Of a stretch of 64,000 nucleotides of DNA, positions 1 to 64,000 are shown one piece after another. This DNA is from Dyadobacter fermentans. GTDB taxonomy: Bacteria > Bacteroidota > Bacteroidia > Cytophagales > Spirosomataceae. Numbering within the stretch: the first letter of the stretch is position 1; every line of letters begins with the position of its first letter. The stretch covers positions 310,001 to 374,000 of the forward strand of contig NZ_JAHXBN010000007.1 in assembly GCF_019924045.1 (NCBI RefSeq), read 5' to 3'. The translations under genes were made by a program, and so were the position numbers. A model generated the notes under the pieces. It had not been told where the DNA came from. It made no database searches and saw only the letters and a program-made list of their open reading frames with translations.

Positions 1-242
1 TCGGACTCAACGGGAGGCGTGAGGAATCTCGACAATTCGATCCGGCTATGGCCATCCGGGGTAACCATCATGGCAATCTCGACGCGTTGCGAGGCCAGCC
101 CGGTAACACGCCCGGACCATTCGCCTTCAATGTTGGCGCGCCCTTCGAGAATCATGCCCAGTTCTGTAAAAAACGAAATGGCATTGTCGAGGGACTCCAC
201 AACGATGCCGATGTTATCCATTCTCAATAACTTGTTGCTCAT
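1..242 (-). CDS. VOC (glyoxalase/bleomycin resistance-like) protein, C-terminus cut by window edge
   Basis: The minus-strand frame opens with ATG at 242 and runs off the window edge, giving 80 residues. The start MSNKLLRMDNIGIVVESLDN and the following AISFFTELGM are the classic first beta-alpha unit of VOC-fold proteins (glyoxalase, dioxygenase, antibiotic-binding families), with a strand ending in hydrophobics, a helix and a short ELG turn. The metal or ligand residues further on are not visible, so the substrate cannot be given. It begins 33 bp after the stop of the DUF692/MNIO gene and may share its transcript, though such genes are common neighbours of many operons. Confidence 0.75.
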   Translation of the reverse strand, partial: MSNKLLRMDNIGIVVESLDNAISFFTELGMILEGRANIEGEWSGRVTGLASQRVEIAMMVTPDGHSRIELSRFLTPPVES

Positions 243-275
243 AGGTATAGCTGCTTAAAGATTGAAATACGGTTT

Positions 276-1409
276 TCAAACAAACCCATTTTTCCACTTT
301 TGTGCAATCGCCATGGCGGTTTCAAGCATATACGGAGCCCAGTTTTCAACTTCCCAGGCGGAGTTGCCGAGATCCGAGGAACGCAGCATTGCATGGGCAT
401 CACTTACGTTGGCGGCTGTTTCCAGGATATGCGATAGTTGCATTTGCTGCTTGTACAAATCGGGATCTTCCAGTGGCGTAGGGTGCGCAGTCCCCGCCAA
501 GGGGGCAAATAGGTGTTCAGGGATGGGAAGCGATTTTCGTGCCAACGATTTGACAATGCTGTCCATGCGAAGGAAATCAGACTGAAAGGCCGCCTGACTG
601 GCTTGCGTTTCGAGCGCGGTGCCCATTTGTTCAAGCACCACAAATTTGAGATTGGGGCAATGGGGAATTGCTTCGGCCAGGAAATCAAACACTGCCTCGG
701 GTACCGATTCATCGTGTGTATCCCGGCGCACGGGCTTGCGCGTGGGCGTGAGCGTATCATCCCAGCTTCCGCCTGAAATGTGGATTTCCCGCACTTTGTT
801 GAGCGGGTATAGGCCCAAAATATCCGCAAAATCGATGTCGAAATTGTGAGCCTGACAGTAAATGTTGTGTAAGTCGAGAATGATGAAGCCGTTGACGCTT
901 TCTACCAGTTGGTCTAAAAAGGTCCCGTGTTTCCTTACTTCTTCAATAGAATAGGAAAAAGCGAGGTTTTCCAGCCCAACCGGGCACTGGCATGCATCCT
1001 GGATCCTTTGCAGACGGTCTTTTCCAAGCGCCAATGTCCGGGGAGTAAGCGGAATGCCGATAGGCGCGCCTTTATGGAAATCTTCGCCCGTCATGAAACC
1101 GAAATGCTCGGTAATATGATCGAAGTTAAATTCGCCGGATAGCTTTTTGAGTCTGGCCAGCCATTCCTGCTGCCCGGGCGACCATTTGCCGGAAAACAAT
1201 GAAAAATATACGCCGTGCCCGATCAGCCGGCGATGGCTGCTGAATTCGCTTACCAGATCGGTAAACCAGGCGGGGATTTCCCCGAATTTGTAAAGAGTGT
1301 CAAAAGACCACTCAATGGCCTCGACCTTTTCCTGTTCAAACAAAGGCAAGGCCGCCTGCAAAATATGGGTATCCAGGTTGCAGGCGATCGATGAGTAGAT
1401 TTCAGCCAT
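276..1409 (-). CDS. DUF692 family multinuclear non-heme iron oxygenase (MNIO), probable peptide-modifying enzyme
   Basis: The protein has 377 residues. The first 280 match the DUF692 TIM-barrel pattern: H65, EH at 101-102, EN at 147-148, the LDLHN segment with D179, H181 and N182, then H188-N189, EIH ending at H210, DTH at 230-232 and E260. These are the expected ligands of the two- or three-iron centre. Characterised family members (MbnB, TglH, ChrH, bufferin enzymes) oxidatively rearrange cysteines in small ribosomal peptides, usually with a partner protein. Here no separate partner gene is seen, but residues about 280-377 form an extra C-terminal region beyond the usual family length of roughly 280. 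The ATG lies 12 bp after the stop of a 51-codon cysteine-containing gene, its likely substrate. The assignment to DUF692 is strong; peptide modification is inferred from family and context. Confidence 0.85.
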   Translation of the reverse strand: MAEIYSSIACNLDTHILQAALPLFEQEKVEAIEWSFDTLYKFGEIPAWFTDLVSEFSSHRRLIGHGVYFSLFSGKWSPGQQEWLARLKKLSGEFNFDHITEHFGFMTGEDFHKGAPIGIPLTPRTLALGKDRLQRIQDACQCPVGLENLAFSYSIEEVRKHGTFLDQLVESVNGFIILDLHNIYCQAHNFDIDFADILGLYPLNKVREIHISGGSWDDTLTPTRKPVRRDTHDESVPEAVFDFLAEAIPHCPNLKFVVLEQMGTALETQASQAAFQSDFLRMDSIVKSLARKSLPIPEHLFAPLAGTAHPTPLEDPDLYKQQMQLSHILETAANVSDAHAMLRSSDLGNSAWEVENWAPYMLETAMAIAQKWKNGFV

Positions 1410-1421
1410 GGATACGCGGCA

Positions 1422-1577
1422 TCACCCCATTCCGCAGGCCGGACAAGGGTCCACAGTTTTGTTTTTGGTCGTTTTTTCGCCGTTTGGTCCCACAGCATTG
1501 TCTGTGCAGGCAGTGGCAAGCGCAGTGACTGTAACCGCAACGGCTACTGCCTGTAAAACTGATTTTGAGATTTTCAT
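1422..1577 (-). CDS. Small lipoprotein-like peptide ending in CPACGMG, candidate RiPP precursor
   Basis: A 51-codon frame starts at ATG 1577 and stops at 1422. Residues 1-24 form an export signal: a lysine-containing start, a run of A, V, T and L, then ALATAC, which resembles a lipobox with C24. Residues 25-44 are polar (many N, K, T and G). The last seven residues are CPACGMG, giving two further cysteines in a C-x-x-C-G tail. Its stop is 12 bp from the start of the DUF692/MNIO gene on the same strand, the usual precursor-enzyme layout of MNIO clusters. Bufferin-type MNIO substrates also carry export signals. I infer that the CxxCG tail is modified in the cytoplasm and the peptide is then exported. 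An unmodified small lipoprotein is the alternative. Confidence 0.7.
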   Translation of the reverse strand: MKISKSVLQAVAVAVTVTALATACTDNAVGPNGEKTTKNKTVDPCPACGMG

Positions 1578-1700
1578 AAGGGAAGTTTGTTAAGGTGAAT
1601 CAGGGAATACATGGGGAAGATGTAATTGAAATGCATTTGGTTGTAACCGCTGATGATTAAATTCCCTTTATTCCGAATACTCCGGTCCTGCTGAACAAAG

Positions 1701-1715
1701 ACACCAATCTGGTGT
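1701..1715. promoter_or_regulatory. Palindrome ACACCA-N3-TGGTGT in a divergent promoter region
   Basis: A perfect 6-bp inverted repeat with a 3-bp spacer lies between the divergent peptide/MNIO genes (minus) and the PSCyt1/DUF1501 genes (plus). It has the size of a dimeric regulator site and no T-tract. No regulator gene is adjacent, so the binding protein is unknown. Confidence 0.3.
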
Positions 1716-1861
1716 TAGAAAATGTCAATTCGCTACTTATTTCTTGAATTGAATAGTAGCATCTTTGGCTGGTTAATCATCACTATTCGGATATTACTGG
1801 TTTGTGGCGCGATGGCTGAGATTGGCCGCGGTTTACCATTTTTCATCAGACAAAAGGGGAT

Positions 1862-4180
1862 ATGAGCTTGCAGAACTTTACGAAGTACTTTTTCGGAATT
1901 GCGATACTGGTAGGTTCGGCTATTTCCTGCTTTCAGTGCATTCATACGAAAAAGGGCGGAAGGGGCTCCGGCGAGGTTTCGTACAGTTTCCAGGTAAGGC
2001 CTGTTCTCTCCGACAAGTGCTTTGCATGTCACGGGCCCGATGCCAAGCACCGCGAAGCAGGGTTGCGGTTGGACGTCGCGGAGAGTGCCTATGCGAAGCT
2101 CAGGGATGGAAAGGGATTTGCCATCGTCCCCGGCAATGCGGAAGCGTCGGAAGTTTACAAAAGGATTATTTCGGTTGATGCGGATTACCAGATGCCCACG
2201 CCGGAGTCCCATTTGGGGCTGCTTACGAAAGACGAAGTCGAAGTATTAAGAAAGTGGATCTCGCAAGGCGCTAAATACGAGAAGCACTGGGCGTTTGTAG
2301 CCCCGAAACAAAGTGCATTGCCGGAAGTCGGCGATGAAAGCTGGCCCAGAAATGAAATCGACTATTTTACCCTCGCCAAAATGGGGGAAGTAGGGTTGGA
2401 GCCTAACGAACCTGCGGGACAAGAGCAGCTGATCAAGAGGCTGTCGCTGGACCTTACCGGTTTGGCGCCGTCCCCGGATCTTCAGAAGAAATTCCAGGAT
2501 GGTGATACGGAACAGCGTTACGAAAAAATCGTCGACGAGCTCCTGAGCCAGCCGTCCTACGGAGAGAAAATGGCTGTGCATTGGCTCGATATTGCGCGTT
2601 ACGGAGATTCATTTGGTTATCAGAACGATCATTCCAGAACGCAGTGGCCGTGGCGCGACTGGGTGATCAATGCGTTCAACAGGAATATGCCCTACGACCG
2701 ATTCGTGACCTGGCAGCTGGCTGGCGATATGCTGCCGAATGCAGGAAAAGAGCAGATACTCGCCACCGCTTTCTTGCGGAACCACAAATACAACGAGGAA
2801 GCCGGTATCATTCTCGAGGAGTACCGGATTGAATACAACCTCGACAAAACCAAGACGGTTAGCTCCGGGCTGATGGGCCTGACGGTGGAGTGCGGGCAGT
2901 GCCACGACCACAAATATGATCCGATCTCTCAGGAAGATTACTACCGGTTGTTTGCCTTTTTCAACAATTCGAAGGAAAAGGGCCAGGACAAAATCCAGGG
3001 TGGTGTAGCCGTGGCGCCCATTCTGGAAGTGACGGATGCGGAACGAAAAAGCGTGTTGAATTTTATCAACAGCGCCGACACAAGCACCATCTGGGTTTCG
3101 GTAATGAGCGAAAATGATACGCTCCGCCCCACGCACGTGCTCAACAGGGGCGTGTACGATGCGCCGGGAAAGGTTGTGACGGCGAGTAGCCTGAAATCGG
3201 TGATGCCGTTCGACACCACGAAGTATGCAAAAAACCGTCTGGGCCTGGCCGGATGGATGTTCAATAAAAACAATCCGCTCACAGCGAGGGTATTTGTGAA
3301 CCGGATCTGGCAGGAGTTCTTCGGGCGCGGAATCGTCAAAAGTGCCGGCGATTTTGGAATGCAGGGAGATCTGCCCTCACACCCCGCATTGCTCGACTGG
3401 CTCGCGGTGGATTTCATGAACCATGGCTGGAACGTGAAGCGCCTGGTAAAGCAGATCGTTACGTCCGCCACCTACCGGCAGTCGTCCAGACTGACCGAGG
3501 CGAAAAAGGAGAAAGACCCCGAGAATATTTACCTGTCGCGCGGGGCGCGCTACCGCGTGCCTGCGGAGATGGTGCGCGATATTGTGTTGTCGACCAGCGG
3601 CTTGCTGAATCCCGAAATAGGCGGGGCGAGTGTGAAGCCATACCAACCCAAGGGCCTTTGGGAAGGCAGTACAGCCAACCGGGGCGACCTCACGAAGTAT
3701 GTACAGGACACGGCCGGGCAGCTCTACCGGCGCGGCTTGTATACGTTTGTCAAAGTGACGTTGCCGCCGCCCGCGATGATCGTCTTCGACGCCAGTAATC
3801 GCGACCATTGCGAAGTAAAACGGCAAAAAACCAATACGCCGTTGCAGGCGCTGATCATGCTGAACGACCCCGCCGTGCTGGAAGCCTCGCGCGTGCTGGC
3901 CGAGCGAACCGTTGGCGGGAAAATGCCGGTAGAGGAAAAAGTACGGCAGCTGTTTCAGCGGATTGTGTGCCGCAGGCCGACAGAGAAGGAAGTAGATCTG
4001 CTGGTAGGCTATTACCATTCGGAACTCGCCAAGTTCTCGAAGGACCAGCAAAAGGCCGGGAAGGTGCTGAATGTGGGAGACTTCGTACACGAAAAAGGAG
4101 TACGAAAGGATCAGGCCGCTGCATTGATGCGGGTCATCAACACGATATACAACATGGAAGAAACGATTACGAAGAGTTGA
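1862..4180 (+). CDS. PSCyt1-DUF1549-DUF1553 domain protein (Planctomycete-type cytochrome c protein)
   Basis: The start follows a purine-rich AAAAGGGGAT site. Residues 1-23 form a hydrophobic signal ending in AISC, a possible lipobox. The PSCyt1 domain covers about 40-140 and has the heme-binding CFACH (C53, C56, H57). DUF1549 covers about 165-370 and includes a second CxxCH, CGQCH at 344-348. DUF1553 covers about 455-720, with the NPLTARVFVNRIW and GDFG landmarks. The linker between DUF1549 and DUF1553 is only about 85 residues, so this is a compact member lacking the lectin-like inserts often found there. The gene is followed by a DUF1501 gene, the standard partner. The family's biochemical role is unproven; redox-linked breakdown of polymers or small metabolites in the envelope is usually suggested. 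Confidence 0.9.
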   Translation: MSLQNFTKYFFGIAILVGSAISCFQCIHTKKGGRGSGEVSYSFQVRPVLSDKCFACHGPDAKHREAGLRLDVAESAYAKLRDGKGFAIVPGNAEASEVYKRIISVDADYQMPTPESHLGLLTKDEVEVLRKWISQGAKYEKHWAFVAPKQSALPEVGDESWPRNEIDYFTLAKMGEVGLEPNEPAGQEQLIKRLSLDLTGLAPSPDLQKKFQDGDTEQRYEKIVDELLSQPSYGEKMAVHWLDIARYGDSFGYQNDHSRTQWPWRDWVINAFNRNMPYDRFVTWQLAGDMLPNAGKEQILATAFLRNHKYNEEAGIILEEYRIEYNLDKTKTVSSGLMGLTVECGQCHDHKYDPISQEDYYRLFAFFNNSKEKGQDKIQGGVAVAPILEVTDAERKSVLNFINSADTSTIWVSVMSENDTLRPTHVLNRGVYDAPGKVVTASSLKSVMPFDTTKYAKNRLGLAGWMFNKNNPLTARVFVNRIWQEFFGRGIVKSAGDFGMQGDLPSHPALLDWLAVDFMNHGWNVKRLVKQIVTSATYRQSSRLTEAKKEKDPENIYLSRGARYRVPAEMVRDIVLSTSGLLNPEIGGASVKPYQPKGLWEGSTANRGDLTKYVQDTAGQLYRRGLYTFVKVTLPPPAMIVFDASNRDHCEVKRQKTNTPLQALIMLNDPAVLEASRVLAERTVGGKMPVEEKVRQLFQRIVCRRPTEKEVDLLVGYYHSELAKFSKDQQKAGKVLNVGDFVHEKGVRKDQAAALMRVINTIYNMEETITKS

Positions 4181-4313
4181 AAAGGCTTTAAGCTATAAGC
4201 CGTAGGCTATAAGCGGTGTTCGGTAAGCATAGCCTGGGGCTTAAAGCCGGTTATAAAGATGAAACATTATAAAAAGCTTACGGCCTAAGGCCTAATGCTT
4301 ACGACAATAAAAT
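4181..4313. repeat. Intergenic tract of imperfect TAAGC/GGCTTA repeats
   Basis: The 133-bp gap between the PSCyt1 and DUF1501 genes is built from variants of short units such as GCTATAAGC, AAGCCGTAGGC, GGCTTAAAGCC and GCTTACGGCC, in both orientations. Examples are CTATAAGCCGTAGGCTATAAGC near 4192-4213 and GGCCTAAGGCCTAATGC near 4285-4301. It has no ORF. It could be a degenerate interspersed repeat or mRNA-stability element; copy number elsewhere cannot be seen. Confidence 0.45.
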
Positions 4314-5771
4314 ATGGAAAAGCCCATTTTTGATTTTGGAATGAATATCAACCGCAGGCATTTCCTGTCCAAGATGAGCCTTGGCCTTGGAAGTGCGGCG
4401 CTGGGCTCCCTTTTAATACCTGATATTTTCAAGGGAGGTGAGGAAACGAGCGTCAACGATATCGTATCCGGTTTGCCGCATTTTGCGCCCAAAGCGAAAC
4501 GGGTTATCTATCTCTTTCAAAATGGCGCGCCCTCTCAGTATGAACTGTTCGACCACAAGCCGTTACTCAATAAAATGTTTGGGGAGAATCTGCCCGAGTC
4601 GGTGAGGGGAGGGCAGCGGCTGACGGGCATGACGGCCAATCAGACCAGTTTCCCATTGGCCGGATCGATTTTCAACTTTGCTCAGCATGGTCACTCGGGC
4701 GCGTGGGTAAGCGAATTGCTCCCGCACACGGCCAGGATCGCGGACGACCTCTGCTTCATTAAGTCGATGAATACCGATGCGATCAACCACGATCCTGCCC
4801 TTACGTTTTTCCAGAGCGGGGCGCAGGTGGGAAGCCGCCCCAGCATGGGCGCCTGGCTCAGTTATGGGCTTGGGAGCGAAAATCAGAACCTGCCGGCCTT
4901 TTGCGTGTTGCTGTCGCGCGGGATCGGCAATGGACAAGGGGTGTATTCCAAGTTGTGGACGAACGGCTTTCTCGATTCGGTGCACCAGGGCGTGCAGTTC
5001 AGCAGCGGTGAAAATCCTGTGCTCTACCTGGGCGATCCCGATGGAATGGACCGAAGCGAGCGGCGCGAAATGCTCGATAAGCTCGCCGCACTGAACGAAG
5101 GAACCTTCGCCGAATACCAGGATCCCGAGATCGTTACGAAAATTCAGCAATATGAAATGGCGTTCCGTATGCAGGCTGCCGTTCCTGAAATTACGGATAT
5201 GAGCAAGGAGCCGGAGTCGATCGTCAAATTGTACGGCCCCGACTGCCTGGTGCCCGGTACTTATGCGGCCAATTGCCTTCTGGCCCGGAAACTATCCGAG
5301 CAGGGCGTGCGGTTCGTTCAGTTGTACCACCAGGGCTGGGACGGGCATTCCAATCTGCCAAAGGAGATCAGGGCGCAGTCGATGGATGTGGATCAGGCGT
5401 CGGCGGCACTGGTAACGGACCTGAAACAACGGGGATTATTGGACGAAACCCTGGTGATCTGGGGTGGGGAATTTGGCCGGACCAACTACTGCCAGGGCAA
5501 GTTTTCCAGGGAAGACTATGGCCGCGACCATCACCCGAGGGCGTTTACGATCTGGATGGCTGGCGGCGGTATCAAGCCCGGGATTTCATACGGTGAGACC
5601 GACGATTTCGGCTACAATATCATTAAAGATCCGGTTCATGTTCATGATCTGCATGCCACCATTCTCAACCAGTTGGGGCTCGATCACGAGAAGCTGGTTT
5701 TCAAGCACCAGGGTCGGCGTTACCGTCTGACGGACGTGGCGGGTAAGCTGGTGAAGGGAATCATTGCCTGA
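4314..5771 (+). CDS. DUF1501 domain-containing protein
   Basis: The protein has 485 residues. ATG 4314 is used here; ATG 4341 (MNINRRHFLSK) is an equally good start. The N-terminus carries NRRHFLSKMSLGLG, a twin-arginine-like motif followed by a hydrophobic stretch, so it is probably exported folded. The rest matches DUF1501, which has an alkaline phosphatase/sulfatase-like fold: the QNGAPSQYELFDHKP segment near 60-80, HQGWDGHSN near 340 and WGGEFGRTNYCQG near 380-395, followed by GRDHHPRAF with paired histidines. DUF1501 genes almost always sit beside PSCyt1/DUF1553 genes, as here, and the two products probably act together in the periplasm. The substrate is unknown. Confidence 0.9.
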   Translation: MEKPIFDFGMNINRRHFLSKMSLGLGSAALGSLLIPDIFKGGEETSVNDIVSGLPHFAPKAKRVIYLFQNGAPSQYELFDHKPLLNKMFGENLPESVRGGQRLTGMTANQTSFPLAGSIFNFAQHGHSGAWVSELLPHTARIADDLCFIKSMNTDAINHDPALTFFQSGAQVGSRPSMGAWLSYGLGSENQNLPAFCVLLSRGIGNGQGVYSKLWTNGFLDSVHQGVQFSSGENPVLYLGDPDGMDRSERREMLDKLAALNEGTFAEYQDPEIVTKIQQYEMAFRMQAAVPEITDMSKEPESIVKLYGPDCLVPGTYAANCLLARKLSEQGVRFVQLYHQGWDGHSNLPKEIRAQSMDVDQASAALVTDLKQRGLLDETLVIWGGEFGRTNYCQGKFSREDYGRDHHPRAFTIWMAGGGIKPGISYGETDDFGYNIIKDPVHVHDLHATILNQLGLDHEKLVFKHQGRRYRLTDVAGKLVKGIIA

Positions 5772-5777
5772 GCGCGG

Positions 5778-6245
5778 TTATCTGATGTAGTTCGGGATAA
5801 ACTCAATCCCCGTATCGTACGGGATTTTGGGTACGATGGCGAAAACGTAGTCTATTCCACTATCCGGCACCGACCCATACCGAAGGTCTGCGGTAACGGT
5901 TAGTTTGTTGCGTGCGCAGTTGGCCGTCACACTTTGAGTCATGACAGAAGCGCGCGTACTATTATTGACACTGATTACGATCAGACTTTTGGTTTTGAAA
6001 TCAATCTTTTTCTTTAAATAGTGGATGAAAAGTTTCTGGAATAATTCATCGTCGCTTTGAATTATTTCATAGTTAATATCGAAGTTTCCGGGATCTTTCA
6101 AACGGGCTATCGGATTTAATTCGTCATTCAGCAATTCGAATTTTACAGCACCATCTTTGCATTGATATGCATACGGCTCTTCTTCCTTACATGAATTAAT
6201 AAGGACGATCAGAATGCACATTATAAAAGCCTTTAAATTTCGCAT
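5778..6245 (-). CDS. Hypothetical lipoprotein
   Basis: The protein has 155 residues. Its signal peptide ends in VLINSC with C19 as the lipid cysteine, followed by KEEE, an acidic patch like lipoprotein surface-export tails of Bacteroidota. The mature part is a mixed alpha/beta sequence with three further cysteines and no motif I recognise. The gene is AT-richer than its neighbours. It is convergent with the DUF1501 gene, 6 bp apart, and shares orientation with the membrane protein upstream. Confidence 0.65.
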   Translation of the reverse strand: MRNLKAFIMCILIVLINSCKEEEPYAYQCKDGAVKFELLNDELNPIARLKDPGNFDINYEIIQSDDELFQKLFIHYLKKKIDFKTKSLIVISVNNSTRASVMTQSVTANCARNKLTVTADLRYGSVPDSGIDYVFAIVPKIPYDTGIEFIPNYIR

Positions 6246-6395
6246 CGATGCTTTGATTGGTCAATCTTATAGGCGTTGTAATAATTGTTTATTTTAAATG
6301 TACGATTTGTTTATATAAAACAAAACCATGAACGATAATATTGCTTTCATGGGAATATTATCATTCATGAAAAGAAATGTACTGAAAATAGAATG

Positions 6396-7670
6396 CTATT
6401 GTAGAAACAGTAACTTAATCACGGGTTTCAGCTCTTCAAAACTCAGAATTGTCCAGGGTATTTGCCGTGGATAAAATATCACATATTGAGTCGGCAGTAA
6501 AACGCAAATTGTGGCGGCTGCCAGGTAAAGATACTTTGTATTCCGAACTTCTTGCTTGCCAATAATGAATGCAGAGATAATCAGTAGTGGAAACGCGTAA
6601 GTAAGGCTTCGTGATATATCGAACACAGCATATGCTACCAGTATGTGGCCGGCCATGAGGAACAGCATTAATAAGGATAGCAATGTGTTTCCCTTTTTGA
6701 TCAACAATCCGACGGCGAAAAGATACAAGATCCAGAAGCCCTCGAAGGCCAGGAAAACTCCGGAGAGCCTGTGCTTAAACTGGTAGGGGACAAGTCCGAG
6801 CTCAACGCCCGATCCGGCTCCGGTGGGAGTATGGAGGTTGAATAGTGTGGATAGTAATATTCTGATTATCAGATAAAATATCCCGGCAAGTAGGACGGTT
6901 GAAGATGTTTTTTGCAGCCATTCCTTCTTGCCTTGAAATTGCAGAAACGAATTCAGCTCGAAATCCGACTCGGAAAGCAGGTGGAAAAGGTAGACCGAAG
7001 CCAGCGCGATGACAGCCCGTTCGTCTGTCCAGCATGCCAACGTCAATGATAGAAAAACCCCGACGCGGTTTTTGAGGAACATCCCAAGGGTAAGGAAGAA
7101 ATAGGCGAAGGCATCGAACCAAAAATCATAATCCCAAAAGAATGCCTTCGCAAGGTAAATTGTGGTGCTTCCTGTGATAAATAGCAAGACTGTCATCGGT
7201 GCTAATCTTCTCAAAAGTATCTTCGTTAACATAAATAGGAAGGGAACCAATAACGCCGATTGGATCAGATAAATAATGACCACGCTCAGGCCGTTTGAGC
7301 CAGCCGTTACGCCAAGCATTCGGGCGAGTAACGGTACAGTAAATCTGAAATCTATCTTTCCACCGTGCGTTTCCTGGTTCGCTCGTACCGCTGACAATGG
7401 ATCGGATATTTTATCGAAAAAGTAAGCATAGTTCACTCCCAGATTATGATCAAATATCAATTCTAAATACCTCGGATAGGTGAATAGCAATACAATTCCA
7501 AATAGGATAACCGAAGTTATCATTATCCGGCGATCAGAACTCAGGCAGTTGACTAATGTGTCTTTGTTGAAAAGGTGTTTTATAGAATAATCGGTCGTTC
7601 GTTTGTTGAACGATTTGGCGGATACCGGAAGGGTTTCAGGGGCTGAACGGAAGGGAAATGCTTGCTGCAT
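6396..7670 (-). CDS. Polytopic membrane protein of unknown function
   Basis: A protein of 424 residues starts at ATG 7670; the frame extends upstream to a TTG at 7718, but the ATG is preferred. After about 45 polar residues there are roughly nine to ten hydrophobic segments, for example MITSVILFGIVLLFTYP, VVIIYLIQSALLVPFLFML and FPLLIISAFIIG. The long loop after the first segment has GVNYAYFFDKISDP and a polar stretch ending in FRFTVPLLAR. This layout resembles C-type glycosyltransferases or uncharacterised membrane mannosyltransferase-like proteins, but no diagnostic motif is seen. The gene and the lipoprotein next to it are AT-rich and may be acquired DNA. Confidence 0.6.
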   Translation of the reverse strand: MQQAFPFRSAPETLPVSAKSFNKRTTDYSIKHLFNKDTLVNCLSSDRRIMITSVILFGIVLLFTYPRYLELIFDHNLGVNYAYFFDKISDPLSAVRANQETHGGKIDFRFTVPLLARMLGVTAGSNGLSVVIIYLIQSALLVPFLFMLTKILLRRLAPMTVLLFITGSTTIYLAKAFFWDYDFWFDAFAYFFLTLGMFLKNRVGVFLSLTLACWTDERAVIALASVYLFHLLSESDFELNSFLQFQGKKEWLQKTSSTVLLAGIFYLIIRILLSTLFNLHTPTGAGSGVELGLVPYQFKHRLSGVFLAFEGFWILYLFAVGLLIKKGNTLLSLLMLFLMAGHILVAYAVFDISRSLTYAFPLLIISAFIIGKQEVRNTKYLYLAAATICVLLPTQYVIFYPRQIPWTILSFEELKPVIKLLFLQ

Positions 7671-7789
7671 GAAGTATATCCTAGGGATGAATAACTGGGT
7701 TCGGATATACAGACCCAATTAAAGCCTCCGACAGTTGCCTGTATGCAATATATTTTTTTGAATAATTTAATATTCCGAAATTATATGCC

Positions 7790-10324
7790 CTATTCTTTTA
7801 TAAATCGGAACGAACGTCCGTCATCGAGCCGGATCCAATAAGTACCGGTACTCAATTGCTGCACATGGATATCCTGAGTTTGTCCGGTAATACTGAAATG
7901 CTTTCGGATCCTGCCGTTGATATCGATCAAAACGGCGGTAGTTCCCAGAATATCAGGATCGGAAATATCGAGTTTTAAGACTGTTTTCGCCGGATTGGGA
8001 AAAATTGTCACCGGCGTAGTTCCCTGTCCGTCGAGCACGATGATGCGGCTGTATGCGAAGGTTTTGTCCTGATCTACCATTTTCAGGCGATAATACACCT
8101 TCCCGTCATGGTTGTCGGCATGCGAATAGCCGTATTGCTGGCTGGCACCGTTCCTTGCAGGCACGGAATGAACCGTAGCAAATGTTTTGGCGTCGATACT
8201 GCGCTCGATTTGAAAATGACTCACGTTTTCTTCCTGCGCGGTCTGCCATGAAAGGTGATTAAAGCTCTTTTCCCGCTTCCCATTGAAATGTACCAACCGC
8301 AGCGGCAGGGGTTCGCTTTGTGTTTTCACAAAGAAACCGCTGAAACCGGCGACAGGAAAGGTTACTTCCCAGCGTTGGGCGTCGGGATTCCATAAGATGT
8401 TCGCGTCGTCAGGGTCGATGGTCGTGGTGGCACCCGGATAGGTATCGGGCAAACCGGTGCCGTCCCCGCTGGTACCGCCGCGTTTCTCGATTTTGAGGTT
8501 GGCAATGCCGGCCGCGTCACCGGGGCCCGCGGGCAGTTTAACGGCATTGACATTGTTGAATGTTTCAAACTCGGCTTGCGTAAAATACAATGTCACATCA
8601 CCAGTCGCCGTTTCGGCATTCGTTTCGGGTGTGATTTCGTAATGCCTTTTAACAAAATGGGCAGGCTGGGCCGCATCTATCCATACTCGCGCGGTCGTGT
8701 TGCCCGAAATGGCAGAAATGACATCGCCGCCTGTTACTTTGGCAACTAGCACGCTGCAATTGTCGGCATAGTAGTACCGGGTATCGCTGTAGGGCTGGAA
8801 GGAAGTAACGGTGGTGTTGCCCGAAGCTACGGAAGTGGCGGTAGGATCAGTAACGCATTCGAAATTGGCCCGGATCATGAATTGCTTCGCAAATGACGCG
8901 CCATATGCCTCAATAGCGCCCCAACCGGGGACAGGGTTCGTGGGCCAGTCGACGAAATTGGTGCGCGGGCCGAAAATACCCGAGGCCTGCCCGATAGCCA
9001 ACGTGCTATCGATCTCTTTTAAGCTGACGAATATGGTGTCGCCGGGGAGCAGGTTTAATGTAGGGCTAACCATGAAATTGTGCCATTTCGAAGCATCCGT
9101 GCTAGTCAGGGTGCGTGCCGGTGCATCGAAGAGCACAGTGCCCGGCGTTCCGTTTTGAAACTTCATCACAGTGGCCCCGATGCGCATGGTATTACCCGGT
9201 TGGACGGTGCCGACGAGGTAGGCCGAAAGTGAGGAGAGTTCGGTGACGGAATGAATCGGATAAATGGTTCCGAGGTAACCGGGCGTAGTGCTGCCAATGC
9301 CCAGTAGGCCGGTAACCATCCCATTGTCGCGTGCAAATACCGTCTGGGTGATTTCCACGGAATCGATGTATGCATCGTTTGATGGCCGCTGATCTGTAAC
9401 GCCGGGTAGCACGGTTTCGATACGGACGGTATATTTCCCGGGCGCATCCGCGACAAATGAACTGGCCGCCCACAGGGTGTCACTGGTTGCCAGGAACGGC
9501 ACATCGACCGGAGTGCTTTGTGTTGAGAATACTTCCTGGTCGGCACTGTCAAACACAGTCGCTTTGATATAGGCCCCGCTCAGCGTATTGGCTCCCTGGT
9601 TGTTGATCCGGCCAAAGAATGAATGGGGCAAGTTCTGGCTGACGGGTACTTTGGGGAATACTATTTTAGAGGGATTGAGCAGGGCTGCGTCAAAATCCAG
9701 CACCCTTTCCAGCATTACATCATCAATGAGCAGCACAAACTTGTCGTTCGAAACATTCCTGAATGCGACGCGGATCGTCTGACCGGCATATGCAGAAAGG
9801 TTGACCTCGCGCCTTGTCCAGGCGGAGCCCTCGGCGGCAGTCGAGAAGACCACGGTTGAAGCACTTACCTGGTTGCCCATCACGCCGGTGCCGCCTGTGG
9901 GTACATTCGGTTCGGCCATAACGCGGACTTCATATCCGTCGGGGTAGGTCGGGTCGTAGGCAACGGCATTCCAGGAAAGGCGCATTAGTCCGTCAACGGC
10001 CGGAATAGCGATGGGAGGTGTCCACATCCAGTCGTCGGCAGCGCCTGCCGGAGCGTACCACGACGTACTGAACGCCGCCGAATCCGCGACATTGAAGGAA
10101 AAATCCTCACGCCGTTCCCAGGCTTCATTCACATAGGCCACCGAACCGGTCGGCGTGCGGTTGTCGACATTGCGTAACAACCATCCGGTCGGAAACGTGT
10201 AAGTACCGGCTCCACCGGCGGTTGGCCCGCCAATGCCGTCGAAGTCTTCCTGAAAAATTACTTGCGCATGAGACGAGAGGGCAAGCAAGGCCAGGAGGCA
10301 TATTAGAGTAGCTGTTTTTTTCAT
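7790..10324 (-). CDS. Choice-of-anchor J domain protein with T9SS type A sorting domain
   Basis: The protein has 844 residues with a Sec signal peptide ending in SSHAQ. Residues about 22-210 fit a choice-of-anchor J domain: EDFDG near the start, the WLLRNVDN segment and an adhesion-like beta sandwich with DDWMWTPP. The middle contains Ig-like strands. The C-terminal 75 residues (IFPNPAKTVLKLDI, then a glycine-rich turn and STGTYWIRL) are the type A sorting domain recognised by the type IX secretion system, so the protein is expected on the cell surface or in the medium. No catalytic motif is seen; adhesion or substrate binding is an inference. Confidence 0.85.
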   Translation of the reverse strand: MKKTATLICLLALLALSSHAQVIFQEDFDGIGGPTAGGAGTYTFPTGWLLRNVDNRTPTGSVAYVNEAWERREDFSFNVADSAAFSTSWYAPAGAADDWMWTPPIAIPAVDGLMRLSWNAVAYDPTYPDGYEVRVMAEPNVPTGGTGVMGNQVSASTVVFSTAAEGSAWTRREVNLSAYAGQTIRVAFRNVSNDKFVLLIDDVMLERVLDFDAALLNPSKIVFPKVPVSQNLPHSFFGRINNQGANTLSGAYIKATVFDSADQEVFSTQSTPVDVPFLATSDTLWAASSFVADAPGKYTVRIETVLPGVTDQRPSNDAYIDSVEITQTVFARDNGMVTGLLGIGSTTPGYLGTIYPIHSVTELSSLSAYLVGTVQPGNTMRIGATVMKFQNGTPGTVLFDAPARTLTSTDASKWHNFMVSPTLNLLPGDTIFVSLKEIDSTLAIGQASGIFGPRTNFVDWPTNPVPGWGAIEAYGASFAKQFMIRANFECVTDPTATSVASGNTTVTSFQPYSDTRYYYADNCSVLVAKVTGGDVISAISGNTTARVWIDAAQPAHFVKRHYEITPETNAETATGDVTLYFTQAEFETFNNVNAVKLPAGPGDAAGIANLKIEKRGGTSGDGTGLPDTYPGATTTIDPDDANILWNPDAQRWEVTFPVAGFSGFFVKTQSEPLPLRLVHFNGKREKSFNHLSWQTAQEENVSHFQIERSIDAKTFATVHSVPARNGASQQYGYSHADNHDGKVYYRLKMVDQDKTFAYSRIIVLDGQGTTPVTIFPNPAKTVLKLDISDPDILGTTAVLIDINGRIRKHFSITGQTQDIHVQQLSTGTYWIRLDDGRSFRFIKE

Positions 10325-10554
10325 AGGTTAGATAGAATGGGTGCAATTATCAGTAACCTTGTTTTGCCGGTAAGGGCATTCTATCGATAAAGGCTATACG
10401 TTATCGGATTATACCTTTACCGACTTCGTTAATCTATTATCCGGTCGTTCTTGCAGGTTTTTAATTTTGGCTGTTTTTGCGCAAATTACCTGCTTGCTGG
10501 TGCCTTGATTTCGATCAGCCGCTCACATCGTTTTTTCTTTAACATATCCCAGCC

Positions 10555-11430
10555 ATGAACCGAATTATTGGATCAATGAAGTATGCCGTCTTCGCAATAG
10601 CCGCATTCTTGTTATGCTTACCCTTTTTTGCACAAGCGCAATCGGACACTTATGAAGTATTTGCGATCAAATTCGCCGGTACCGACAAGCAGTTTTACGA
10701 AGCCGAATGGGCCAGCGGAGGCGGGAAGGATGTGCCGGTCCCGATCAGTTTCATGTTTTGGTTATTGAAGGGTAAGAACGGGCGGAACATCCTCGTAGAT
10801 GCCGGTTTTATGCCGGAAAAGGTTAAAGAGGAGGAATTCTTCAAAATCGCCGGCTATATCCGGCCCGATTCGGCATTGTTGAAAATGGGCGTGAAGCCCG
10901 GGGACGTAAGCGATATTATTCTCTCGCATCCGCATTGGGACCACCTCGGCGGCGCGACGCTGTTTCCGAATGCCACGCTGTGGATGCAAAAGGACGATTT
11001 TGAGGGATTCGTCGGAGCTGCCTGGCAAAAGGATGGACGGAGGGGCGGGTTTGCCCAAAGCGATGTCCGTATGGTGATAGATCTCAATCTGGCGGGAAGG
11101 CTAAGTCTGATCGCCGGGGATAACAAGGAGATACTGCCGGGCGTGACGGTTTTTACGGGCTCTAAACATACCTATGACTCACAGTACGTGATGGTCAGCA
11201 ATGGTAAGGAAAAAGTGGTGATCGCTTCGGACAACATCTGGATTTATTACAGCCTCGATCACCTGACGCCCCCTTCACCGGGCGGTACAACCGATCCGGA
11301 GGGTTATGTCGACGCCATTAAGCGCATGAAAACCCTGGTAAGCGATCCGAAATACATTCTGCCGGGCCACGATTCGAGGGTGTTCGAGAAATTTCCGAAA
11401 GTCGCTCCGGGCATCGCTGCGATCAGGTAA
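10555..11430 (+). CDS. Exported metallo-beta-lactamase-fold hydrolase (lactonase-like)
   Basis: The protein has 291 residues. The N-terminal hydrophobic run to AQAQ is a signal peptide; ATG 10555 and ATG 10576 are both possible. The zinc-binding motif HPHWDH at 125-130 is followed by GSKHTYDS (third His), an aspartate in IASDN and LPGHDS (last His), the full ligand set of the fold. The order and spacing resemble the N-acyl-homoserine-lactonase group, but substrate cannot be read from motifs. The gene stands alone and is divergent from the T9SS cargo gene across a 230-bp gap with no other clear signal. Confidence 0.85.
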   Translation: MNRIIGSMKYAVFAIAAFLLCLPFFAQAQSDTYEVFAIKFAGTDKQFYEAEWASGGGKDVPVPISFMFWLLKGKNGRNILVDAGFMPEKVKEEEFFKIAGYIRPDSALLKMGVKPGDVSDIILSHPHWDHLGGATLFPNATLWMQKDDFEGFVGAAWQKDGRRGGFAQSDVRMVIDLNLAGRLSLIAGDNKEILPGVTVFTGSKHTYDSQYVMVSNGKEKVVIASDNIWIYYSLDHLTPPSPGGTTDPEGYVDAIKRMKTLVSDPKYILPGHDSRVFEKFPKVAPGIAAIR

Positions 11431-11453
11431 GACGAATCATCCGAGGCCCATTC

Positions 11454-12704
11454 CTATAACACAAGCCCGAAACCCATGCGGAAATAGCCTAAATAGCGGC
11501 GGGAGTTCCCGGTGATTTTTAGCAGATTATGGCTAAACCCGGCGGATACGTCGATGAATGCACTGCCAAACACAACCTGCTGGAAACCAGCGGCGGCACC
11601 CAGTCCCAGGTGGCGCTTGCTTTTTCCCTCACCAAAATAGGTTTCGCTGTGATAGAAGAGGTGGTGGACGTACGGGGCAACGTAGAGGCCCGACAGGTTG
11701 TTTCCGCCCGTGCCTTGCCGTATCGCTTTTTTCTGGTCGGTATAATAGCGTAAATGTAAAGTCGATTGCAGCTGGTAGTCGTTCGACGTAAGCCTGGCCC
11801 CGGGTGTCGGATAATCTCTCGATACAATGCGCATGTAATTCACTGAAAACTGCGTGTTCAGCGAGAATGGGCTGCTTTTCAGCTTCCGCTCATAAGCGAG
11901 ACCAATGCTTCCGTTGGAGTAATCGGGTGAAATATAAACGGTGGGCCATTGCAGCTTCCATAGTTGTTGTACAAAATCGTCGCAACGCAATACCTCGCAA
12001 AAGGGCTGGTTTTTCTGCCGTTTCCAATCCCCGAAAGCGAGCCCCATGCTCGTGCGGGAAGCGATGGCGATCCGGGACGATTTGCCGAACTCATAGGCCA
12101 GAAGCAGAGGGTCGCCGTCCTGCCGGTAGTCCTGGTAGTAAAGCCCGATGCCCAGTTCCAGCCGGCCCCGGTTCAGAAAGCGCCTTTGCAACCCGAACTC
12201 CAACCCGATCCTTTTCAGTTGATTATGTACGATTTCCTTACCCCATTGCCGTTCCCCGATAACAGCCAGAAAATTCCCTGTGAAGTTGTTGCTCCCGGTT
12301 CCTTCCCGGATCCGCCGGCGCATATCATAGTACCACCGCGTATAAATTTTTCCTGAAATTAACCCCTCCAATCCGGCATTGTTGCCCCAGCCTCCGCTGA
12401 CGCCAATGTCTGCACCTACCGACCATGACGGCAGCACCTTGTACTCGTATCCGAGCTCGACCTGCGTAGTATTATTGGCGGCGTTTTCAACGCTGAAAAT
12501 GTAGTTGGGCGTAAATGCAAGCCCCAGTTTCAGCATATGGCGCGTCGGTACCTTGGTCATGAATACATTCTCATACCTGTCTACAAACCGCTGTTTCACA
12601 AATGTTTCCTGGGATTCTTCCTCGGTGAAGGTCACCCGGATAGAATCCTGTGCATTGGAAATGCGGAAAATGCCAAAAAACAGTATAAAAAACAGCAGCC
12701 TCAT
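11454..12704 (-). CDS. Putative outer-membrane beta-barrel protein
   Basis: The protein has 416 residues and a signal peptide ending in ISNAQ. The body is alternating hydrophobic/polar strands with aromatic girdles (YKVLPSWSVGADIG, GLEFGLQRRF, RLELGIGLYYQDY, SIGLAYERKL) and ends in FRMGFGLVL, a terminal strand of the kind used for BAM insertion. No enzyme motif is found. It is convergent with the MBL-fold gene. Confidence 0.7.
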   Translation of the reverse strand: MRLLFFILFFGIFRISNAQDSIRVTFTEEESQETFVKQRFVDRYENVFMTKVPTRHMLKLGLAFTPNYIFSVENAANNTTQVELGYEYKVLPSWSVGADIGVSGGWGNNAGLEGLISGKIYTRWYYDMRRRIREGTGSNNFTGNFLAVIGERQWGKEIVHNQLKRIGLEFGLQRRFLNRGRLELGIGLYYQDYRQDGDPLLLAYEFGKSSRIAIASRTSMGLAFGDWKRQKNQPFCEVLRCDDFVQQLWKLQWPTVYISPDYSNGSIGLAYERKLKSSPFSLNTQFSVNYMRIVSRDYPTPGARLTSNDYQLQSTLHLRYYTDQKKAIRQGTGGNNLSGLYVAPYVHHLFYHSETYFGEGKSKRHLGLGAAAGFQQVVFGSAFIDVSAGFSHNLLKITGNSRRYLGYFRMGFGLVL

Positions 12705-12899
12705 GGGTGGTAAAAGTTAGGGATTGGGGTTCTCGATCAGTTTTTGTATCAAAGAGGCGCAGCCGGTAGGGGATGGTTGTATGAAGGGGTGAAACATTAT
12801 ATTCCAATAGCGATAGAAGCATCTTATTAAAATAGTAATTGTGGTTTTTAAAAAATATCAATTTTAATTGGATATTGAAATGAATAGCAGGTTATTGGA

Positions 12900-13622
12900 A
12901 TGAATCAGTTTTTGAACGCCATGAGAAACAGTTTTCCTTTTCTGAACATTTTGTTGATTTTTCTGATTGTAAGCCAGGCAAATGGCCAGCAGGTGCATGA
13001 CTTTTCCCGCCGGAATATAGATGCCCATATCGATTTGGTACCGCTTGGATTTCCCGATCCCTCGGTCCGGTTTGGGTTAGAAATGATGTTCGGGAACCGC
13101 TGGGCAACCGGGCTTAATTTGGGCGTGGGTGTGCGGATACCATTCACTGAGGCACTGGGACTTCGCCAGCAAAAGTGGGACAAAGGAAAATACAAACTTT
13201 TTGAAACAAGGCCGGAAGTGAAATTCTATTGGTTAAAACGCGAGCGTAGTGGTTGGTATATGGCAGCCGAAGGATTACTTTCAACCATGAGTGGAACGAC
13301 AGGAAAGAGCTATCATTTTGAAAATAATAATGACACGGTGCAAATAAATTTTGATTATGCCGACTTCTCCAAAACCAAAGTTGGTGTTACGGGCAAGCTC
13401 GGTGGACGAATATTCGTCGGGCGGCGTATAACGTTGGACTTTTTTTCAGGAATTGGTTTGTCACGCATTAATTCAATTTTCTCCAATTACAAAAACAAAA
13501 GCATTAGTAAATCAGACCCATTCTTTGAAGGCGAAAATTACGTGGCCGGAAAAAGAGTTGTCGCGCACTTGTCGGCCGGACTGAGAATTGGCATGCTGCT
13601 TTGGTCCGAAGAATCAAAGTAG
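12900..13622 (+). CDS. Putative small outer-membrane barrel protein
   Basis: The protein has 240 residues with a signal sequence ending near QANGQQ; ATG 12921 is an alternative start. The mature sequence shows about eight amphipathic strands (RFGLEMMFGNRWATGLNLGVG, EVKFYWLKRE, GWYMAAEGLLS, KVGVTGKLGGRIFVG, TLDFFSGIGLSR, HLSAGLRIGMLL), similar to DUF3575-type eight-stranded barrels. It is divergent from the 416-residue barrel gene. The sequence is AT-richer than the downstream sulfonation genes. Confidence 0.65.
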   Translation: MNQFLNAMRNSFPFLNILLIFLIVSQANGQQVHDFSRRNIDAHIDLVPLGFPDPSVRFGLEMMFGNRWATGLNLGVGVRIPFTEALGLRQQKWDKGKYKLFETRPEVKFYWLKRERSGWYMAAEGLLSTMSGTTGKSYHFENNNDTVQINFDYADFSKTKVGVTGKLGGRIFVGRRITLDFFSGIGLSRINSIFSNYKNKSISKSDPFFEGENYVAGKRVVAHLSAGLRIGMLLWSEESK

Positions 13623-13695
13623 CATTTGGTGTAGGATCAGGGTCGATCAAGCTGATTTGTCGATGGTTGCAGTTGATCCGCCATGTCTGGGTAAT

Positions 13696-14225
13696 TCAGG
13701 ATTGCGTGCTGGTTAGCAGGCGGTAAATTCGCCCCGCACATTCGTCGGCCCGCCATAACGCAGTCGGTATCGTGAGGTGCGGCTGCGTTGGCACGTCGAA
13801 TCCCGAGCCGATTCCTGTAAAATTTTCGATTTCATGGTTGCGCGCCTTTCGGTAGAGGCCCTTCACGTCGCGCTGCTCGCAAATGGCGATCGGGCATTCC
13901 AGGTATATTTCGAGGTAACGGTCGCCAAGGGTTTTTCGCAGTAGGTCCCGGTGCGATTGCATAGGTGTAATGAAGGAGCAAATCACAATGAGGTCCTTTT
14001 CGAGCAGTATTTTGCAGAGCTCGGCCACACGCCGGATATTCTCGAGGCGATCGGCATCGGAAAAGCCCAGGTCGCTGTTCATACCCGCGCGCACCACGTC
14101 GCCGTCGAGCGAGAGCGTACGGTAGCCGTCCGTTTCCAGCCGGTGGGCAAGCATTTGGGCGAGGGTGCTCTTACCTGCTCCCGAATGTCCCAGCAGCCAC
14201 ACTACCATTCCTTTTTGATGCGCTT

Positions 14226-14229
<4 letters not shown>
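13696..14229 (-). CDS. cysC: Adenylyl-sulfate (APS) kinase
   Basis: The enzyme phosphorylates adenosine 5'-phosphosulfate to PAPS, the donor for cytosolic sulfotransferases. The 177-residue frame starts at ATG 14229, which overlaps the stop of cysQ as ATGA; the longer frame upstream only re-reads cysQ. The P-loop GHSGAGKST is near residues 15-23, followed by the family block LDGDVVRAG, DLGFS, DRLENIRR. C-terminal YLECPIAICEQRDVKGLY and the FTGIGSGFDVP segment complete the APS kinase signature. No ATP sulfurylase (cysDN) is present in the window, so APS must come from elsewhere. As the last gene of the sulfonation block it probably serves the sulfotransferase two genes upstream. Confidence 0.95.
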
Positions 14230-14990
<761 letters not shown>

Positions 14991-14992
14991 TT

Positions 14993-16009
14993 TCAATGAG
15001 GGATAAGAGGTAACCGGCCGGCAATCGCTTTGAGGAGTTGCTCCTGCGGGCGTCTTTTTTCAAGGTCTTCCGGCCTCAGTTTGCTCCTGAATTCTTTTTT
15101 CAACTCCTGGTTGATCTGCGAGAAATCCTCGATTTCCTGCGCAGAAAATGGCGTTCCGTCTTTTTGATAAACGAGTTCGTAACCCAGTTTTTCGAGGGTA
15201 TCGCCTGCTACGCGCTCGAAAATGCGGATGTCCGCTTCCGAAAGCCCGGTCAGGAACTTGCGGTGGTTGTCGGTCAGGACAGGTTTGATCACATTCTGCC
15301 ACATCAATCCCGAATTGGCGGTTTCCCGCGACTCGGCGGATTCATGGTAGGCCAATGCCGTTTCCGAATACTCTGCTCCGATGAACGAGCAAATGCGTTT
15401 GAGTTCGGTTTCCGGGTCTTTCAGCAAATCCTCGTAACGCACACGGAGCACGCGCCCAGGGCCGAGGTTTTCATACAATGCGATGGATGCCTCCTGCTCG
15501 CTCTTCCATTGCTGGGCCAGGTGATAGCTGTGTTTTTCGCCTACAATGGCTTTTTTGAAAGAAAGTGCTACATCACGCCCGTCGCGAAAAAGGTGGATAT
15601 AGCGGGGCGGCGTGCTATATTGTTCGAGTTCGGCGGCATAATGGATATTGGCCATGCTTTTGCAAGTCCAGATACGCGCTCCGTCTGCCGCGGCTTTCAG
15701 CTCATATACGGCCTTGGCGATTTCGGGCAGGGCAGGCGCCTCGCACCGCTGCCGGACAGCCGCGCGGTCGAGCGTGAGGGCTGCCCAGGGTACCGGGTTG
15801 GTTTCCACCAGCGTGCACACATCGTCGATCAGTTGGTCGAACTGGCTTTCAATGGTCAGGTCGCCGTAGACCGGCAACAACGGCATAAGCCTTTCGAGGA
15901 TATGGGGCGGGTGCGGGGCCGATACTTCGGGCAACTGGTTGAGCATGAGCCGCAGCAAATTGGAGCCGCTTCGCTGGGTGCCGATGATCTGAACTGGGGT
16001 AAATGCCAT
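14993..16009 (-). CDS. PAPS-dependent sulfotransferase family protein
   Basis: The protein has 338 residues and no signal peptide, so it is cytosolic. The 5'-phosphosulfate-binding loop is GTQRSGSNLL at 10-19, and the 3'-phosphate site is LFRDGRDVALSF around 140-151, with R142 and S150 as likely ligands. RVRYEDLLKDPETELKRICSFIG (near 195-217) is a further family landmark. These features match the Sulfotransfer_1/3 families, which transfer sulfate from PAPS to hydroxyls of lipids, sugars or small molecules; the acceptor is unknown. It is 3 bp after the ChrA stop and 2 bp before cysQ, so it belongs to a tight operon that makes PAPS, uses it and removes PAP. Confidence 0.88.
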   Translation of the reverse strand: MAFTPVQIIGTQRSGSNLLRLMLNQLPEVSAPHPPHILERLMPLLPVYGDLTIESQFDQLIDDVCTLVETNPVPWAALTLDRAAVRQRCEAPALPEIAKAVYELKAAADGARIWTCKSMANIHYAAELEQYSTPPRYIHLFRDGRDVALSFKKAIVGEKHSYHLAQQWKSEQEASIALYENLGPGRVLRVRYEDLLKDPETELKRICSFIGAEYSETALAYHESAESRETANSGLMWQNVIKPVLTDNHRKFLTGLSEADIRIFERVAGDTLEKLGYELVYQKDGTPFSAQEIEDFSQINQELKKEFRSKLRPEDLEKRRPQEQLLKAIAGRLPLIPH

Positions 16010-16012
16010 AAC

Positions 16013-17185
16013 TTACAATATAAGTAATCCAAGAATGCCGGCAGCCGGCACAACCAATGCCGGGTCGGTTTTGAAATAAATCGTAGCGCCGAGCGCCGCA
16101 GCAAACACGGCCGCTGAAAACCAGGTAATGCCATCGCCCCACAAAATGGAGATGCCCGCGGACACGATCATCCCGATAATGGCCGGTCGCAGGCCTTTAA
16201 ATACCGCAATGACCAGCGCCGATTGGTTGATTCTATTGAAAAAACGGGCAGCTATAACGGTCAGAATGGCCGTCGGGGTGAAAATGGCGATGGTGGCGTT
16301 CAATGCACCCCAGAAGCCGGCGAGTTTATAACCGATGAATGTTGCACTGATAAAAATCGGCCCGGGCGTTACCTGTCCCATGGCGATGGCGTCGGCAAAA
16401 GCCCGGCCGGAAAGCCAGCGGTGGCCGTCGACGATGATCTTTTGCATGGCCGGGATAATCACGTAGCCACCCCCGAATTGGGTAAGGCTCATCCCCGAGA
16501 ATGTCAGCAGGATAGTCCGTTGCAATGCGGCCAGCGGGTTGCTTTGCGGCCAGGCCACCAGCAGAATGGCCAGCAACAGTACCAGAAGCGCCGGATAGGA
16601 TATTTTCGGTTTCCAACGCGCAGGTTCCATTAGGGCTGTGGACGGTTTCCTTTTGAAATAAATAAAATAACCTGCCCATGCACTTACGAGCAACACGGCC
16701 AGGGTCGTGAAATAGGATTTTGAAACAAACACGACCACGCACGAAGCGAATGCAATGAGTATTTGCGAAACATCCGAAATATTCTTGCGTCCCATACTGA
16801 TCGCTACGCTGATGATAATGGCCGCGACGGCAGGTAATATCCCCGCAAAGAAATGGCTCATCGCAGGCACATCGCCATATTGAAAATAGAAATGCGAAAG
16901 CACCAGCATGAGCACGAATGAAGGCAGAATCACCGCGGTAACGCTGATGAATGCGCCTTTCCACCCGCCAAGCTGGTAACCTATGAACGAGACCACATTC
17001 ACGGCCATCGGCCCCGGCAGCACCGACGCGAGCGAAATGCCTTCGAGCACCCTGGCATTTTCCAGTATGCGGTCCTTTTCCACCACCTTTTTCTGGATCA
17101 TCGAGATCAGCGACATGAAGCCGCCCCACGACGTGGCGCCGATTTTCAGGAAAGTCAGGAAAAGATAGACAGGTACCGGTTGCAT
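16013..17185 (-). CDS. ChrA-family (CHR) oxyanion transporter
   Basis: The protein has 390 residues and about ten to twelve hydrophobic segments in two homologous CHR halves. Each half has the conserved pattern: GGFMSLISMIQKK then LPGPMAVNVVSFIGYQLGG in the first, and FGGGYVIIPAMQK then GQVTPGPIFISATFIGYKLAG in the second. Known ChrA proteins export chromate, a structural analogue of sulfate. Here the gene lies 6 bp after an arylsulfate sulfotransferase and 3 bp before a PAPS sulfotransferase, so a role with sulfate or a sulfated compound is plausible. No chromate-regulator gene (chrB-like) is nearby. The family assignment is firm; the substrate is inferred. Confidence 0.88.
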   Translation of the reverse strand: MQPVPVYLFLTFLKIGATSWGGFMSLISMIQKKVVEKDRILENARVLEGISLASVLPGPMAVNVVSFIGYQLGGWKGAFISVTAVILPSFVLMLVLSHFYFQYGDVPAMSHFFAGILPAVAAIIISVAISMGRKNISDVSQILIAFASCVVVFVSKSYFTTLAVLLVSAWAGYFIYFKRKPSTALMEPARWKPKISYPALLVLLLAILLVAWPQSNPLAALQRTILLTFSGMSLTQFGGGYVIIPAMQKIIVDGHRWLSGRAFADAIAMGQVTPGPIFISATFIGYKLAGFWGALNATIAIFTPTAILTVIAARFFNRINQSALVIAVFKGLRPAIIGMIVSAGISILWGDGITWFSAAVFAAALGATIYFKTDPALVVPAAGILGLLIL

Positions 17186-17191
17186 CGTACG

Positions 17192-18589
17192 TCAGTTTAC
17201 CAGGTAGGGGGCAACCTGCTCTTGTGGAACAAACTCGGCGCGGTAGGGCATAATCCTGCTTTTGAGTGCCCACAGGAAACGTCCGTCCAGGTTGGTGAGG
17301 ACAATGCTGTTGGTTTTGGAACTGCAATGCAGCACGGCATCGGGCCCTACCAGGTAGGCGCTGCCCATGCGCGCGGTGTAAAACTCCTTAGGCAATGTAA
17401 TATGGTGTTTCAAAACGGAAGTTTTGGCCGACTCGTCCAGTCCGAATGTGAGCGTGCGGGTTGTTTCTTTGCTGGTGCCGTTGTCAAAAAGCATCAGGTC
17501 GCCCTGGGCATTGCGGTGCACGGCATGGCCCTGATCGAAAACGCCTTCGGCAGGCATTTTGAAGTCGCCACCCCGGCCGAATTTCCAGATAACCTTGCCC
17601 GTTTTAGAATCGATCTTCCAGATTTGCCCATTGTTGTAAAACGACATCAGGTAATTCCCGTCGCGGTCGAAACTTACACTATTGGCATGCATCCAGTCTT
17701 TTTTCTCCTGCATGATTTTGGGGTCTTTCAGCGGGTCGAGCGCGTCGAATACCGACCAGCCCCATACCTTCTTCCCCTTGCGGTCGAGTACCAGAATGCC
17801 GTCGCTTTTGACGGTATCCTGCTTCGTGCCGCCCACGGAGCTGAGGTCCATAATGCGGGTCTGCACATTTAAGGTTACGATCTCGCTCCGGTCGTTGAGG
17901 ATAATCTCGTGGTGGATCGTCTCTTTGAAATCACTCTCACCTTTTTTGAGGTGCAGCAGCGTATCGCCGGTGAGCGATACTTCCAGGATCTCGTTGCCAT
18001 AGCTGGTAGGGTATTCTTCTGTCCCGAGAATGGACAGGATGGTTTTGTTGCGTGTGAAATGTGTGGTTTTGAATCCGGTCCCATTCACCTGATGGTACCA
18101 GCGGATATCGCCTTTGTGATCCAGCAGGAAAATAATCCCCGGCGTTTCGCGGCGAGAGAAGAGGATAAAGCCTTTTTTGAATGCGTCGGGAACGATGGTC
18201 GAATCGGGTGCGATGGTCTGGAAAAAATCCTGGATCCACATCGGATAGCCCGATGTCCGGAAATCGTAAACTTTGCTGGTGGTTTCCTTACCGCCTTCCG
18301 AGGAAATAATATGGTAAAGGTATTGCGATTTGGGCCGCAGGTTGGTCAGTACCAATGCGTGGTCGGTACCTGTGGGCGACGAAATGGTCGTGAACTTGTG
18401 CAGCGAGTCGGCCTTCTGCCAGTACTCGATGCGGACCGTGCACGGGTCGGTGGTTTTTACGTCTATCCTCACTTTCAGCGTGTTCCTGCCCGGCGCGCTG
18501 AGGCTGATCGTTTCGATACCCGTGCCATTGCAGCCGACGAACGTCAGACCGGTGATCAGGATAGCAAATGCGAGGAGGATACGTTGCAT
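17192..18589 (-). CDS. Arylsulfate sulfotransferase (ASST) family lipoprotein
   Basis: The protein has 465 residues with signal peptide and lipobox LTFVGC (C20), so it should be anchored in the envelope. An N-terminal beta-sandwich (about 25-110) precedes a six-bladed propeller with repeated segments such as GFILFSRRETPGIIFLLDHKGDIRW, KTTHFTRNKTILSILG, IHHEIILNDRSEIVTL, DWMHANSVSFDRDGNYLMSF and IDSKTGKVIWKFG. Conserved histidines in HHE, MHANS and QGHAVHRN are candidates for the active site. ASST enzymes move sulfate between phenolic sulfates without PAPS. The gene precedes chrA by 6 bp and heads the sulfonation block; a hairpin at 18649-18678 separates it from susD. Confidence 0.85.
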   Translation of the reverse strand: MQRILLAFAILITGLTFVGCNGTGIETISLSAPGRNTLKVRIDVKTTDPCTVRIEYWQKADSLHKFTTISSPTGTDHALVLTNLRPKSQYLYHIISSEGGKETTSKVYDFRTSGYPMWIQDFFQTIAPDSTIVPDAFKKGFILFSRRETPGIIFLLDHKGDIRWYHQVNGTGFKTTHFTRNKTILSILGTEEYPTSYGNEILEVSLTGDTLLHLKKGESDFKETIHHEIILNDRSEIVTLNVQTRIMDLSSVGGTKQDTVKSDGILVLDRKGKKVWGWSVFDALDPLKDPKIMQEKKDWMHANSVSFDRDGNYLMSFYNNGQIWKIDSKTGKVIWKFGRGGDFKMPAEGVFDQGHAVHRNAQGDLMLFDNGTSKETTRTLTFGLDESAKTSVLKHHITLPKEFYTARMGSAYLVGPDAVLHCSSKTNSIVLTNLDGRFLWALKSRIMPYRAEFVPQEQVAPYLVN

Positions 18590-18648
18590 AGGAAATGGAT
18601 GTAATGGATTTGTAAATATAATTCAAAACCGGCCCCGAAAATGGTAGC

Positions 18649-18678
18649 AGGCAATACGCGAAAGTGCGTACTGCCTGT
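18649..18678 (-). terminator. Hairpin between susD and the ASST gene (attenuator or weak terminator)
   Basis: CAGGCAATACGC and GCGTACTGCCTG form 12-bp arms with one mismatch around a 6-nt loop. On the minus strand it is followed only by a weak T-run (CATTTTCG), so it more likely lowers or processes the transcript than stops it. This would set higher SusCD expression than downstream enzymes. Confidence 0.5.
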
Positions 18679-18697
18679 CTGCATGTTTGCCCGACGG

Positions 18698-20224
18698 TTA
18701 TCTGCCGGTATTCGAAAGGTTAGGGTTAATGTCTACCTGTGCCTGTGGGTACGGGAAATATCTGTGCTTGTTAATATCGATACGAGGCGTTTTGCCGATA
18801 GCGCTCAGGTAAGTGTTCACCATACTCTGGTACTTGTCCATCCGGATCAGGTCTTCGCGGCGTTTGCATTCGAAGAAGAACTCCCACCCGCGCTCTTGCA
18901 GGATCGCGTCGCGCAGGGTTTCCTTGGTGAATGTGCCTGCCGCGCCCAGTAATGTGGCTTTCGAGCGGCTTTTCACCTGGTTGATCAGCTGGATGCTCTC
19001 CGCATTCGGGCCTGTGAGCTCGTTCAATGCTTCGGCACGGCTCAGCAGGATATCGGCGTAACGGATGATCGGGAACACGTGGCCGTCGAGGTAGGTCGTA
19101 GAGCCTTTCGGGTCGGCATACTTCTTCGAGGCGACGTCGGGCAGGTAATAGTAACCTGCGGGCGGGTTCACGGCCCCGGCCGGTGGCTGCACGTAGCGAA
19201 GGCCGTCGGTACCGATGTAATCGTAGAAGAACATTTCGCGACGCTCGTCATTCTTCTCGAACGTATTCCAGAACCGCCACGGAATACCGAAGTACTGCCA
19301 GCGGTCGGTCACCTCCTTGTGGTTGATCGGCCCAAAGTGGTTCATCATCTCGGTTGCATCCACGAGGTTGTTGGACAATGCGCTGAAAATGTTTTCGGAG
19401 CACCATTTATTGCTTTCCGCAAATAGCTCAGAGTAGGAGGGGTACAGCTGATATTGTTTCAGGTCGGTGATCTGCTGGCTGATCTCCACTACTTTTTGCC
19501 AGTTTTTCTCACGCATGTAAAGCTTGCAAAGCAACGCGAGCGCGGAGCCTTTGGTAGCACGGCCAACGTCGTTGGTTTTGTAAATTTTGCTGCTGGTGTA
19601 GTTCAAAGGCAGGTTCTGCGCGGCATATTCCAGGTCGCTGATGATCTTCGCATTGATGTCCGCTACCTGGGTAACCGGCGTTTTGGCTTCGTAATCCGGG
19701 TTCTGGATGTTTTTCGCAACGGAATCTTCGGTCATCAACGGTACCGGGCCAAATGCATTGGTAAGGTCGTAATAACCCAGCGCACGCAGGAATTTCAGCT
19801 CGCCTGCAAACTGCGCCTGCTCCTCGCCGGTCAGCGCCTTGATTTTAGGAATGTAGTACAATGCATTGTTCACGTCCGAAACCAGCTTGTACTGGTGCTG
19901 CCATGCGTAAGCAAGGTAGGTATTGCTGGGCCCCCAGTTGGCGTCGGACATGAGTCCCACGTCGCCGCCCGATTTGGCATGGCCGGCATCGGTGGTAAGG
20001 TCGGTGATGGTTACCTGGAAACCCGCGTAATACATCCAGGAGTCGTTGCTTCCGCTCGGTTGTTTCAGTCGGGAATAGGCTGCATTCACGGCGGCAATGG
20101 CATCGTCTTTCGACTGGAATGCATTGGCGTCGGTCAGGATGCTGTAAACTTTCGGTTCGATCAGGCTTTCGCAGGAAACCGTCACGAACAACATCATCAG
20201 TGACAGAATTGAGATGTATTTCAT
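18698..20224 (-). CDS. SusD/RagB family nutrient-binding lipoprotein
   Basis: The protein has 508 residues with signal peptide and lipobox TVSC (C18) followed by ESLIEP. The N-terminal region shows the SusD TPR helices (IAAVNAAYSRLKQ, AGELKFLRALGYYDLTNAFGPVPLMTE), and the C-terminus carries RYADILLSRAEALNEL and ILQERGWEFFFECKRREDLIRM, both standard SusD/RagB landmarks. It is the surface substrate-binding partner of the SusC encoded 10 bp upstream. The ligand cannot be read from sequence; the neighbourhood suggests a sugar or a sulfated or sulfatable compound. Confidence 0.95.
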   Translation of the reverse strand: MKYISILSLMMLFVTVSCESLIEPKVYSILTDANAFQSKDDAIAAVNAAYSRLKQPSGSNDSWMYYAGFQVTITDLTTDAGHAKSGGDVGLMSDANWGPSNTYLAYAWQHQYKLVSDVNNALYYIPKIKALTGEEQAQFAGELKFLRALGYYDLTNAFGPVPLMTEDSVAKNIQNPDYEAKTPVTQVADINAKIISDLEYAAQNLPLNYTSSKIYKTNDVGRATKGSALALLCKLYMREKNWQKVVEISQQITDLKQYQLYPSYSELFAESNKWCSENIFSALSNNLVDATEMMNHFGPINHKEVTDRWQYFGIPWRFWNTFEKNDERREMFFYDYIGTDGLRYVQPPAGAVNPPAGYYYLPDVASKKYADPKGSTTYLDGHVFPIIRYADILLSRAEALNELTGPNAESIQLINQVKSRSKATLLGAAGTFTKETLRDAILQERGWEFFFECKRREDLIRMDKYQSMVNTYLSAIGKTPRIDINKHRYFPYPQAQVDINPNLSNTGR

Positions 20225-20234
20225 TTTGATGCTA

Positions 20235-23200
20235 TTAGAAATTGATTTTTAAGCCAAGGGTATAAGAACGGTAGGACGGGAACGCGGTGTAATCCAGACC
20301 CGACGCAAGGTTGATGCTGCTGGCCGAACTGCCGCTGTTGGCCGCCTTCGTGTTCACCTCCGGATCGGTACCGGTGTAGCCGGTGATCGTGAACAGGTTT
20401 TGCACCGTGCCGTACAGCCTCACTTTCACCCGGCTTGCCTGACCGAACGGTAGCTCGTAGCCCAGCGTGATCATTTTGCAGCGCAGGTAAGAGGCGTCCT
20501 CGATGAAGCGGGAGTTGATATAACCACCGTAAGAAGTAGTAGCGTAGCCATCCTGCGGAATGTCGGTGTTCTGGTTGTTAGGCGTCCAGCGGTTCAGCGC
20601 CGAGGTACCGAAGCCCGATTCGAGGATCAGCGCGTTGGCATTGTACAGGCTGTAATCCAAAGCGCCCTGCATGAAGATATTCAGGTCGAAGTTCTTGTAT
20701 CTGAACTCGTTGCCGATCCCGAAAGTATAATGCGGGTTGGCGTGGCCCAGGAAGGTGCGGTCGTTGGCGTTGATCACGTTGTCGCCGTTCACATCCACAT
20801 ATTTGGGGCTTCCTGCCGGTGCATTGGGCTGTGGCGCATAAGTTTCGCCGGTTTTGATCACGCCTGCATACTGATACCCGAAGAAGCTGCTGAGCTCGCG
20901 GCCCGGTTCCAGCTTGGTAAAATCCACCGCTCGGCCTCCATAAGGGTTGGCTGTGGTGGTGATAATGTACGGACGTCCGCCGAGGTCGAGGATCTTCTGC
21001 TTGTTGTACGCGATATTCAATGCGGTTTTCCAGCGGAAGCTGCCTTTGGAAATGTTTTGGGTATTGAGGGAAAGTTCAAGACCCTTGTTCTGGATGGCGC
21101 CCGCGTTCACGATCTGGCTGCTGAAACCCTGCCAGTCGCCGATAGGGATATTCATCAGCAGGTCGTTGGTCTTTTTGTGGTAGTAATCAAATGTTGCCGA
21201 AATGCGGCCGCCAAGGAACGCCATGTCCACACCGAGGTCAAGCTGTGCGGTACTTTCCCATTTCAGGTCGGGGTTAGGCAAGCGGGTCGCTGCCACACCG
21301 CCGTAGGAATTATCGCCGTCGAGCGTCACGTTCACGGGCGAGAAAGTAGTCATGTAGGCGTAATCCCCGATGCGGTCGTTACCGGTAACACCATAGCTGG
21401 CACGTACTTTCAGGTCTGAGAACAGATTAAGGGTTTTCACAAACTCCTCATCCCCGATACGCCACGCGAGGGATCCCGAGGGGAAGTATCCGTACCGGTT
21501 GTTCTCCCCGAAGCGTGACGAGCCGTCGCGACGGATCGTGAATGTGGCCAGGTATTTGTCTTTAAAGCCGTAGTTGATCCTGCCGTAAGCCGAAGCGATT
21601 TTGGTATTGATTTTCGAGCTGGTGGAGGTTACGCGTTCTGTTCCTGCACCCAGGTTGTTATACAAAAACACGTCGGAGCTGAAATTCTGCACAGCCGAGT
21701 AATGCTCCTCTGTTTTATCATCCTGTGTCGAAACACCGGCTACCGCATTGACAGAGTGATCGCCAAAGGTTTTGATATAGGTAAAATAGGCTTCCACCAG
21801 GTTCCGGTACGCCGCATTGTCGTTCACGGTAGCGCGGCCTTTTACTTTCTCGCCGTCTACGAGGTCGCGGGGAAGGTAAGTGCCTTCTTTGAAGCCGTTG
21901 TATTCCGTTCCGGCATTGACCTTGAATGTAAGTTCGTCGGTGATCATGTATTCGGCGAATGCATTGACATTAACCTTGTTGCCGAACTTGTCATTGGTAG
22001 GAGCGAGCAACCACGCCAGCGGGTTGTCGCGGCCCTGGAAGCGGGCGAAAGTTCCGTTCGCATTGTAGGCAGGCACCGCAGGCGAAGCCGAAAGGATGCC
22101 GTACATTACATTGGAAGGAACGATAGATCCGTCGTAGTTCTTGAAGCGTGAGAAAGTATGTGCGCCGTACACGTTAGCACCCATTTTGAAACGCTTGCCA
22201 AACTGCTTGTCGGCATTCAGACGTACCGAGTAGCGGTCGTAGTCGGTGTTTTTCAATGCACCGTCCTGGTTGAAATAGTTCAGCGACAATGCCACGCGGG
22301 TATCGTCATTGCCACCGCTGGCGGTAAGGCTGTAACTCTGCACGCTCGCATTGCGGGTAGCCAGTTTGAACCAGTCGTTGCTGATGCCGCTGGCCAGGTC
22401 GGTGGGCGTGTACAATGCAGGCAGGCCTTTTTCGGCATTCTTGGCATTGGTGATTTCCATCGCTTGCAGGCCGGTCATTTTCTCGTAGCTGCTGCTCACT
22501 TTCTGCACACCGTAATAGCTGTCGAAAACCACCTGCGCCTTTCCGGCCTTTCCTCTCTTGGTGGTGATAATTACGACGCCGTTAGCACCGCGGGCACCAT
22601 AAATAGCGGTTGCGGAGGCGTCTTTCAGGATCTGGATGTCTTCGATATCGTTGGGGTTGATGTCCTTTCCCGTTTCGGAAGGGAAGCCATCAACCACATA
22701 CAAAGGCTCGTTGGTGGATGAGATGGAGTTACCACCGCGAATGCGCACCACGGTAGTACCGCCTGGTGCCGAGTTCGATTGGCTCACCTGCACACCCGCC
22801 GCACGTCCCTGGAATGCCTGCGCCACGTTGGAAGTAGCACCACCGAGGTTGAGGCTTTCGCTGGCGATCGAGCTCACGGCACCGGTCAGGTCCTTCTTTT
22901 TCTGGGTACCATATCCTACCACCACCAGTTGATCGAGCGTTTTGGAATCCTCTTCGAGGGTAACCTTGAAGACCGTCTGGTTGCCCACGGTGATCTCGGC
23001 TGTTTTGTAGCCGATGAACGAGATACGCAGCACCGATTGGCTATTGGGAACGGCAAGGGAGAACTTGCCCTCTGTGTCGGTAATCACACCCGACGTAGTG
23101 CCCGCCAGCGATACGTTGGCACCGGGTATCTCGGCACCCTTGGCGTCGGTCACCGTACCCGACACGCGGATCTCGCCGGTCTGACCGAAGCTACTGCCGA

Positions 23201-23249
23201 CAGCCAGCAGGGCAACGAAAATGAAACTCAGTATAGCCTTTAACTTCAT
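20235..23249 (-). CDS. SusC/RagA family TonB-linked outer-membrane transporter
   Basis: The protein has 1004 residues. A signal peptide ends near SSFGQ, followed by a carboxypeptidase-regulatory-like domain (about 25-110, VSGTVTDAKGAEIPGANV) and the plug with QLVVVGYGTQKKKDLTGAV and the SusC motif VRIRGGNSISSTNEPLYVVDG. A 22-strand barrel fills the rest and ends in YRSYTLGLKINF with a terminal phenylalanine. There is no STN domain, so it does not signal through FecR; control is more likely by the LacI operator at 23375-23390. The gene is followed 10 bp later by susD. It transports an oligomer into the periplasm using TonB energy. Confidence 0.96.
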   Translation of the reverse strand: MKLKAILSFIFVALLAVGSSFGQTGEIRVSGTVTDAKGAEIPGANVSLAGTTSGVITDTEGKFSLAVPNSQSVLRISFIGYKTAEITVGNQTVFKVTLEEDSKTLDQLVVVGYGTQKKKDLTGAVSSIASESLNLGGATSNVAQAFQGRAAGVQVSQSNSAPGGTTVVRIRGGNSISSTNEPLYVVDGFPSETGKDINPNDIEDIQILKDASATAIYGARGANGVVIITTKRGKAGKAQVVFDSYYGVQKVSSSYEKMTGLQAMEITNAKNAEKGLPALYTPTDLASGISNDWFKLATRNASVQSYSLTASGGNDDTRVALSLNYFNQDGALKNTDYDRYSVRLNADKQFGKRFKMGANVYGAHTFSRFKNYDGSIVPSNVMYGILSASPAVPAYNANGTFARFQGRDNPLAWLLAPTNDKFGNKVNVNAFAEYMITDELTFKVNAGTEYNGFKEGTYLPRDLVDGEKVKGRATVNDNAAYRNLVEAYFTYIKTFGDHSVNAVAGVSTQDDKTEEHYSAVQNFSSDVFLYNNLGAGTERVTSTSSKINTKIASAYGRINYGFKDKYLATFTIRRDGSSRFGENNRYGYFPSGSLAWRIGDEEFVKTLNLFSDLKVRASYGVTGNDRIGDYAYMTTFSPVNVTLDGDNSYGGVAATRLPNPDLKWESTAQLDLGVDMAFLGGRISATFDYYHKKTNDLLMNIPIGDWQGFSSQIVNAGAIQNKGLELSLNTQNISKGSFRWKTALNIAYNKQKILDLGGRPYIITTTANPYGGRAVDFTKLEPGRELSSFFGYQYAGVIKTGETYAPQPNAPAGSPKYVDVNGDNVINANDRTFLGHANPHYTFGIGNEFRYKNFDLNIFMQGALDYSLYNANALILESGFGTSALNRWTPNNQNTDIPQDGYATTSYGGYINSRFIEDASYLRCKMITLGYELPFGQASRVKVRLYGTVQNLFTITGYTGTDPEVNTKAANSGSSASSINLASGLDYTAFPSYRSYTLGLKINF

Positions 23250-23356
23250 AGGAATTGGGTTTTTGGGGTTAACATAAAAGCTCTTTCAGACGGGAACGAC
23301 TACCGGTTGGCAGCTCCTGTCAAATGCGCTCATTTAGAGTGAAATATAGGTTGAAA

Positions 23357-23364
23357 CAAATGTA
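23357..23364 (-). promoter_or_regulatory. Bacteroidota -7 promoter element of susC
   Basis: On the minus strand the sequence TACATTTG matches the Bacteroidota -7 consensus TAnnTTTG exactly, 108 bp before the susC start. The LacI-type palindrome lies 10 bp upstream, between the -7 and the expected -33 element, where a bound repressor would block RNA polymerase. Confidence 0.5.
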
Positions 23365-23374
23365 GAAAACAAAA

Positions 23375-23390
23375 TGTGTGCGTACACACT
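23375..23390. promoter_or_regulatory. LacI-type operator upstream of susC
   Basis: TGTGTGCGTACACACT contains GTGTG and CACAC arms around CGTA. A 16-bp site differing at one position (A to G) lies at 26487-26502 before the glycoside hydrolase. The repetition at two promoters beside a LacI gene makes a specific operator likely. Confidence 0.7.
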
Positions 23391-23471
23391 CTAAAATTAA
23401 AATTCCTGCATTTTATCAATTTGAAAGAAAATTTTACTGGAAAATAAAATTGAAGTACTTCATTTTACTGA

Positions 23472-26462
23472 TCAAGGCTTTTCCGATATAATCAGTAACC
23501 AACCCCGGCCTTTTGTAACCGGAATAGACTGTGCGGCCGTGAAATTGGCTGCCGGCTGGAAGTTGACGATCTCCGGCGCGGCGATCTGCGCTTTCTGCGG
23601 ATCGATACCCAGTTTTTTCCAATCGATATTCAGGTGGAAACTCGTATCGCCCTCTGCCCAGCTGGCAATGGAGATAAGTGCGCGCTTGTCCTGCACGTAG
23701 CTGGTGGCGAGCACCTGTGCATGGTCGGTTCTGACGGGGTTGGCCTCGGTCCAGTAGCCCAGCATTTTGCTGCCCTGTATCCCGAATGCATCCCATACTT
23801 TCCAGATGGCGCGCGCGTCGCTGCCTTCTTTCCAGGGCATCCGGTTGGTCATGCCGTAAATGAGGCCGCGCCACGGGTTACCGCCGTTTTCGAGCATTTC
23901 GCCCATCAGCCCGAAAGGGATACCGGAAACTTCGGTCATGAAGAAGTCCGGGTTATTTTGCTCATAATCAAAATATTCCCCGAACCAGAGGCGGTTCAGG
24001 TAGGGGAAATGCTCCATGTAAAGGTTCGCGCTGTTGTTGAACCCGTCGTTCTTGTTGTACTGATTGGCCGAATGAAGGTCGATGTATCCCGGGTGGCCGT
24101 CGCGGGTGAGCACGCGCTTGACACGCTTCATGGTAGTGCGGTCGAAAGCCACGTCGTCGAGGTAAATGCCGTCTATTCCCACGTGCTGCGTCAGCCAGTT
24201 CATACCTTCCACATAGTAGTTATGCCAGCGGCTCATACCCGAATTGACAACCGCGGCATCCTTAATTTCAGGTACATACCAGGCGGCAATATAATCGTCG
24301 CCCAAATGCTCCTGCAACCAGGAATAGCCCAATCCTTTGCCCGGTGAGAAGATTTCATGGCCGAGGCTCCGCAGCGGGAAGAGTTCGTAAGCGCTGTTGG
24401 ACAGCTCGCGCACGGTGTTGTAAATCTTCACTTGCAAACCATCCCGATGGGCCTTGTCGATATACGATTTCATGGCCTTGTGCTCGATGAACGGGTAATT
24501 GATATAGGGGTTAATGGGCGTCGCGTGGTGAATATTGACGATCGTCGCACCTTTGGCTTTAATCGAGTCGGGATCGTTGTAACGGTGGTAGAACCGTGTT
24601 TTCCACTGGGCATCGGTGTCCAGCGCGTGGAATGGCGTAATGAGCAGCGTAAAATTGTAATGCAGGCTTTCCCCCTTTTTCATGGTACGGGCGCCGCTGT
24701 AATTCCGGACAAGCACCTGCCCGTCACGTTCCGATATCCGGATGCCCCCTTTGTTGGCATTACCCCATGAAGTGGGTAGCAGAAGGGGCTTTTGAAGGTA
24801 GAAATTGGTATTCAGCGGGCGTACGTAATGCTCGTCGCGCAGGGAGAAGTTGAGCCCGGCATTGACATCGCCGATCCACGCGCCGTCCTGATTTTTGGTA
24901 GCCACTTCCCATTTCCAGTCGTAGGAAGAGGGGCGTTTGCCGCCTTTGAGGTTGAGGCCCATCATATAGCGGGAAGCATCGGGATTCATGGGAATATCCA
25001 TGTAAATGTCGTCCAGTTCGGTGTCCGAAAGTGCCGTTACCTGAACGTCATAGGCTACAAAACCGTCGAACTCGATGTGCCCCTTCACATCCATACGCAG
25101 GTGTGCGGACGTACCCGAAGCCGCCCAGGCCACCGTTCCGGGTGCTTGTTCGGTAAAGCGTACGCCCCCGTCTGTCCATTTTTCAATGCTTCCCCCTTTG
25201 GCCGTAGCCACAAACCGGAAGGGGGCTTTCAACACATCTTTCGGCGTGGCCGAGAGGCCGGTCATTTCCGGTGTAAAATAGGTTTCGATGCGCTCCGGCA
25301 GCCCGCTGCCGCCAATGGTAAACCGGCGGCCCAAAAGAGAAACCGCATTGCCTTGCCGCTGCAACGGCAGGTAGGGGCTGATCACCTCGTTCTGTTGCGC
25401 CATGGTGGAGTTGAGCCATGCCAGTCGGGTCTGCTTTTGCGGCTCGCTGATCCCCTTGTCGGCCAGCACCGGCCCGCCGATTTGCAGGGTAATATCAATA
25501 GCCGTTTCAGGGGCATTGGAGGCAGTTACATAAACCTTGCCCGTGTAGGTGCCCGCAGGGATGTTCGCAGGGATGTCGGCGAGGCACCAGAGCGCCTGTA
25601 CTCTGCCTTTGGCGACGGATACCTGCTTTTTGACCGGTTGTGCGTCCCATCCGGTACCGTCGGTATTGAGGCAGGAAAATGCTTTGGCAGGAATAATGGC
25701 CGCGCCGCCCTGCTTTAAGTCGGAGAACCGGACTCGAACATTATCGAGCGATAACGATATAGGATATACGCCAAGTTGAAAAGTAAAGTTTTCACCCGGC
25801 TGTGCCTGGCCTCGGAATGGGCGGTTGGCGCCTGTCTTGATCCATCGCTGCGGCAGGTCGTCGGTCATGCGGATGGCGTGCATCCGGTCTTCGGGGAACA
25901 CGAGGTACTTCCGGGAAGCATTTGCCACCAACAGTTTGTTGATTTCCACCGATTTCGCAATTACCTCCATCGGGTAGGGGCTGCTCATTTCGTTGACCGC
26001 CTCTATGTGCCGGACCTTCGCGGGCGCCGCATTTTTGAGGCTGCTCAGCCAGGTTGAGGTAGCGGTATTGCTCCGTTTCAGGTAGTTAGCTGTCGGGTAG
26101 TTCGCCCGCCCCTGGACTTTGTATGGCAAATAGTAAACATAATAGGTCCCCGCGCCCGATACCGGTTCGAAAATAACTTCGCCCGATTCGCGGCTGATAG
26201 GATCCGCTTTGACATTTAAGACCCGGCGACTGGTCGCGCTGTCTACCACAATCACCTCGCTGTCGGTGTGCTTGTCGCGGCGGCGCCAGTCGATCACCGC
26301 CCTCGCGGCTGCTGCTTTAAGCTTCACGTCGACTACGGCGCGGACGTTCCCCAGTGAGTCGGGGTTCCATGAATTGTTGCCGGAAACATAGGGAAGTTCC
26401 TGCGCAACGGACAGCCGGAACGAGACCAGCGAGATGAAAAGAAGCGGTAGGGTCAGTTTCAT
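23472..26462 (-). CDS. DUF6067-like putative glycoside hydrolase
   Basis: The protein has 996 residues from ATG 26462, chosen because the signal peptide ending in SVAQ begins there; the frame extends 13 codons upstream through the operator. Residues about 20-600 are beta-rich (Ig-like and galactose-mutarotase-like segments). From about 640 a TIM-barrel-like region follows, with KAHRDGLQVKIYNTVRELS, GIDGIYLDDVAFDRTTMKR and DLHSANQYNKNDGF, where aspartates in YLDD and the DLH segment are active-site candidates. The C-terminal sandwich ends in RGWLLIISEKP. This arrangement is that of the DUF6067 glycoside hydrolase-like family; the linkage cleaved is unknown. It is the only carbohydrate-active enzyme visible in this SusCD locus. 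Confidence 0.7.
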   Translation of the reverse strand: MKLTLPLLFISLVSFRLSVAQELPYVSGNNSWNPDSLGNVRAVVDVKLKAAAARAVIDWRRRDKHTDSEVIVVDSATSRRVLNVKADPISRESGEVIFEPVSGAGTYYVYYLPYKVQGRANYPTANYLKRSNTATSTWLSSLKNAAPAKVRHIEAVNEMSSPYPMEVIAKSVEINKLLVANASRKYLVFPEDRMHAIRMTDDLPQRWIKTGANRPFRGQAQPGENFTFQLGVYPISLSLDNVRVRFSDLKQGGAAIIPAKAFSCLNTDGTGWDAQPVKKQVSVAKGRVQALWCLADIPANIPAGTYTGKVYVTASNAPETAIDITLQIGGPVLADKGISEPQKQTRLAWLNSTMAQQNEVISPYLPLQRQGNAVSLLGRRFTIGGSGLPERIETYFTPEMTGLSATPKDVLKAPFRFVATAKGGSIEKWTDGGVRFTEQAPGTVAWAASGTSAHLRMDVKGHIEFDGFVAYDVQVTALSDTELDDIYMDIPMNPDASRYMMGLNLKGGKRPSSYDWKWEVATKNQDGAWIGDVNAGLNFSLRDEHYVRPLNTNFYLQKPLLLPTSWGNANKGGIRISERDGQVLVRNYSGARTMKKGESLHYNFTLLITPFHALDTDAQWKTRFYHRYNDPDSIKAKGATIVNIHHATPINPYINYPFIEHKAMKSYIDKAHRDGLQVKIYNTVRELSNSAYELFPLRSLGHEIFSPGKGLGYSWLQEHLGDDYIAAWYVPEIKDAAVVNSGMSRWHNYYVEGMNWLTQHVGIDGIYLDDVAFDRTTMKRVKRVLTRDGHPGYIDLHSANQYNKNDGFNNSANLYMEHFPYLNRLWFGEYFDYEQNNPDFFMTEVSGIPFGLMGEMLENGGNPWRGLIYGMTNRMPWKEGSDARAIWKVWDAFGIQGSKMLGYWTEANPVRTDHAQVLATSYVQDKRALISIASWAEGDTSFHLNIDWKKLGIDPQKAQIAAPEIVNFQPAANFTAAQSIPVTKGRGWLLIISEKP

Positions 26463-26486
26463 AAATACGAAACTACCAAATAAAAG

Positions 26487-26502
26487 TGTGTGCGTGCACA
26501 CT
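26487..26502. promoter_or_regulatory. LacI-type operator upstream of the DUF6067-like hydrolase
   Basis: TGTGTGCGTGCACACT matches the susC operator at 15 of 16 positions. It sits inside a longer perfect inverted repeat, TAAAAGTGTG at 26481-26490 and CACACTTTTA at 26497-26506, and ends 24 bp before the hydrolase start codon. The LacI gene lies directly upstream on the same strand. Confidence 0.72.
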
Positions 26503-26582
26503 TTTATAAAATTTTAATTTTGTTGATTTACACAAGTGCAATTATTGGTTACAAAATGCCTTTTGTAAGATCACTCTAAGTG

Positions 26583-27668
26583 TCAGACAAGCTTTTCTGC
26601 GGTCGTCTTCGCGTCCTCTTCCAGGTAATACCGGAGGTTTTCGAGTGTGATGATGTCCAGCGGCAGGAACTTCGTTTTGGATACCGCTTTCCGAAACACC
26701 AGGAAGTCGGCCAGCTGCCGGATGCCGAGGTAGCCCTGCCGTTCCGGATTCTGGTTGATCAGGAAACCGATGCTGCCTTTTTCGAGGTAATGCAGGTTGG
26801 CGGGCACCAGGTCGTAGCCGATAATGCGGATATCGCCCAGCTGCCTCCGTTCGAGCTCCGCCGCAACCAGGTGCGCTTTGGAAGTCGTCACGAAAATATG
26901 CCGGAGGTCGGCGATGCTCTCCACCGCTTCGGCGAGCCTGTTGTTGAAACTTTCGGTATCAGAACTGTCGAGTTCGATTGTAGTGATGCCGAAAACATCC
27001 TGCTGCTGACTGAAATAGTCGCGCAGTCCTTCCTCTTTTTTAAGCAAGTGGGCCGCATTATCGATTTTCTCGTCGATATGCACGATCAGGATCGAACATG
27101 GCTCCGATTGGCCGTAATGCATGAGTTTGCCGGCGAGCTTGCCGCTCTGGTACGAATCCTGCCCGATGTAGCTCAGTGGCCCGTGGTCGGATATCTCGGT
27201 GTTGAAAAGCACAAAGGGAACCGACGTATCCTGCCATTGTGCGAGAAAGGGCAGTACCTCGTGGTAAAAGATCGGCGAGAGGAAAATGCCATCCGGACGC
27301 GAGGCCGTCAGCTCCTCCGCCTTTTTGACAAAATCATTGGCATCATAGGGATTGAAAATGAATTGCTGCACCGAAACACCGAATTGTTTCAGCTCAGCGG
27401 CCGCTTTTTCAATGCCTGTTTTGGGGGCCAGCCAATACGAATCGACCTGATGATCCGGAATCAGGGCAGCAAACCGGTACTGCTTTTTCGAGCCGAGTGC
27501 GCGCGCCATCAGGTTAGGCTCGTAGTTGCTCTCGTCAATGATTTTCTGAATGCGGATCCTTACTTTTTCCGCCACTTTTCCGCGGTTATGAATGACGCGG
27601 TCCACCGTGCCGGGGGATACTTTGGCTTTAAGGGCAATGTCTTTGATTCGTATTGTCTTTTGGTCCAT
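26583..27668 (-). CDS. LacI family transcriptional regulator
   Basis: The protein has 361 residues. The N-terminal HTH and hinge helix are residues 6-58: IRIKDIALKAKVSPGTVDRVIHNRGKVAEKV, then NLMARALGSKK in place of the usual hinge LAR motif. Residues 65-340 form a periplasmic-binding-protein-like sensor (FAALIPDHQVDSYW, DGIFLSPI, SYIGQDSYQSGKLAG, IIGYDLVPANLHYLEKGSIGFLINQNPERQGYLG), which fits the ribose/xylose-binding branch and a sugar effector. It is the first gene of the minus-strand glycan block and the likely reader of the two GTGTG-CGTR-CACAC sites. Confidence 0.93.
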   Translation of the reverse strand: MDQKTIRIKDIALKAKVSPGTVDRVIHNRGKVAEKVRIRIQKIIDESNYEPNLMARALGSKKQYRFAALIPDHQVDSYWLAPKTGIEKAAAELKQFGVSVQQFIFNPYDANDFVKKAEELTASRPDGIFLSPIFYHEVLPFLAQWQDTSVPFVLFNTEISDHGPLSYIGQDSYQSGKLAGKLMHYGQSEPCSILIVHIDEKIDNAAHLLKKEEGLRDYFSQQQDVFGITTIELDSSDTESFNNRLAEAVESIADLRHIFVTTSKAHLVAAELERRQLGDIRIIGYDLVPANLHYLEKGSIGFLINQNPERQGYLGIRQLADFLVFRKAVSKTKFLPLDIITLENLRYYLEEDAKTTAEKLV

Positions 27669-27768
27669 GAAGTCAGATGCGGTTTATCAATCCCATAAAA
27701 GGGGAGGAGGCTGTAATATTACTTGTAAAAACGTATCTTACGCAACCTAAATCAAAATCCGGATCAAT

Positions 27769-27987
27769 ATGCTTCCCGACAACAATGGTTTTTTCCTGAA
27801 TCCGCGTCCCGCTCAGCGGAGTGGTCTCCGCGAGGCCATCAAAAAACAGGTAATGGACGAATATGGCCACGAGCTTGACAAGGCGATTGGCTGGCGAAAA
27901 CAGCTGGTCAGATGGAAGCTGAATGCCCTTGCGGAAATCAGGTATCGGGATATTCTTTTCATGGGCGGCGCCACAGGCAGGCGTTAG
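27769..27987 (+). CDS. Possible small hypothetical protein
   Basis: A 72-codon frame rich in charged helix-forming residues (LREAIKKQVMDEYGHELDKA, then WRKQLVRWKLNALAEIRYRD) lies 18 bp before the Crp/Fnr gene on the same strand. The codon usage and amphipathic helices look protein-like, but the start has no clear ribosome-binding site and I recognise no family. It may be spurious. Confidence 0.35.
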   Translation: MLPDNNGFFLNPRPAQRSGLREAIKKQVMDEYGHELDKAIGWRKQLVRWKLNALAEIRYRDILFMGGATGRR

Positions 27988-28005
27988 CCCGGAAATCAGG
28001 AATTC

Positions 28006-28542
28006 ATGGCGGACCAAAACATTCAGGCTGAGTGGGCTAAATTCGGTCATCTGTTCAGGAGGGAGGAAATTCCGGCGAAAACCGTGCTGCTCGAAGAAGG
28101 GGAGGTTTCCAGGAAGGTCTACTTTATCGAAAAGGGCTGCCTCCGGCTTTCTTTCAACAAGGACGGCAAAGACATTACTTTCCAGTTTTTCTTTGAAGGA
28201 GAGGGCGTTTCTTCGGCAGAAAGCTTCCGCTACGGCCATCCCAGCCTGTATGCGATCGAAAGCCTCGAACCGTGCGTGCTTCACACGCTGACCAAAAAGG
28301 ATTACTCTGAGATTATCGAGGGCTCGTCGTTGATTCGCGAAGCAATGGAAGAGCAAACGCACCAGCGATTGCTGTATGTTGAAAAGCTGTTTCTTTCCAG
28401 AATTAAAAACAGCCCTGAGGAAAGGTACCATGAGTTGCTGGAACAATATCCGCAAATACTTCAAAGGGTATCCCAGCATTACATAGCCTCCTTCCTGGGC
28501 ATTACGTCCGTGTCATTGAGCCGCATCCGGAACCGGCGATAG
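28006..28542 (+). CDS. Crp/Fnr family transcriptional regulator, short form
   Basis: The protein has 178 residues. Residues about 20-115 fit a cyclic-nucleotide-binding beta-barrel: EEIPAKTVLLEEGEVSRKVYFIEKGCLRLS, then FFEGEGVSSAESF. A dimer helix follows (REAMEEQTHQRLLYVEKLFLSR), and the C-terminal helix-turn-helix is ILQRVSQHYIASFLGITSVSLSRIR. The conserved R-S pair that binds cAMP is not evident, as is usual for Bacteroidota members. The next gene in the same direction, an epoxide hydrolase-like gene 86 bp on, is a possible target. Confidence 0.85.
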   Translation: MADQNIQAEWAKFGHLFRREEIPAKTVLLEEGEVSRKVYFIEKGCLRLSFNKDGKDITFQFFFEGEGVSSAESFRYGHPSLYAIESLEPCVLHTLTKKDYSEIIEGSSLIREAMEEQTHQRLLYVEKLFLSRIKNSPEERYHELLEQYPQILQRVSQHYIASFLGITSVSLSRIRNRR

Positions 28543-28628
28543 CGTTTATTAACAATTGTTATCGTCTGCCGGACGCATGGTGCCGAATTTTGTCATGTTA
28601 TCAGTTTCACATTCAAAATTCGAAAGTC

Positions 28629-29807
28629 ATGCAGCCATTCAAAATTCAGATCTCCACTCAGGAAGTTGATTACCTCCAACAAAGACTCGCCAATGCCCGC
28701 TGGACCACCCCGGCTATTCAAAGCGGATGGGAAAAGGGCGTTCCGGTTGATTACCTGAAAAAGGTTGCCGGTTATTGGCAGCACCGGTTCGACTGGAAGC
28801 AACAGGAAGCGCATTTAAACCAATACCCGCATTTCATAACCGAAATCGAAGGGCAGAACATCCACTATCTGCACATCAGGTCGGCCAGGGCAAATGCAGT
28901 GCCCTTAATGCTGATCCACGGCTGGCCGGGATCGTTCGCCGACTTTATACGGATCATCGAGCCGTTATCAAATCCTGAGGATCCCGAACAAATCGCATTT
29001 GACCTGGTTATCCCCTCCATTCCGGGCTTTGGATTTTCCGTGCCCGTCAAAGCGCAGGGTTACAATATGTTCAAGATCGCGACTACGTTCGCTACTTTGA
29101 TGAACAGGCTCGGTTACGAGAAATTCGCCGTGCACGGTGGCGATATGGGCGCGGGTATCGCTGGGATCATGTCGGGTGTTGCTGCGTATAACCTAATAGG
29201 AACACACATCAATTCGGACTTTTTTGCCGTCGCCGGGTTAGGTATGTTCCCTGCGGACGATTCTGTGTTCACGGACGTGGAAAAGGCTGTGCTCGAACGC
29301 ATGAAACGTTACAAAAAAGAGGGTACCGCCTACCTCGAAATTCAGGCAACCCGACCTGATACGATCGGCATTGCCTTGTCGGACAGCCCGGTAGGCCAGC
29401 TCGCCTGGATGGTTGAAAAGTACAAGGAGTGGACCGACCGTGACAAAGACTTGCCGGAAGATGCCATTGGGATGGATCTTATGCTGACGAATGTTTCCTT
29501 ATATTGGTTCAACCAGCTGGGTGCGTCGAGCGCAGCCATTCTGTCTGAAAACATGAGCATGGCGTTTGACTGGGGCGGTACCCGGGAAGCCAGTCAGTGG
29601 GCTCCTCCGAAAGTGCCGTCCGCAATGGCATGTTTTGGTAAAAAGGAAGAAGAAAGCCTGCTGAAAAAACTGACCTCGTTCATGGGCGAACCCGACAGGT
29701 GGTCTTTTTATGAGAGTGGATGTCATTTTCCGGCCATGGAAGTGCCCGACTTGCTGGTGGAGGATATCCGGCAATTCTTTGCCGCTATCCTCCGATCTTC
29801 CATTTAG
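28629..29807 (+). CDS. Epoxide hydrolase family alpha/beta hydrolase
   Basis: A protein of 392 residues starts at ATG 28629; the ATG-less extension upstream is ignored. The EHN domain (about 1-105) is followed by the HGWPGSF oxyanion motif near 96-102 and the nucleophile elbow GGDMGAGIAG near 169 with the aspartate as nucleophile. A histidine in SGCHFPAMEVPD near 365 completes the triad. There is no signal peptide, so it is cytosolic. The closest known group is microsomal-type epoxide hydrolases, including juvenile-hormone-like hydrolases; the natural substrate is unknown. Confidence 0.88.
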   Translation: MQPFKIQISTQEVDYLQQRLANARWTTPAIQSGWEKGVPVDYLKKVAGYWQHRFDWKQQEAHLNQYPHFITEIEGQNIHYLHIRSARANAVPLMLIHGWPGSFADFIRIIEPLSNPEDPEQIAFDLVIPSIPGFGFSVPVKAQGYNMFKIATTFATLMNRLGYEKFAVHGGDMGAGIAGIMSGVAAYNLIGTHINSDFFAVAGLGMFPADDSVFTDVEKAVLERMKRYKKEGTAYLEIQATRPDTIGIALSDSPVGQLAWMVEKYKEWTDRDKDLPEDAIGMDLMLTNVSLYWFNQLGASSAAILSENMSMAFDWGGTREASQWAPPKVPSAMACFGKKEEESLLKKLTSFMGEPDRWSFYESGCHFPAMEVPDLLVEDIRQFFAAILRSSI

Positions 29808-29836
29808 CCGGGCCAGGTCCCGCCGTAGATGCCCGT

Positions 29837-30271
29837 TCAGAACAGACGGTCGAGCGCATACTGTCCGCCGCCGGAGATCAGCAGGGACAGGCAAAGGCCG
29901 ATGACCAGCAAATGGTATTCAAAACCTTCCCCGGCCTGGTTCCCATACCAATTCATAAAGAAACCGTGCTGGCCGCTTGTCGTCCACACGGCCCCGATCA
30001 TGACGATGGCGAGCGCCGTCGCCCAGAGCCTTGTGCCTAAGCCGAGAAGGAGGCCTATCGGCCCGACAAACTCGATGATAATGACGAGGAATGCGACGGG
30101 CCACGGCAGTTTCATCGACTCGGTAAAGAAGCTCATCGTCGCTTTAAATCCGTATCCGCCGAAAATTCCCAGCATTTTCTGGGCGCCGTGCGGGAGCATG
30201 ACCAGTGCGAGCGTCAGGCGCAGCAAAAGGCCCGACCAGTCGGTGTTTGTGTAAGCAATGCTTTGATCCAT
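29837..30271 (-). CDS. DoxX family membrane protein
   Basis: The protein has 144 residues and four hydrophobic segments, including LLLRLTLALVMLPHGAQKML, FLVIIIEFVGPIGLLLGLGTRLWAT and LVIGLCLSLLISGGG. The N-terminal R-x-x-L-x-x-x-M-x-x-H-G signature is typical of DoxX. Members are linked to thiosulfate/quinone redox and oxidative stress, but with low certainty. It probably shares a transcript with the Crp/Fnr gene 78 bp upstream. Confidence 0.85.
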   Translation of the reverse strand: MDQSIAYTNTDWSGLLLRLTLALVMLPHGAQKMLGIFGGYGFKATMSFFTESMKLPWPVAFLVIIIEFVGPIGLLLGLGTRLWATALAIVMIGAVWTTSGQHGFFMNWYGNQAGEGFEYHLLVIGLCLSLLISGGGQYALDRLF

Positions 30272-30349
30272 CCGTTGTTGAATTTAGTTTCACAAAACAA
30301 GGCTGGGAAAAAGCGTAAACTCTTAAGGTAGATTAAGAATCGGGTTGCG

Positions 30350-30937
30350 TTAAAAATGCATGAGCATTTCGCGGCGGCGCATCGAACTAAGAAATTCGGG
30401 GGTGACTCCGAGGTAGGAAGCAATATCTTTCTGGGCGACCCGGTTTTGCAGGCCGGGGTATTTCACTTGAAATTGCTGGTAGCGCTCGTCGGCCTTGCTG
30501 GCGAGGTTTTGGGTAACCCTCCGCTGCAAAGCGATGTAGGCCGTTTGGTACATGAGCCGGTTGAATTTCTCAAACTGAGGGACTCGGTCCAGCAGCAAAT
30601 CCATATTCGCGCGGCTGATTTTCAGTACCTCGGTGTCCTCAATTGCCTGAATGGAGTAAAATGCGCCCGATTGAAGGGCAAAACTTTCGAGATCGAACGC
30701 CCACCAGTTTTCAGGGGCAAATTTCACGACGTGCTCCGAGCCGGCCGGGTCCAGGTAGGAGACTTTTAAACAACCGGAGACGACGAATGACTGATACCTG
30801 CACACCTCGCCCGCCTGCAAGAGATATTCCCTTCTGCGGAGCTTTTGCTCGTGCAACAGCGATAGGAAAAAATCTGTTTCCACCGCGTCAAGCCGGATGG
30901 ATTCGGCCAGGTTTTGAAGAATGAGCTGTGATTGCAT
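30350..30937 (-). CDS. Crp/Fnr family transcriptional regulator
   Basis: The protein has 195 residues: a cyclic-nucleotide-binding-like barrel at about 20-120 (RRREYLLQAGEVCRYQSFVVSGCLKVSYLD, then FAPENWWAFDLESF), a dimer helix and a C-terminal HTH (LQNRVAQKDIASYLGVTPEFLSSMRR). It is the typical Bacteroidota form in which effector residues are not conserved. It lies 16 bp after the AraC-type gene and before doxX, so the three may be one unit. Confidence 0.88.
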   Translation of the reverse strand: MQSQLILQNLAESIRLDAVETDFFLSLLHEQKLRRREYLLQAGEVCRYQSFVVSGCLKVSYLDPAGSEHVVKFAPENWWAFDLESFALQSGAFYSIQAIEDTEVLKISRANMDLLLDRVPQFEKFNRLMYQTAYIALQRRVTQNLASKADERYQQFQVKYPGLQNRVAQKDIASYLGVTPEFLSSMRRREMLMHF

Positions 30938-30953
30938 GACGTTTCGCTGGTGA

Positions 30954-32102
30954 TTATTTCAAGACACTTTCCCGGCTCCTCCTCACAAAATCCGACGGCG
31001 TGGTTCCTTCGAGTTTTTTGAATGCCTGGTTGAAGGTTGCCTTGGAGTTGAAACCGCATTCCAGTGCGATGCCCAGTAGTGATAAATGCTGGTTGGATGG
31101 ATCGAGTGCCTGGATTTTGAATTCCTGTAACCGGTACTGATTGACAAATTCGAAAAAATTTACGCCAAATGCTGTATTTATTACCTGTGAAAGCTGATGC
31201 CGCGGGATATCCAGGCGCGCCGCCAGCTGTACGAGCGTTAGATTATTATCGAGGTAAGGTTTTTCAGAGTGCATCAGGTTTGTGATTCGTCGGGCGATGT
31301 CGTCGCTGAGCGCATCGGTAAGGCTGCTTTTCGCATACTTGATCGCGGGTTCCGCCTCCTGTGCGGGATGCGCCTGCGGGGGCGCAGGAACGGGCGTCAG
31401 GGCAGTTTGTTCGTGAAGCAGCTTGAATGCGATCCAGTAGACCAGCACCACCACCAGCAGGAAATGCGCCGGGTAAATGCTCTCGAGGTGGGCGAGCCGG
31501 TACTTCCGGGCGTAAAATGTGGCCACGGAAAAGAGCATGACCGACAGCACGATCCAAAGGAATTCTTTCAGCCAGTGGACGTCGATCAGCTCGCTGTTCG
31601 AAAAATGGTCGGTACGTTTGCGGAGGTTGCGGTAGAACGTCGCCAATGCACCCACGACGAAACCCACGTGCAGGTAGTTGGTGAGCGTGTTCATCCAGCC
31701 AAAATCCTGTTGCGCGACAAGCCGGGGGTTGGAAAGATAAGCGAGCTTGTCGGCCGCCGGTAAGGCGAAATAGGGGAGCAGCACGAAGAAGTAAACACCA
31801 AAAGGCACTAGCGACAGCCATTGCCGGCGATGCAGCCTGAAATCGGGATCGGTAATGCTTTGCGTCAGCAGCAGGATGAGCGGACCGTACAGAAGCGGCA
31901 AAAGCCACGACAGCCTGCTGAAATGCGGGTACAGAAGAAACAGATCTTTAACGTCCAGGCAGATCAGGAAGAGGTGGCTCATCAGCACGAGAATGAGTGC
32001 GGCGAGGATCCGGTTGGCGATCTGATTGGATGGTTTTCGCAGCAGCATAAGGGCAAGAAAGCCGCCCTGAATGATACCTGAAAGAAGTATGGCTGTGATC
32101 AA
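30954..32102 (-). CDS. Membrane-anchored AraC family transcriptional regulator
   Basis: The protein has 382 residues with seven hydrophobic segments in the first 235 residues (for example QIANRILAALILVLMSHLFLICL and HFLLVVVLVYWIAFKLL), then a linker and a C-terminal AraC HTH (about 275-375: LTLVQLAARLDIPRHQLSQVIN and LLGIALECGFNSKATFNQAFKKLEGTTPSDF). This 7TM-AraC layout is a Bacteroidota class of membrane-bound regulators. The best start in frame is TTG at 32102; no ATG lies before the first membrane segment. Ligand and targets are unknown. Confidence 0.85.
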   Translation of the reverse strand: MITAILLSGIIQGGFLALMLLRKPSNQIANRILAALILVLMSHLFLICLDVKDLFLLYPHFSRLSWLLPLLYGPLILLLTQSITDPDFRLHRRQWLSLVPFGVYFFVLLPYFALPAADKLAYLSNPRLVAQQDFGWMNTLTNYLHVGFVVGALATFYRNLRKRTDHFSNSELIDVHWLKEFLWIVLSVMLFSVATFYARKYRLAHLESIYPAHFLLVVVLVYWIAFKLLHEQTALTPVPAPPQAHPAQEAEPAIKYAKSSLTDALSDDIARRITNLMHSEKPYLDNNLTLVQLAARLDIPRHQLSQVINTAFGVNFFEFVNQYRLQEFKIQALDPSNQHLSLLGIALECGFNSKATFNQAFKKLEGTTPSDFVRRSRESVLK

Positions 32103-32206
32103 AACAGGAAGGTGAAAGCGCTAAACAGGTACATGAAAGAGGTATGAACTTGTCGGGAAGGACGACGCCCGCCTCGTTTTTAGCCAAAATTGCGGAAAAT
32201 TTTAAA

Positions 32207-33634
32207 ATGAAACTTCGTACACTACTCACTGCGCTCCTCCAACTGGCTATATACTTAGCAAGCGGTGCACAATCTTTGCCCGAGAGAAAATATCCTTCCC
32301 CCGCCCTGCTGTCCGACCTGGAAATGGTCCGCTCCGCGGTGGTAACCCTGCATCCCGGTTTCGGACGCTTCGGGCCGCGTGAAGAAGTTTTGCATGCGAT
32401 CGATTCGGTGAGCAATGTGATCAAGCGCAACGATTCGACTGCCTTCATTGCTTTTTACCGGATGGTGAACCCGGTCCTGACGAAGATCCGTTGCGGGCAC
32501 ACCAAGTTTTTCCCGCCCATGAAAGGGTTTCCATTCTATTTTTTTACAGATAGCGTTCTCCCGGTCATTGTGCGGTTCGACAACAGCGGCCAGCTGCTGG
32601 TGACACGGTCGGGGTACCCGGAGGCTGTGGGGAAATATGTGCAGGGCATCAACGGGCAACCGATCGAATCGGTATTGAATGCTTTGCGAGGGCAATTGTT
32701 TGGCGATGCACACGTGCAAACTTCCGCCGATGCGCAAATCCAGCAATATTTCAGTGCCTGGTATGCAGATTTTGTTCAGCTGGACCGTGGGCCGTTTACA
32801 GTCGTACTGGCCGATGAGCACGGGGTACAAACGACGATCGCAATGGCAGGCATCAGTACCGACGCCTGGCAGGTGCTGAACCGGAATACTTCTTATCTGA
32901 CCGGTCACAATCACCTGAGCTTCCCGTCAGACACGGTGGCGCGGCTGCGGATCGCAACGTTTTATCCGCAGCAAGGCAACAAGTATTTCCGGAGGTTCCT
33001 GGACTCGGCCTTCGTGCAGATCCGCAGCCGCAAGGTACAGCGGCTCATCATCGATGTGAGGGGAAACGAAGGAGGGAATGATGCATTGGGGAAGGATCTG
33101 TATGCATACATCGCCCGAAACGATTTCCGGTATTACGATCGCATTGAAGTGAAAGTGAAACGCAAAAAGGATGTTCCCGGCCGGGGGAACGTATACCTGC
33201 CGCGGTTCATCGGGCTGGCCAGGTGGTTTATCAGGAAAGACGCCCGGGACCGCCTGTTATTTAAAAAACACCAGAATCTCGGCATCCATCATCCTCACCG
33301 GCAGGCCTATATCGGAAATGTTACATTTCTGATGGACGGACTGAGCTATTCTGTCACATCGGAGTTTCTGGCAGTCGCCCGAAGTGAAAACCGGGGTGTA
33401 TTTATGGGTGAAGAATCGGGTGGGGCGTACCAGGGCGACAACAGCGGTACGTTCGCGATTTATAAACTGCCTGCTACCGGGCTGGATCTGGGCATTCCGC
33501 TTGGCGGCTACTACATGGCCGTCAAACCCGAAGCGGGAGCTCCCCGCGGGATAATGCCCGATGTCGCCGTGAAGCCGTCGCGGGAGGACCTGCTCTCAGG
33601 CCGCGACCCGGCCGACGCATTGCTTGCCAAGTGA
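32207..33634 (+). CDS. S41 family peptidase
   Basis: A protein of 475 residues starts at ATG 32207, where a signal peptide ending in SGAQ begins; the 21 extra in-frame codons upstream are ignored. A helical N-terminal domain (about 30-130) is followed by a PDZ-like region with YVQGINGQPIESVL and a crotonase-like S41 catalytic fold: LIIDVRGNEGGNDALG near 285, then YSVTSEFLAVARSENRGVFMGEESGG near 385-410, where the serine is the expected nucleophile. It is probably periplasmic. The next gene overlaps or closely follows it, so the two are likely co-transcribed. Confidence 0.85.
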   Translation: MKLRTLLTALLQLAIYLASGAQSLPERKYPSPALLSDLEMVRSAVVTLHPGFGRFGPREEVLHAIDSVSNVIKRNDSTAFIAFYRMVNPVLTKIRCGHTKFFPPMKGFPFYFFTDSVLPVIVRFDNSGQLLVTRSGYPEAVGKYVQGINGQPIESVLNALRGQLFGDAHVQTSADAQIQQYFSAWYADFVQLDRGPFTVVLADEHGVQTTIAMAGISTDAWQVLNRNTSYLTGHNHLSFPSDTVARLRIATFYPQQGNKYFRRFLDSAFVQIRSRKVQRLIIDVRGNEGGNDALGKDLYAYIARNDFRYYDRIEVKVKRKKDVPGRGNVYLPRFIGLARWFIRKDARDRLLFKKHQNLGIHHPHRQAYIGNVTFLMDGLSYSVTSEFLAVARSENRGVFMGEESGGAYQGDNSGTFAIYKLPATGLDLGIPLGGYYMAVKPEAGAPRGIMPDVAVKPSREDLLSGRDPADALLAK

Positions 33635-33662
33635 ATTTTTATCCAATCATCATAAATCAGCC

Positions 33663-35006
33663 ATGAAAATCAAAGTTTTAATTGCGGCGTCACTAACGCT
33701 GCCGGCCGCGCATTTGCCCTCGTACGCGCAGGACACCTTGCAGTACAAGCTCCGGCTTACGGTCCCGCTGGTGGACTATCCGCAGCTCACCGACCTTCCG
33801 CAGCGCTACGTGTCGATGGACCAGTCTCTCGAATACGCCCGGGGCATGTATGAGCTTTCGTTTGGGGGGATCGAAGCCCTGGGGAATGCCATCGTGCGCC
33901 CGAAGTCGCCCCGGAAAAAGATCTGGAATGGTGTTCTCCAATACGGCATGACGCTCGGCTTTTCGCGTTTTGCGAGCGAGCTGCCCATCCCGCTCGGCGA
34001 ATGGGCGCACGAGGAGTTTCACCGGACGGTGCTGGGTGTGAACGGAATCGCCTCCAAAAACGGCAACTGGTTTCCGAACCGGTGGGACGGGACGGTGTAC
34101 GGGATTACCGATGCCTCGCTGTCGGCTCTGAAACAAACGAACCCGAACGCGCTGCTGTATGCGTATACAGCCGGCGTGCAATCGGAAGTACTGCTTAACA
34201 AACGCATTGTCGTAGAGGACTTTTACAAAAGACGGACGTTGTCCAAAGGGGCATTGGTGCTCTACAATGCCTGGTATGTGCACAACTATTTCCGGTTTTC
34301 GACCAGTCCGGAAAGTGATTCGGCCAAAGTATGGTCGCCGACATTCGAAAGCCCGCTGGAAACGCAGCGTGATTTTGCCGGCGCGGATCTGACAGCCTGG
34401 GCTTATGATATGTTCAACCCGGAAACCGCATTTACCGAGCGTACCAAGTTTAAGGGCGGGGAAGGTGTCAACAGACGGGTAGGGTTTTCGGAGCTGAGTA
34501 AGGAGGCTCAAACCTTTCTGCTCAGGCAAAAAAAGCTATCATTGCTCAACTATCTCAATCCTGCAATATTGATGATCAACAGGATCCGATTGGGGCGGGG
34601 CGTTGCTTTCACCTTCTTTGCACAGTATGCACCTACCCATTTCGGGAATAGCATTTCGCTGATCGTACCTGTGCAGGCAGGCAGCCGTGACCTGTTATTC
34701 GGCGCACATCGCTACAACAACCGCGACCACGGCTACTACGGCATTGAATTGGGTGTGGCGAACCACCGTTTCACCGATAAATGGTACGCCGACCTCACGC
34801 TGCAAGGCTGGCAGCAGCCCGAATCGTTTTTGAAACAGGAACACCTGACGGGCGGAGCCGTTCATGCCAGGCTGTTCCATACCATCGGCAAGGGGTTTTC
34901 GGCCTATGTCGCGCTCAATGGCAAAACCAGGGGATGGGAGATGGGCAGCCCTTATCTGGCGGCTAACCTGTCGGCCCGGTTCGGAATGCGGATAGAAGTG
35001 TATTAA
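33663..35006 (+). CDS. Hypothetical exported protein with an HEEFH motif
   Basis: A protein of 447 residues starts at ATG 33663 with a signal peptide ending in SYAQ. Residues 60-200 are helical with HEEFHR at 116-121 (HExxH), a pattern used by zinc metallopeptidases, preceded by PIPLGEW. Residues about 330-447 contain amphipathic strands and end in LSARFGMRIEVY, like an outer-membrane barrel. I recognise no family; a membrane-associated metallopeptidase is a guess from the motif. It is 28 bp after the S41 peptidase gene. Confidence 0.6.
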   Translation: MKIKVLIAASLTLPAAHLPSYAQDTLQYKLRLTVPLVDYPQLTDLPQRYVSMDQSLEYARGMYELSFGGIEALGNAIVRPKSPRKKIWNGVLQYGMTLGFSRFASELPIPLGEWAHEEFHRTVLGVNGIASKNGNWFPNRWDGTVYGITDASLSALKQTNPNALLYAYTAGVQSEVLLNKRIVVEDFYKRRTLSKGALVLYNAWYVHNYFRFSTSPESDSAKVWSPTFESPLETQRDFAGADLTAWAYDMFNPETAFTERTKFKGGEGVNRRVGFSELSKEAQTFLLRQKKLSLLNYLNPAILMINRIRLGRGVAFTFFAQYAPTHFGNSISLIVPVQAGSRDLLFGAHRYNNRDHGYYGIELGVANHRFTDKWYADLTLQGWQQPESFLKQEHLTGGAVHARLFHTIGKGFSAYVALNGKTRGWEMGSPYLAANLSARFGMRIEVY

Positions 35007-35072
35007 AGATCCCGCCCGACGCAGACGCGTTGCATGCGGGCGGAATGTGCTGGAGAGTGCCGTTGAACGGCG

Positions 35073-35483
35073 CTATTGAATCTGGATTACCACTTTTTCT
35101 TTGCCCTGCATCACCAGCTTGACCTCATATTCGATAAACCCCTGATCTTTGTCGTAAATGATGCGCAGGCGGTCGGGTTGGCGGCCCAGCTCGGAAAGCC
35201 ACCGGGCATAAAGTTGGGCGAATGCTTGTTTGTGGGTAATCTGCATTTCGGACAACGATTCCTTCGCCGCCAGGTAGGTTCTGAAGTCGTCCTGAGTTTT
35301 GCTGTCTTTGGAGTTAGGGTTATTGGTCAGGTCCATTACCAGCGTTCCTTTCCACGGTGAATGTTGCCGGATGGACAGGTAAAGCCGCTTGAATAAAAGA
35401 CTGGTGAGAGGTTTCTGCGAGTTGATTTTAGCGTGCCCGAGCGGGGTTTTTCCCAGTATCGGAACAATGGCGAGGGTGTTCAT
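35073..35483 (-). CDS. Hypothetical protein
   Basis: The protein has 136 residues and no signal peptide. The C-terminal half has a heptad-like helix (SEMQITHKQAFAQLYARWLSEL) and strands LRIIYDKDQGFIEYEVKLVMQ. No known family is recognised. It is divergent from the two-component regulator and the start codon is clear, but function is unknown. Confidence 0.5.
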   Translation of the reverse strand: MNTLAIVPILGKTPLGHAKINSQKPLTSLLFKRLYLSIRQHSPWKGTLVMDLTNNPNSKDSKTQDDFRTYLAAKESLSEMQITHKQAFAQLYARWLSELGRQPDRLRIIYDKDQGFIEYEVKLVMQGKEKVVIQIQ

Positions 35484-35525
35484 AAATGGCGGATACGAGT
35501 GCTGTATGTGATGATTTGGTGATTA

Positions 35526-35542
35526 ATTTGTTCAAAACAAAT
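35526..35542. promoter_or_regulatory. Palindrome ATTTGTT-N3-AACAAAT between divergent genes
   Basis: A perfect 7-bp inverted repeat with a 3-bp spacer lies 139 bp before the chosen start of the hybrid regulator and 42 bp from the divergent hypothetical gene. It could be a dimer-binding site for control of one or both genes. AT-rich palindromes also arise by chance. Confidence 0.3.
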
Positions 35543-35680
35543 GCGCTGCAAATAACCACTTTAGGGAGGTTACAGTCATTGCCAGATCATACACTTTTCT
35601 TGACAAATTGTGCATTTCTTCCAAAAACGGATGGCCAAACGGTTGCGCAAATGCGGTTTAAGACGGAATTTTGTCCGCTT

Positions 35681-38600
35681 ATGGTATTCAGCGAATATGT
35701 GGTTGTATCAAATCTGATCAGGGGCCTGTTAATATCCCTGCTGCTGGTTGCGTGCATTGTCCCGGGTAACGTCCTCGGGCAGGGTTTCCCGTATAAGTTC
35801 AGCTACCTGACGGTCGATGAGGGATTGTCGCATACCGATGTGAATGACCTTGCGCAGGACCGGAAAGGATATATCTGGGTAGGGACCAACTTCGGCCTCG
35901 ACCGTTACGACGGCTATTCGATACAGCGGTTTTACAATACCAATGTGCCGCTCCAAAACGCGTTCAAAAATCGCATTATCTCGCTTCACCCGGATGGTGA
36001 AGACAAGATATGGCTCAGTACCGAAAACGGATTGCAATGCTTCGACCCCGCGAACGAGCGGTATATTGACTACACAATCCCCCAATCGGGTAAAAACCCT
36101 GTTTTCTGGAAGCTTTTCAAAACAAGCGGTGACCTGATTTACGGCTTGACAGACTATCAGATCAAGTTGTACCGCATTGCCGGTACTTCTTTGGAAGAGC
36201 TGCCGCTGGGCGTTCCCACGGGCGTCCGCTTTTTCGATATGCAGCCCGATCGCAGTGGGATCCTCCATTTCGCGAGCGATAGGGGGCTTTGGCGGCTCGA
36301 AGGACAGCGGCAGTTTGTGAAGGTTCCGGTGAGCGGTTTGTCGTCGGAGAATTTCAGGCGTGTTTTTTTCGATAACCGGAACAATTTGCTGATCGCCTCG
36401 GGCAACCAGGTGTTGCTGACCGGCGGCGGGGAATATCCTTTCGTCAAAAAGCAATTCACCTGCGCCGAATGCACGCCCATTGTCGGGATTGCGGCAGGGA
36501 ATGGCCCGGATTACTGGGTGAATACCCGGACAGGGCTGATCCGCCTGGATGGTAACCTGAATTTGATCCAGAAAATCGACGAGGTATCGGCGCCGCGCAG
36601 TTTGAACTCGACGGCCGTGGTTCGCGTGTATATCGACCGGTCGGATTGCTTGTGGGTTGGGACGTCGGGTGGGGGACTCAACTATTTTGACCTCAACCAA
36701 AAGCTCTTTTATACCATGCGGCATGAGCCCGGGCAGGCCAATTCGCTGACGGGGAGCTACGTACGTTCGATTTACGAGGATGGAAATGATCTGTGGATCG
36801 GTACCAATGCGAATGGCCTGGATTACTACAACCGCAAGTCGGGAGCCCACACGAATTATAATGCCGTGAATTCGGCGGTCAGGCTGCGCAACGATAACGT
36901 TGCCGCACTGACATTCGACCAAGCCCATAACTTGTGGATCGGCACCGAGTCGGGGATCGATATTCTCAGGCCCGACAAGAATACCTTATGGAAGCCCGAT
37001 GGTCATCAAAAGTTTCCCACTTTTGGCATAACCACGCTGGCCGCCGACTATTATGGAAATATCTGGTACGGAAACCTCGAAAAGCTGGGTGTCATATGGA
37101 AGGACGCGGCAGGGAAATATCATGTCAGGGAATATGCTGAAGGCCATTTTATTTTAGCTGAAAAGGATAAGCCAGAGCTGTTTGTCGCGACCAGGCAGGG
37201 CGTGAAACGCATCACGGTCGACGCGCAGGGGAGAGTTTTACGGGCCATCAGCTACCGGGCGACGTCGAAATCGCATTCGCTCAGTTCGGATTACAGCGCC
37301 GTGATAGGTCGGCAAAATGACAGTACCTACTGGATCGGTACGATCGGGGGCGGGTTGCATCGCCTCTCGCTACGGGAGCGCGACCGTTCCACGCGCATTG
37401 AGCATTTTGGTGAGAACCATGGTATTTTCAATGATGTGGAAGGCATCGAGATCGACGGCGACAATATCTGGCTGGGAGGAAACGGCTTGCTATGCCTCAA
37501 CTCGAAGACCGGGAAGCTGATCCGTTACGACAAAAACGATGGTTTGCAGGGGAACAGCTTTAAAATCAGGTCGTCGTTCAAAGCGTCCGACGGGAAAATG
37601 TATTTCGGAGGTATCAATGGCCTGAATTACTTTTACCCGCAGCAAATACGCCTCAACACGATCGCGGCCAAGCCAGTTTTTACGGGTATCCTGATCAACA
37701 ACCGGCGGCCGAAAATCGGCGGCTCGGCTGATATGGATAATGTGGTGGGCCAGGCCATCGGATATGGCGAGAATGTGGAACTCAATTATCTGCAGAACAA
37801 CTTCGTCGTCTCTTTCTCGGCCATGCATTTCGCCAACCCGCTGAAATGCCGTTACCGCTACAAGCTGATCGGTTTTGACGAGGACTGGAATTACACCGAC
37901 GGCAACAACCCGAAGGCCGGGTACAGCAACCTGAGTTACGGAAACTACCAGCTCGTGCTCGAAGCGACGAACAACGACGGCATATGGAGCAAGCACCGCG
38001 CCAAGATAAGCATTAATATCAGCCCACCATGGTGGAAGACCGACCTGGCGAAGGCCCTTTACGCGTTACTGGGCATATCCGCGCTGGCGGGCGTTTACTT
38101 TTACCAGGCGCGCTGGCACAGGCTCAAAAGGGAGATAGAGGTCCGCGGCGTGGCCGAACAGAAGCGGGAGGAGATCCACCGCCAGCGGGAAGAGTTTTAC
38201 CAGCAGCAGCTGATGTTCTTCACCAATGTTTCGCATGAATTCCGCACGCCGCTGTCGCTGATCCTGGGCCCGCTGGAAAGCCTGATAAGCCAGAACAACG
38301 ACGCCACGCTCGGGCATTCCTACCAGCTCATGCACCGGAATGCAAAGCGGCTCATCAACCTGATCAGCGAGTTGATGAACTTTAAAAAGGTATCCGACAG
38401 CCTGATTAAACTGCAAGTGAGGCCATTGGCGATCAGTGAGTTCTGCCGGCAGCTCGCAGCGGAGTTTGATGGCGTAGCAGCCAGCAAACACATTGTACTG
38501 AATCTCACCGACCACATCCAGAAGAAAGCTCACTGGCCGTTAATGGGCCTTTTCGATGCCCAGATCCTCGAAAAGATATTGCTGAACCTGCTGAATAACT

Positions 38601-39838
38601 CATTCAAATACACGCAGGATGGAGGAGAGGTCACTTTTGAAATTTTTACCGACCTCAACCGGTTCAAGCCGTCGTTTGAGACGGGCTTCGAGTTGCTGCA
38701 CGAGGGACACCGGGCACGGAAATACCTGTATTTCAGGGTAGCCGATACGGGCATCGGTATCTCCGCAGACACGATTACCCGGATTTTCGATCGCTACTAC
38801 CGTATTAGCAGCGACCACCTGGGCTCGGGCGTAGGCCTTGCGCTCGTCAAGAGCCTCACGCACCTGCATAAGGGCGATATCTACGTTTACAGCGCACGCT
38901 ACAAAGGCACCGAGATTATCATCGGCATACCGCTGGGAGAAGAAAACTGGGCCGAGGCGGAGCGTGCGCCGTCCAGCTTCGAGCCGGAGGTACGGTTGGA
39001 GCCTACCGACCATTCGATCCTGGCGCCTATTACCGATCCGGTGTCGGGCCGGCAGGAGGGCGTGCAGTCAGGCAAACGGATCCTGCTTGTGGATGACAAT
39101 GCCGAATTGCGTTTGTTCTTGAAGCAAAGGTTTGAAAAACAGTACTTTATCTACGAGGCTGCCGATGGCGATACAGCCATGAAGCTGGCCACGGAAACGA
39201 TGCCCGATCTGATTATCAGCGACGTGATGATGCCGGGTATCAGCGGGATCGAGCTTTGCCGGCAGATCAAGGAAAGTTTTGAAACCAGCCACATTCCGTT
39301 CATTATCCTCTCCGCAAAGGATGCACTCACCAGCAAAATCGAGGGAATGGAGTCGGGAGCGGACTTTTATTTTTCCAAACCGCTGAGCATTGACCTGCTG
39401 ATGCTGACGGTCAACAATGTTTTTGAACAGCGTGAAAAACTCAGAAAGAAATTTACCAACAACTACCTTTCCGAAGCCAGTGAACTGGTGCATTCGGAGA
39501 AGGATAAGGAGTTTTTCCAGGCATTGCTGAAACTCATCGAAGACCATATGGAAGATCCGAACCTGGACGTCGACTTCCTTTGCCGGCATTTGTACACGAG
39601 CCGGACCAAACTGTACCAAAAGATCAAAAGCATTACCGATCAATCTGTCGGGGATTTTGTGCGTACGATCCGGCTAAAAAAAGCGATCCAGATCATGACC
39701 CACGAAGACATCCCGCTCAACAAAGTGGTGGATCGCGTCGGCCTGCAGAGTAGCTCCAACTTTTCGAGGGTGTTCAAGAAAGAGTATGGTAAATCGCCGT
39801 TGCAGTTTATGCAGGCGCTCAAACGAAACCAGCTCTGA
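35681..39838 (+). CDS. Hybrid two-component system sensor-kinase/response regulator (HTCS)
   Basis: The start at ATG 35681 places a signal anchor (LIRGLLISLLLVACI) at the N-terminus; the frame extends upstream, and ATG 35651 is possible. The periplasmic part (about 40-780) has repeated Reg_prop propeller blades (IWVGTNFGLDRYDG, LWIGTNANGLDYYN) and a Y_Y_Y domain (YRYKLIGFDEDWNYTDG). A membrane helix is near 788-810. The kinase has the H-box SHEFRTPLSLILGP (His about 850), N-box NLLNNSFKYT, and G motifs VADTGIGIS and GSGVGLALVK. The receiver starts near 1132 with its phospho-acceptor in ISDVMMPG, and an AraC-type HTH fills the last 73 residues. It is a one-protein nutrient sensor; no adjacent target is obvious. 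Confidence 0.95.
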   Translation: MVFSEYVVVSNLIRGLLISLLLVACIVPGNVLGQGFPYKFSYLTVDEGLSHTDVNDLAQDRKGYIWVGTNFGLDRYDGYSIQRFYNTNVPLQNAFKNRIISLHPDGEDKIWLSTENGLQCFDPANERYIDYTIPQSGKNPVFWKLFKTSGDLIYGLTDYQIKLYRIAGTSLEELPLGVPTGVRFFDMQPDRSGILHFASDRGLWRLEGQRQFVKVPVSGLSSENFRRVFFDNRNNLLIASGNQVLLTGGGEYPFVKKQFTCAECTPIVGIAAGNGPDYWVNTRTGLIRLDGNLNLIQKIDEVSAPRSLNSTAVVRVYIDRSDCLWVGTSGGGLNYFDLNQKLFYTMRHEPGQANSLTGSYVRSIYEDGNDLWIGTNANGLDYYNRKSGAHTNYNAVNSAVRLRNDNVAALTFDQAHNLWIGTESGIDILRPDKNTLWKPDGHQKFPTFGITTLAADYYGNIWYGNLEKLGVIWKDAAGKYHVREYAEGHFILAEKDKPELFVATRQGVKRITVDAQGRVLRAISYRATSKSHSLSSDYSAVIGRQNDSTYWIGTIGGGLHRLSLRERDRSTRIEHFGENHGIFNDVEGIEIDGDNIWLGGNGLLCLNSKTGKLIRYDKNDGLQGNSFKIRSSFKASDGKMYFGGINGLNYFYPQQIRLNTIAAKPVFTGILINNRRPKIGGSADMDNVVGQAIGYGENVELNYLQNNFVVSFSAMHFANPLKCRYRYKLIGFDEDWNYTDGNNPKAGYSNLSYGNYQLVLEATNNDGIWSKHRAKISINISPPWWKTDLAKALYALLGISALAGVYFYQARWHRLKREIEVRGVAEQKREEIHRQREEFYQQQLMFFTNVSHEFRTPLSLILGPLESLISQNNDATLGHSYQLMHRNAKRLINLISELMNFKKVSDSLIKLQVRPLAISEFCRQLAAEFDGVAASKHIVLNLTDHIQKKAHWPLMGLFDAQILEKILLNLLNNSFKYTQDGGEVTFEIFTDLNRFKPSFETGFELLHEGHRARKYLYFRVADTGIGISADTITRIFDRYYRISSDHLGSGVGLALVKSLTHLHKGDIYVYSARYKGTEIIIGIPLGEENWAEAERAPSSFEPEVRLEPTDHSILAPITDPVSGRQEGVQSGKRILLVDDNAELRLFLKQRFEKQYFIYEAADGDTAMKLATETMPDLIISDVMMPGISGIELCRQIKESFETSHIPFIILSAKDALTSKIEGMESGADFYFSKPLSIDLLMLTVNNVFEQREKLRKKFTNNYLSEASELVHSEKDKEFFQALLKLIEDHMEDPNLDVDFLCRHLYTSRTKLYQKIKSITDQSVGDFVRTIRLKKAIQIMTHEDIPLNKVVDRVGLQSSSNFSRVFKKEYGKSPLQFMQALKRNQL

Positions 39839-39847
39839 CATTTCTGG

Positions 39848-40669
39848 TCAGAACTGGCTTTGAATATGGAGCATGACGAAAATGATGGCAGGATATGTGG
39901 CCGTAAATGCCCAGAAAAAGGAGTTCAGGCCCATAATCGCGACATTCAGGAAGTGAAACGTGAATCCCCATAAGAGGATCGCGATTGAAATGTAAATGGG
40001 GGTAATCAAACATATCGGAAAGAATATCTCCATCACAATGACCGTCCAGCACAAAAACAGATTGACGTATTTCCTTCCTTTTAACAAATGAGCAATTGTT
40101 TTATTTCCATACGATCCCGTATTGAAAATCTCATACACAGCATTGCCGCTGCGCCACTTTTTTGAAAGTATTTTGGCGACTCCCGAGGTTGTGTACGCCA
40201 GGCAGGATTGTAACCCAATGAAATAGAAACAGTATTTTTGGATAACAGGAGATGAAAATGCACTCAATCCAAAAAAAATTGATACTGCAAGGATTAATGA
40301 CATCTGATCCGATCCGTCCCCGCCATACATGCTTCTGAACTGTATCAGTAACATACAAAATACGAGCGCTATACTTGCGAAAGTAAATAAATACGAATAC
40401 GGAGCAGCGACCAGAAGAAAAATCAGGCAAACTATTTTAAATGCCAGCAGCTTAATAAATCCGCGCGAATCCAATAGGTTGTCCAAAATACCCCCGATGC
40501 GGGAATCTCCTGTAATGGTGTTGATGTCCAGCCGGATGATTTTCCAGGAAAAGAAGCCGCGGGTACTATATTCTCCTTTTAAGTGCAGAAATAACAACTC
40601 CGAAGTTGTGAAGACCTGTCCTATCGCGAACAGCAGCAGAATGATACGGAAGTATTCAAAATTATTCAT
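39848..40669 (-). CDS. HTTM/SdpB-like polytopic membrane protein
   Basis: The protein has 273 residues and about seven hydrophobic segments. MYGGDGSDQMSLIL and TSGVAKILSKKWRSGNAVYEIF match the conserved loop pattern of HTTM-domain proteins, which include SdpB, the maturation factor of Bacillus SDP toxin, and vitamin-K-dependent carboxylase relatives. The gene is AT-rich and the last of three same-direction genes, 20 bp after a weakly SdpA-like protein. A role in processing or export of the small protein encoded first in the set is proposed from this arrangement. The stop is 9 bp from the convergent regulator gene. Confidence 0.65.
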   Translation of the reverse strand: MNNFEYFRIILLLFAIGQVFTTSELLFLHLKGEYSTRGFFSWKIIRLDINTITGDSRIGGILDNLLDSRGFIKLLAFKIVCLIFLLVAAPYSYLFTFASIALVFCMLLIQFRSMYGGDGSDQMSLILAVSIFFGLSAFSSPVIQKYCFYFIGLQSCLAYTTSGVAKILSKKWRSGNAVYEIFNTGSYGNKTIAHLLKGRKYVNLFLCWTVIVMEIFFPICLITPIYISIAILLWGFTFHFLNVAIMGLNSFFWAFTATYPAIIFVMLHIQSQF

Positions 40670-40689
40670 ACCGTCATAAGTTTAAGTAT

Positions 40690-41229
40690 TTATGCGACAC
40701 GGTGAAACGGGGAACTTATAATCGGCTTTGCCGTCTCCGTGGATTCAATTCCAAAGCTTTCAACGAGCGTAAATTGCAGATGCGTGGCATTTGTAGCGTC
40801 GCTGTTTTTGTGGAATTTCGTTACTGCATTGAGAATCAATAAATATGGAACACTTGTGCACAAGTTCTGTGTCATGTATAGTTCGCTCATATGCTCTTTC
40901 CGACATTTTTGCACAGTCTTGATCAGTGCATTGATACAGTCGATCAGGAGTTTTACCTTTCTTTTTTCCGGGTTCCAGATGGAGTTGGAACAGGTCCTGT
41001 AAGAGATTAGCGGGATCTCTATCCATTCACCAATGCCTGTGTCCTCGCCGGCAGACCGATAGATAATGTGGTAATCGCTGGTTCCCGGATTTGGGGCAAA
41101 GAAAGTCCAGTTTGGAAAAATGCCAATGAAGTCAAGTTCCTTGATGGTGGTTAGGCTTTTGAATTGAAATTGCCATACAATTGAAATCAAAAGCCAAATA
41201 CCCAGAATGAAAGCTGCACAAGTGTCCAT
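40690..41229 (-). CDS. SdpA-like small membrane protein (tentative)
   Basis: The protein has 179 residues. One N-terminal hydrophobic segment (AAFILGIWLLISIVWQFQF) is followed by an extracytoplasmic-looking domain that starts with FPNWTFFAPNPGTSDYHIIY, similar in position and character to the W-x-FFT-x-x-P region of SdpA proteins. Three cysteines (in SYRTC, KLLIDC and VQKC) and two tryptophans follow. The gene directly precedes the HTTM/SdpB-like gene, as SdpA does SdpB. Similarity is weak and rests largely on context; it may be a different HTTM partner. Confidence 0.5.
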   Translation of the reverse strand: MDTCAAFILGIWLLISIVWQFQFKSLTTIKELDFIGIFPNWTFFAPNPGTSDYHIIYRSAGEDTGIGEWIEIPLISYRTCSNSIWNPEKRKVKLLIDCINALIKTVQKCRKEHMSELYMTQNLCTSVPYLLILNAVTKFHKNSDATNATHLQFTLVESFGIESTETAKPIISSPFHRVA

Positions 41230-41251
41230 ATTTACTAATGAATTTGTTTGA

Positions 41252-41626
41252 CTATCTGCTTAACATCGTATTGATTTCTCCTCGGGCGTCTATTAGCTGT
41301 TCCAGGGAGAAGTCGTGTTCAATTTTAAATCGTTGAAGTAACTCCGTTGGTAACACCCGCGTATTGGCGAGCGCGCCCGATTTGTATGCTTTATAAACCG
41401 CGATAGTTAAGGCGACTACGGCGACCGCAACTTCCACGTAAGGCGTCGTAGCGACCAGGTCTTTGCCCGGAATCGCTACGCCGCGTTCATTAATGTCTTT
41501 CAACCTGGTAAGATCATCGACTTTCCTGACATTGTTGTTCTTTAAAATTTCGATACCCAAATCGATCAAATTCAGATCTGTTTTAGTAAGGGTGAGTTTT
41601 TCGGGGATTTTTCGAGCCTTTGCCAT
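41252..41626 (-). CDS. Small protein with a hydrophobic core, candidate peptide precursor
   Basis: A protein of 124 residues starts at ATG 41626, preceded by an in-frame but implausible extension. Residues 1-58 are charged and helical (KIPEKLTLTKTDLNLID, NNVRKVDDLTRLKD). Residues 62-80 form one hydrophobic segment (PYVEVAVAVVALTIAVYKA), and the tail is polar. It has no N-terminal signal peptide and no cysteine, so it differs from SdpC. As the first gene of the AT-rich set it could be the precursor of a hydrophobic peptide or an immunity protein. Function unknown. Confidence 0.55.
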   Translation of the reverse strand: MAKARKIPEKLTLTKTDLNLIDLGIEILKNNNVRKVDDLTRLKDINERGVAIPGKDLVATTPYVEVAVAVVALTIAVYKAYKSGALANTRVLPTELLQRFKIEHDFSLEQLIDARGEINTMLSR

Positions 41627-42212
41627 TTGCTTACAGTTTAGATTTGAAAAAATAATTTGTCGATTTGAAATTAATAAAACGAACAACTTAACTGTAATCA
41701 ATATTATTAACCGGTTTTGTGGATAACGATATGGTTTTTAATTAAAATGGATTGTTTTTATTGATTAATTAACGTGACTTATATTAGACATAATTAATGC
41801 TTTGATAAATGTTATGGGAAATTAACTAGGGGTATGTTATAAGTGTATTATTTTAAATAGATGAAATATTGGATTACAAAATGGTTTTGTTTGTGAAATT
41901 CGTAGGAATTGGGCGGGTAGTTTAAAATTGAATCGGCCAAGGGTATACCATTAGCTGAGAATTACTAATTGAGTTTTGAAAGGATTGTATTTTTTGATGT
42001 TGATGTTAAGCAATAATATTTTTTGTGGCGAATAGTGGCAAGAGGGGGATTTTGCTGGTTTGAGGGTGGTCGCAGGTAACAAGAAGGAGAGTAGGCAAAA
42101 AGGGGCACATCCCTGGCTTCGTAATTTCACGTTTTTTGTTTTGTTTGTGCTATCCCATACTTTTGCTTAAATTGTAGTTGATTTTTAGAATAATATATCG
42201 CCTTTTGGTTAC
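41627..42212. other. AT-rich intergenic region
   Basis: This 586-bp gap separates the leftward SdpAB-like set from the rightward sigma-factor operon. It is strongly AT-rich with many short A/T runs and no convincing ORF, RNA gene or repeat. The right end holds the Bacteroidota promoter at 42135-42165. The left part presumably contains the promoter of the small-protein gene, which I could not place confidently. Confidence 0.6.
42135..42165 (+). promoter_or_regulatory. Bacteroidota promoter of the FecI-type sigma factor gene
   Basis: TTTG at 42135-42138 and TACTTTTG at 42158-42165 match the -33 and TAnnTTTG -7 elements with a 19-bp spacer. Transcription would begin near 42172 and precede the TTG start candidates at 42213 and 42240, supporting an upstream non-ATG start. 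Confidence 0.55.
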
Positions 42213-42836
42213 TTGTTAGGCATTAATTCTGTACAACGTTTGAGTGAGGCTCATCTGGATCGGGAAACGAATCTTTTGCTCTCTGCGGCCCAGGGCAGTC
42301 AGGCTGCTTTTGTCACACTCTTTCACCGTCACAAACACAAGCTATACAGTTACACATTGCGGCTGACGCAGTCGGAAATGCTGGCTGAGGATGTTGTTCA
42401 GGATGTCTTTATGAAGCTCTGGACGGACCGCGCCGCGATGGCTTCCATCGATAACTTCGGAAACTACATTTTCCGGATGGCTAAAAATCAGGTGCTCAAT
42501 CATTTCAAACGTGTGGCCCACGAGATGGCGATCGTTTCGGAAATGTTCCGGGAGGGCGATCACGCGGGCAACAATGCACAAGAAATGCTCGCTGCGCGCG
42601 AGGTGGAGCAAGTGCTGCAATCCGTAGTGGAAGCGCTGCCGCCCCAACAGAAGACGATCTACCGGCTGAGCCGCGATGAGGGCAAAAGCCATGAAGAGAT
42701 TGCCGGACTCCTGAAAATCTCCCCCAATACTGTCAAAAATCACATGGTGCAGGCAATGGCGACCATTCGGTACCAGCTCCGCCGCCACGCCGATTCGCTC
42801 CTCGTAGTGGCTGCCTTGCTCGCTTTGAAAAAATAA
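42213..42836 (+). CDS. RNA polymerase ECF sigma factor, FecI-like
   Basis: The protein has up to 207 residues. No ATG lies before the conserved region, so the start is TTG at 42213 (or TTG at 42240). Region 2 is about 25-95 (AFVTLFHRHKHKLYSYTLRLTQSEMLAEDVVQDVFMKLW), and region 4 is about 130-195 (LPPQQKTIYRLSRDEGKSHEEIAGLLKISPNTVKNHMVQA). It is followed by a FecR anti-sigma gene and an STN-type SusC, the standard trans-envelope signalling cassette that switches on the outer-membrane transporter when its ligand arrives. Confidence 0.9.
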   Translation: MLGINSVQRLSEAHLDRETNLLLSAAQGSQAAFVTLFHRHKHKLYSYTLRLTQSEMLAEDVVQDVFMKLWTDRAAMASIDNFGNYIFRMAKNQVLNHFKRVAHEMAIVSEMFREGDHAGNNAQEMLAAREVEQVLQSVVEALPPQQKTIYRLSRDEGKSHEEIAGLLKISPNTVKNHMVQAMATIRYQLRRHADSLLVVAALLALKK

Positions 42837-42983
42837 TCCAAAAATTTTCGTCGCAGACTAGTCCCTGCTGTTTTCCCGATTGTCTTTCATTTGGCAACAG
42901 GTCGAAATCGCTTGCTTTTTATTTGAAACAAATAGGCAGACAGCCAAATTAAATAAGGGGCAATGCCGCATTGATAATATTTT

Positions 42984-44168
42984 ATGAACGACGAGCGGAT
43001 AGGCCTTCTCATAGGCAAATGGATGGACGGGACGATTGCCGTCTCCGAAAAACGGGAGCTCGCAGAGTGGGTGCGCCTGAACCCGGATGACGAACGCATT
43101 ACCCGGGGACTGGAACACGTTTGGGATACTTTCGAACCGCGCGAGCTGATGCCCGATGCTGCATCGGACCGTATTCTTTTGAACATTTTTCCGGCAGAGG
43201 ATAACACCTTCGATGAGCCGGATCAGGCGCGCGGCATCATTCGGCTATGGCCAAAGCTCGTGGCGGCGGCGCTTGTGATCGGATTTGGCCTCTACTGGTG
43301 GAAGGGTTACCAGGGCAAAGTGCAGCAGGCACAACAGAAGGCGATCGCGGTGCAGCCCGCCGACCTTCCCCCGGGCGGTAACAGGGCGGTCCTGACGCTG
43401 GGCGACGGGTCGAGCATCACGCTGGACAAAGCGGGGAACGGGTTGCTGGCGAGCCAGGGAGGCACGAGTGTAACGCAGTCGGGCAAAGGCCGGCTGGTGT
43501 ACAAGTCGGGGCAGGAGGCGGCCGCCGCGCCGGTGATCAATACAGTAACTACACCCAAGGGCGGCCAGTATCATATCATGTTACCCGACGGGACGGGTGC
43601 CTGGCTGAACGCCGCATCGAGTCTGCGCTTCCCAACCGCCTTCACCGGCAAGCAGCGGAATGTGGAGATTACCGGCGAGGTATACTTCGAAGTGGCGCAT
43701 AACAAGCAAATGCCTTTCGTAGTGAAAAATGGTGAAACACGGATCATCGTGCTGGGTACGCACTTCAATGTGATGGCCTACGACGACGAGAAGGTAATGC
43801 GCACGACGCTGCTAGAAGGGGCGGTAAAAGTGTCGCGGGGCACCAGCGAGGCGCTGCTCGCCCCTGGCCAGCAGGCGCGCATCAATGCGGGTACGGGGAA
43901 TGTCAGGGTGGTGGACGGTGTGGATACGGACAAGGAGCTTTCCTGGAAAAACGGCTATTTCCAGTTCGAAAACGAGAGCCTGGAAAGCATTATGCGACAA
44001 GTGTCGCGCTGGTATGACGTAGAGGTGCAATATGAAGGGAATACCCGCGGAGAGAATTTCACGGGCCGCCTGCCGCGCAATTCCAATGTATCCAAACTGT
44101 TGAAAATCCTTGCGTTGAGTGGGGTGAAATTCAGGATTGAAGATAAAACCATTATTGTAACACCGTAA
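42984..44168 (+). CDS. FecR family anti-sigma factor
   Basis: The protein has 394 residues. A cytoplasmic N-terminal part (1-85) binds the sigma factor, followed by one membrane helix (KLVAAALVIGFGLYWW, about 92-107). The periplasmic FecR domain has VTTPKGGQYHIMLPDGTGAWLN, then NVEITGEVYFEVAHNKQMPFVV, and GTHFNVMAY. A DUF4974 end (SLESIMRQVSRWYDVEVQYEG) contacts the transporter. It relays the state of the SusC encoded 147 bp downstream to the sigma factor upstream. Confidence 0.93.
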   Translation: MNDERIGLLIGKWMDGTIAVSEKRELAEWVRLNPDDERITRGLEHVWDTFEPRELMPDAASDRILLNIFPAEDNTFDEPDQARGIIRLWPKLVAAALVIGFGLYWWKGYQGKVQQAQQKAIAVQPADLPPGGNRAVLTLGDGSSITLDKAGNGLLASQGGTSVTQSGKGRLVYKSGQEAAAAPVINTVTTPKGGQYHIMLPDGTGAWLNAASSLRFPTAFTGKQRNVEITGEVYFEVAHNKQMPFVVKNGETRIIVLGTHFNVMAYDDEKVMRTTLLEGAVKVSRGTSEALLAPGQQARINAGTGNVRVVDGVDTDKELSWKNGYFQFENESLESIMRQVSRWYDVEVQYEGNTRGENFTGRLPRNSNVSKLLKILALSGVKFRIEDKTIIVTP

Positions 44169-44315
44169 ACCTCCTGCCTATGACCGAATAGCGACCCACT
44201 TCGCCGGTGTCTGCAAAAAAAGAACGGGAACGTTGCAACCGCTCCCGATCCTGCAAGAGCCCGGCATCCGTAAACAATTGTCCTACTGTTTAGTACCAAC
44301 TCTCAAGACAAAAGT

Positions 44316-47300
44316 ATGAACCACAACTCTTTTATCCAAAAGGGGCTGGGTGCCTTGTATGCCTATGAAGGACCTCCCCGCCCTCCCTTTATCAGGGCCA
44401 TTCTGGTTATGAAACTGATCTTTATTTTTTCGCTCGCATTATGCATGCAGGTAAGCGCCAGCAGCTTTTCGCAGAAGATCACCATTCTGGCGAAGAATGC
44501 GCCGCTGGAAAGGGTTTTGAAGGAAATCGAAAAACAGAGCGGCTACTCGTTCTGGTATAAAACAGAGCTGATGCAGAAGTCGGAAAAGGTAACGATTTCG
44601 CTGCGTGAGAGCACGCTCGAAGAAGTGTTGGCCAAATGTTTCGTCAACCAGCCGCTGGAATATTCCATCGTAGATAAGACGGTGGTTTTGCAGGCCAAAA
44701 AGCAGTTGAAGATAGCCCCTCCGGTCCCCAAAGCCGTGCAGCCTATCAAGGGGCAGGTAATGGGCTCGGACGGAAAGCCGCTCGTGGGCGTAACGGTCGT
44801 TGTGAAGGCCAGCAAGCTCGGGACTGTGACGGATGCCGACGGAAATTTTTCGATCGACGTGACGGATACGGATGTACTTGTTTTTTCCTACATCGGGTTC
44901 GAATCCAGGGAAATCCTGGTCGGCAAACAAACCAACATTTCGGTTTCATTAAAGGAAAGTAACACGACATTGAACGAGGTGGCAGTGGTTGGTTACGGCC
45001 AGCAGTCGCGTAAAAATCTGACGAGTGCGGTCAGTACGGTCAAAAGGGAGGAGCTCAATAATGGCGCCATTACCGACGTGGGACAATTGCTTCAGGGGAA
45101 AGTGCCGGGACTCAACATCACAGCCAGCGGCGACCCCAACAAGCCGGCGGCGGTGGTGATGCGTGGTGCGTCTACGATTAACAGCGCGCAGGGGCCGTTT
45201 TATGTGATCGACGGTGTGCCCGGGGCCGATATTGCCACCATTGCACCGGATGATATCGCTTCTATCGATGTGTTGAAAGACGCGGCTGCAACGGCCATTT
45301 ATGGTAACCGCGCCGCCAATGGTGTGATCATGGTTACCACCAAAAAGGGAAAAGCAGGGACGATGCAGATTTCCTATAACGGTTATGTGGGTATCGAGAA
45401 GGTTTCGAACAAACTCGACATGATGACTGCGGACCAGCTGAGAGCTTTTCTGGACAAAAACGGCATTGGCTTTACGCCTGCGGATGACAAAGGAGCCAAT
45501 ACAGACTGGCAGTCGTCTATCCAGAAAAAGACTGCGGTTTCCACCAACCACAACCTGTCGTTCAATGGCGGCGGCGAGCACACGACTTACGCAGCGAGTT
45601 TGAACTACGTGAAGAAAGATGGTATCCTGCTGAACAGCGATCTGACCCGCGTCATCGGCCGCCTTTCCATCGAGCAGCGTGCATTGAAGGACAAACTGAA
45701 ATTCGGTTTCTCGGTGACGAACTCACATAGCAATGGCAACGATATTCCTTATCGCAATACCGTGCTATTGCAATCCACTTCCTACCTGCCTGTTTCGCCG
45801 ATTAAAAAAGAGGATGGTTCGTATTTTGAAAACTTTCAGAATACCAACTACTACAATCCGGTGGCGATGATCAACAACAGTGAGATGAATACGAAATCGA
45901 ACAATCTCATCGGAAGTTTCAAAACGCAGGTAGAACTGCCTTTCGGGCTGACTTACAATTTGGATATCTCGTACCTGAATACCAATGCCTTGCAGGGAAC
46001 GTACTACAATAAATATTTTACGAACAATTACAATAATATGTACGATAACCCGGATCCGGGTCTGGGCTTTCACTCTGTTCAATCATTCGGGAAAAACGGG
46101 CAGGCAAACAGGAGTTCGTACCAGAATACCAGTAAAATTCTTGAAACTTACCTGACCTGGAACAAGGAATTCGGCGATCATTCCATCAATGCGGTAGTAG
46201 GTTACTCGTGGCAGAACAACAAGGTAGGCCAAGGTTTTCAGGTAACGACCAGCAATTTTCCGGTCGATAACGTAACTTACAATAACCTCGCTTTGAGTAA
46301 TCCGTACGGCACGTCGGGATATCAGATCAGCTTTGGGCCGGATGGAGTTTATCAGGAAACGCAGCTGATTTCCGATTTTGCCAGATTCAACTATAACTAT
46401 AAGAGCAAGTATTTGCTTCAAGGGTCGGTTAGAAGGGACGGCAGCTCGGTGTTCGGGGCCAATAATCAATGGGGCTACTTTCCCTCGGTAGGTGCCGCGT
46501 GGAGGATCAGCCAGGAAGGTTTCATGGAAAGCCAGCGCGTATTCAGCGACCTGAAACTGAGGGCCAGCTATGGCGTTACCGGTAATGCAACCGGCTTCAA
46601 TGCCTACACGGCACAATTCATTTCCGGAGCATTGGGTACTTACTATTACAATGGCGCACTCACAGGTGCCTATGGTCCTACGAAGTCCGAAAACCCTGAT
46701 TTGAAATGGGAGAAAACGGCAACGACCAATGTCGGTCTTGACTTTGCCGTGTTGGGTAACCGGGTAAACGGCTCGCTGGAAGTATATGATAAGAACACGA
46801 CGGGAATGATCTATTCCTACACCGTGAACCCGATCCTGGTTCCATCCGGAAGCATTGTCGCCAATGGCGGAAGCGTGAATAACAAAGGAGTGGAGTTCAA
46901 TCTGAATGCGAAAGTGGTGGAAAATACCCATTTCAGCTGGACGAGCGGAATCAACCTGGCGCACAACAAAAACGAGATCACCAGCCTTACCAATCCCCTG
47001 TTTGCGGGCGGCGACTCGGTATTGCTGTCATATCCTGAGGGAGGCGGCCAATCGGGACGATCGTTGCAAATCCTGAAAGCGGGCCGACCACTGGGTCAAT
47101 ACTTTGCATTTAAATATGCCGGAAAAAATGAAGCAGGTGTTTCCCAGTTCGTGGCAGCGGACGGCAGCCTCACGACCACGCCGGTGGTAGGGAAAGATTA
47201 CCACTACCTGGGCAGTGCGCAGCCGAAGCTGATGTTGGGCTGGACCAACAGCGTGCGGTACAAAAACTTCGATCTGAATGTGTTCATCAGAGGGGTATTC

Positions 47301-47672
47301 GGAAACAAAATCTTCAATGCAACCCGCGCCGACCTGTTCAGGCCAAGCACTGCGCAGTACTCCAATATCCTGGTGGATGCGGCTAACGAATCTACCAGTG
47401 ATTTTAACGCCTACGTATACTCGTCGCGATTCCTCGAAAGCGGAAGTTTTGTGCGGTTCGACAATGCGACGCTGGGCTACAATTTCAAGAAGCTGGGGCC
47501 ATTTGTCAAAAATCTGAGGGTGTACACTTCCGTGAATAATTTGTTTGTCATCACCAAATACAAGGGTGTTGATCCGGAGGTGAACCAGGGCGGTATCGCT
47601 CCGGGGGTTGACTACAACAACTTCTATCCAAAGACCCGTACGTTTCTATTCGGTCTGAACATATCCATCTAA
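44316..47672 (+). CDS. STN-domain SusC/RagA family TonB-linked transporter
   Basis: The protein has 1118 residues (ATG 44316; ATG 44409 would start at the hydrophobic signal MKLIFIFSLALCMQ). The mature protein begins with an STN signalling domain at about 50-130 (LERVLKEIEKQSGYSFWYKTEL), which contacts FecR. A carboxypeptidase-regulatory-like domain (about 150-230, GQVMGSDGKPLVGVTVVV), the plug (NEVAVVGYGQQSRKNLTSAVST) and a barrel ending in TFLFGLNISI follow. It imports glycan oligomers and, when loaded, turns on the sigma factor. The enzymes downstream suggest GlcNAc- or fucose-containing substrates. Confidence 0.96.
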   Translation: MNHNSFIQKGLGALYAYEGPPRPPFIRAILVMKLIFIFSLALCMQVSASSFSQKITILAKNAPLERVLKEIEKQSGYSFWYKTELMQKSEKVTISLRESTLEEVLAKCFVNQPLEYSIVDKTVVLQAKKQLKIAPPVPKAVQPIKGQVMGSDGKPLVGVTVVVKASKLGTVTDADGNFSIDVTDTDVLVFSYIGFESREILVGKQTNISVSLKESNTTLNEVAVVGYGQQSRKNLTSAVSTVKREELNNGAITDVGQLLQGKVPGLNITASGDPNKPAAVVMRGASTINSAQGPFYVIDGVPGADIATIAPDDIASIDVLKDAAATAIYGNRAANGVIMVTTKKGKAGTMQISYNGYVGIEKVSNKLDMMTADQLRAFLDKNGIGFTPADDKGANTDWQSSIQKKTAVSTNHNLSFNGGGEHTTYAASLNYVKKDGILLNSDLTRVIGRLSIEQRALKDKLKFGFSVTNSHSNGNDIPYRNTVLLQSTSYLPVSPIKKEDGSYFENFQNTNYYNPVAMINNSEMNTKSNNLIGSFKTQVELPFGLTYNLDISYLNTNALQGTYYNKYFTNNYNNMYDNPDPGLGFHSVQSFGKNGQANRSSYQNTSKILETYLTWNKEFGDHSINAVVGYSWQNNKVGQGFQVTTSNFPVDNVTYNNLALSNPYGTSGYQISFGPDGVYQETQLISDFARFNYNYKSKYLLQGSVRRDGSSVFGANNQWGYFPSVGAAWRISQEGFMESQRVFSDLKLRASYGVTGNATGFNAYTAQFISGALGTYYYNGALTGAYGPTKSENPDLKWEKTATTNVGLDFAVLGNRVNGSLEVYDKNTTGMIYSYTVNPILVPSGSIVANGGSVNNKGVEFNLNAKVVENTHFSWTSGINLAHNKNEITSLTNPLFAGGDSVLLSYPEGGGQSGRSLQILKAGRPLGQYFAFKYAGKNEAGVSQFVAADGSLTTTPVVGKDYHYLGSAQPKLMLGWTNSVRYKNFDLNVFIRGVFGNKIFNATRADLFRPSTAQYSNILVDAANESTSDFNAYVYSSRFLESGSFVRFDNATLGYNFKKLGPFVKNLRVYTSVNNLFVITKYKGVDPEVNQGGIAPGVDYNNFYPKTRTFLFGLNISI

Positions 47673-47687
47673 AATCGAAGAAGAATC

Positions 47688-49304
47688 ATGAAGAATTCAT
47701 ACATAAAACTATTTTTCTCCACGCTGGCGGCAACCGCGCTGTTTGCCTGCCACGACCTGGACGTGCCGGTCACGACCGCCCTGACGACCGACGTCTTCCC
47801 GAGCACGGATGAGCAATTCGTTTCCGCAGCCGGGCCTGTTTATGTGGCGCTGAGAGGGAATTTCGGAGCGGAAGCATATCAGATTGCGGCATACAGCACG
47901 GATGAGGGTATTATGCCCGCCCGGGGAGGTAACTGGTACGACGGCGGGCAAAACCAAACTTTGCACCTGCACACCTGGACGGTAGACAACGGCTATGTGA
48001 ACGGCCACTGGACGTGGTTGTCGACCATTATCGGTGTCGCCAACCAAACGATCTCCATTCTGGAACAGAAAATGCCGGACGGTGCGGCGAAGCAAACGAG
48101 CCTTGCGGAGATCAAAACGGTGCGTGCATTAGCCTATTTTATGATGATGGATGCATTCGGAAATGTGCCTATCTACACGACTTACGGCGATTTTGCCCCC
48201 AAAACCAATTCGCCGAGGACAGAAGTTTTCAGTTTTATTGAAAAAGAACTCCTCGAAGCGATCCCGAATCTGAGCGAAGTATCGGGCGTGTCACAATACG
48301 GAAGGCCCAACAAATGGACTGCCTATGCCTTGTTGGCAAAAATGTACCTGAATGCCGAGTACTATACCGGTACCAACCGCTATAACGATTGCATTGCCGC
48401 CTGCGACAAGGTCATCGGTTCGGGATTGTATGCATTGGAGCCCAGAAGCAGCTATCTGAATATGTTCTATCCGAACAATGGACCGCAGATGAAGGAGTTT
48501 ATTTTCGCCATTCCCTACGATCCGGCCCAAACCAATACTTTCCCTTTCAGAAGTGTCAATATCCGCGCGCGGTACGACATTCCGAGAAGCATGGTTAAGA
48601 AGTTCAACCTGCCGTACACACCTGCCGGAAGTGCGTGTACACTACCGGAATATTATGCCAACTTCAATGATGAAGGCGATATTCGCAACAAGCAATGGCT
48701 TACCGGCTTGCAATATATGAACGACGGCGTCACACCGTTGACCGTTACAACGACCAAAATCGGTTACGACCAGTTTTACAAAGGCAACGACCCGACGGCG
48801 CCTTTCACCTACCAGGTAAAACTGACGCCCGAGGTGGTACTTCGTCAGGACGTGGCTTCCTTCGACGCGGGGAATGACGAAATCGCCTGGCACATGGGGT
48901 ATCGCAATATGAAGTTTTACCCTGATGCGAGTTCGCTCAACCGGAACCAGAACAATGATATCCCCGTCTTCAGATATGCTGATATTGTTTTGATGAAAGC
49001 GGAGGCGATTCTGCGTGGCGGAAGCCCGACGCTTGGTCATACCGCGTTGTCGCTGGTGAACGAGCTGCGGGCGCAGCGGACCACCTCGGCGGCTTTGACG
49101 AGTGTTAATCTTGAATTTATCTACGCGGAAAGAGCGCGTGAATTTGTCTCGGAGGGCTGGCACCGGAATGACATGATCCGTTTCGGGAAGTTTGAAGGCA
49201 AATGGGGCTACAAAACCGATTCGGACGTGAACAAACGCATCTTTCCGATACCAAGGGTAGCGCTGCAACTCAATCCTGCGCTGGTTCAGAATCCAGGTTA
49301 TTGA
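47688..49304 (+). CDS. SusD/RagB family nutrient-binding lipoprotein
   Basis: The protein has 538 residues with lipobox ALFAC (C21) and HDLD after it. The helices VRALAYFMMMDAFGNVPIYTTY and TAYALLAKMYLNAEYY, plus RYADIVLMKAEAILRG and YAERAREFVSEGWHRNDMIRFG near the C-terminus, are standard SusD features. It is 15 bp after susC and its transcript probably ends at the strong hairpin at 49312-49345. Confidence 0.95.
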   Translation: MKNSYIKLFFSTLAATALFACHDLDVPVTTALTTDVFPSTDEQFVSAAGPVYVALRGNFGAEAYQIAAYSTDEGIMPARGGNWYDGGQNQTLHLHTWTVDNGYVNGHWTWLSTIIGVANQTISILEQKMPDGAAKQTSLAEIKTVRALAYFMMMDAFGNVPIYTTYGDFAPKTNSPRTEVFSFIEKELLEAIPNLSEVSGVSQYGRPNKWTAYALLAKMYLNAEYYTGTNRYNDCIAACDKVIGSGLYALEPRSSYLNMFYPNNGPQMKEFIFAIPYDPAQTNTFPFRSVNIRARYDIPRSMVKKFNLPYTPAGSACTLPEYYANFNDEGDIRNKQWLTGLQYMNDGVTPLTVTTTKIGYDQFYKGNDPTAPFTYQVKLTPEVVLRQDVASFDAGNDEIAWHMGYRNMKFYPDASSLNRNQNNDIPVFRYADIVLMKAEAILRGGSPTLGHTALSLVNELRAQRTTSAALTSVNLEFIYAERAREFVSEGWHRNDMIRFGKFEGKWGYKTDSDVNKRIFPIPRVALQLNPALVQNPGY

Positions 49305-49311
49305 TTTACAA

Positions 49312-49345
49312 CATTCTCCGTAGCTGTTTTCGGGTACGGAGAATG
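49312..49345 (+). terminator. Rho-independent terminator after susD
   Basis: CATTCTCCGTA and TACGGAGAATG form a perfect 11-bp stem with a 12-nt loop, followed by CTTTTATT. It lies 8 bp after the susD stop and before the GH89 gene, so the glycosidase is expressed by read-through or from its own promoter. Confidence 0.8.
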
Positions 49346-49411
49346 CTTTTATTCACATCGTTCCAGTCACAGCATTCAGCTGCCGACAGGCTAATCATTC
49401 CGTATTTTAAA

Positions 49412-51670
49412 ATGAATCATTTCCGTCATGGTGGTTCTTCTCCTCGATGGTGGAGAAGGGCCAACCGGCTTTGTATTGTCTTTTTACTGACCGCACTCGC
49501 ACAGATTTCCCAAGCGCAGACCATTATTAGCTCCGGAAGCGCGCTGATCAAAAGGACCATTCCAACGCACGCTTCGCATTTTCAGGTAGAGGAACTGCAT
49601 TCCAAATCGGGTAAAGACGAATTCGAAATCGAAAGTAAAGCGGCTAAAATCGTGCTGCGTGGTACCAGCGGCGTGGCGGTGGCCTCTGCACTATACCATT
49701 ACCTCACCGAATACGCGCATTGCCAGATTACCTGGAACGGAACCAACCTCGCATTGCCCGCGACACTTCCTGCGTTGCCCGCCAAAGTGCGGAAGGAGAC
49801 TGTGTACCGGTACCGCTATAACCTCAATTACTGCACATTCAATTACAGCATGAGCTGGTGGGACTGGGACCGCTGGCAAAAGGAAATCGACTGGATGGCC
49901 CTGCACGGGATCAATATGCCGCTCGCCATTACCGGGGAAGAATATGTGTGGTTGCAAGTATATCAGGAGATGGGATTCAGCGAGGACGATCTGAAAGATT
50001 TTTTCAGCGGGCCCGCCTATTTCGGCTGGTTCTGGATGGGGAATCTCGATGGCTGGGGCGGGCCGTTGCCGCGCAGCTGGATGGAGAGCCACAAAGCCCT
50101 GCAACAGCAGATCGTCCGGCGCGAGCGGGAGCTGGGCATGAAACCCGTACTGCCTGCATTTACAGGGCACGTTCCGGCGGCATTCCGCAAGAAATACCCC
50201 CATGCGCAGCTGAAAGCGACCAACTGGACCAACGGTTTCGGGGATACCTACATTCTCGATTCGCAGGACCCGCTTTTTGCGGAGATAGGGAAGCGTTTTT
50301 TGGATAAACAAAAAGAATTGTACGGCACCGATCACTTGTACTCCGCTGATACATTCAACGAAAATGAACCGCCTACGGACGAACCGGAATATCTTTCAAA
50401 ACTCAGCGAACGCATTTATGAAGGCATGCGCCAGGCCGACCCCGATGCGGTGTGGGTGATGCAAGGCTGGCTGTTTTACAGCGACCGCAAGTTTTGGAAA
50501 GCCCCGCAAATAGAGGCATTGCTGAAAGCCGTGCCGGATGATAAAATGATACTGCTGGACCTGGCCGCCGAGATAGAGCCGGTTTGGAAGCGGACAGACG
50601 CCTTCTATGGCAAACCGTGGATCTGGAATATGCTCAACAACTTCGGCGGGAATGTGAACCTGTTTGGCCGCATGGACGGCGTGGCGCAGGGACCGGCCGC
50701 AGCCTGGAACGACGCGGCCAAAAAGCGTATGGAGGGCATAGGCCTCACCATGGAAGCCATCGAGCAGAACCCGGTGATTTATGAACTGATGATGGACCAC
50801 ACCTGGCGGACAACGCCCATTGACCTCGATCAGTGGCTCCCCCGATATACGCGAAACCGCTACGGAAGGGACGACCAGCGGCTGGTGCAGGCGTGGCAAA
50901 TCCTCCGGCGGACTGCCTACAACGGCATGGGAATACGCGACGGGGCCGAGTCGATCATCACAGGCAGGCCTACGCTGGATTCCACTACCATTTGGACCCG
51001 GACTAAACTGAACTACCCGCCGGCCGACTTGCTTCCGGCCTGGGACTTGTTTGTGGAGTCGGCAGCAAAAGGACCGCATACCGAAGGTTTCCTGTATGAC
51101 CTGACCGACATTTCGCGGCAGGTGCTGGCCAACTATGCATTGGTCGTGCAGAAACGGTGGGTGGAGGCGTTTCGTAGCGGAGATAAAGCAGCTTTTGAAA
51201 AAAACAGCCGTGCTTTTCTTGAACTGATCACCGACCTGGACCTGCTGCTGGCGACCCGAAAGGATTTTTTGCTCGGGCCGTGGTTCGCTTCCGCCAGGCA
51301 ATGGGGAGCTACCCCGGCCGAAAAGGCGCTTTACGAACAAAATGCCCGCGACCTGATCACGCTGTGGGGTGATGCGGACAGTCCTTTGCATGAGTACGCC
51401 AACCGCCAGTGGAGCGGGCTGCTCAACGACTTTTACAAGGTGCGGTGGGAGCAGTTTTTGGGTATGCTGGGGAATTCTCTGAAATCCGGGACCGCGCCCG
51501 ACTGGCAGGCTTTCGAAAAATCAATTCGCCAATGGGAGTGGCAATGGGTGAATACGCGGAAGGATTACGCCGTCGAGCCGAAGGGAAGCAGCGCCAAAGT
51601 GGCCGCGATGCTGCACGCGAAGTACCAGCGCCAGATCCGCGATGCCTATCGTACGGACGCACGGCATTAA
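49412..51670 (+). CDS. GH89 alpha-N-acetylglucosaminidase
   Basis: A protein of 752 residues starts at ATG 49412, where the signal peptide ending in ISQAQ begins; an upstream in-frame extension overlaps susD and is not used. The N-terminal domain (about 30-130) is followed by the NAGLU catalytic region: FNYSMSWWDWDRWQKEIDWM, HGINMPLAITGEEYVW, then SADTFNENEPP near 312 and LLDLAAEIEPVW near 383, whose glutamates match the acid/base and nucleophile of the family. The C-terminal helical domain ends in RDAYRTDARH. It removes terminal alpha-linked GlcNAc, as found on mucin O-glycans and heparan. It probably acts in the periplasm on oligomers imported by the adjacent SusCD. Confidence 0.93.
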   Translation: MNHFRHGGSSPRWWRRANRLCIVFLLTALAQISQAQTIISSGSALIKRTIPTHASHFQVEELHSKSGKDEFEIESKAAKIVLRGTSGVAVASALYHYLTEYAHCQITWNGTNLALPATLPALPAKVRKETVYRYRYNLNYCTFNYSMSWWDWDRWQKEIDWMALHGINMPLAITGEEYVWLQVYQEMGFSEDDLKDFFSGPAYFGWFWMGNLDGWGGPLPRSWMESHKALQQQIVRRERELGMKPVLPAFTGHVPAAFRKKYPHAQLKATNWTNGFGDTYILDSQDPLFAEIGKRFLDKQKELYGTDHLYSADTFNENEPPTDEPEYLSKLSERIYEGMRQADPDAVWVMQGWLFYSDRKFWKAPQIEALLKAVPDDKMILLDLAAEIEPVWKRTDAFYGKPWIWNMLNNFGGNVNLFGRMDGVAQGPAAAWNDAAKKRMEGIGLTMEAIEQNPVIYELMMDHTWRTTPIDLDQWLPRYTRNRYGRDDQRLVQAWQILRRTAYNGMGIRDGAESIITGRPTLDSTTIWTRTKLNYPPADLLPAWDLFVESAAKGPHTEGFLYDLTDISRQVLANYALVVQKRWVEAFRSGDKAAFEKNSRAFLELITDLDLLLATRKDFLLGPWFASARQWGATPAEKALYEQNARDLITLWGDADSPLHEYANRQWSGLLNDFYKVRWEQFLGMLGNSLKSGTAPDWQAFEKSIRQWEWQWVNTRKDYAVEPKGSSAKVAAMLHAKYQRQIRDAYRTDARH

Positions 51671-51691
51671 CAACATGACAGCCAATACAAG

Positions 51692-51722
51692 ATAGCCCGG
51701 CTACTGATCGCAACCGGGCTAT
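51692..51722. terminator. Bidirectional terminator between GH89 and GH95 genes
   Basis: ATAGCCCGG and CCGGGCTAT form a perfect 9-bp stem with a 13-nt loop, followed by TTTTATT on the plus strand. The gap between the two convergent genes is 101 bp, and this is the only strong signal in it. Confidence 0.7.
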
Positions 51723-51771
51723 TTTATTGAACAGACTTTTATATGGATTTCGGATACAGACCTGAATGCAA

Positions 51772-54270
51772 TCAGTTACCAGCCAGAATCTGATAACTTT
51801 TTCCTTTTACGGTTTTAAACTCGGTAATGTACCCGGCGTCGGTTTTCCTGGTGGTTGCGCCGGCTACTTTCACAGGTGCGTTGGTCTTGAGCGTACACAC
51901 TTGTCCGTCCAGTGATTTGATGACAGAGCTGGTCAGTTTCCCGTTTTTCCAGTTTATATCCACTTCAAATCCGGAACGTGCGCGGAGGCCTTTGATGCTG
52001 CCTTCCTTCCAGTCGGATGGGAGGGCTGGCAACAGGTGTATTTCTTTCAAATGGCTCTGAATCAGCATTTCAGACATTCCCGCAGTTCCGGCAAAGTTTC
52101 CATCGATCTGGAAAGGCGGGTGGGCGTCGAAAAAGTTAGGGTATGTCCCGCCGCCTTTGTATTCGCTGTTGCCTTCATTGGTGTATTTCATCAGCTGGCG
52201 AATGAGCTTGTAGGCATGGTCGCCGTCGAGGAGCCGTGCCCAGAAATTGATTTTCCAACCCTTGCTCCACCCGGTACCATGGTCACCGCGCACTTCGAGC
52301 GTTTTTCTGGCTGCCTGGAAATACTCCGGCGTGTTTTGGGAAATCTGGCGTCCCGGGTGCAGTCCGAACAGGTGCGACACGTGCCGGTGCAAGGTGTCGG
52401 TCTCTTCAAAATCTTTATACCACTCTTGTAATCTGCCGCGCTTGTCTATTTTCAGTGGGTAAAGTTTAGCCCTTTTTTCAATCAGCAGCTTTTTAAATTC
52501 CGGATCATTGCCGAGCACATCCGCTGCCTCGATGAGGTTCGAAAACAGGTCATATACAATGGAAATATCCATGGTAGTTGCTACCGAAACGGCTGCTTCC
52601 CCACCTTTGGGGTCTTTGAACTTGTTCTCCGGGGAAGTGGAAGGGGCTGTCACCAGGTAACCGTCCTGATCTTCTACCAGCCAATCGAGCGTAAACAAGG
52701 CTGCTTCTTTCATGAGCGGATAGCCTTTGTCGCGCAGGAATGCCTTGTCGACCGAAAACCGGTAGTGCTCCCACAGGTGCTGGCACAGCCAGTTGGCGCC
52801 CATATACCAGTTGGCCCACACGGGATCACCATCTCCTACATTACCAACCGGATTGGATAATCCCCATATGTCCGCGTTGTGGTGTGCCACCCAGCCGCGC
52901 GCACCGTAAAATTCCTTCGCAGTCACCTTTCCTGTTTGGGAAAGGTCCTTGATCCACGTGAGCAGCGGCATATGCATTTCCGAGAGGTTCGTTACTTCTG
53001 CCGGCCAGTAGTTCATCTGCGTGTTGATATTGATCGTGTAGTTGGAGCTCCAAGGCGGCCGCATTTCTTTGTTCCATATGCCTTGCAGGTTCGCAGGCGG
53101 GCCCGCAGGCACGCCCGGTAGTGCGGGGCGCGAGGATGAAATCAGCAAATACCTTCCGTATTGGTAGTAAAGCACTTCCAGTTTCGGATCATAATCGCCT
53201 TTTGAATAGGCCATCAGGCGCTCGTCCGATGCGAGTTTCAGATTGGGGTTGGCAGGTGAGCGATCCGCCAGCTCGAACTTAACACGGTTGAAATAGGTGT
53301 GATAATCAAGTTCGTGGCGGCTTTTAAGATCGGCGTACGACCTGGCTAATGCCTTGTCCAGGTAGCCTTTGGCCAGCGCTTTCTCGTCTTTGCCGTCTTT
53401 GTCGGGGCATTTATCAAAGCCGTTGAAGCTGGTGGCTGCCGAAAGGTACACAAACACTTCGCTCGCGTCTTTGACCGAAATCCCCGAGGTATCCGCCGAA
53501 ATGATCCCGTCCTTGCTCACCGCTTTGATCCTGAACTGAAACCGCGTGCCATTGCAGCCATTCGGGTCATCGTAAATAATCGGCTGCTGTCCGGGTGGAT
53601 TGTAATAGTTCGGATTAACGTGCGAGGGGGCTTTGCCATTTACCACGAGTTCCTTCCCGTCGGTTTCGAGCTTGTAATGCAGCCGGCTGTTGGCCGAAAC
53701 CGTGAAATTGAGTTGTTTCGGTTTCGAAGCCGATATTCTCATAACCAAAATATTGTCGGGCGCCGATGTGAAAATCTCTCTTTTGTAGCTCACCCCGTCA
53801 ACAGTGAAACTCGTGCTGGCCATGGAATGGTCAATATCCAGGTCGCGGTAGTAGCTGGTTGGCTTTTTGTCTTTAAAATCCTGCCTGATCTGCAAGTCAC
53901 CCATCGGCATGTAGGACTCGGTGTAAAGCCCCTGCATCTTTTTCAGCAATGCATTCGCTTTCTCGTAGTCCTGCTCTTTCAAAAGCGCTTCCCGCACTTG
54001 CGGAAGGTAGGACGCCGACGCCGGGTTTACGTTCGTTTTTACCGGTCCGCCCGACCAAAGTGAGCTTTCGTTGAGTTGCAGCAGTTCCTGTTCGACGCCT
54101 CCGAAGATCATCGCACCAATATGCCCGTTCCCGACCGGCAGCGCCTCCACCCATCTGGCGGCCGGCTTTTTATACCAAAGTTTCAACCCGGCGGACTCCT
54201 GCGCGTGCGTGCTGAAACACCATAGCCCCAAAACTGAGGCCACAATCAACTTCCTGGGTAAAAAATTCAT
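51772..54270 (-). CDS. GH95 family alpha-L-fucosidase
   Basis: The protein has 832 residues with a signal peptide ending in STHAQ. The N-terminal beta-sandwich ([47 protein letters not shown]) is characteristic of GH95. The (alpha/alpha)6 barrel follows with [15 protein letters not shown] (active-site Asn and Trp), [11 protein letters not shown] (candidate catalytic Glu) and [20 protein letters not shown] near 725 (the family Asp). GH95 enzymes hydrolyse alpha-1,2-L-fucosyl or alpha-L-galactosyl caps. It is 45 bp after the dehydrogenase gene and convergent with GH89, so both cap-removing enzymes sit beside the same SusCD. Confidence 0.93.
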
Positions 54271-54315
54271 AGAGGTTTGGATAAGATAGATAGTTTTCTG
54301 GTTAAGAATGCGTGC

Positions 54316-55332
54316 TCAATCCAGGAACGCCATGGCTTTGATCACGTTCGTGGCAGGATCGAGCCAGCTGTTGAAGTCAGACTTGACCTCATTGAACTGA
54401 ACGCGGTGGGTAATGTAGTTCGACGGGGTTATCAGGCCGCTTTTAATGCAGCTGATCACGTATTCGAAATCGGCGCGTGTGGCATTCCGGCTGCTCATCA
54501 GTGTCGCTTCCCGCTTGTGAAACTCGGGGTGGCTGAATGCAATCTCTCCCCCTTGCAGGCCCACAAGTACATATTTCCCGCCATGGGAGAGGTATTCGAA
54601 CCCCTTGTTAATGGCTTTCAGGCTGCCGGTAGCGTCGACGACTATCGTGGGCATATCGCCGCCAGTGAGGCTGGCCAGTTCCCGGGCCACGTCCTGCGTT
54701 AAACCATTGATGCTGTGTTCGAGCTGGATTTTTTCCTCGCAGAACCGCAGCCGGCCGGCATGTATATCCAGGCCGATAACCTTCGCGCCCGCGATCCGGG
54801 CAAATTCCATGATCCCCAGGCCGATGGGACCCGCCCCCACAACCAGCACCGTATCGTTGGCTGTAACTCCGGCCCGGCGGATAGCATGCGCTCCGATGGC
54901 GAGCGGCTCAACCAATGCCAATTCCTCAAATGTAAGTCCTTTCGCATGAACGAGTTTGTCGGAAGGGACAGAAATGAATTCGGACATTCCACCGTCTATA
55001 TGCACCCCGAATACCTTCATGCTGGTGCAGCAATTGGTTTTCCCGTTCCGGCACGCGATGCAATGCCCGCAGTTGAAGTAGGGCAGGAAAGTAACGGCTT
55101 CGCCTATGGAGAAGCCCGGCGCTCCATCCGTTGCCACGATTTCACCAGCGAGCTCATGGCCGAGTATCCTGGGATAGTTGAAAAACGGCTGCGTTCCTTC
55201 AAATGCATGCAAATCGGTGCCGCAGATGCCGATGGTTCTGATTTTTAAGATCGTGTGGTTTTCCGTGAGACCGGGAATGGCGGAGTCGTGGTACCGGAAA
55301 TTCCCGGGAGTTTCGCAAACTAATGTCTTCAT
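54316..55332 (-). CDS. Zinc-dependent alcohol dehydrogenase (MDR family), possibly acting on a sugar
   Basis: A protein of 338 residues starts at ATG 55332; the upstream extension has no protein character. The catalytic zinc ligands are C37 (GICGTD), H59 and E60 (GHELAG). The structural zinc site is C88, C91, C94 and C102. The Rossmann motif is VLVVGAGPIGLGIMEFARIAGAKVIGLD. It is probably co-transcribed with the GH95 fucosidase 45 bp downstream and is divergent from an AraC regulator. Oxidation of L-fucose or L-galactose released by GH95 is a reasonable inference but not shown; family members also oxidise sorbitol, threonine or inositol. Confidence 0.85.
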   Translation of the reverse strand: MKTLVCETPGNFRYHDSAIPGLTENHTILKIRTIGICGTDLHAFEGTQPFFNYPRILGHELAGEIVATDGAPGFSIGEAVTFLPYFNCGHCIACRNGKTNCCTSMKVFGVHIDGGMSEFISVPSDKLVHAKGLTFEELALVEPLAIGAHAIRRAGVTANDTVLVVGAGPIGLGIMEFARIAGAKVIGLDIHAGRLRFCEEKIQLEHSINGLTQDVARELASLTGGDMPTIVVDATGSLKAINKGFEYLSHGGKYVLVGLQGGEIAFSHPEFHKREATLMSSRNATRADFEYVISCIKSGLITPSNYITHRVQFNEVKSDFNSWLDPATNVIKAMAFLD

Positions 55333-55505
55333 GATAGCCGTAAATGCGCTGATAATATTACAGTTGCCGTGTTTGATCTGTGGTTTTATAACAATACAAA
55401 GGAATTGTATTTTGATAGGAAGATTGCGCAAAACATTAACTGAATTATAAGAGATATTAACATCGTGATCACCAAACGGTGTATTTTTGGTGTATAAATA
55501 TTTGT

Positions 55506-56372
55506 ATGAAACCACAGCTACTTCGCGTCCCCAATGCGCAGGCACATTCATTCAGTGTACGTCAGGATAAAATGACGAACATCAATAACCGCTGGCATTA
55601 CCATCCGGAGGTGGAGCTGATCCATTTTCACAGGGGGGCGGGAACGCAGTTTGTGGGGGATAATATCAAAAGGTTTTTTGCGGGAGATATTGTGCTGGTA
55701 GGAAGCCTTCTGCCGCATTACTGGCGATTTGACGCACCTTCGGAAGCGGAGGACGTCTCGGGTAATGTCGTTTCGACGGTCATCCACTTTATGCCGGATT
55801 TCTGGGGAGAGAAATTTCTCGACCTGAGCGAGAACAAGCCGGTTAGGCTGGTTCTGGAGAAAGCGGGCAGGGGACTGCTCCTGACCGGCCGGTTGAAGGA
55901 TGAGGTCCGGCAGCAGATCGCCTGTCTGGATCACGCCGAGGGCCCTGACCGGATCATGACGCTGATGAAGATCCTATTCACCATTTATCGGTCCGAGGAG
56001 GCGGTAGTGCTATCCTCGATCGGGTACCAGAGCGTTCTGCTGGATTCGGAGAACGACCGGATCAACGATATTTATGAATACACCCTCAATAATTTCCACA
56101 AGAAGATATATCTCGAACACGTCGCCGGAATAGCGGGGTTGGTACCCAATTCGTTTTGCCGTTATTTCAAATCGCGGACCGGCAAGACCTATCTCCAGTT
56201 CCTGACGGAAATCCGGGTTGGAAATGCCTGCAAACTGCTCATGAACGACAATATCAACCTGAAAGAAGTCTGTTACGAAAGCGGTTTCGCGAATTTCAGC
56301 TGTTTTCACAGGCGGTTCAAAGAGATTACCGGCCAAAGCCCGCATCATTACCGGATTACGGTCGCAAACTGA
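55506..56372 (+). CDS. AraC family transcriptional regulator
   Basis: A protein of 288 residues starts at ATG 55506. The N-terminal cupin domain (NNRWHYHPEVELIHFHRGAGTQFVGDNIKRFFAGDIVLVGSLLPHYWRFD) is a sugar-sensor type, and the C-terminal 95 residues are two HTH motifs (LEHVAGIAGLVPNSFCRYFKSRTGKTYLQFL, then LKEVCYESGFANFSCFHRRFKEITGQSPHHYR). It is divergent from the dehydrogenase/GH95 unit and is the natural candidate regulator for it. Confidence 0.92.
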   Translation: MKPQLLRVPNAQAHSFSVRQDKMTNINNRWHYHPEVELIHFHRGAGTQFVGDNIKRFFAGDIVLVGSLLPHYWRFDAPSEAEDVSGNVVSTVIHFMPDFWGEKFLDLSENKPVRLVLEKAGRGLLLTGRLKDEVRQQIACLDHAEGPDRIMTLMKILFTIYRSEEAVVLSSIGYQSVLLDSENDRINDIYEYTLNNFHKKIYLEHVAGIAGLVPNSFCRYFKSRTGKTYLQFLTEIRVGNACKLLMNDNINLKEVCYESGFANFSCFHRRFKEITGQSPHHYRITVAN

Positions 56373-56382
56373 TGGCGCGTCG

Positions 56383-57081
56383 CTACTGCTTGCCCGCAGC
56401 GAATTGGGTGATCTGGTTTTGCTGGTAACGGGTTATCTCGTCGAGCTTTTCCGGGCCTAGTGTTTCAGCCAGCAAATCGGCGAAGCCCCTGGTGCGGTTA
56501 TCTTCCAATATCTTCCCGTGCTTTTGCTCAATGGGCCCCAGCAGGTTCACCATCAGATGGGAATCCACTTTGGACATCTCGCCAAACAGCAGATAAGCCG
56601 GCAGATACAGCCGCTCATAAAGCCTGAACAACAGTTGTTTGCCCTCGGCGGTGAGCTGCACGAGCTTCGCGCGCTTGTCGGATGGATCGGCCCGTTCGGA
56701 AATGTAGCCGGCTTTTTTAAGCCGGTTGAGCATATCGATGCCGGTGGTCTGTTCGAGAAAATTATAGGTGATGATGTCGATTTTGCGGGCCTCTCCCTGA
56801 TGGAAGATGGCATTCAGGCAATAGAACCATTCGAGCTCCACGTCCTCTCCTTCTTTCAATGCCAGTTTGGAATAGGCAGTCAGCATGGCGCCCAGCCGGC
56901 CGATCAGCTTGGCAACGGTGGATGTCATGTCCGGCGGTTCGATGCCGGCAAAAAGGCCCTCGCCCGACCCTTTTGTTTCCGTCATCGCCAGGTAGTGACG
57001 GCAGAAACCGGCCACAGTAGCATCCGGATGCGTTTCCTGGTAGCTATCCCATTCACTGATCAATTCGACAACTGGCTTCAT
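56383..57081 (-). CDS. MarR family transcriptional regulator
   Basis: The protein has 232 residues, longer than typical MarR (about 150) because of an 80-residue N-terminal helix region. The winged HTH is about 100-175: TYNFLEQTTGIDMLNRLKKAGYISERADPSDKRAKLVQLTAEGK, with the wing DPSDKRAKLVQLT. It is convergent with the AraC gene and divergent from the membrane-protein/monooxygenase genes, which it probably controls through the site at 57134-57151. Confidence 0.88.
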   Translation of the reverse strand: MKPVVELISEWDSYQETHPDATVAGFCRHYLAMTETKGSGEGLFAGIEPPDMTSTVAKLIGRLGAMLTAYSKLALKEGEDVELEWFYCLNAIFHQGEARKIDIITYNFLEQTTGIDMLNRLKKAGYISERADPSDKRAKLVQLTAEGKQLLFRLYERLYLPAYLLFGEMSKVDSHLMVNLLGPIEQKHGKILEDNRTRGFADLLAETLGPEKLDEITRYQQNQITQFAAGKQ

Positions 57082-57133
57082 AATGGATCGTTTTTGCTGT
57101 AAATGTAAATAAAATAGTCGGTTTCGTTGTTTA

Positions 57134-57151
57134 TATATCTAATCCGATATA
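57134..57151. promoter_or_regulatory. Candidate MarR operator TATATC-N6-GATATA
   Basis: A 6-bp inverted repeat with a 6-bp spacer lies between the divergent MarR gene and the 175-residue membrane-protein gene. A further half-site GATATA occurs at 57177-57182, just before that start codon. MarR dimers bind palindromes of this size. Confidence 0.4.
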
Positions 57152-57188
57152 ATTTTGCCTATACAACAACTGAACCGATATATTTTAA

Positions 57189-57716
57189 ATGGAAATTTCA
57201 CTTGAAACCTCGCCCGCTAATCGTGAGGCGGCGAACATGTCCTTGTTAATCACCACGGTAGCTTATCTGCTGCTCAACGGAGCCCAGTTATTTGAAACGG
57301 CCGTGCTGGTGCCGGTCTGGACGGCCGCACCGCCAGCGTCGCTGCATTTATTTCACGGGCCTTATGGATTGGACTTTAAGGCTTTCTGGATCGTCGCTCA
57401 CTCCCTGCATGAAGTAACGTTTCTGGCAGCCCTCATTTTGAATTGGAAAATACCGGCCCGGCGAAAGGCGCTACTCGCTGTTTTCGTGGCACATATCGTC
57501 GTGCGGGCATGGACGCTGCTGTATTTTGCTCCGGTGATTATTTCTTTTCAGCAAATACCAGCCGCGGACACCGTCGATCAGATGCTCGTGCAAAAGGCTG
57601 CGCGCTGGCGCGAGATGAACCTGGTCCGTGTAGCGGCATTTATGGTTCTTTCTCTGGTACTTATTCCGCTTAACCGGAGGGCGAAATTCGCCGGTAATGC
57701 GGTTCCACAAGCATAG
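57189..57716 (+). CDS. Small integral membrane protein of unknown function
   Basis: The protein has 175 residues and four hydrophobic segments (LLITTVAYLLLNGAQLFETAVLV, FKAFWIVAHSLHEVTFLAALIL, ALLAVFVAHIVVRAWTLLYFAP, VAAFMVLSLVLIPL). No family is recognised. It is the first of three same-direction genes, 30 bp before a FAD monooxygenase, and is divergent from MarR, so a role in response to a toxic compound is plausible. Confidence 0.65.
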   Translation: MEISLETSPANREAANMSLLITTVAYLLLNGAQLFETAVLVPVWTAAPPASLHLFHGPYGLDFKAFWIVAHSLHEVTFLAALILNWKIPARRKALLAVFVAHIVVRAWTLLYFAPVIISFQQIPAADTVDQMLVQKAARWREMNLVRVAAFMVLSLVLIPLNRRAKFAGNAVPQA

Positions 57717-57746
57717 CCGCTTGCGATAGCTTAACATATCCATATC

Positions 57747-58928
57747 ATGAAAGCAATTATCATTGGTTGCGGGATAGCCGGCCCCGCTATGGCGCTGGCG
57801 CTGCAAAAGATAGGCGTGCAGGCCGTTATTTATGAGGCGAGGGAAGCGGCCGACGATACCCGCGGCGCATTTCTGGGTATTTCGCCAAATGGGCTGAATA
57901 TTTTGAAGGAATACGTCACGCCCGACGAGATCATGACGGATTATACGCCCGGCAAGATCCGGTTTTTTAATGCGCGCAACAAGGCCATCGGGGTTATCGA
58001 CAATGCGGAGCAGGTGTCGCGTTACGGTAGCGAGACGATCCAGGTGAAACGGGGCTTGCTCAACGGCTCCTTGCGGCGGGCCGCTCAGCGGGCCGGCATA
58101 ACGATCGAATTTGGTAAGCGGCTCGTAGCCATCGGGCAGCGCGAGGGCACGGTGACGGTCTCTTTTGCGGATGGCTCCACCGCCGAAGGCGATTTGCTGA
58201 TCGGCTGCGACGGCATTCATTCTGCCGTACGCCGGGCGGTTTTCCCCGACGCGCCGGAACCCGAGTACAAAGGTCTGCTGTCGACGGGCGGATTCACCCG
58301 GCTCGATGATTTTACCCTTCCGGCCGACGCCATTCGCATGACGTTCGGGGAGCGGGGATTCTTCGGGTATGCGGTTTCCACCCGCGGGGAAATCTGGTGG
58401 TTTAATAACATTGCGCAAACAACTGCACCCCTGCGGCATGAGTTGGACCAGTCGGAACTGGCGGATTTGAAGAAGCGGTTGGTGGCGCTGCACAAGAATG
58501 ACCCTGAACCCATTGTCTCGATTATCGAGCGGGCCCATTCCATCGAGATTTATCCGATTTACGATATACCGTTTCTGGACCAGTGGCATCAGGGCAAAGT
58601 GTGTCTGATCGGCGACGCGGCGCACGCCACCGCTCCGCATATCGGGCAGGGGGCATCCCTGGCGCTGGAAGATACGCTGGTGCTGGCCCGGTGCATCCGC
58701 GACTGTGCCGATTTGCAGGCAGCATTTACCCGTTTCCAGTCGCTGCGCCAGGCACGGGTGCAGGCGATCATCCGGCAGGCACGCAAAGTTGGGGATACCA
58801 AGACCGTCCCCAACCGCTTTCAGCAATTTTTCCGGGATTTGCTGCTTCCATTTTTCGTAAAGCTGGAAGCCCGGAAAATGGACTGGGTGTACGGCTACCG
58901 GGTCGATTGGCATAAGAAGCTGATTTAA
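57747..58928 (+). CDS. FAD-dependent monooxygenase
   Basis: The protein has 393 residues. The motifs are in order: the N-terminal Rossmann fold IIGCGIAGPAMALALQKIGVQAVIYEA, the DG motif GCDGIHSAVRRAVFP near 150-165, and GDAAHATAPHIGQGASLALED near 288-308. These match class A flavin monooxygenases such as salicylate hydroxylase or TetX-type enzymes. The substrate cannot be read. It lies between a MarR-linked membrane protein and a diheme lipoprotein gene. Confidence 0.9.
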   Translation: MKAIIIGCGIAGPAMALALQKIGVQAVIYEAREAADDTRGAFLGISPNGLNILKEYVTPDEIMTDYTPGKIRFFNARNKAIGVIDNAEQVSRYGSETIQVKRGLLNGSLRRAAQRAGITIEFGKRLVAIGQREGTVTVSFADGSTAEGDLLIGCDGIHSAVRRAVFPDAPEPEYKGLLSTGGFTRLDDFTLPADAIRMTFGERGFFGYAVSTRGEIWWFNNIAQTTAPLRHELDQSELADLKKRLVALHKNDPEPIVSIIERAHSIEIYPIYDIPFLDQWHQGKVCLIGDAAHATAPHIGQGASLALEDTLVLARCIRDCADLQAAFTRFQSLRQARVQAIIRQARKVGDTKTVPNRFQQFFRDLLLPFFVKLEARKMDWVYGYRVDWHKKLI

Positions 58929-58951
58929 TTCTGTTCTAACGCTGAAAAGCC

Positions 58952-59941
58952 ATGAAAACCTACTTGATCAATAGTGTGATTGTTCTGCTGTGCGGTGTGG
59001 CCGGGGGAATCGGCTCGTGTGATGTCGGTAATATGGCGCCTATCGCCAATACCGCCACGCTATCGCCCAAACTATCCGATTACGGGATATTTCCGGATGG
59101 GTCGATCGAACGGCCGGCCGCCGGTTTTCACAGGTACGACCTGGCTACCCAGCTTTTTACGGATTATGCGGAAAAACAGCGCTTGCTCCATTTACCGGAA
59201 GGGGCGCGATTTTCCTTTGATCCATTCGGCAATGCCGTTTTTCCCGATAGTTCGATCCTGGTCAAGACATTCTTTTATTATCCTGACAAACGAAAGCCTG
59301 CCGCCGGTAAGCAACTGATCGAAACCCGGATTCTGATAAAGGTCAAAGGGCAATGGAATGTGGGGACCTACCAATGGAATGCCGCCCAAACCGATGCATT
59401 TTTATTAGAAAACGGGGCGGACGAAACGGTGAGCTGGGTGAATGAGCAGGGTCTCCGGAAAACATTGCGTTACCACATTCCATCTAATGAAGAATGTTCC
59501 TCCTGCCATCGTTCAGGCCGCTCCATTACGCCCATCGGCCCGAAAGCACGAAATCTGAACCTAACTCTGACGAACCATCCGAATCGCGAAAACCAGCTTC
59601 TGCATTTCCGGCGGTCCGGTCTGCTGACGTTACAACCCAACGATCTGCTCGCGCCTCTGCCCGGTTGGCAGGATTCTTCCGTTGCCCTGGATCAACGGGC
59701 ACGTGCATACCTGGACGTCAACTGTGCGCATTGCCACTCGTCCGTTGGTTTTGCCGAAAGTACCCGGTTATTTTTGGGCTATGAGGTTCCATTTTCAGCC
59801 ACGCGAATAGGAGCCCGAAAAGATCATATCCTACACCGGACACAGTCGACAAACGCCAACATCCGCATGCCGCAATTAGGCACAACCGTACCCGATTCTG
59901 CGGGGGTAGCGTTGATCAAGGCCTATATTCAATCCTTATAA
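58952..59941 (+). CDS. Diheme cytochrome-like lipoprotein (SO2930-type)
   Basis: The protein has 329 residues with lipobox GGIGSC (C23). Two CxxCH heme sites are seen: CSSCH near 181-185 and CAHCH near 260-264, with distal methionine candidates near the C-terminus (NIRMPQLG). The N-terminal half has GIFPDGSIERPAAGFHRYDLATQLFTDYAEK, the first domain of the TIGR03806-like, SO2930 family. A periplasmic electron-transfer role is inferred. It is 23 bp after the monooxygenase and may belong to the same transcript. Confidence 0.8.
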   Translation: MKTYLINSVIVLLCGVAGGIGSCDVGNMAPIANTATLSPKLSDYGIFPDGSIERPAAGFHRYDLATQLFTDYAEKQRLLHLPEGARFSFDPFGNAVFPDSSILVKTFFYYPDKRKPAAGKQLIETRILIKVKGQWNVGTYQWNAAQTDAFLLENGADETVSWVNEQGLRKTLRYHIPSNEECSSCHRSGRSITPIGPKARNLNLTLTNHPNRENQLLHFRRSGLLTLQPNDLLAPLPGWQDSSVALDQRARAYLDVNCAHCHSSVGFAESTRLFLGYEVPFSATRIGARKDHILHRTQSTNANIRMPQLGTTVPDSAGVALIKAYIQSL

Positions 59942-59945
59942 GTGA

Positions 59946-60407
59946 TTAGCCGGGAATTTGCCTTGCAAAAAGGATAAAATCTGTTCCGGGTGGCGTCATA
60001 CCCAGCCCGCGTATCAGATTGACGATCTGTCCCCGGTGATAGGTGGAATGATTCACGATATGCGTGAGCACATCAGCGAGGTTATCGAGGTACGGATCCC
60101 CGGCCATGTTTTTGTAGGCCAGTTTGGTCTGACAGTCGTCGTCCTGCAATTCGCTCAGGTGCGAGAGCCAGAGCGCCCCGTTCTCCGCGAGCTGTGCGGC
60201 GATGGCCGGAGGTTGCAGCGGTGTCCAAAGCGGGACGTCGTTCTGCTGCCCTATCACCCTGAAATACCAGTTTCGTTGCGCGTGTGCGAGATGAGAGGCA
60301 ATTCGCAATACCTGCTCGTCCTGTATGTCGTTGGCTGAAATGAAGTCGGCAATAACCTTGTTTGCCCAGTTGTTGAAGGTGAAGAAACGAGTGAAGAACG
60401 CTTTCAT
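59946..60407 (-). CDS. DinB/YfiT-like four-helix-bundle protein
   Basis: The protein has 153 residues. FNNWANKVIADFI near the N-terminus, HLAHAQRNWYFRVIG and the HIVNHSTYHRGQIVNLIRGLG motif near residue 115-135 give the three histidines of the DinB metal site. Members are metal-dependent, often thiol- or stress-linked; a specific function is not shown. It is convergent with the diheme gene, 4 bp apart. Confidence 0.85.
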   Translation of the reverse strand: MKAFFTRFFTFNNWANKVIADFISANDIQDEQVLRIASHLAHAQRNWYFRVIGQQNDVPLWTPLQPPAIAAQLAENGALWLSHLSELQDDDCQTKLAYKNMAGDPYLDNLADVLTHIVNHSTYHRGQIVNLIRGLGMTPPGTDFILFARQIPG

Positions 60408-60494
60408 TGCTGCTGGTTATTGAAGAAAGGAAACGCCGTAAGATACTGTACTTCCCTCGTTGCGACAATTTTTGAGGGTGTTGTGTATATTTTT

Positions 60495-60510
60495 GTAAAG
60501 TATACTTTAC
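60495..60510. promoter_or_regulatory. Perfect 16-bp palindrome, first of two tandem operator-like sites
   Basis: GTAAAGTATACTTTAC is its own reverse complement. It lies 48 bp before the membrane-protein start and 21 bp from a second related site at 60516-60531, so two regulator dimers would lie on one face of the DNA. The small HTH protein encoded downstream is the likely binder. Confidence 0.6.
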
Positions 60511-60515
60511 TTTTA

Positions 60516-60531
60516 GTAAACTGTATATTAC
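60516..60531. promoter_or_regulatory. Second operator-like site, GTAA...TTAC
   Basis: GTAAACTGTATATTAC matches the perfect palindrome at 12 of 16 positions and keeps the outer GTAA and TTAC arms. It ends 26 bp before the membrane-protein start. Confidence 0.5.
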
Positions 60532-60557
60532 ATTGCAGTCGACTAAACTTTTATAAT

Positions 60558-61028
60558 ATGGCACTATCACGTTCAGCGAGGTATCGGGCAGTCGGGGTTT
60601 TCCTGGCCATTACCGGGTTTTTGGGCTTATGGGTTGCGTCCTGGGAAGGGCTGATCAACGTTTATCGGATTATTTTGCCAGCCTACACACTGCCTGACGG
60701 CGCTTATCCGTATCCTGCCAATTTTTGGGACGTCAATGCGGTATTCGGAATGGTGTCGGCGTGCATGCTTACGATTGGGGCCGCCCTGGTGTTTCTGGCA
60801 AAGGAGCCGGACGAATATCTATACAAGATCCGGCTGGAATCCATTCAGTTTGCGGTAATGGCGCAGTTTCTGGTAGGACTGATCGCCTTTGCGTATTTCT
60901 ATTTTACACCCGGTTATCAAATGGAAAATACATTTCAGGGCATTCTGGGGATTGCCAGTGGCACTTTCCTGGTGACTTACACGCTTCGTTATTACGCGAG
61001 TATCTATTTCAATGCGGAACAGGATTGA
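60558..61028 (+). CDS. Small membrane protein paired with an HTH regulator
   Basis: A protein of 156 residues starts at ATG 60558, since the upstream frame re-reads the operator region. Four hydrophobic segments are visible (AVGVFLAITGFLGLWVASW, VFGMVSACMLTIGAALVFLA, FAVMAQFLVGLIAFAYFYF, GILGIASGTFLVTYTLRYY). It is of the DUF2178-like type often found next to a small HTH protein, here 11 bp downstream. A membrane sensor or a protein controlled by that HTH is suggested. Confidence 0.7.
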   Translation: MALSRSARYRAVGVFLAITGFLGLWVASWEGLINVYRIILPAYTLPDGAYPYPANFWDVNAVFGMVSACMLTIGAALVFLAKEPDEYLYKIRLESIQFAVMAQFLVGLIAFAYFYFTPGYQMENTFQGILGIASGTFLVTYTLRYYASIYFNAEQD

Positions 61029-61039
61029 GTGCCCGGGAT

Positions 61040-61267
61040 ATGAAACTGGAAAATACCTTGCGTGTAGAGCGTGCCGTTAGGCGTATGACGCAGGCCGAGC
61101 TGGCCGAGCGCGTGGATGTGTCGCGTCAGGCGATCAACGCGATCGAAACCGGGAAGTTCATCCCCTCCGCGGTGCTGGCGATCAAATTGGCGCGGGTTTT
61201 CGGCAAGCCTGTCGAAGAGATATTTATCCTGTCGGAAGAGCCAAGCCCGGTGGGAGTGGAGATTTAA
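61040..61267 (+). CDS. Small XRE-type helix-turn-helix regulator
   Basis: The protein has 75 residues from ATG 61040. The HTH is TQAELAERVDVSRQAINAIETGKFIPSAVLAIKLARVFGKPVEEIF (about 17-62), the YozG/Cro type. It is 11 bp after the membrane-protein gene. The two palindromes at 60495-60531 are the likely target, which would make it an autoregulator. Confidence 0.85.
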   Translation: MKLENTLRVERAVRRMTQAELAERVDVSRQAINAIETGKFIPSAVLAIKLARVFGKPVEEIFILSEEPSPVGVEI

Positions 61268-61293
61268 GCATACTTATTAATCATTTATCAGCC

Positions 61294-62718
61294 ATGAAAA
61301 TATGCTTTGTATGGTGCCTTGTCGTGCTTTTTTCTGTGCACCTGGCCTCCGCCGGGCGTGTGGAGCTACGAGGGCACGCCCGCAATGCAGCGGAGGAAAA
61401 CCTTCAATGTACGGTTGTATCAAACAACCTCGCCAGCAATCCGGTAAGGGTGGTCATCCCGATGAAGGGCGGGGATTTCAGTTATCAGTTTGATATAACG
61501 GAGTCTACATTTCTCAGTTTCAGCGACGGCACCAACTATTTTGGCGGGTTTGTCGAGCCAGGCGACAGTATTGTTGTCAACTACGACCGGCTGGATTTTG
61601 CGAACAGCATTTCTTTTACGGGAAAAGGCAGGGAGAAATTCGCGATCGTGCATTCGATGATGGATTTCAAGCGCATGGCACGCACTATTGCAGCAGCCGC
61701 GAAGGGACGTAGGTATCCCGTGGATGATATGTTTGCCGCAATCGATAGTCTGAGGGAGGATATTCATCAGCGAATCGACCTCGCCGCTAAATCGATGAGT
61801 GCGGAAAGTTACAATCGATTGCTTGGGGCGCTGGCAGCTACGGAGCGACAAGCAAAGCAAAGTGGCCTGGTTGCGGTTTTCGGGGATTCTTACAGTAACA
61901 TTATGGCCAACCACCGGGAAAAGCTGAGTGACGCGTCCATAGTGCAAATGAAGAAGTTACTGGAGTACGACGAGGCATTTTATGATTCCAGGTTCTACGT
62001 CGATGCAGTCAAGAGCCTCGCTTCTATGCATTTGGAAGATAACATTCGACCCATTACTAACAATTTCGAGGAGCGGAAGTATCAGCTACTGGTCGAAATG
62101 CTGCCTCAGAAGTTGCGTACGCCTGTTCTGTTCATGACCCTCAAATGGGATATCACGACGGCTCCGGGCGAATTGAATGCGCGCGTAGTGCAGCGCGCCG
62201 CTGAACTACTTCCCGATAGTCAGTTGAAACGGCATATTCTGGATTTGTTGACCGCCAGGAACATGCTCAGGGCGGGGGACAAGGCGCCGGAGTTTTCGGT
62301 GCAGAATCTGTCGGGAGAAAAAATCGACCTTGCTTCTTTCCGAGGCAAGACTGTGTACCTCGATTTCTGGTTTGCCAGCTGTGGGCCGTGCCATGCGCTT
62401 TTTAAATCCATTGCGCCAGTCAAGAAACACTTTGAGCATGACGAGCGGGTGGTATTTTTAACCGTGTCGGTGGACAATGAAATGACCTGGAAGAGATCAA
62501 TCTCGAAATTCGGGGTGAAGGGGTACCATGCTTTTACGGAAAATAAGTTGCGTGAGCACCCGATTATCCAATCGTATAATGTGACTGTCTATCCTACAAC
62601 CTATATTATTGATCCTGCCGGCCGCATTCATGCGATTCAGGCCGCAAACAATCCGGATGTGCTCAGAAAGCAGATCGAAGAAGCCATCGCTGCTACTTCC
62701 TCAGGCCATAACCGATAA
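61294..62718 (+). CDS. TlpA-like thioredoxin-domain protein
   Basis: The protein has 474 residues with a signal peptide ending in LASAG. The N-terminal half is a helical DUF4369-like region. The C-terminal 140 residues are a thioredoxin fold with FRGKTVYLDFWFASCGPCHALFKSI, where CGPC is the redox motif near 362, then VFLTVSVDNEMTWKRSI and VTVYPTTYIIDPAG. It is periplasmic and probably reduces disulfides or cytochrome maturation partners. The last 26 bp overlap the convergent lipoprotein gene. Confidence 0.88.
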   Translation: MKICFVWCLVVLFSVHLASAGRVELRGHARNAAEENLQCTVVSNNLASNPVRVVIPMKGGDFSYQFDITESTFLSFSDGTNYFGGFVEPGDSIVVNYDRLDFANSISFTGKGREKFAIVHSMMDFKRMARTIAAAAKGRRYPVDDMFAAIDSLREDIHQRIDLAAKSMSAESYNRLLGALAATERQAKQSGLVAVFGDSYSNIMANHREKLSDASIVQMKKLLEYDEAFYDSRFYVDAVKSLASMHLEDNIRPITNNFEERKYQLLVEMLPQKLRTPVLFMTLKWDITTAPGELNARVVQRAAELLPDSQLKRHILDLLTARNMLRAGDKAPEFSVQNLSGEKIDLASFRGKTVYLDFWFASCGPCHALFKSIAPVKKHFEHDERVVFLTVSVDNEMTWKRSISKFGVKGYHAFTENKLREHPIIQSYNVTVYPTTYIIDPAGRIHAIQAANNPDVLRKQIEEAIAATSSGHNR

Positions 62719-63439
62719 TCTTACGGATCCTGCGCACACCCTTGTCGATTACCCGGTAATCGACAAGTTCTCCGTTGTTTTGAAGGTAATCGTAATCGGT
62801 TTGTACATCCATTACCAAACCCACGCCGTCGGCATAATACTTATATCCCAAACGATATAGCAATACCCCGGTCGTGTCCACACGCTCGGTGACTTTTAAG
62901 GTAGTTGAAAAATAAAGGGAATCCACTTGCACCGGCTGATCCAGGTTTTCATAATAAGACAAATGGCCATATCGCGGATCTTCATCATTGATGGAGAAAT
63001 GCTGAAATGCATCCCATTTAGCAGCCGGGCTGTAAGGAAATACCAGGTAGGTAATCAATTCATTATCCTTATTCTGTAATACCTTATCGATAGAAACAAA
63101 GGCTTTGTATTCTTTTGTTTTTTGCCAGTAATCGGTTGGTTTTGTCCGGATTGAATACGAGATCTGGCATTCTGAAACACCGTTCGAATCCGTTTTGGAA
63201 TAGGTTATTTCCTCTTTTTCAAACCAGCTGGCAGTTTTCGGTTCTTTGTTTCCGGTGGAATAAATGGCTTCGTCGACTGCGTAAATGCGGTAAGAGCCAG
63301 TGGTTATCGGGAAATAGGTTGGGACGGGTACGTACTCCTCCGACTTTTCGCAAGCGATGAGAAAGAGCATCATGATCCCGGCAATGTACCGGATGAATTG
63401 TGAATGGCGGAAAGGAAATACCGTAGATTTAATGAACAC
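62693..63439 (-). CDS. Hypothetical lipoprotein
   Basis: The protein has 248 residues. A GTG start at 63439 is used because no ATG gives a sensible signal; the lipobox is LFLIAC with C30. The mature part is beta-rich with repeated YRIYAVDEAIYS and LTYLVFPY-like strands and no recognised motif. It is convergent with the TlpA-like gene. Confidence 0.55.
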   Translation of the reverse strand: MFIKSTVFPFRHSQFIRYIAGIMMLFLIACEKSEEYVPVPTYFPITTGSYRIYAVDEAIYSTGNKEPKTASWFEKEEITYSKTDSNGVSECQISYSIRTKPTDYWQKTKEYKAFVSIDKVLQNKDNELITYLVFPYSPAAKWDAFQHFSINDEDPRYGHLSYYENLDQPVQVDSLYFSTTLKVTERVDTTGVLLYRLGYKYYADGVGLVMDVQTDYDYLQNNGELVDYRVIDKGVRRIRKIIGYGLRK

Positions 63440-63550
63440 AGGCAGCGTGGTTTGAATTTAAAATGTAACGGTGAAATTTTGTTTTTGTTATGGAAATAAA
63501 ATTAGATTGCGACCGGTATTTGTTATTTTAATTAAATAAAAACCAGACCC

Positions 63551-64000
63551 TTGAAACTGTTTTGGACGATTAGTACGCTGGTGTTATTGGGAATGGGGTC
63601 CTGTCGGGTCCGGTCTGATGTAACGTCCGTCGAAATTGAATGCAGTGAATGCATCGGCAAAACGGTTGAAATAACATCACCCGATTTATTGGAGCCGAAA
63701 AATATCCAAATAGCAAAAGGCCGGTTCGATTCAAATGGAAAGGTTACGCTTCAATTTAATATTCCCAATGACCGTTATCTGGCGTTTGGAATTGACAGTG
63801 TCGATCGTCGGGCCATGTATTTTTTTGCCGGTGAAAAAACCGAAATCGTCTATGCAGGTAAAATCCCTCGCTTCAAAGGTGCGAATAATCATTTTTATCA
63901 ATACCTGGCTGATTTTAAGCTGATTGTGGATAGTCTCTACGCCCTGAGAGAACAACGCATTACGAGTGGGCGCAGGATTCCGGAAGAAGAAAATGCAGCG
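63551..64000 (+). CDS. Lipoprotein, N-terminal part, continues beyond window
   Basis: A frame starting at TTG 63551 reads 150 codons to the edge. The signal ends in LLGMGSC (lipobox), and two further cysteines occur in IECSECIG. A beta-rich N-terminal domain follows, like the DUF4369 domain of TlpA-type proteins such as the one at 61294. The family is not certain because the C-terminus is missing. Confidence 0.55.
   Translation, partial: MKLFWTISTLVLLGMGSCRVRSDVTSVEIECSECIGKTVEITSPDLLEPKNIQIAKGRFDSNGKVTLQFNIPNDRYLAFGIDSVDRRAMYFFAGEKTEIVYAGKIPRFKGANNHFYQYLADFKLIVDSLYALREQRITSGRRIPEEENAA

What the first reader, a model, noticed from the sequence alone, without database searches (positions are those of the whole stretch)
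276..1577. A MNIO (DUF692) enzyme paired with a 51-residue exported peptide ending in CPACGMG
The small gene is only 12 bp from the MNIO gene, has a lipoprotein-type export signal and a CxxCG tail. MNIO enzymes modify cysteines of small ribosomal peptides. The tail and the lipobox together differ from precursor types I know well, so this may be a distinct family of modified, possibly metal-binding, lipopeptides. The enzyme motifs and spacing are seen directly; modification is inferred.
Basis: partly seen in the sequence, partly recalled or inferred. Interest (0 to 1): 0.85.

Follow-up and report, generated by a model that had tools for sequence, protein, structure and literature searches.

The report
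Lipid-anchored modified peptide gene pair
This is a soil-type bacterium's copy of a recently described gene pair that makes a small, chemically cyclised, lipid-anchored peptide; the pair itself is known, but its control region suggests that it is switched on together with outer-membrane genes by a damage-sensing regulator, which gives a testable lead to its unknown role.

Summary
Observation confirmed: a 377-residue MNIO (DUF692) enzyme (276-1409, minus) lies 12 bp behind a 51-residue lipoprotein-type peptide ending CPACGMG (1422-1577, minus). It is not a new family. The peptide passes NCBIfam's model for chryseobasin-related MNIO peptides; the enzyme is 66% identical to Dyadobacter crusticola DybH. 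A 2025 preprint (PMC12636315) showed that DybH converts this tail into a macrocycle plus hydantoin (-4 Da) and that the lipobox cysteine is lipidated ("DAG-RiPP"); it calls the function unclear.

What I add: upstream is a promoter-like box, TT[AC]CAAC-N18-[AG]TC, in 33 of 42 related loci. The same box precedes an ECF sigma gene in 50 of 50 loci examined, an LVIVD lipoprotein gene in 30 of 30 examined, and 0 of 535 control upstreams. The gene after the sigma gene resembles outer-membrane-spanning anti-sigma factors. The pair is thus probably an accessory member of an outer-membrane stress regulon like EcfO-Reo/Das-Dma. Against: this genome's box ends ATC, whereas 49 of 50 sigma-gene boxes end GTC, and a first test in other families failed, 0 of 51.

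The parts
276..1409 (-). MNIO (DUF692/UPF0276) enzyme, 377 aa, DybH-type member of the ChrH subfamily
   Evidence: PF05114 105.8 bits; NF050165 MNIO_ChrH 397.9 bits, below its cut-off of 600; 66% identical to D. crusticola DybH; model pLDDT 88.0 with helices at 316-331, 335-344, 359-373; Foldseek best hits TglHI, DUF692 3bww, MbnB
1422..1577 (-). Precursor peptide, 51 aa, DybA-type (chryseobasin-related MNIO class RiPP peptide)
   Evidence: NF050125 67.4 bits, cut-off 40; 19 homologues listed up to E 10, 18 of them below 1e-4; conserved upstream of the enzyme in 42 of 42 loci
1506..1508 (-). Codon of lipobox cysteine C24 (L20-A-T-A-C24), expected lipidation and SPII cleavage site
   Evidence: read from sequence; lipobox pattern met in 42 of 42 loci (no SignalP run); lipidation shown for DybA in PMC12636315
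1425..1445 (-). CPACGMG tail (residues 45-51), expected site of the -4 Da macrocycle/hydantoin modification
   Evidence: sequence; CPxCGxG in 42 of 42; chemistry shown for DybA in PMC12636315
1619..1648 (-). Promoter-like box GGTTACAACC-N17-ATC (ECF-type -35 and -10 elements), 41 nt between its end and the start codon
   Evidence: TT[AC]CAAC-N18-[AG]TC in 33 of 42 homologous loci

Best explanation
The pair is a DybA/DybH system. The MNIO in the cytoplasm oxidises the CPACGMG tail by four electrons to a macrocycle with a hydantoin and a free thiol; the peptide is then exported, diacylglycerylated on C24, cleaved by signal peptidase II, and placed in the envelope as a tiny modified lipoprotein. 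(These steps are shown in print for a 66% identical enzyme and its peptide in E. coli, and inferred here.) Its transcription is probably driven by an ECF sigma factor encoded elsewhere in the genome (G000:C50:15392-15958), held by an anti-sigma factor that runs from the cytoplasm to an outer-membrane barrel, as in EcfO-Reo and Das-Dma. The other predicted targets are mostly lipoproteins and glycosyltransferases, so the peptide would be made when the outer membrane is disturbed. (Inferred from shared promoter sequence only.)
For: Identity: and PMC12636315. Regulation: the box at dybA in 33 of 42 loci at spacing 18, and 0-2 loci at any other spacing from 10 to 25; at the ECF gene 50 of 50 loci examined; at the LVIVD lipoprotein gene 30 of 30 examined, with 0 of 535 control upstreams. 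The pattern GTTMCAACC-N17-RTC has 7 sites in the 8.0 Mb genome against 2 for the reversed control; they precede dybA, that ECF gene, a DUF4136 lipoprotein, a second lipoprotein-like gene, a GT87 and a GT2 gene, and one lies inside a long frame. The gene after the ECF gene has one TM segment at 54-77 and an OMP_b-brl_2 domain at 294-481. All 41 family genomes with the enzyme have the ECF gene; 48 of 48 genus genomes have it, 27 of 48 the enzyme. Loci from Chitinophaga and from a mixed, largely Saprospiraceae group show other ECF-like boxes at dybA, which also precede homologues of the same LVIVD lipoprotein and, in one Saprospiraceae genome, an ECF gene followed by a TM protein. In P. vulgatus the EcfO-Reo regulon includes NigD lipoproteins and a glycosyltransferase gene and is induced by a toxin thought to cause envelope stress (PMC9308784 and PMC13114119, passages).
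Against: In this genome the -10 element is ATC; among the 33 dybA boxes 17 end GTC and 16 ATC, whereas 49 of 50 ECF boxes end GTC. 9 of 42 loci miss the strict box and 5 of 42 also the looser one. 0 of 51 ECF homologues from the Chitinophaga and Saprospiraceae-group genomes have the lineage boxes within 300 nt upstream. The strict box is in 16 of 79 named loci, Dyadobacter and Spirosoma by title. Genome-wide counts are only about 2- to 4-fold over the reversed control (7 vs 2; 32 vs 18; 38 vs 10). The -35 element alone, with one mismatch, is no rarer in the window than expected (6 vs 3.0). No expression data; the loci are related by descent.
Confidence: 0.75

Rival explanations
1. A metal-buffering lipopeptide like lipidated bufferins or oxazolins: the modified CxxC tail binds copper at the envelope.
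For: MNIO enzymes of other subfamilies make copper-binding groups, and some bufferins and oxazolins are predicted or shown to be lipidated (PMC12452194 passages; PMC12636315). Sigma factor genes occur in Buf1 clusters.
Against: The enzyme scores 397.9 bits with ChrH against 89.6 with BufB and 75.3 with HvfB. No neighbour family, hence no partner gene, is conserved beside the pair. The DybH product showed no aromatic absorbance.
Confidence: 0.1
2. A ligand for nutrient or metal scavenging that is taken up again through SusCD-type importers.
For: PMC12636315 notes frequent SusCD co-occurrence. Downstream of the enzyme in this genome, on the opposite strand, lie two genes that I read as SusD- and SusC-like (clusters 13 and 1 in L074; by eye, not annotated by a call).
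Against: Cluster 1 is in 21 of 42 loci, 10 of them in one inherited gene order, and such genes are very common in these genomes (recalled). I ran no background count.
Confidence: 0.1
3. An antibacterial or lipid II-binding peptide, as the preprint's authors suggest from the likeness of the macrocycle to the nisin B ring.
For: Discussion of PMC12636315; patchy distribution (27 of 48 genus genomes) suits an accessory weapon.
Against: No neighbour family, so no immunity or export gene, is conserved; the peptide would be anchored by lipid in the producer's own envelope.
Confidence: 0.15
4. The box is a promoter of another ECF sigma factor, or of several, and says nothing on outer-membrane stress.
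For: 86 first-look ECF candidates in this genome (15 scored); ECF sigma factors can share promoters (PMC9723704 passages); the -10 at dybA here differs from the ECF gene's own.
Against: Of 7 sites in this genome one is at an ECF gene, and it is this one; 50 of 50 examined in relatives.
Confidence: 0.25

Closest known systems
DybA/DybH of Dyadobacter crusticola DSM 16708 (DAG-RiPP; PMC12636315)
   Same: Precursor directly upstream of the enzyme; CPACGMG tail; lipobox cysteine; no conserved partner gene; 66% identical enzyme. L174 is this species' locus by its record title, and its peptide has the M26-D27 residues that the paper names.
   Different: Peptide and enzyme sequences differ; the product of the window's pair has not been measured.
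ChrA/ChrH of Chryseobacterium (chryseobasin; PMC12636315 as read, PMC10214503 passages)
   Same: CPACGMG tail; same enzyme subfamily with a C-terminal helical domain.
   Different: Per those papers ChrA has an SPI signal, lacks the extra cysteine and ends S-methylated (+10 Da). The window enzyme scores 397.9 against the ChrH cut-off of 600 and the peptide 10.5 against the ChrA cut-off of 50.
Bufferins and oxazolins (BufABC, HvfABC)
   Same: MNIO-modified exported peptides, some lipidated.
   Different: Made with a partner protein (BufC, HvfC); thiooxazole or oxazolone-thioamide products; much lower profile scores for this enzyme.
EcfO-Reo and Das-Dma sigma/anti-sigma pairs of Bacteroidales (passages of PMC13088901, PMC13114119, PMC9308784)
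   Same: ECF gene followed by an anti-sigma with cytoplasmic part, one TM segment, long linker and outer-membrane barrel; targets include lipoproteins and a glycosyltransferase.
   Different: Here in Spirosomataceae, with an MNIO-lipopeptide pair among the predicted targets; sequence comparison with EcfO or Das and ECF group assignment were not done.

Membership tests
Chryseobasin-related MNIO RiPP peptide (NF050125) / DybA type | Passes the curated model | tested here: met
   67.4 bits, cut-off 40
Chryseobasin-related MNIO RiPP peptide (NF050125) / DybA type | CPxCGxG at the C-terminus | tested here: met
   CPACGMG; 42 of 42 loci CPxCGxG
Chryseobasin-related MNIO RiPP peptide (NF050125) / DybA type | Lipobox with an extra conserved cysteine | tested here: met
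   LATAC24; 42 of 42 loci by a pattern recalled from PROSITE's lipobox rule; no SignalP run
Chryseobasin-related MNIO RiPP peptide (NF050125) / DybA type | -4 Da macrocycle and hydantoin; lipidation | not testable with these tools
   Shown for DybA in PMC12636315 only
DybH-type MNIO (ChrH subfamily) | MNIO domain and fold | tested here: met
   PF05114; the nine best Foldseek hits are MNIO/DUF692 structures, TM by target 0.70-0.78
DybH-type MNIO (ChrH subfamily) | Extra C-terminal helical bundle | tested here: met
   Helices 316-331, 335-344, 359-373 in the model, block pLDDT 86-95 for residues 311-370
DybH-type MNIO (ChrH subfamily) | No conserved partner-protein gene | tested here: met
   No neighbour family in more than 21 of 42 loci (ORFs of 100 aa or more only)
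ChrH equivalog (NF050165) | Passes the curated cut-off | tested here: not met
   397.9 bits, cut-off 600
Bufferin maturase BufB (NF050167) | Passes the curated cut-off | tested here: not met
   89.6 bits, cut-off 310
EcfO-Reo / Das-Dma pair (for the predicted regulator) | ECF gene followed by anti-sigma with TM segment and outer-membrane barrel | tested here: met
   P0020 Sigma70_r2 and r4_2; next gene TM 54-77 and OMP_b-brl_2 294-481; anti-sigma activity itself not tested
EcfO-Reo / Das-Dma pair (for the predicted regulator) | ECF21 group membership | not tested
   No ECF classification library at hand
EcfO-Reo / Das-Dma pair (for the predicted regulator) | Sigma factor controls the pair in cells | not testable with these tools
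   Only shared promoter sequence

The most novel reading that the evidence does not exclude
DAG-RiPPs of the DybA type are effectors of a Bacteroidota outer-membrane damage response: an ECF sigma factor released from an anti-sigma factor that spans both membranes turns on dybAH along with surface lipoproteins and glycosyltransferases, and the lipid-anchored thiohemiaminal macrocycle protects or remodels the outer membrane, or is shed in vesicles. This would be a first physiological role for the family and a trans-encoded mode of MNIO RiPP control.
Probability: 0.4. Interest if true: 0.75.

Novelty: new member of a known kind. Interest (0 to 1): 0.5.

Why it matters
The chemistry and lipidation of DybA-type peptides are published, but that paper calls their function unclear. 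A promoter shared with an outer-membrane-sensing type of sigma factor turns 'what is it for?' into a direct test: delete the anti-sigma gene and look for the peptide. I found no account of how this family is regulated: the main text of PMC12636315 has no passage with 'promoter' or 'regulat', and library searches listed no such paper; in the one paper listed the words occur only in its references. The library lacks most subscription papers, and supplements could not be read.

Tried and rejected
Neighbouring PSCyt/PSD1 and DUF1501 genes as partners: beside the pair in only 3 of 42 loci (L034, L035, L074), so rejected. A conserved transporter, protease or partner gene: none (clusters not annotated one by one). 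SusCD link: not pursued beyond counts. Novel precursor family: rejected. Co-evolution of the box with ECF homologues in other families, as first posed: negative, 0 of 51. Those 51 were 21 of 21 listed hits from ten Chitinophaga genomes and 30 of the more than 120 listed hits from twelve others. The later pattern scans partly rescue the idea through the LVIVD gene, but were made after that failure, with patterns chosen from the dybA upstreams; the ECF gene they found in G233 was not among the hits. The strict box was not found outside Dyadobacter and Spirosoma titles. The groups were made by me from record titles and are mixed: the 24-locus group also holds Hymenobacter, Pontibacter, Taibaiella and others; the 34-locus group holds Saprospiraceae, Fluviicola, Chitinophagales MAGs and unnamed Bacteroidota. 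Shuffles are of single bases (300 and 3 rounds) and do not correct for shared descent. The control uses mechanical ORFs of 100 aa or more, not annotated genes. Profile search against solved structures gave two hits, TglHI and 3bww, over part of the enzyme. Papers on other Bacteroidota regulons gave passages without this box.

Full report
What is there. On the minus strand, ORF 1422-1577 codes a 51-residue peptide (MKISKSVLQAVAVAVTVTALATACTDNAVGPNGEKTTKNKTVDPCPACGMG) and ORF 276-1409 a 377-residue enzyme, with 12 bp between them. The enzyme has the MNIO domain PF05114 (105.8 bits, cut-off 25). NCBIfam puts the peptide in NF050125, 'chryseobasin-related MNIO class RiPP peptide' (67.4 bits, cut-off 40). 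The enzyme is closest to NF050165 MNIO_ChrH but under its curated cut-off (397.9 of 600), and far from BufB (89.6 of 310) and HvfB (75.3 of 360).

Is it real and conserved? The enzyme is found in 27 of 48 genus genomes and 41 of 222 family genomes searched, at E <= 1e-20. I fetched 18-kb stretches around 42 copies: own genome, one in each of the 40 other genomes, and a second, interrupted copy in G036. All 42 have a peptide with a lipobox pattern and a CPxCGxG end upstream, none more than about 200 nt from the enzyme. Against the two closest homologues the peptide gene shows 13 and 11 synonymous versus 2 and 3 non-synonymous codon changes. Among ORFs of 100 aa or more, no other gene is conserved: after the enzyme (42 of 42) the most frequent family is in 21 of 42 loci and the next in 14. 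The cytochrome and DUF1501 genes next to the pair in the window are beside it in 3 of 42. In 80 named Bacteroidota loci (the best 80 of 221 confirmed), 79 have a precursor by my script and one (L181) does not.

What it is. PMC12636315 (bioRxiv, November 2025; abstract, introduction, results, discussion and the first part of the figure legends read) describes DybA/DybH of Dyadobacter crusticola DSM 16708. DybH alone causes a loss of four hydrogens at CPACGMG, giving a macrocycle and a hydantoin with a free thiol; the lipobox cysteine of DybA receives a diacylglycerol and an acyl chain in E. coli. L174 is that species' locus by title; its enzyme is 66% identical to the window's. An AlphaFold2 model from 32 sequences (pLDDT 88.0, pTM 0.89) has three C-terminal helices after the main fold, a feature that the paper gives for the subfamily. 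The nine best Foldseek hits are TglH, the DUF692 protein 3bww and MbnB structures. So the pair is a new member of a described kind; lipidation and modification in this strain are inferred.

Control region. The paper's main text has no passage with 'promoter' or 'regulat', and its one hit for 'sigma' is a supplier's name; it calls the function unclear. Comparing the 300 bases upstream of the 42 precursors showed a shared box. TT[AC]CAAC-N18-[AG]TC lies within 160 bases of the start in 33 of 42; at every other spacing from 10 to 25 the count is 0 to 2. The looser TT[AC]CAAC-N19-TC is in 37 of 42, against a mean of 0.07 and a maximum of 1 in 300 shuffles. In the 33 boxes the pattern's own letters are invariant by construction; the C and A that follow AAC were not required and stand at 76% and 79%, while the middle of the spacer stands at 33-45%. 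17 of the 33 end GTC and 16 ATC. AAC in the -35 and GTC or CGT in the -10 element are typical of ECF sigma promoters (recalled; a CGT -10 box is read so in PMC9723704). In the window the box is at 1619-1648 and ends ATC; the ten-base -35 sequence occurs once exactly in 64 kb, and six times with up to one mismatch, against 3.0 expected.

Who reads the box? In the own genome, GTTMCAACC-N17-RTC occurs 7 times, against 2 for the reversed control. One site is upstream of dybA, one of an ECF sigma gene (G000:C50:15392-15958), others of a DUF4136 lipoprotein, another lipoprotein-like gene, a GT87 and a GT2 glycosyltransferase; one lies inside a long frame. In eight relatives the stricter GTC pattern gives 32 sites against 18 for the control; 30 of the 32 were read, several inside long frames and so probably chance, but the ECF gene, the LVIVD lipoprotein, the glycosyltransferases and dybA recur. 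The ECF gene's own upstream has the box in 50 of 50 loci examined (the 30 best-scoring plus 20 that I chose from genomes with the pair, out of 179 genomes with the gene); at other spacings the count is at most 5, and 49 of 50 end GTC. The LVIVD lipoprotein of the same gene group has it in 30 of 30 loci examined (the best-scoring, out of 41 of 48 genus genomes with the gene); 535 other upstream stretches from the dyb loci have none.

The regulator. The gene after the ECF gene codes 515 residues with one TM segment at 54-77 and an outer-membrane barrel domain at 294-481; a serpin and the LVIVD lipoprotein follow. In all 50 loci the next frame is longer than 250 residues; 40 of 50 pass my TM cut-off and 10 do not. 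This is the layout described for Reo and Dma anti-sigma factors (passages of PMC13088901, PMC13114119, PMC9308784). [quoted passage not shown] All 41 family genomes with the enzyme have the ECF gene; all 48 genus genomes have it, only 27 the enzyme, so the pair would be an accessory target.

Outside the family. The strict box is in 16 of 79 named loci, 13 Dyadobacter and 3 Spirosoma by title. In the two other groups, gapped-word counts show other ECF-like boxes: CCAAC-N19-GTC in 13 of 34 and GTAAC-N16-CGT in 9 of 24, against a maximum of 4 in three shuffles each. A first test, whether ECF homologues there carry these boxes, was negative: 0 of 51. Scanning whole genomes with the boxes gave 38 sites against 10 control in ten Chitinophaga genomes, and 8 against 1 in seven others. 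Of these, 30 of 38 and 7 of 8 were read; many precede short lipoprotein-like genes. They include homologues of the same LVIVD lipoprotein (39%, 40% and 46% identity; L333, L334 where it is split in two frames, L335) and, in one Saprospiraceae genome, an ECF gene 33% identical to the Dyadobacter one and followed by a 437-residue frame with one N-proximal TM segment. So dybA shares its lineage's box with the LVIVD gene in three groups, on few genomes in the last two.

Verdict. Chemistry and kind: known (about 0.95 sure that this is a DybA/DybH pair). Regulation by the ECF factor: likely (about 0.65), from sequence alone. Role in outer-membrane stress: plausible (about 0.4). Sigma factor genes near MNIO peptides have a precedent in Buf1 clusters (PMC12452194 passages), but there the genes are neighbours.

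Noticed in passing
window 1862-5771 (+): A PSCyt1/PSCyt2/PSD1 protein (772 aa) followed by a DUF1501 protein (485 aa), divergent from the peptide gene; beside the pair in only 3 of 42 loci.
   Followed up: partly
window 3-242 (-): Glyoxalase-like frame running off the window, on the same strand downstream of the enzyme; Pfam hits below cut-off.
   Followed up: no
L075, L028, L029 (G036:C62): A second, interrupted copy of the pair: the enzyme matches in two overlapping pieces with a stop, and the upstream lacks the box at the usual spacing. Described only.
   Followed up: partly
L163:4546-5814 (-): A serpin with a lipoprotein-like start behind the anti-sigma-like gene; an inner start would give MKISKKSITV..., like the start of the peptide.
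   Followed up: no
L183, L190, L191, L192, L193, L200, just upstream of the called precursor: Upstream text seems to end another CPxCGMG frame, i.e. tandem precursors, or in L190 a precursor start called wrongly by my script (read by eye).
   Followed up: no
L296, L297, L302, L314, L318 and L298, L309, L316, L317, L321: In Chitinophaga the dybA-type box recurs upstream of two sets of small lipoprotein-like genes, 141-142 and 165-166 residues, candidate co-regulated genes of unknown function.
   Followed up: no
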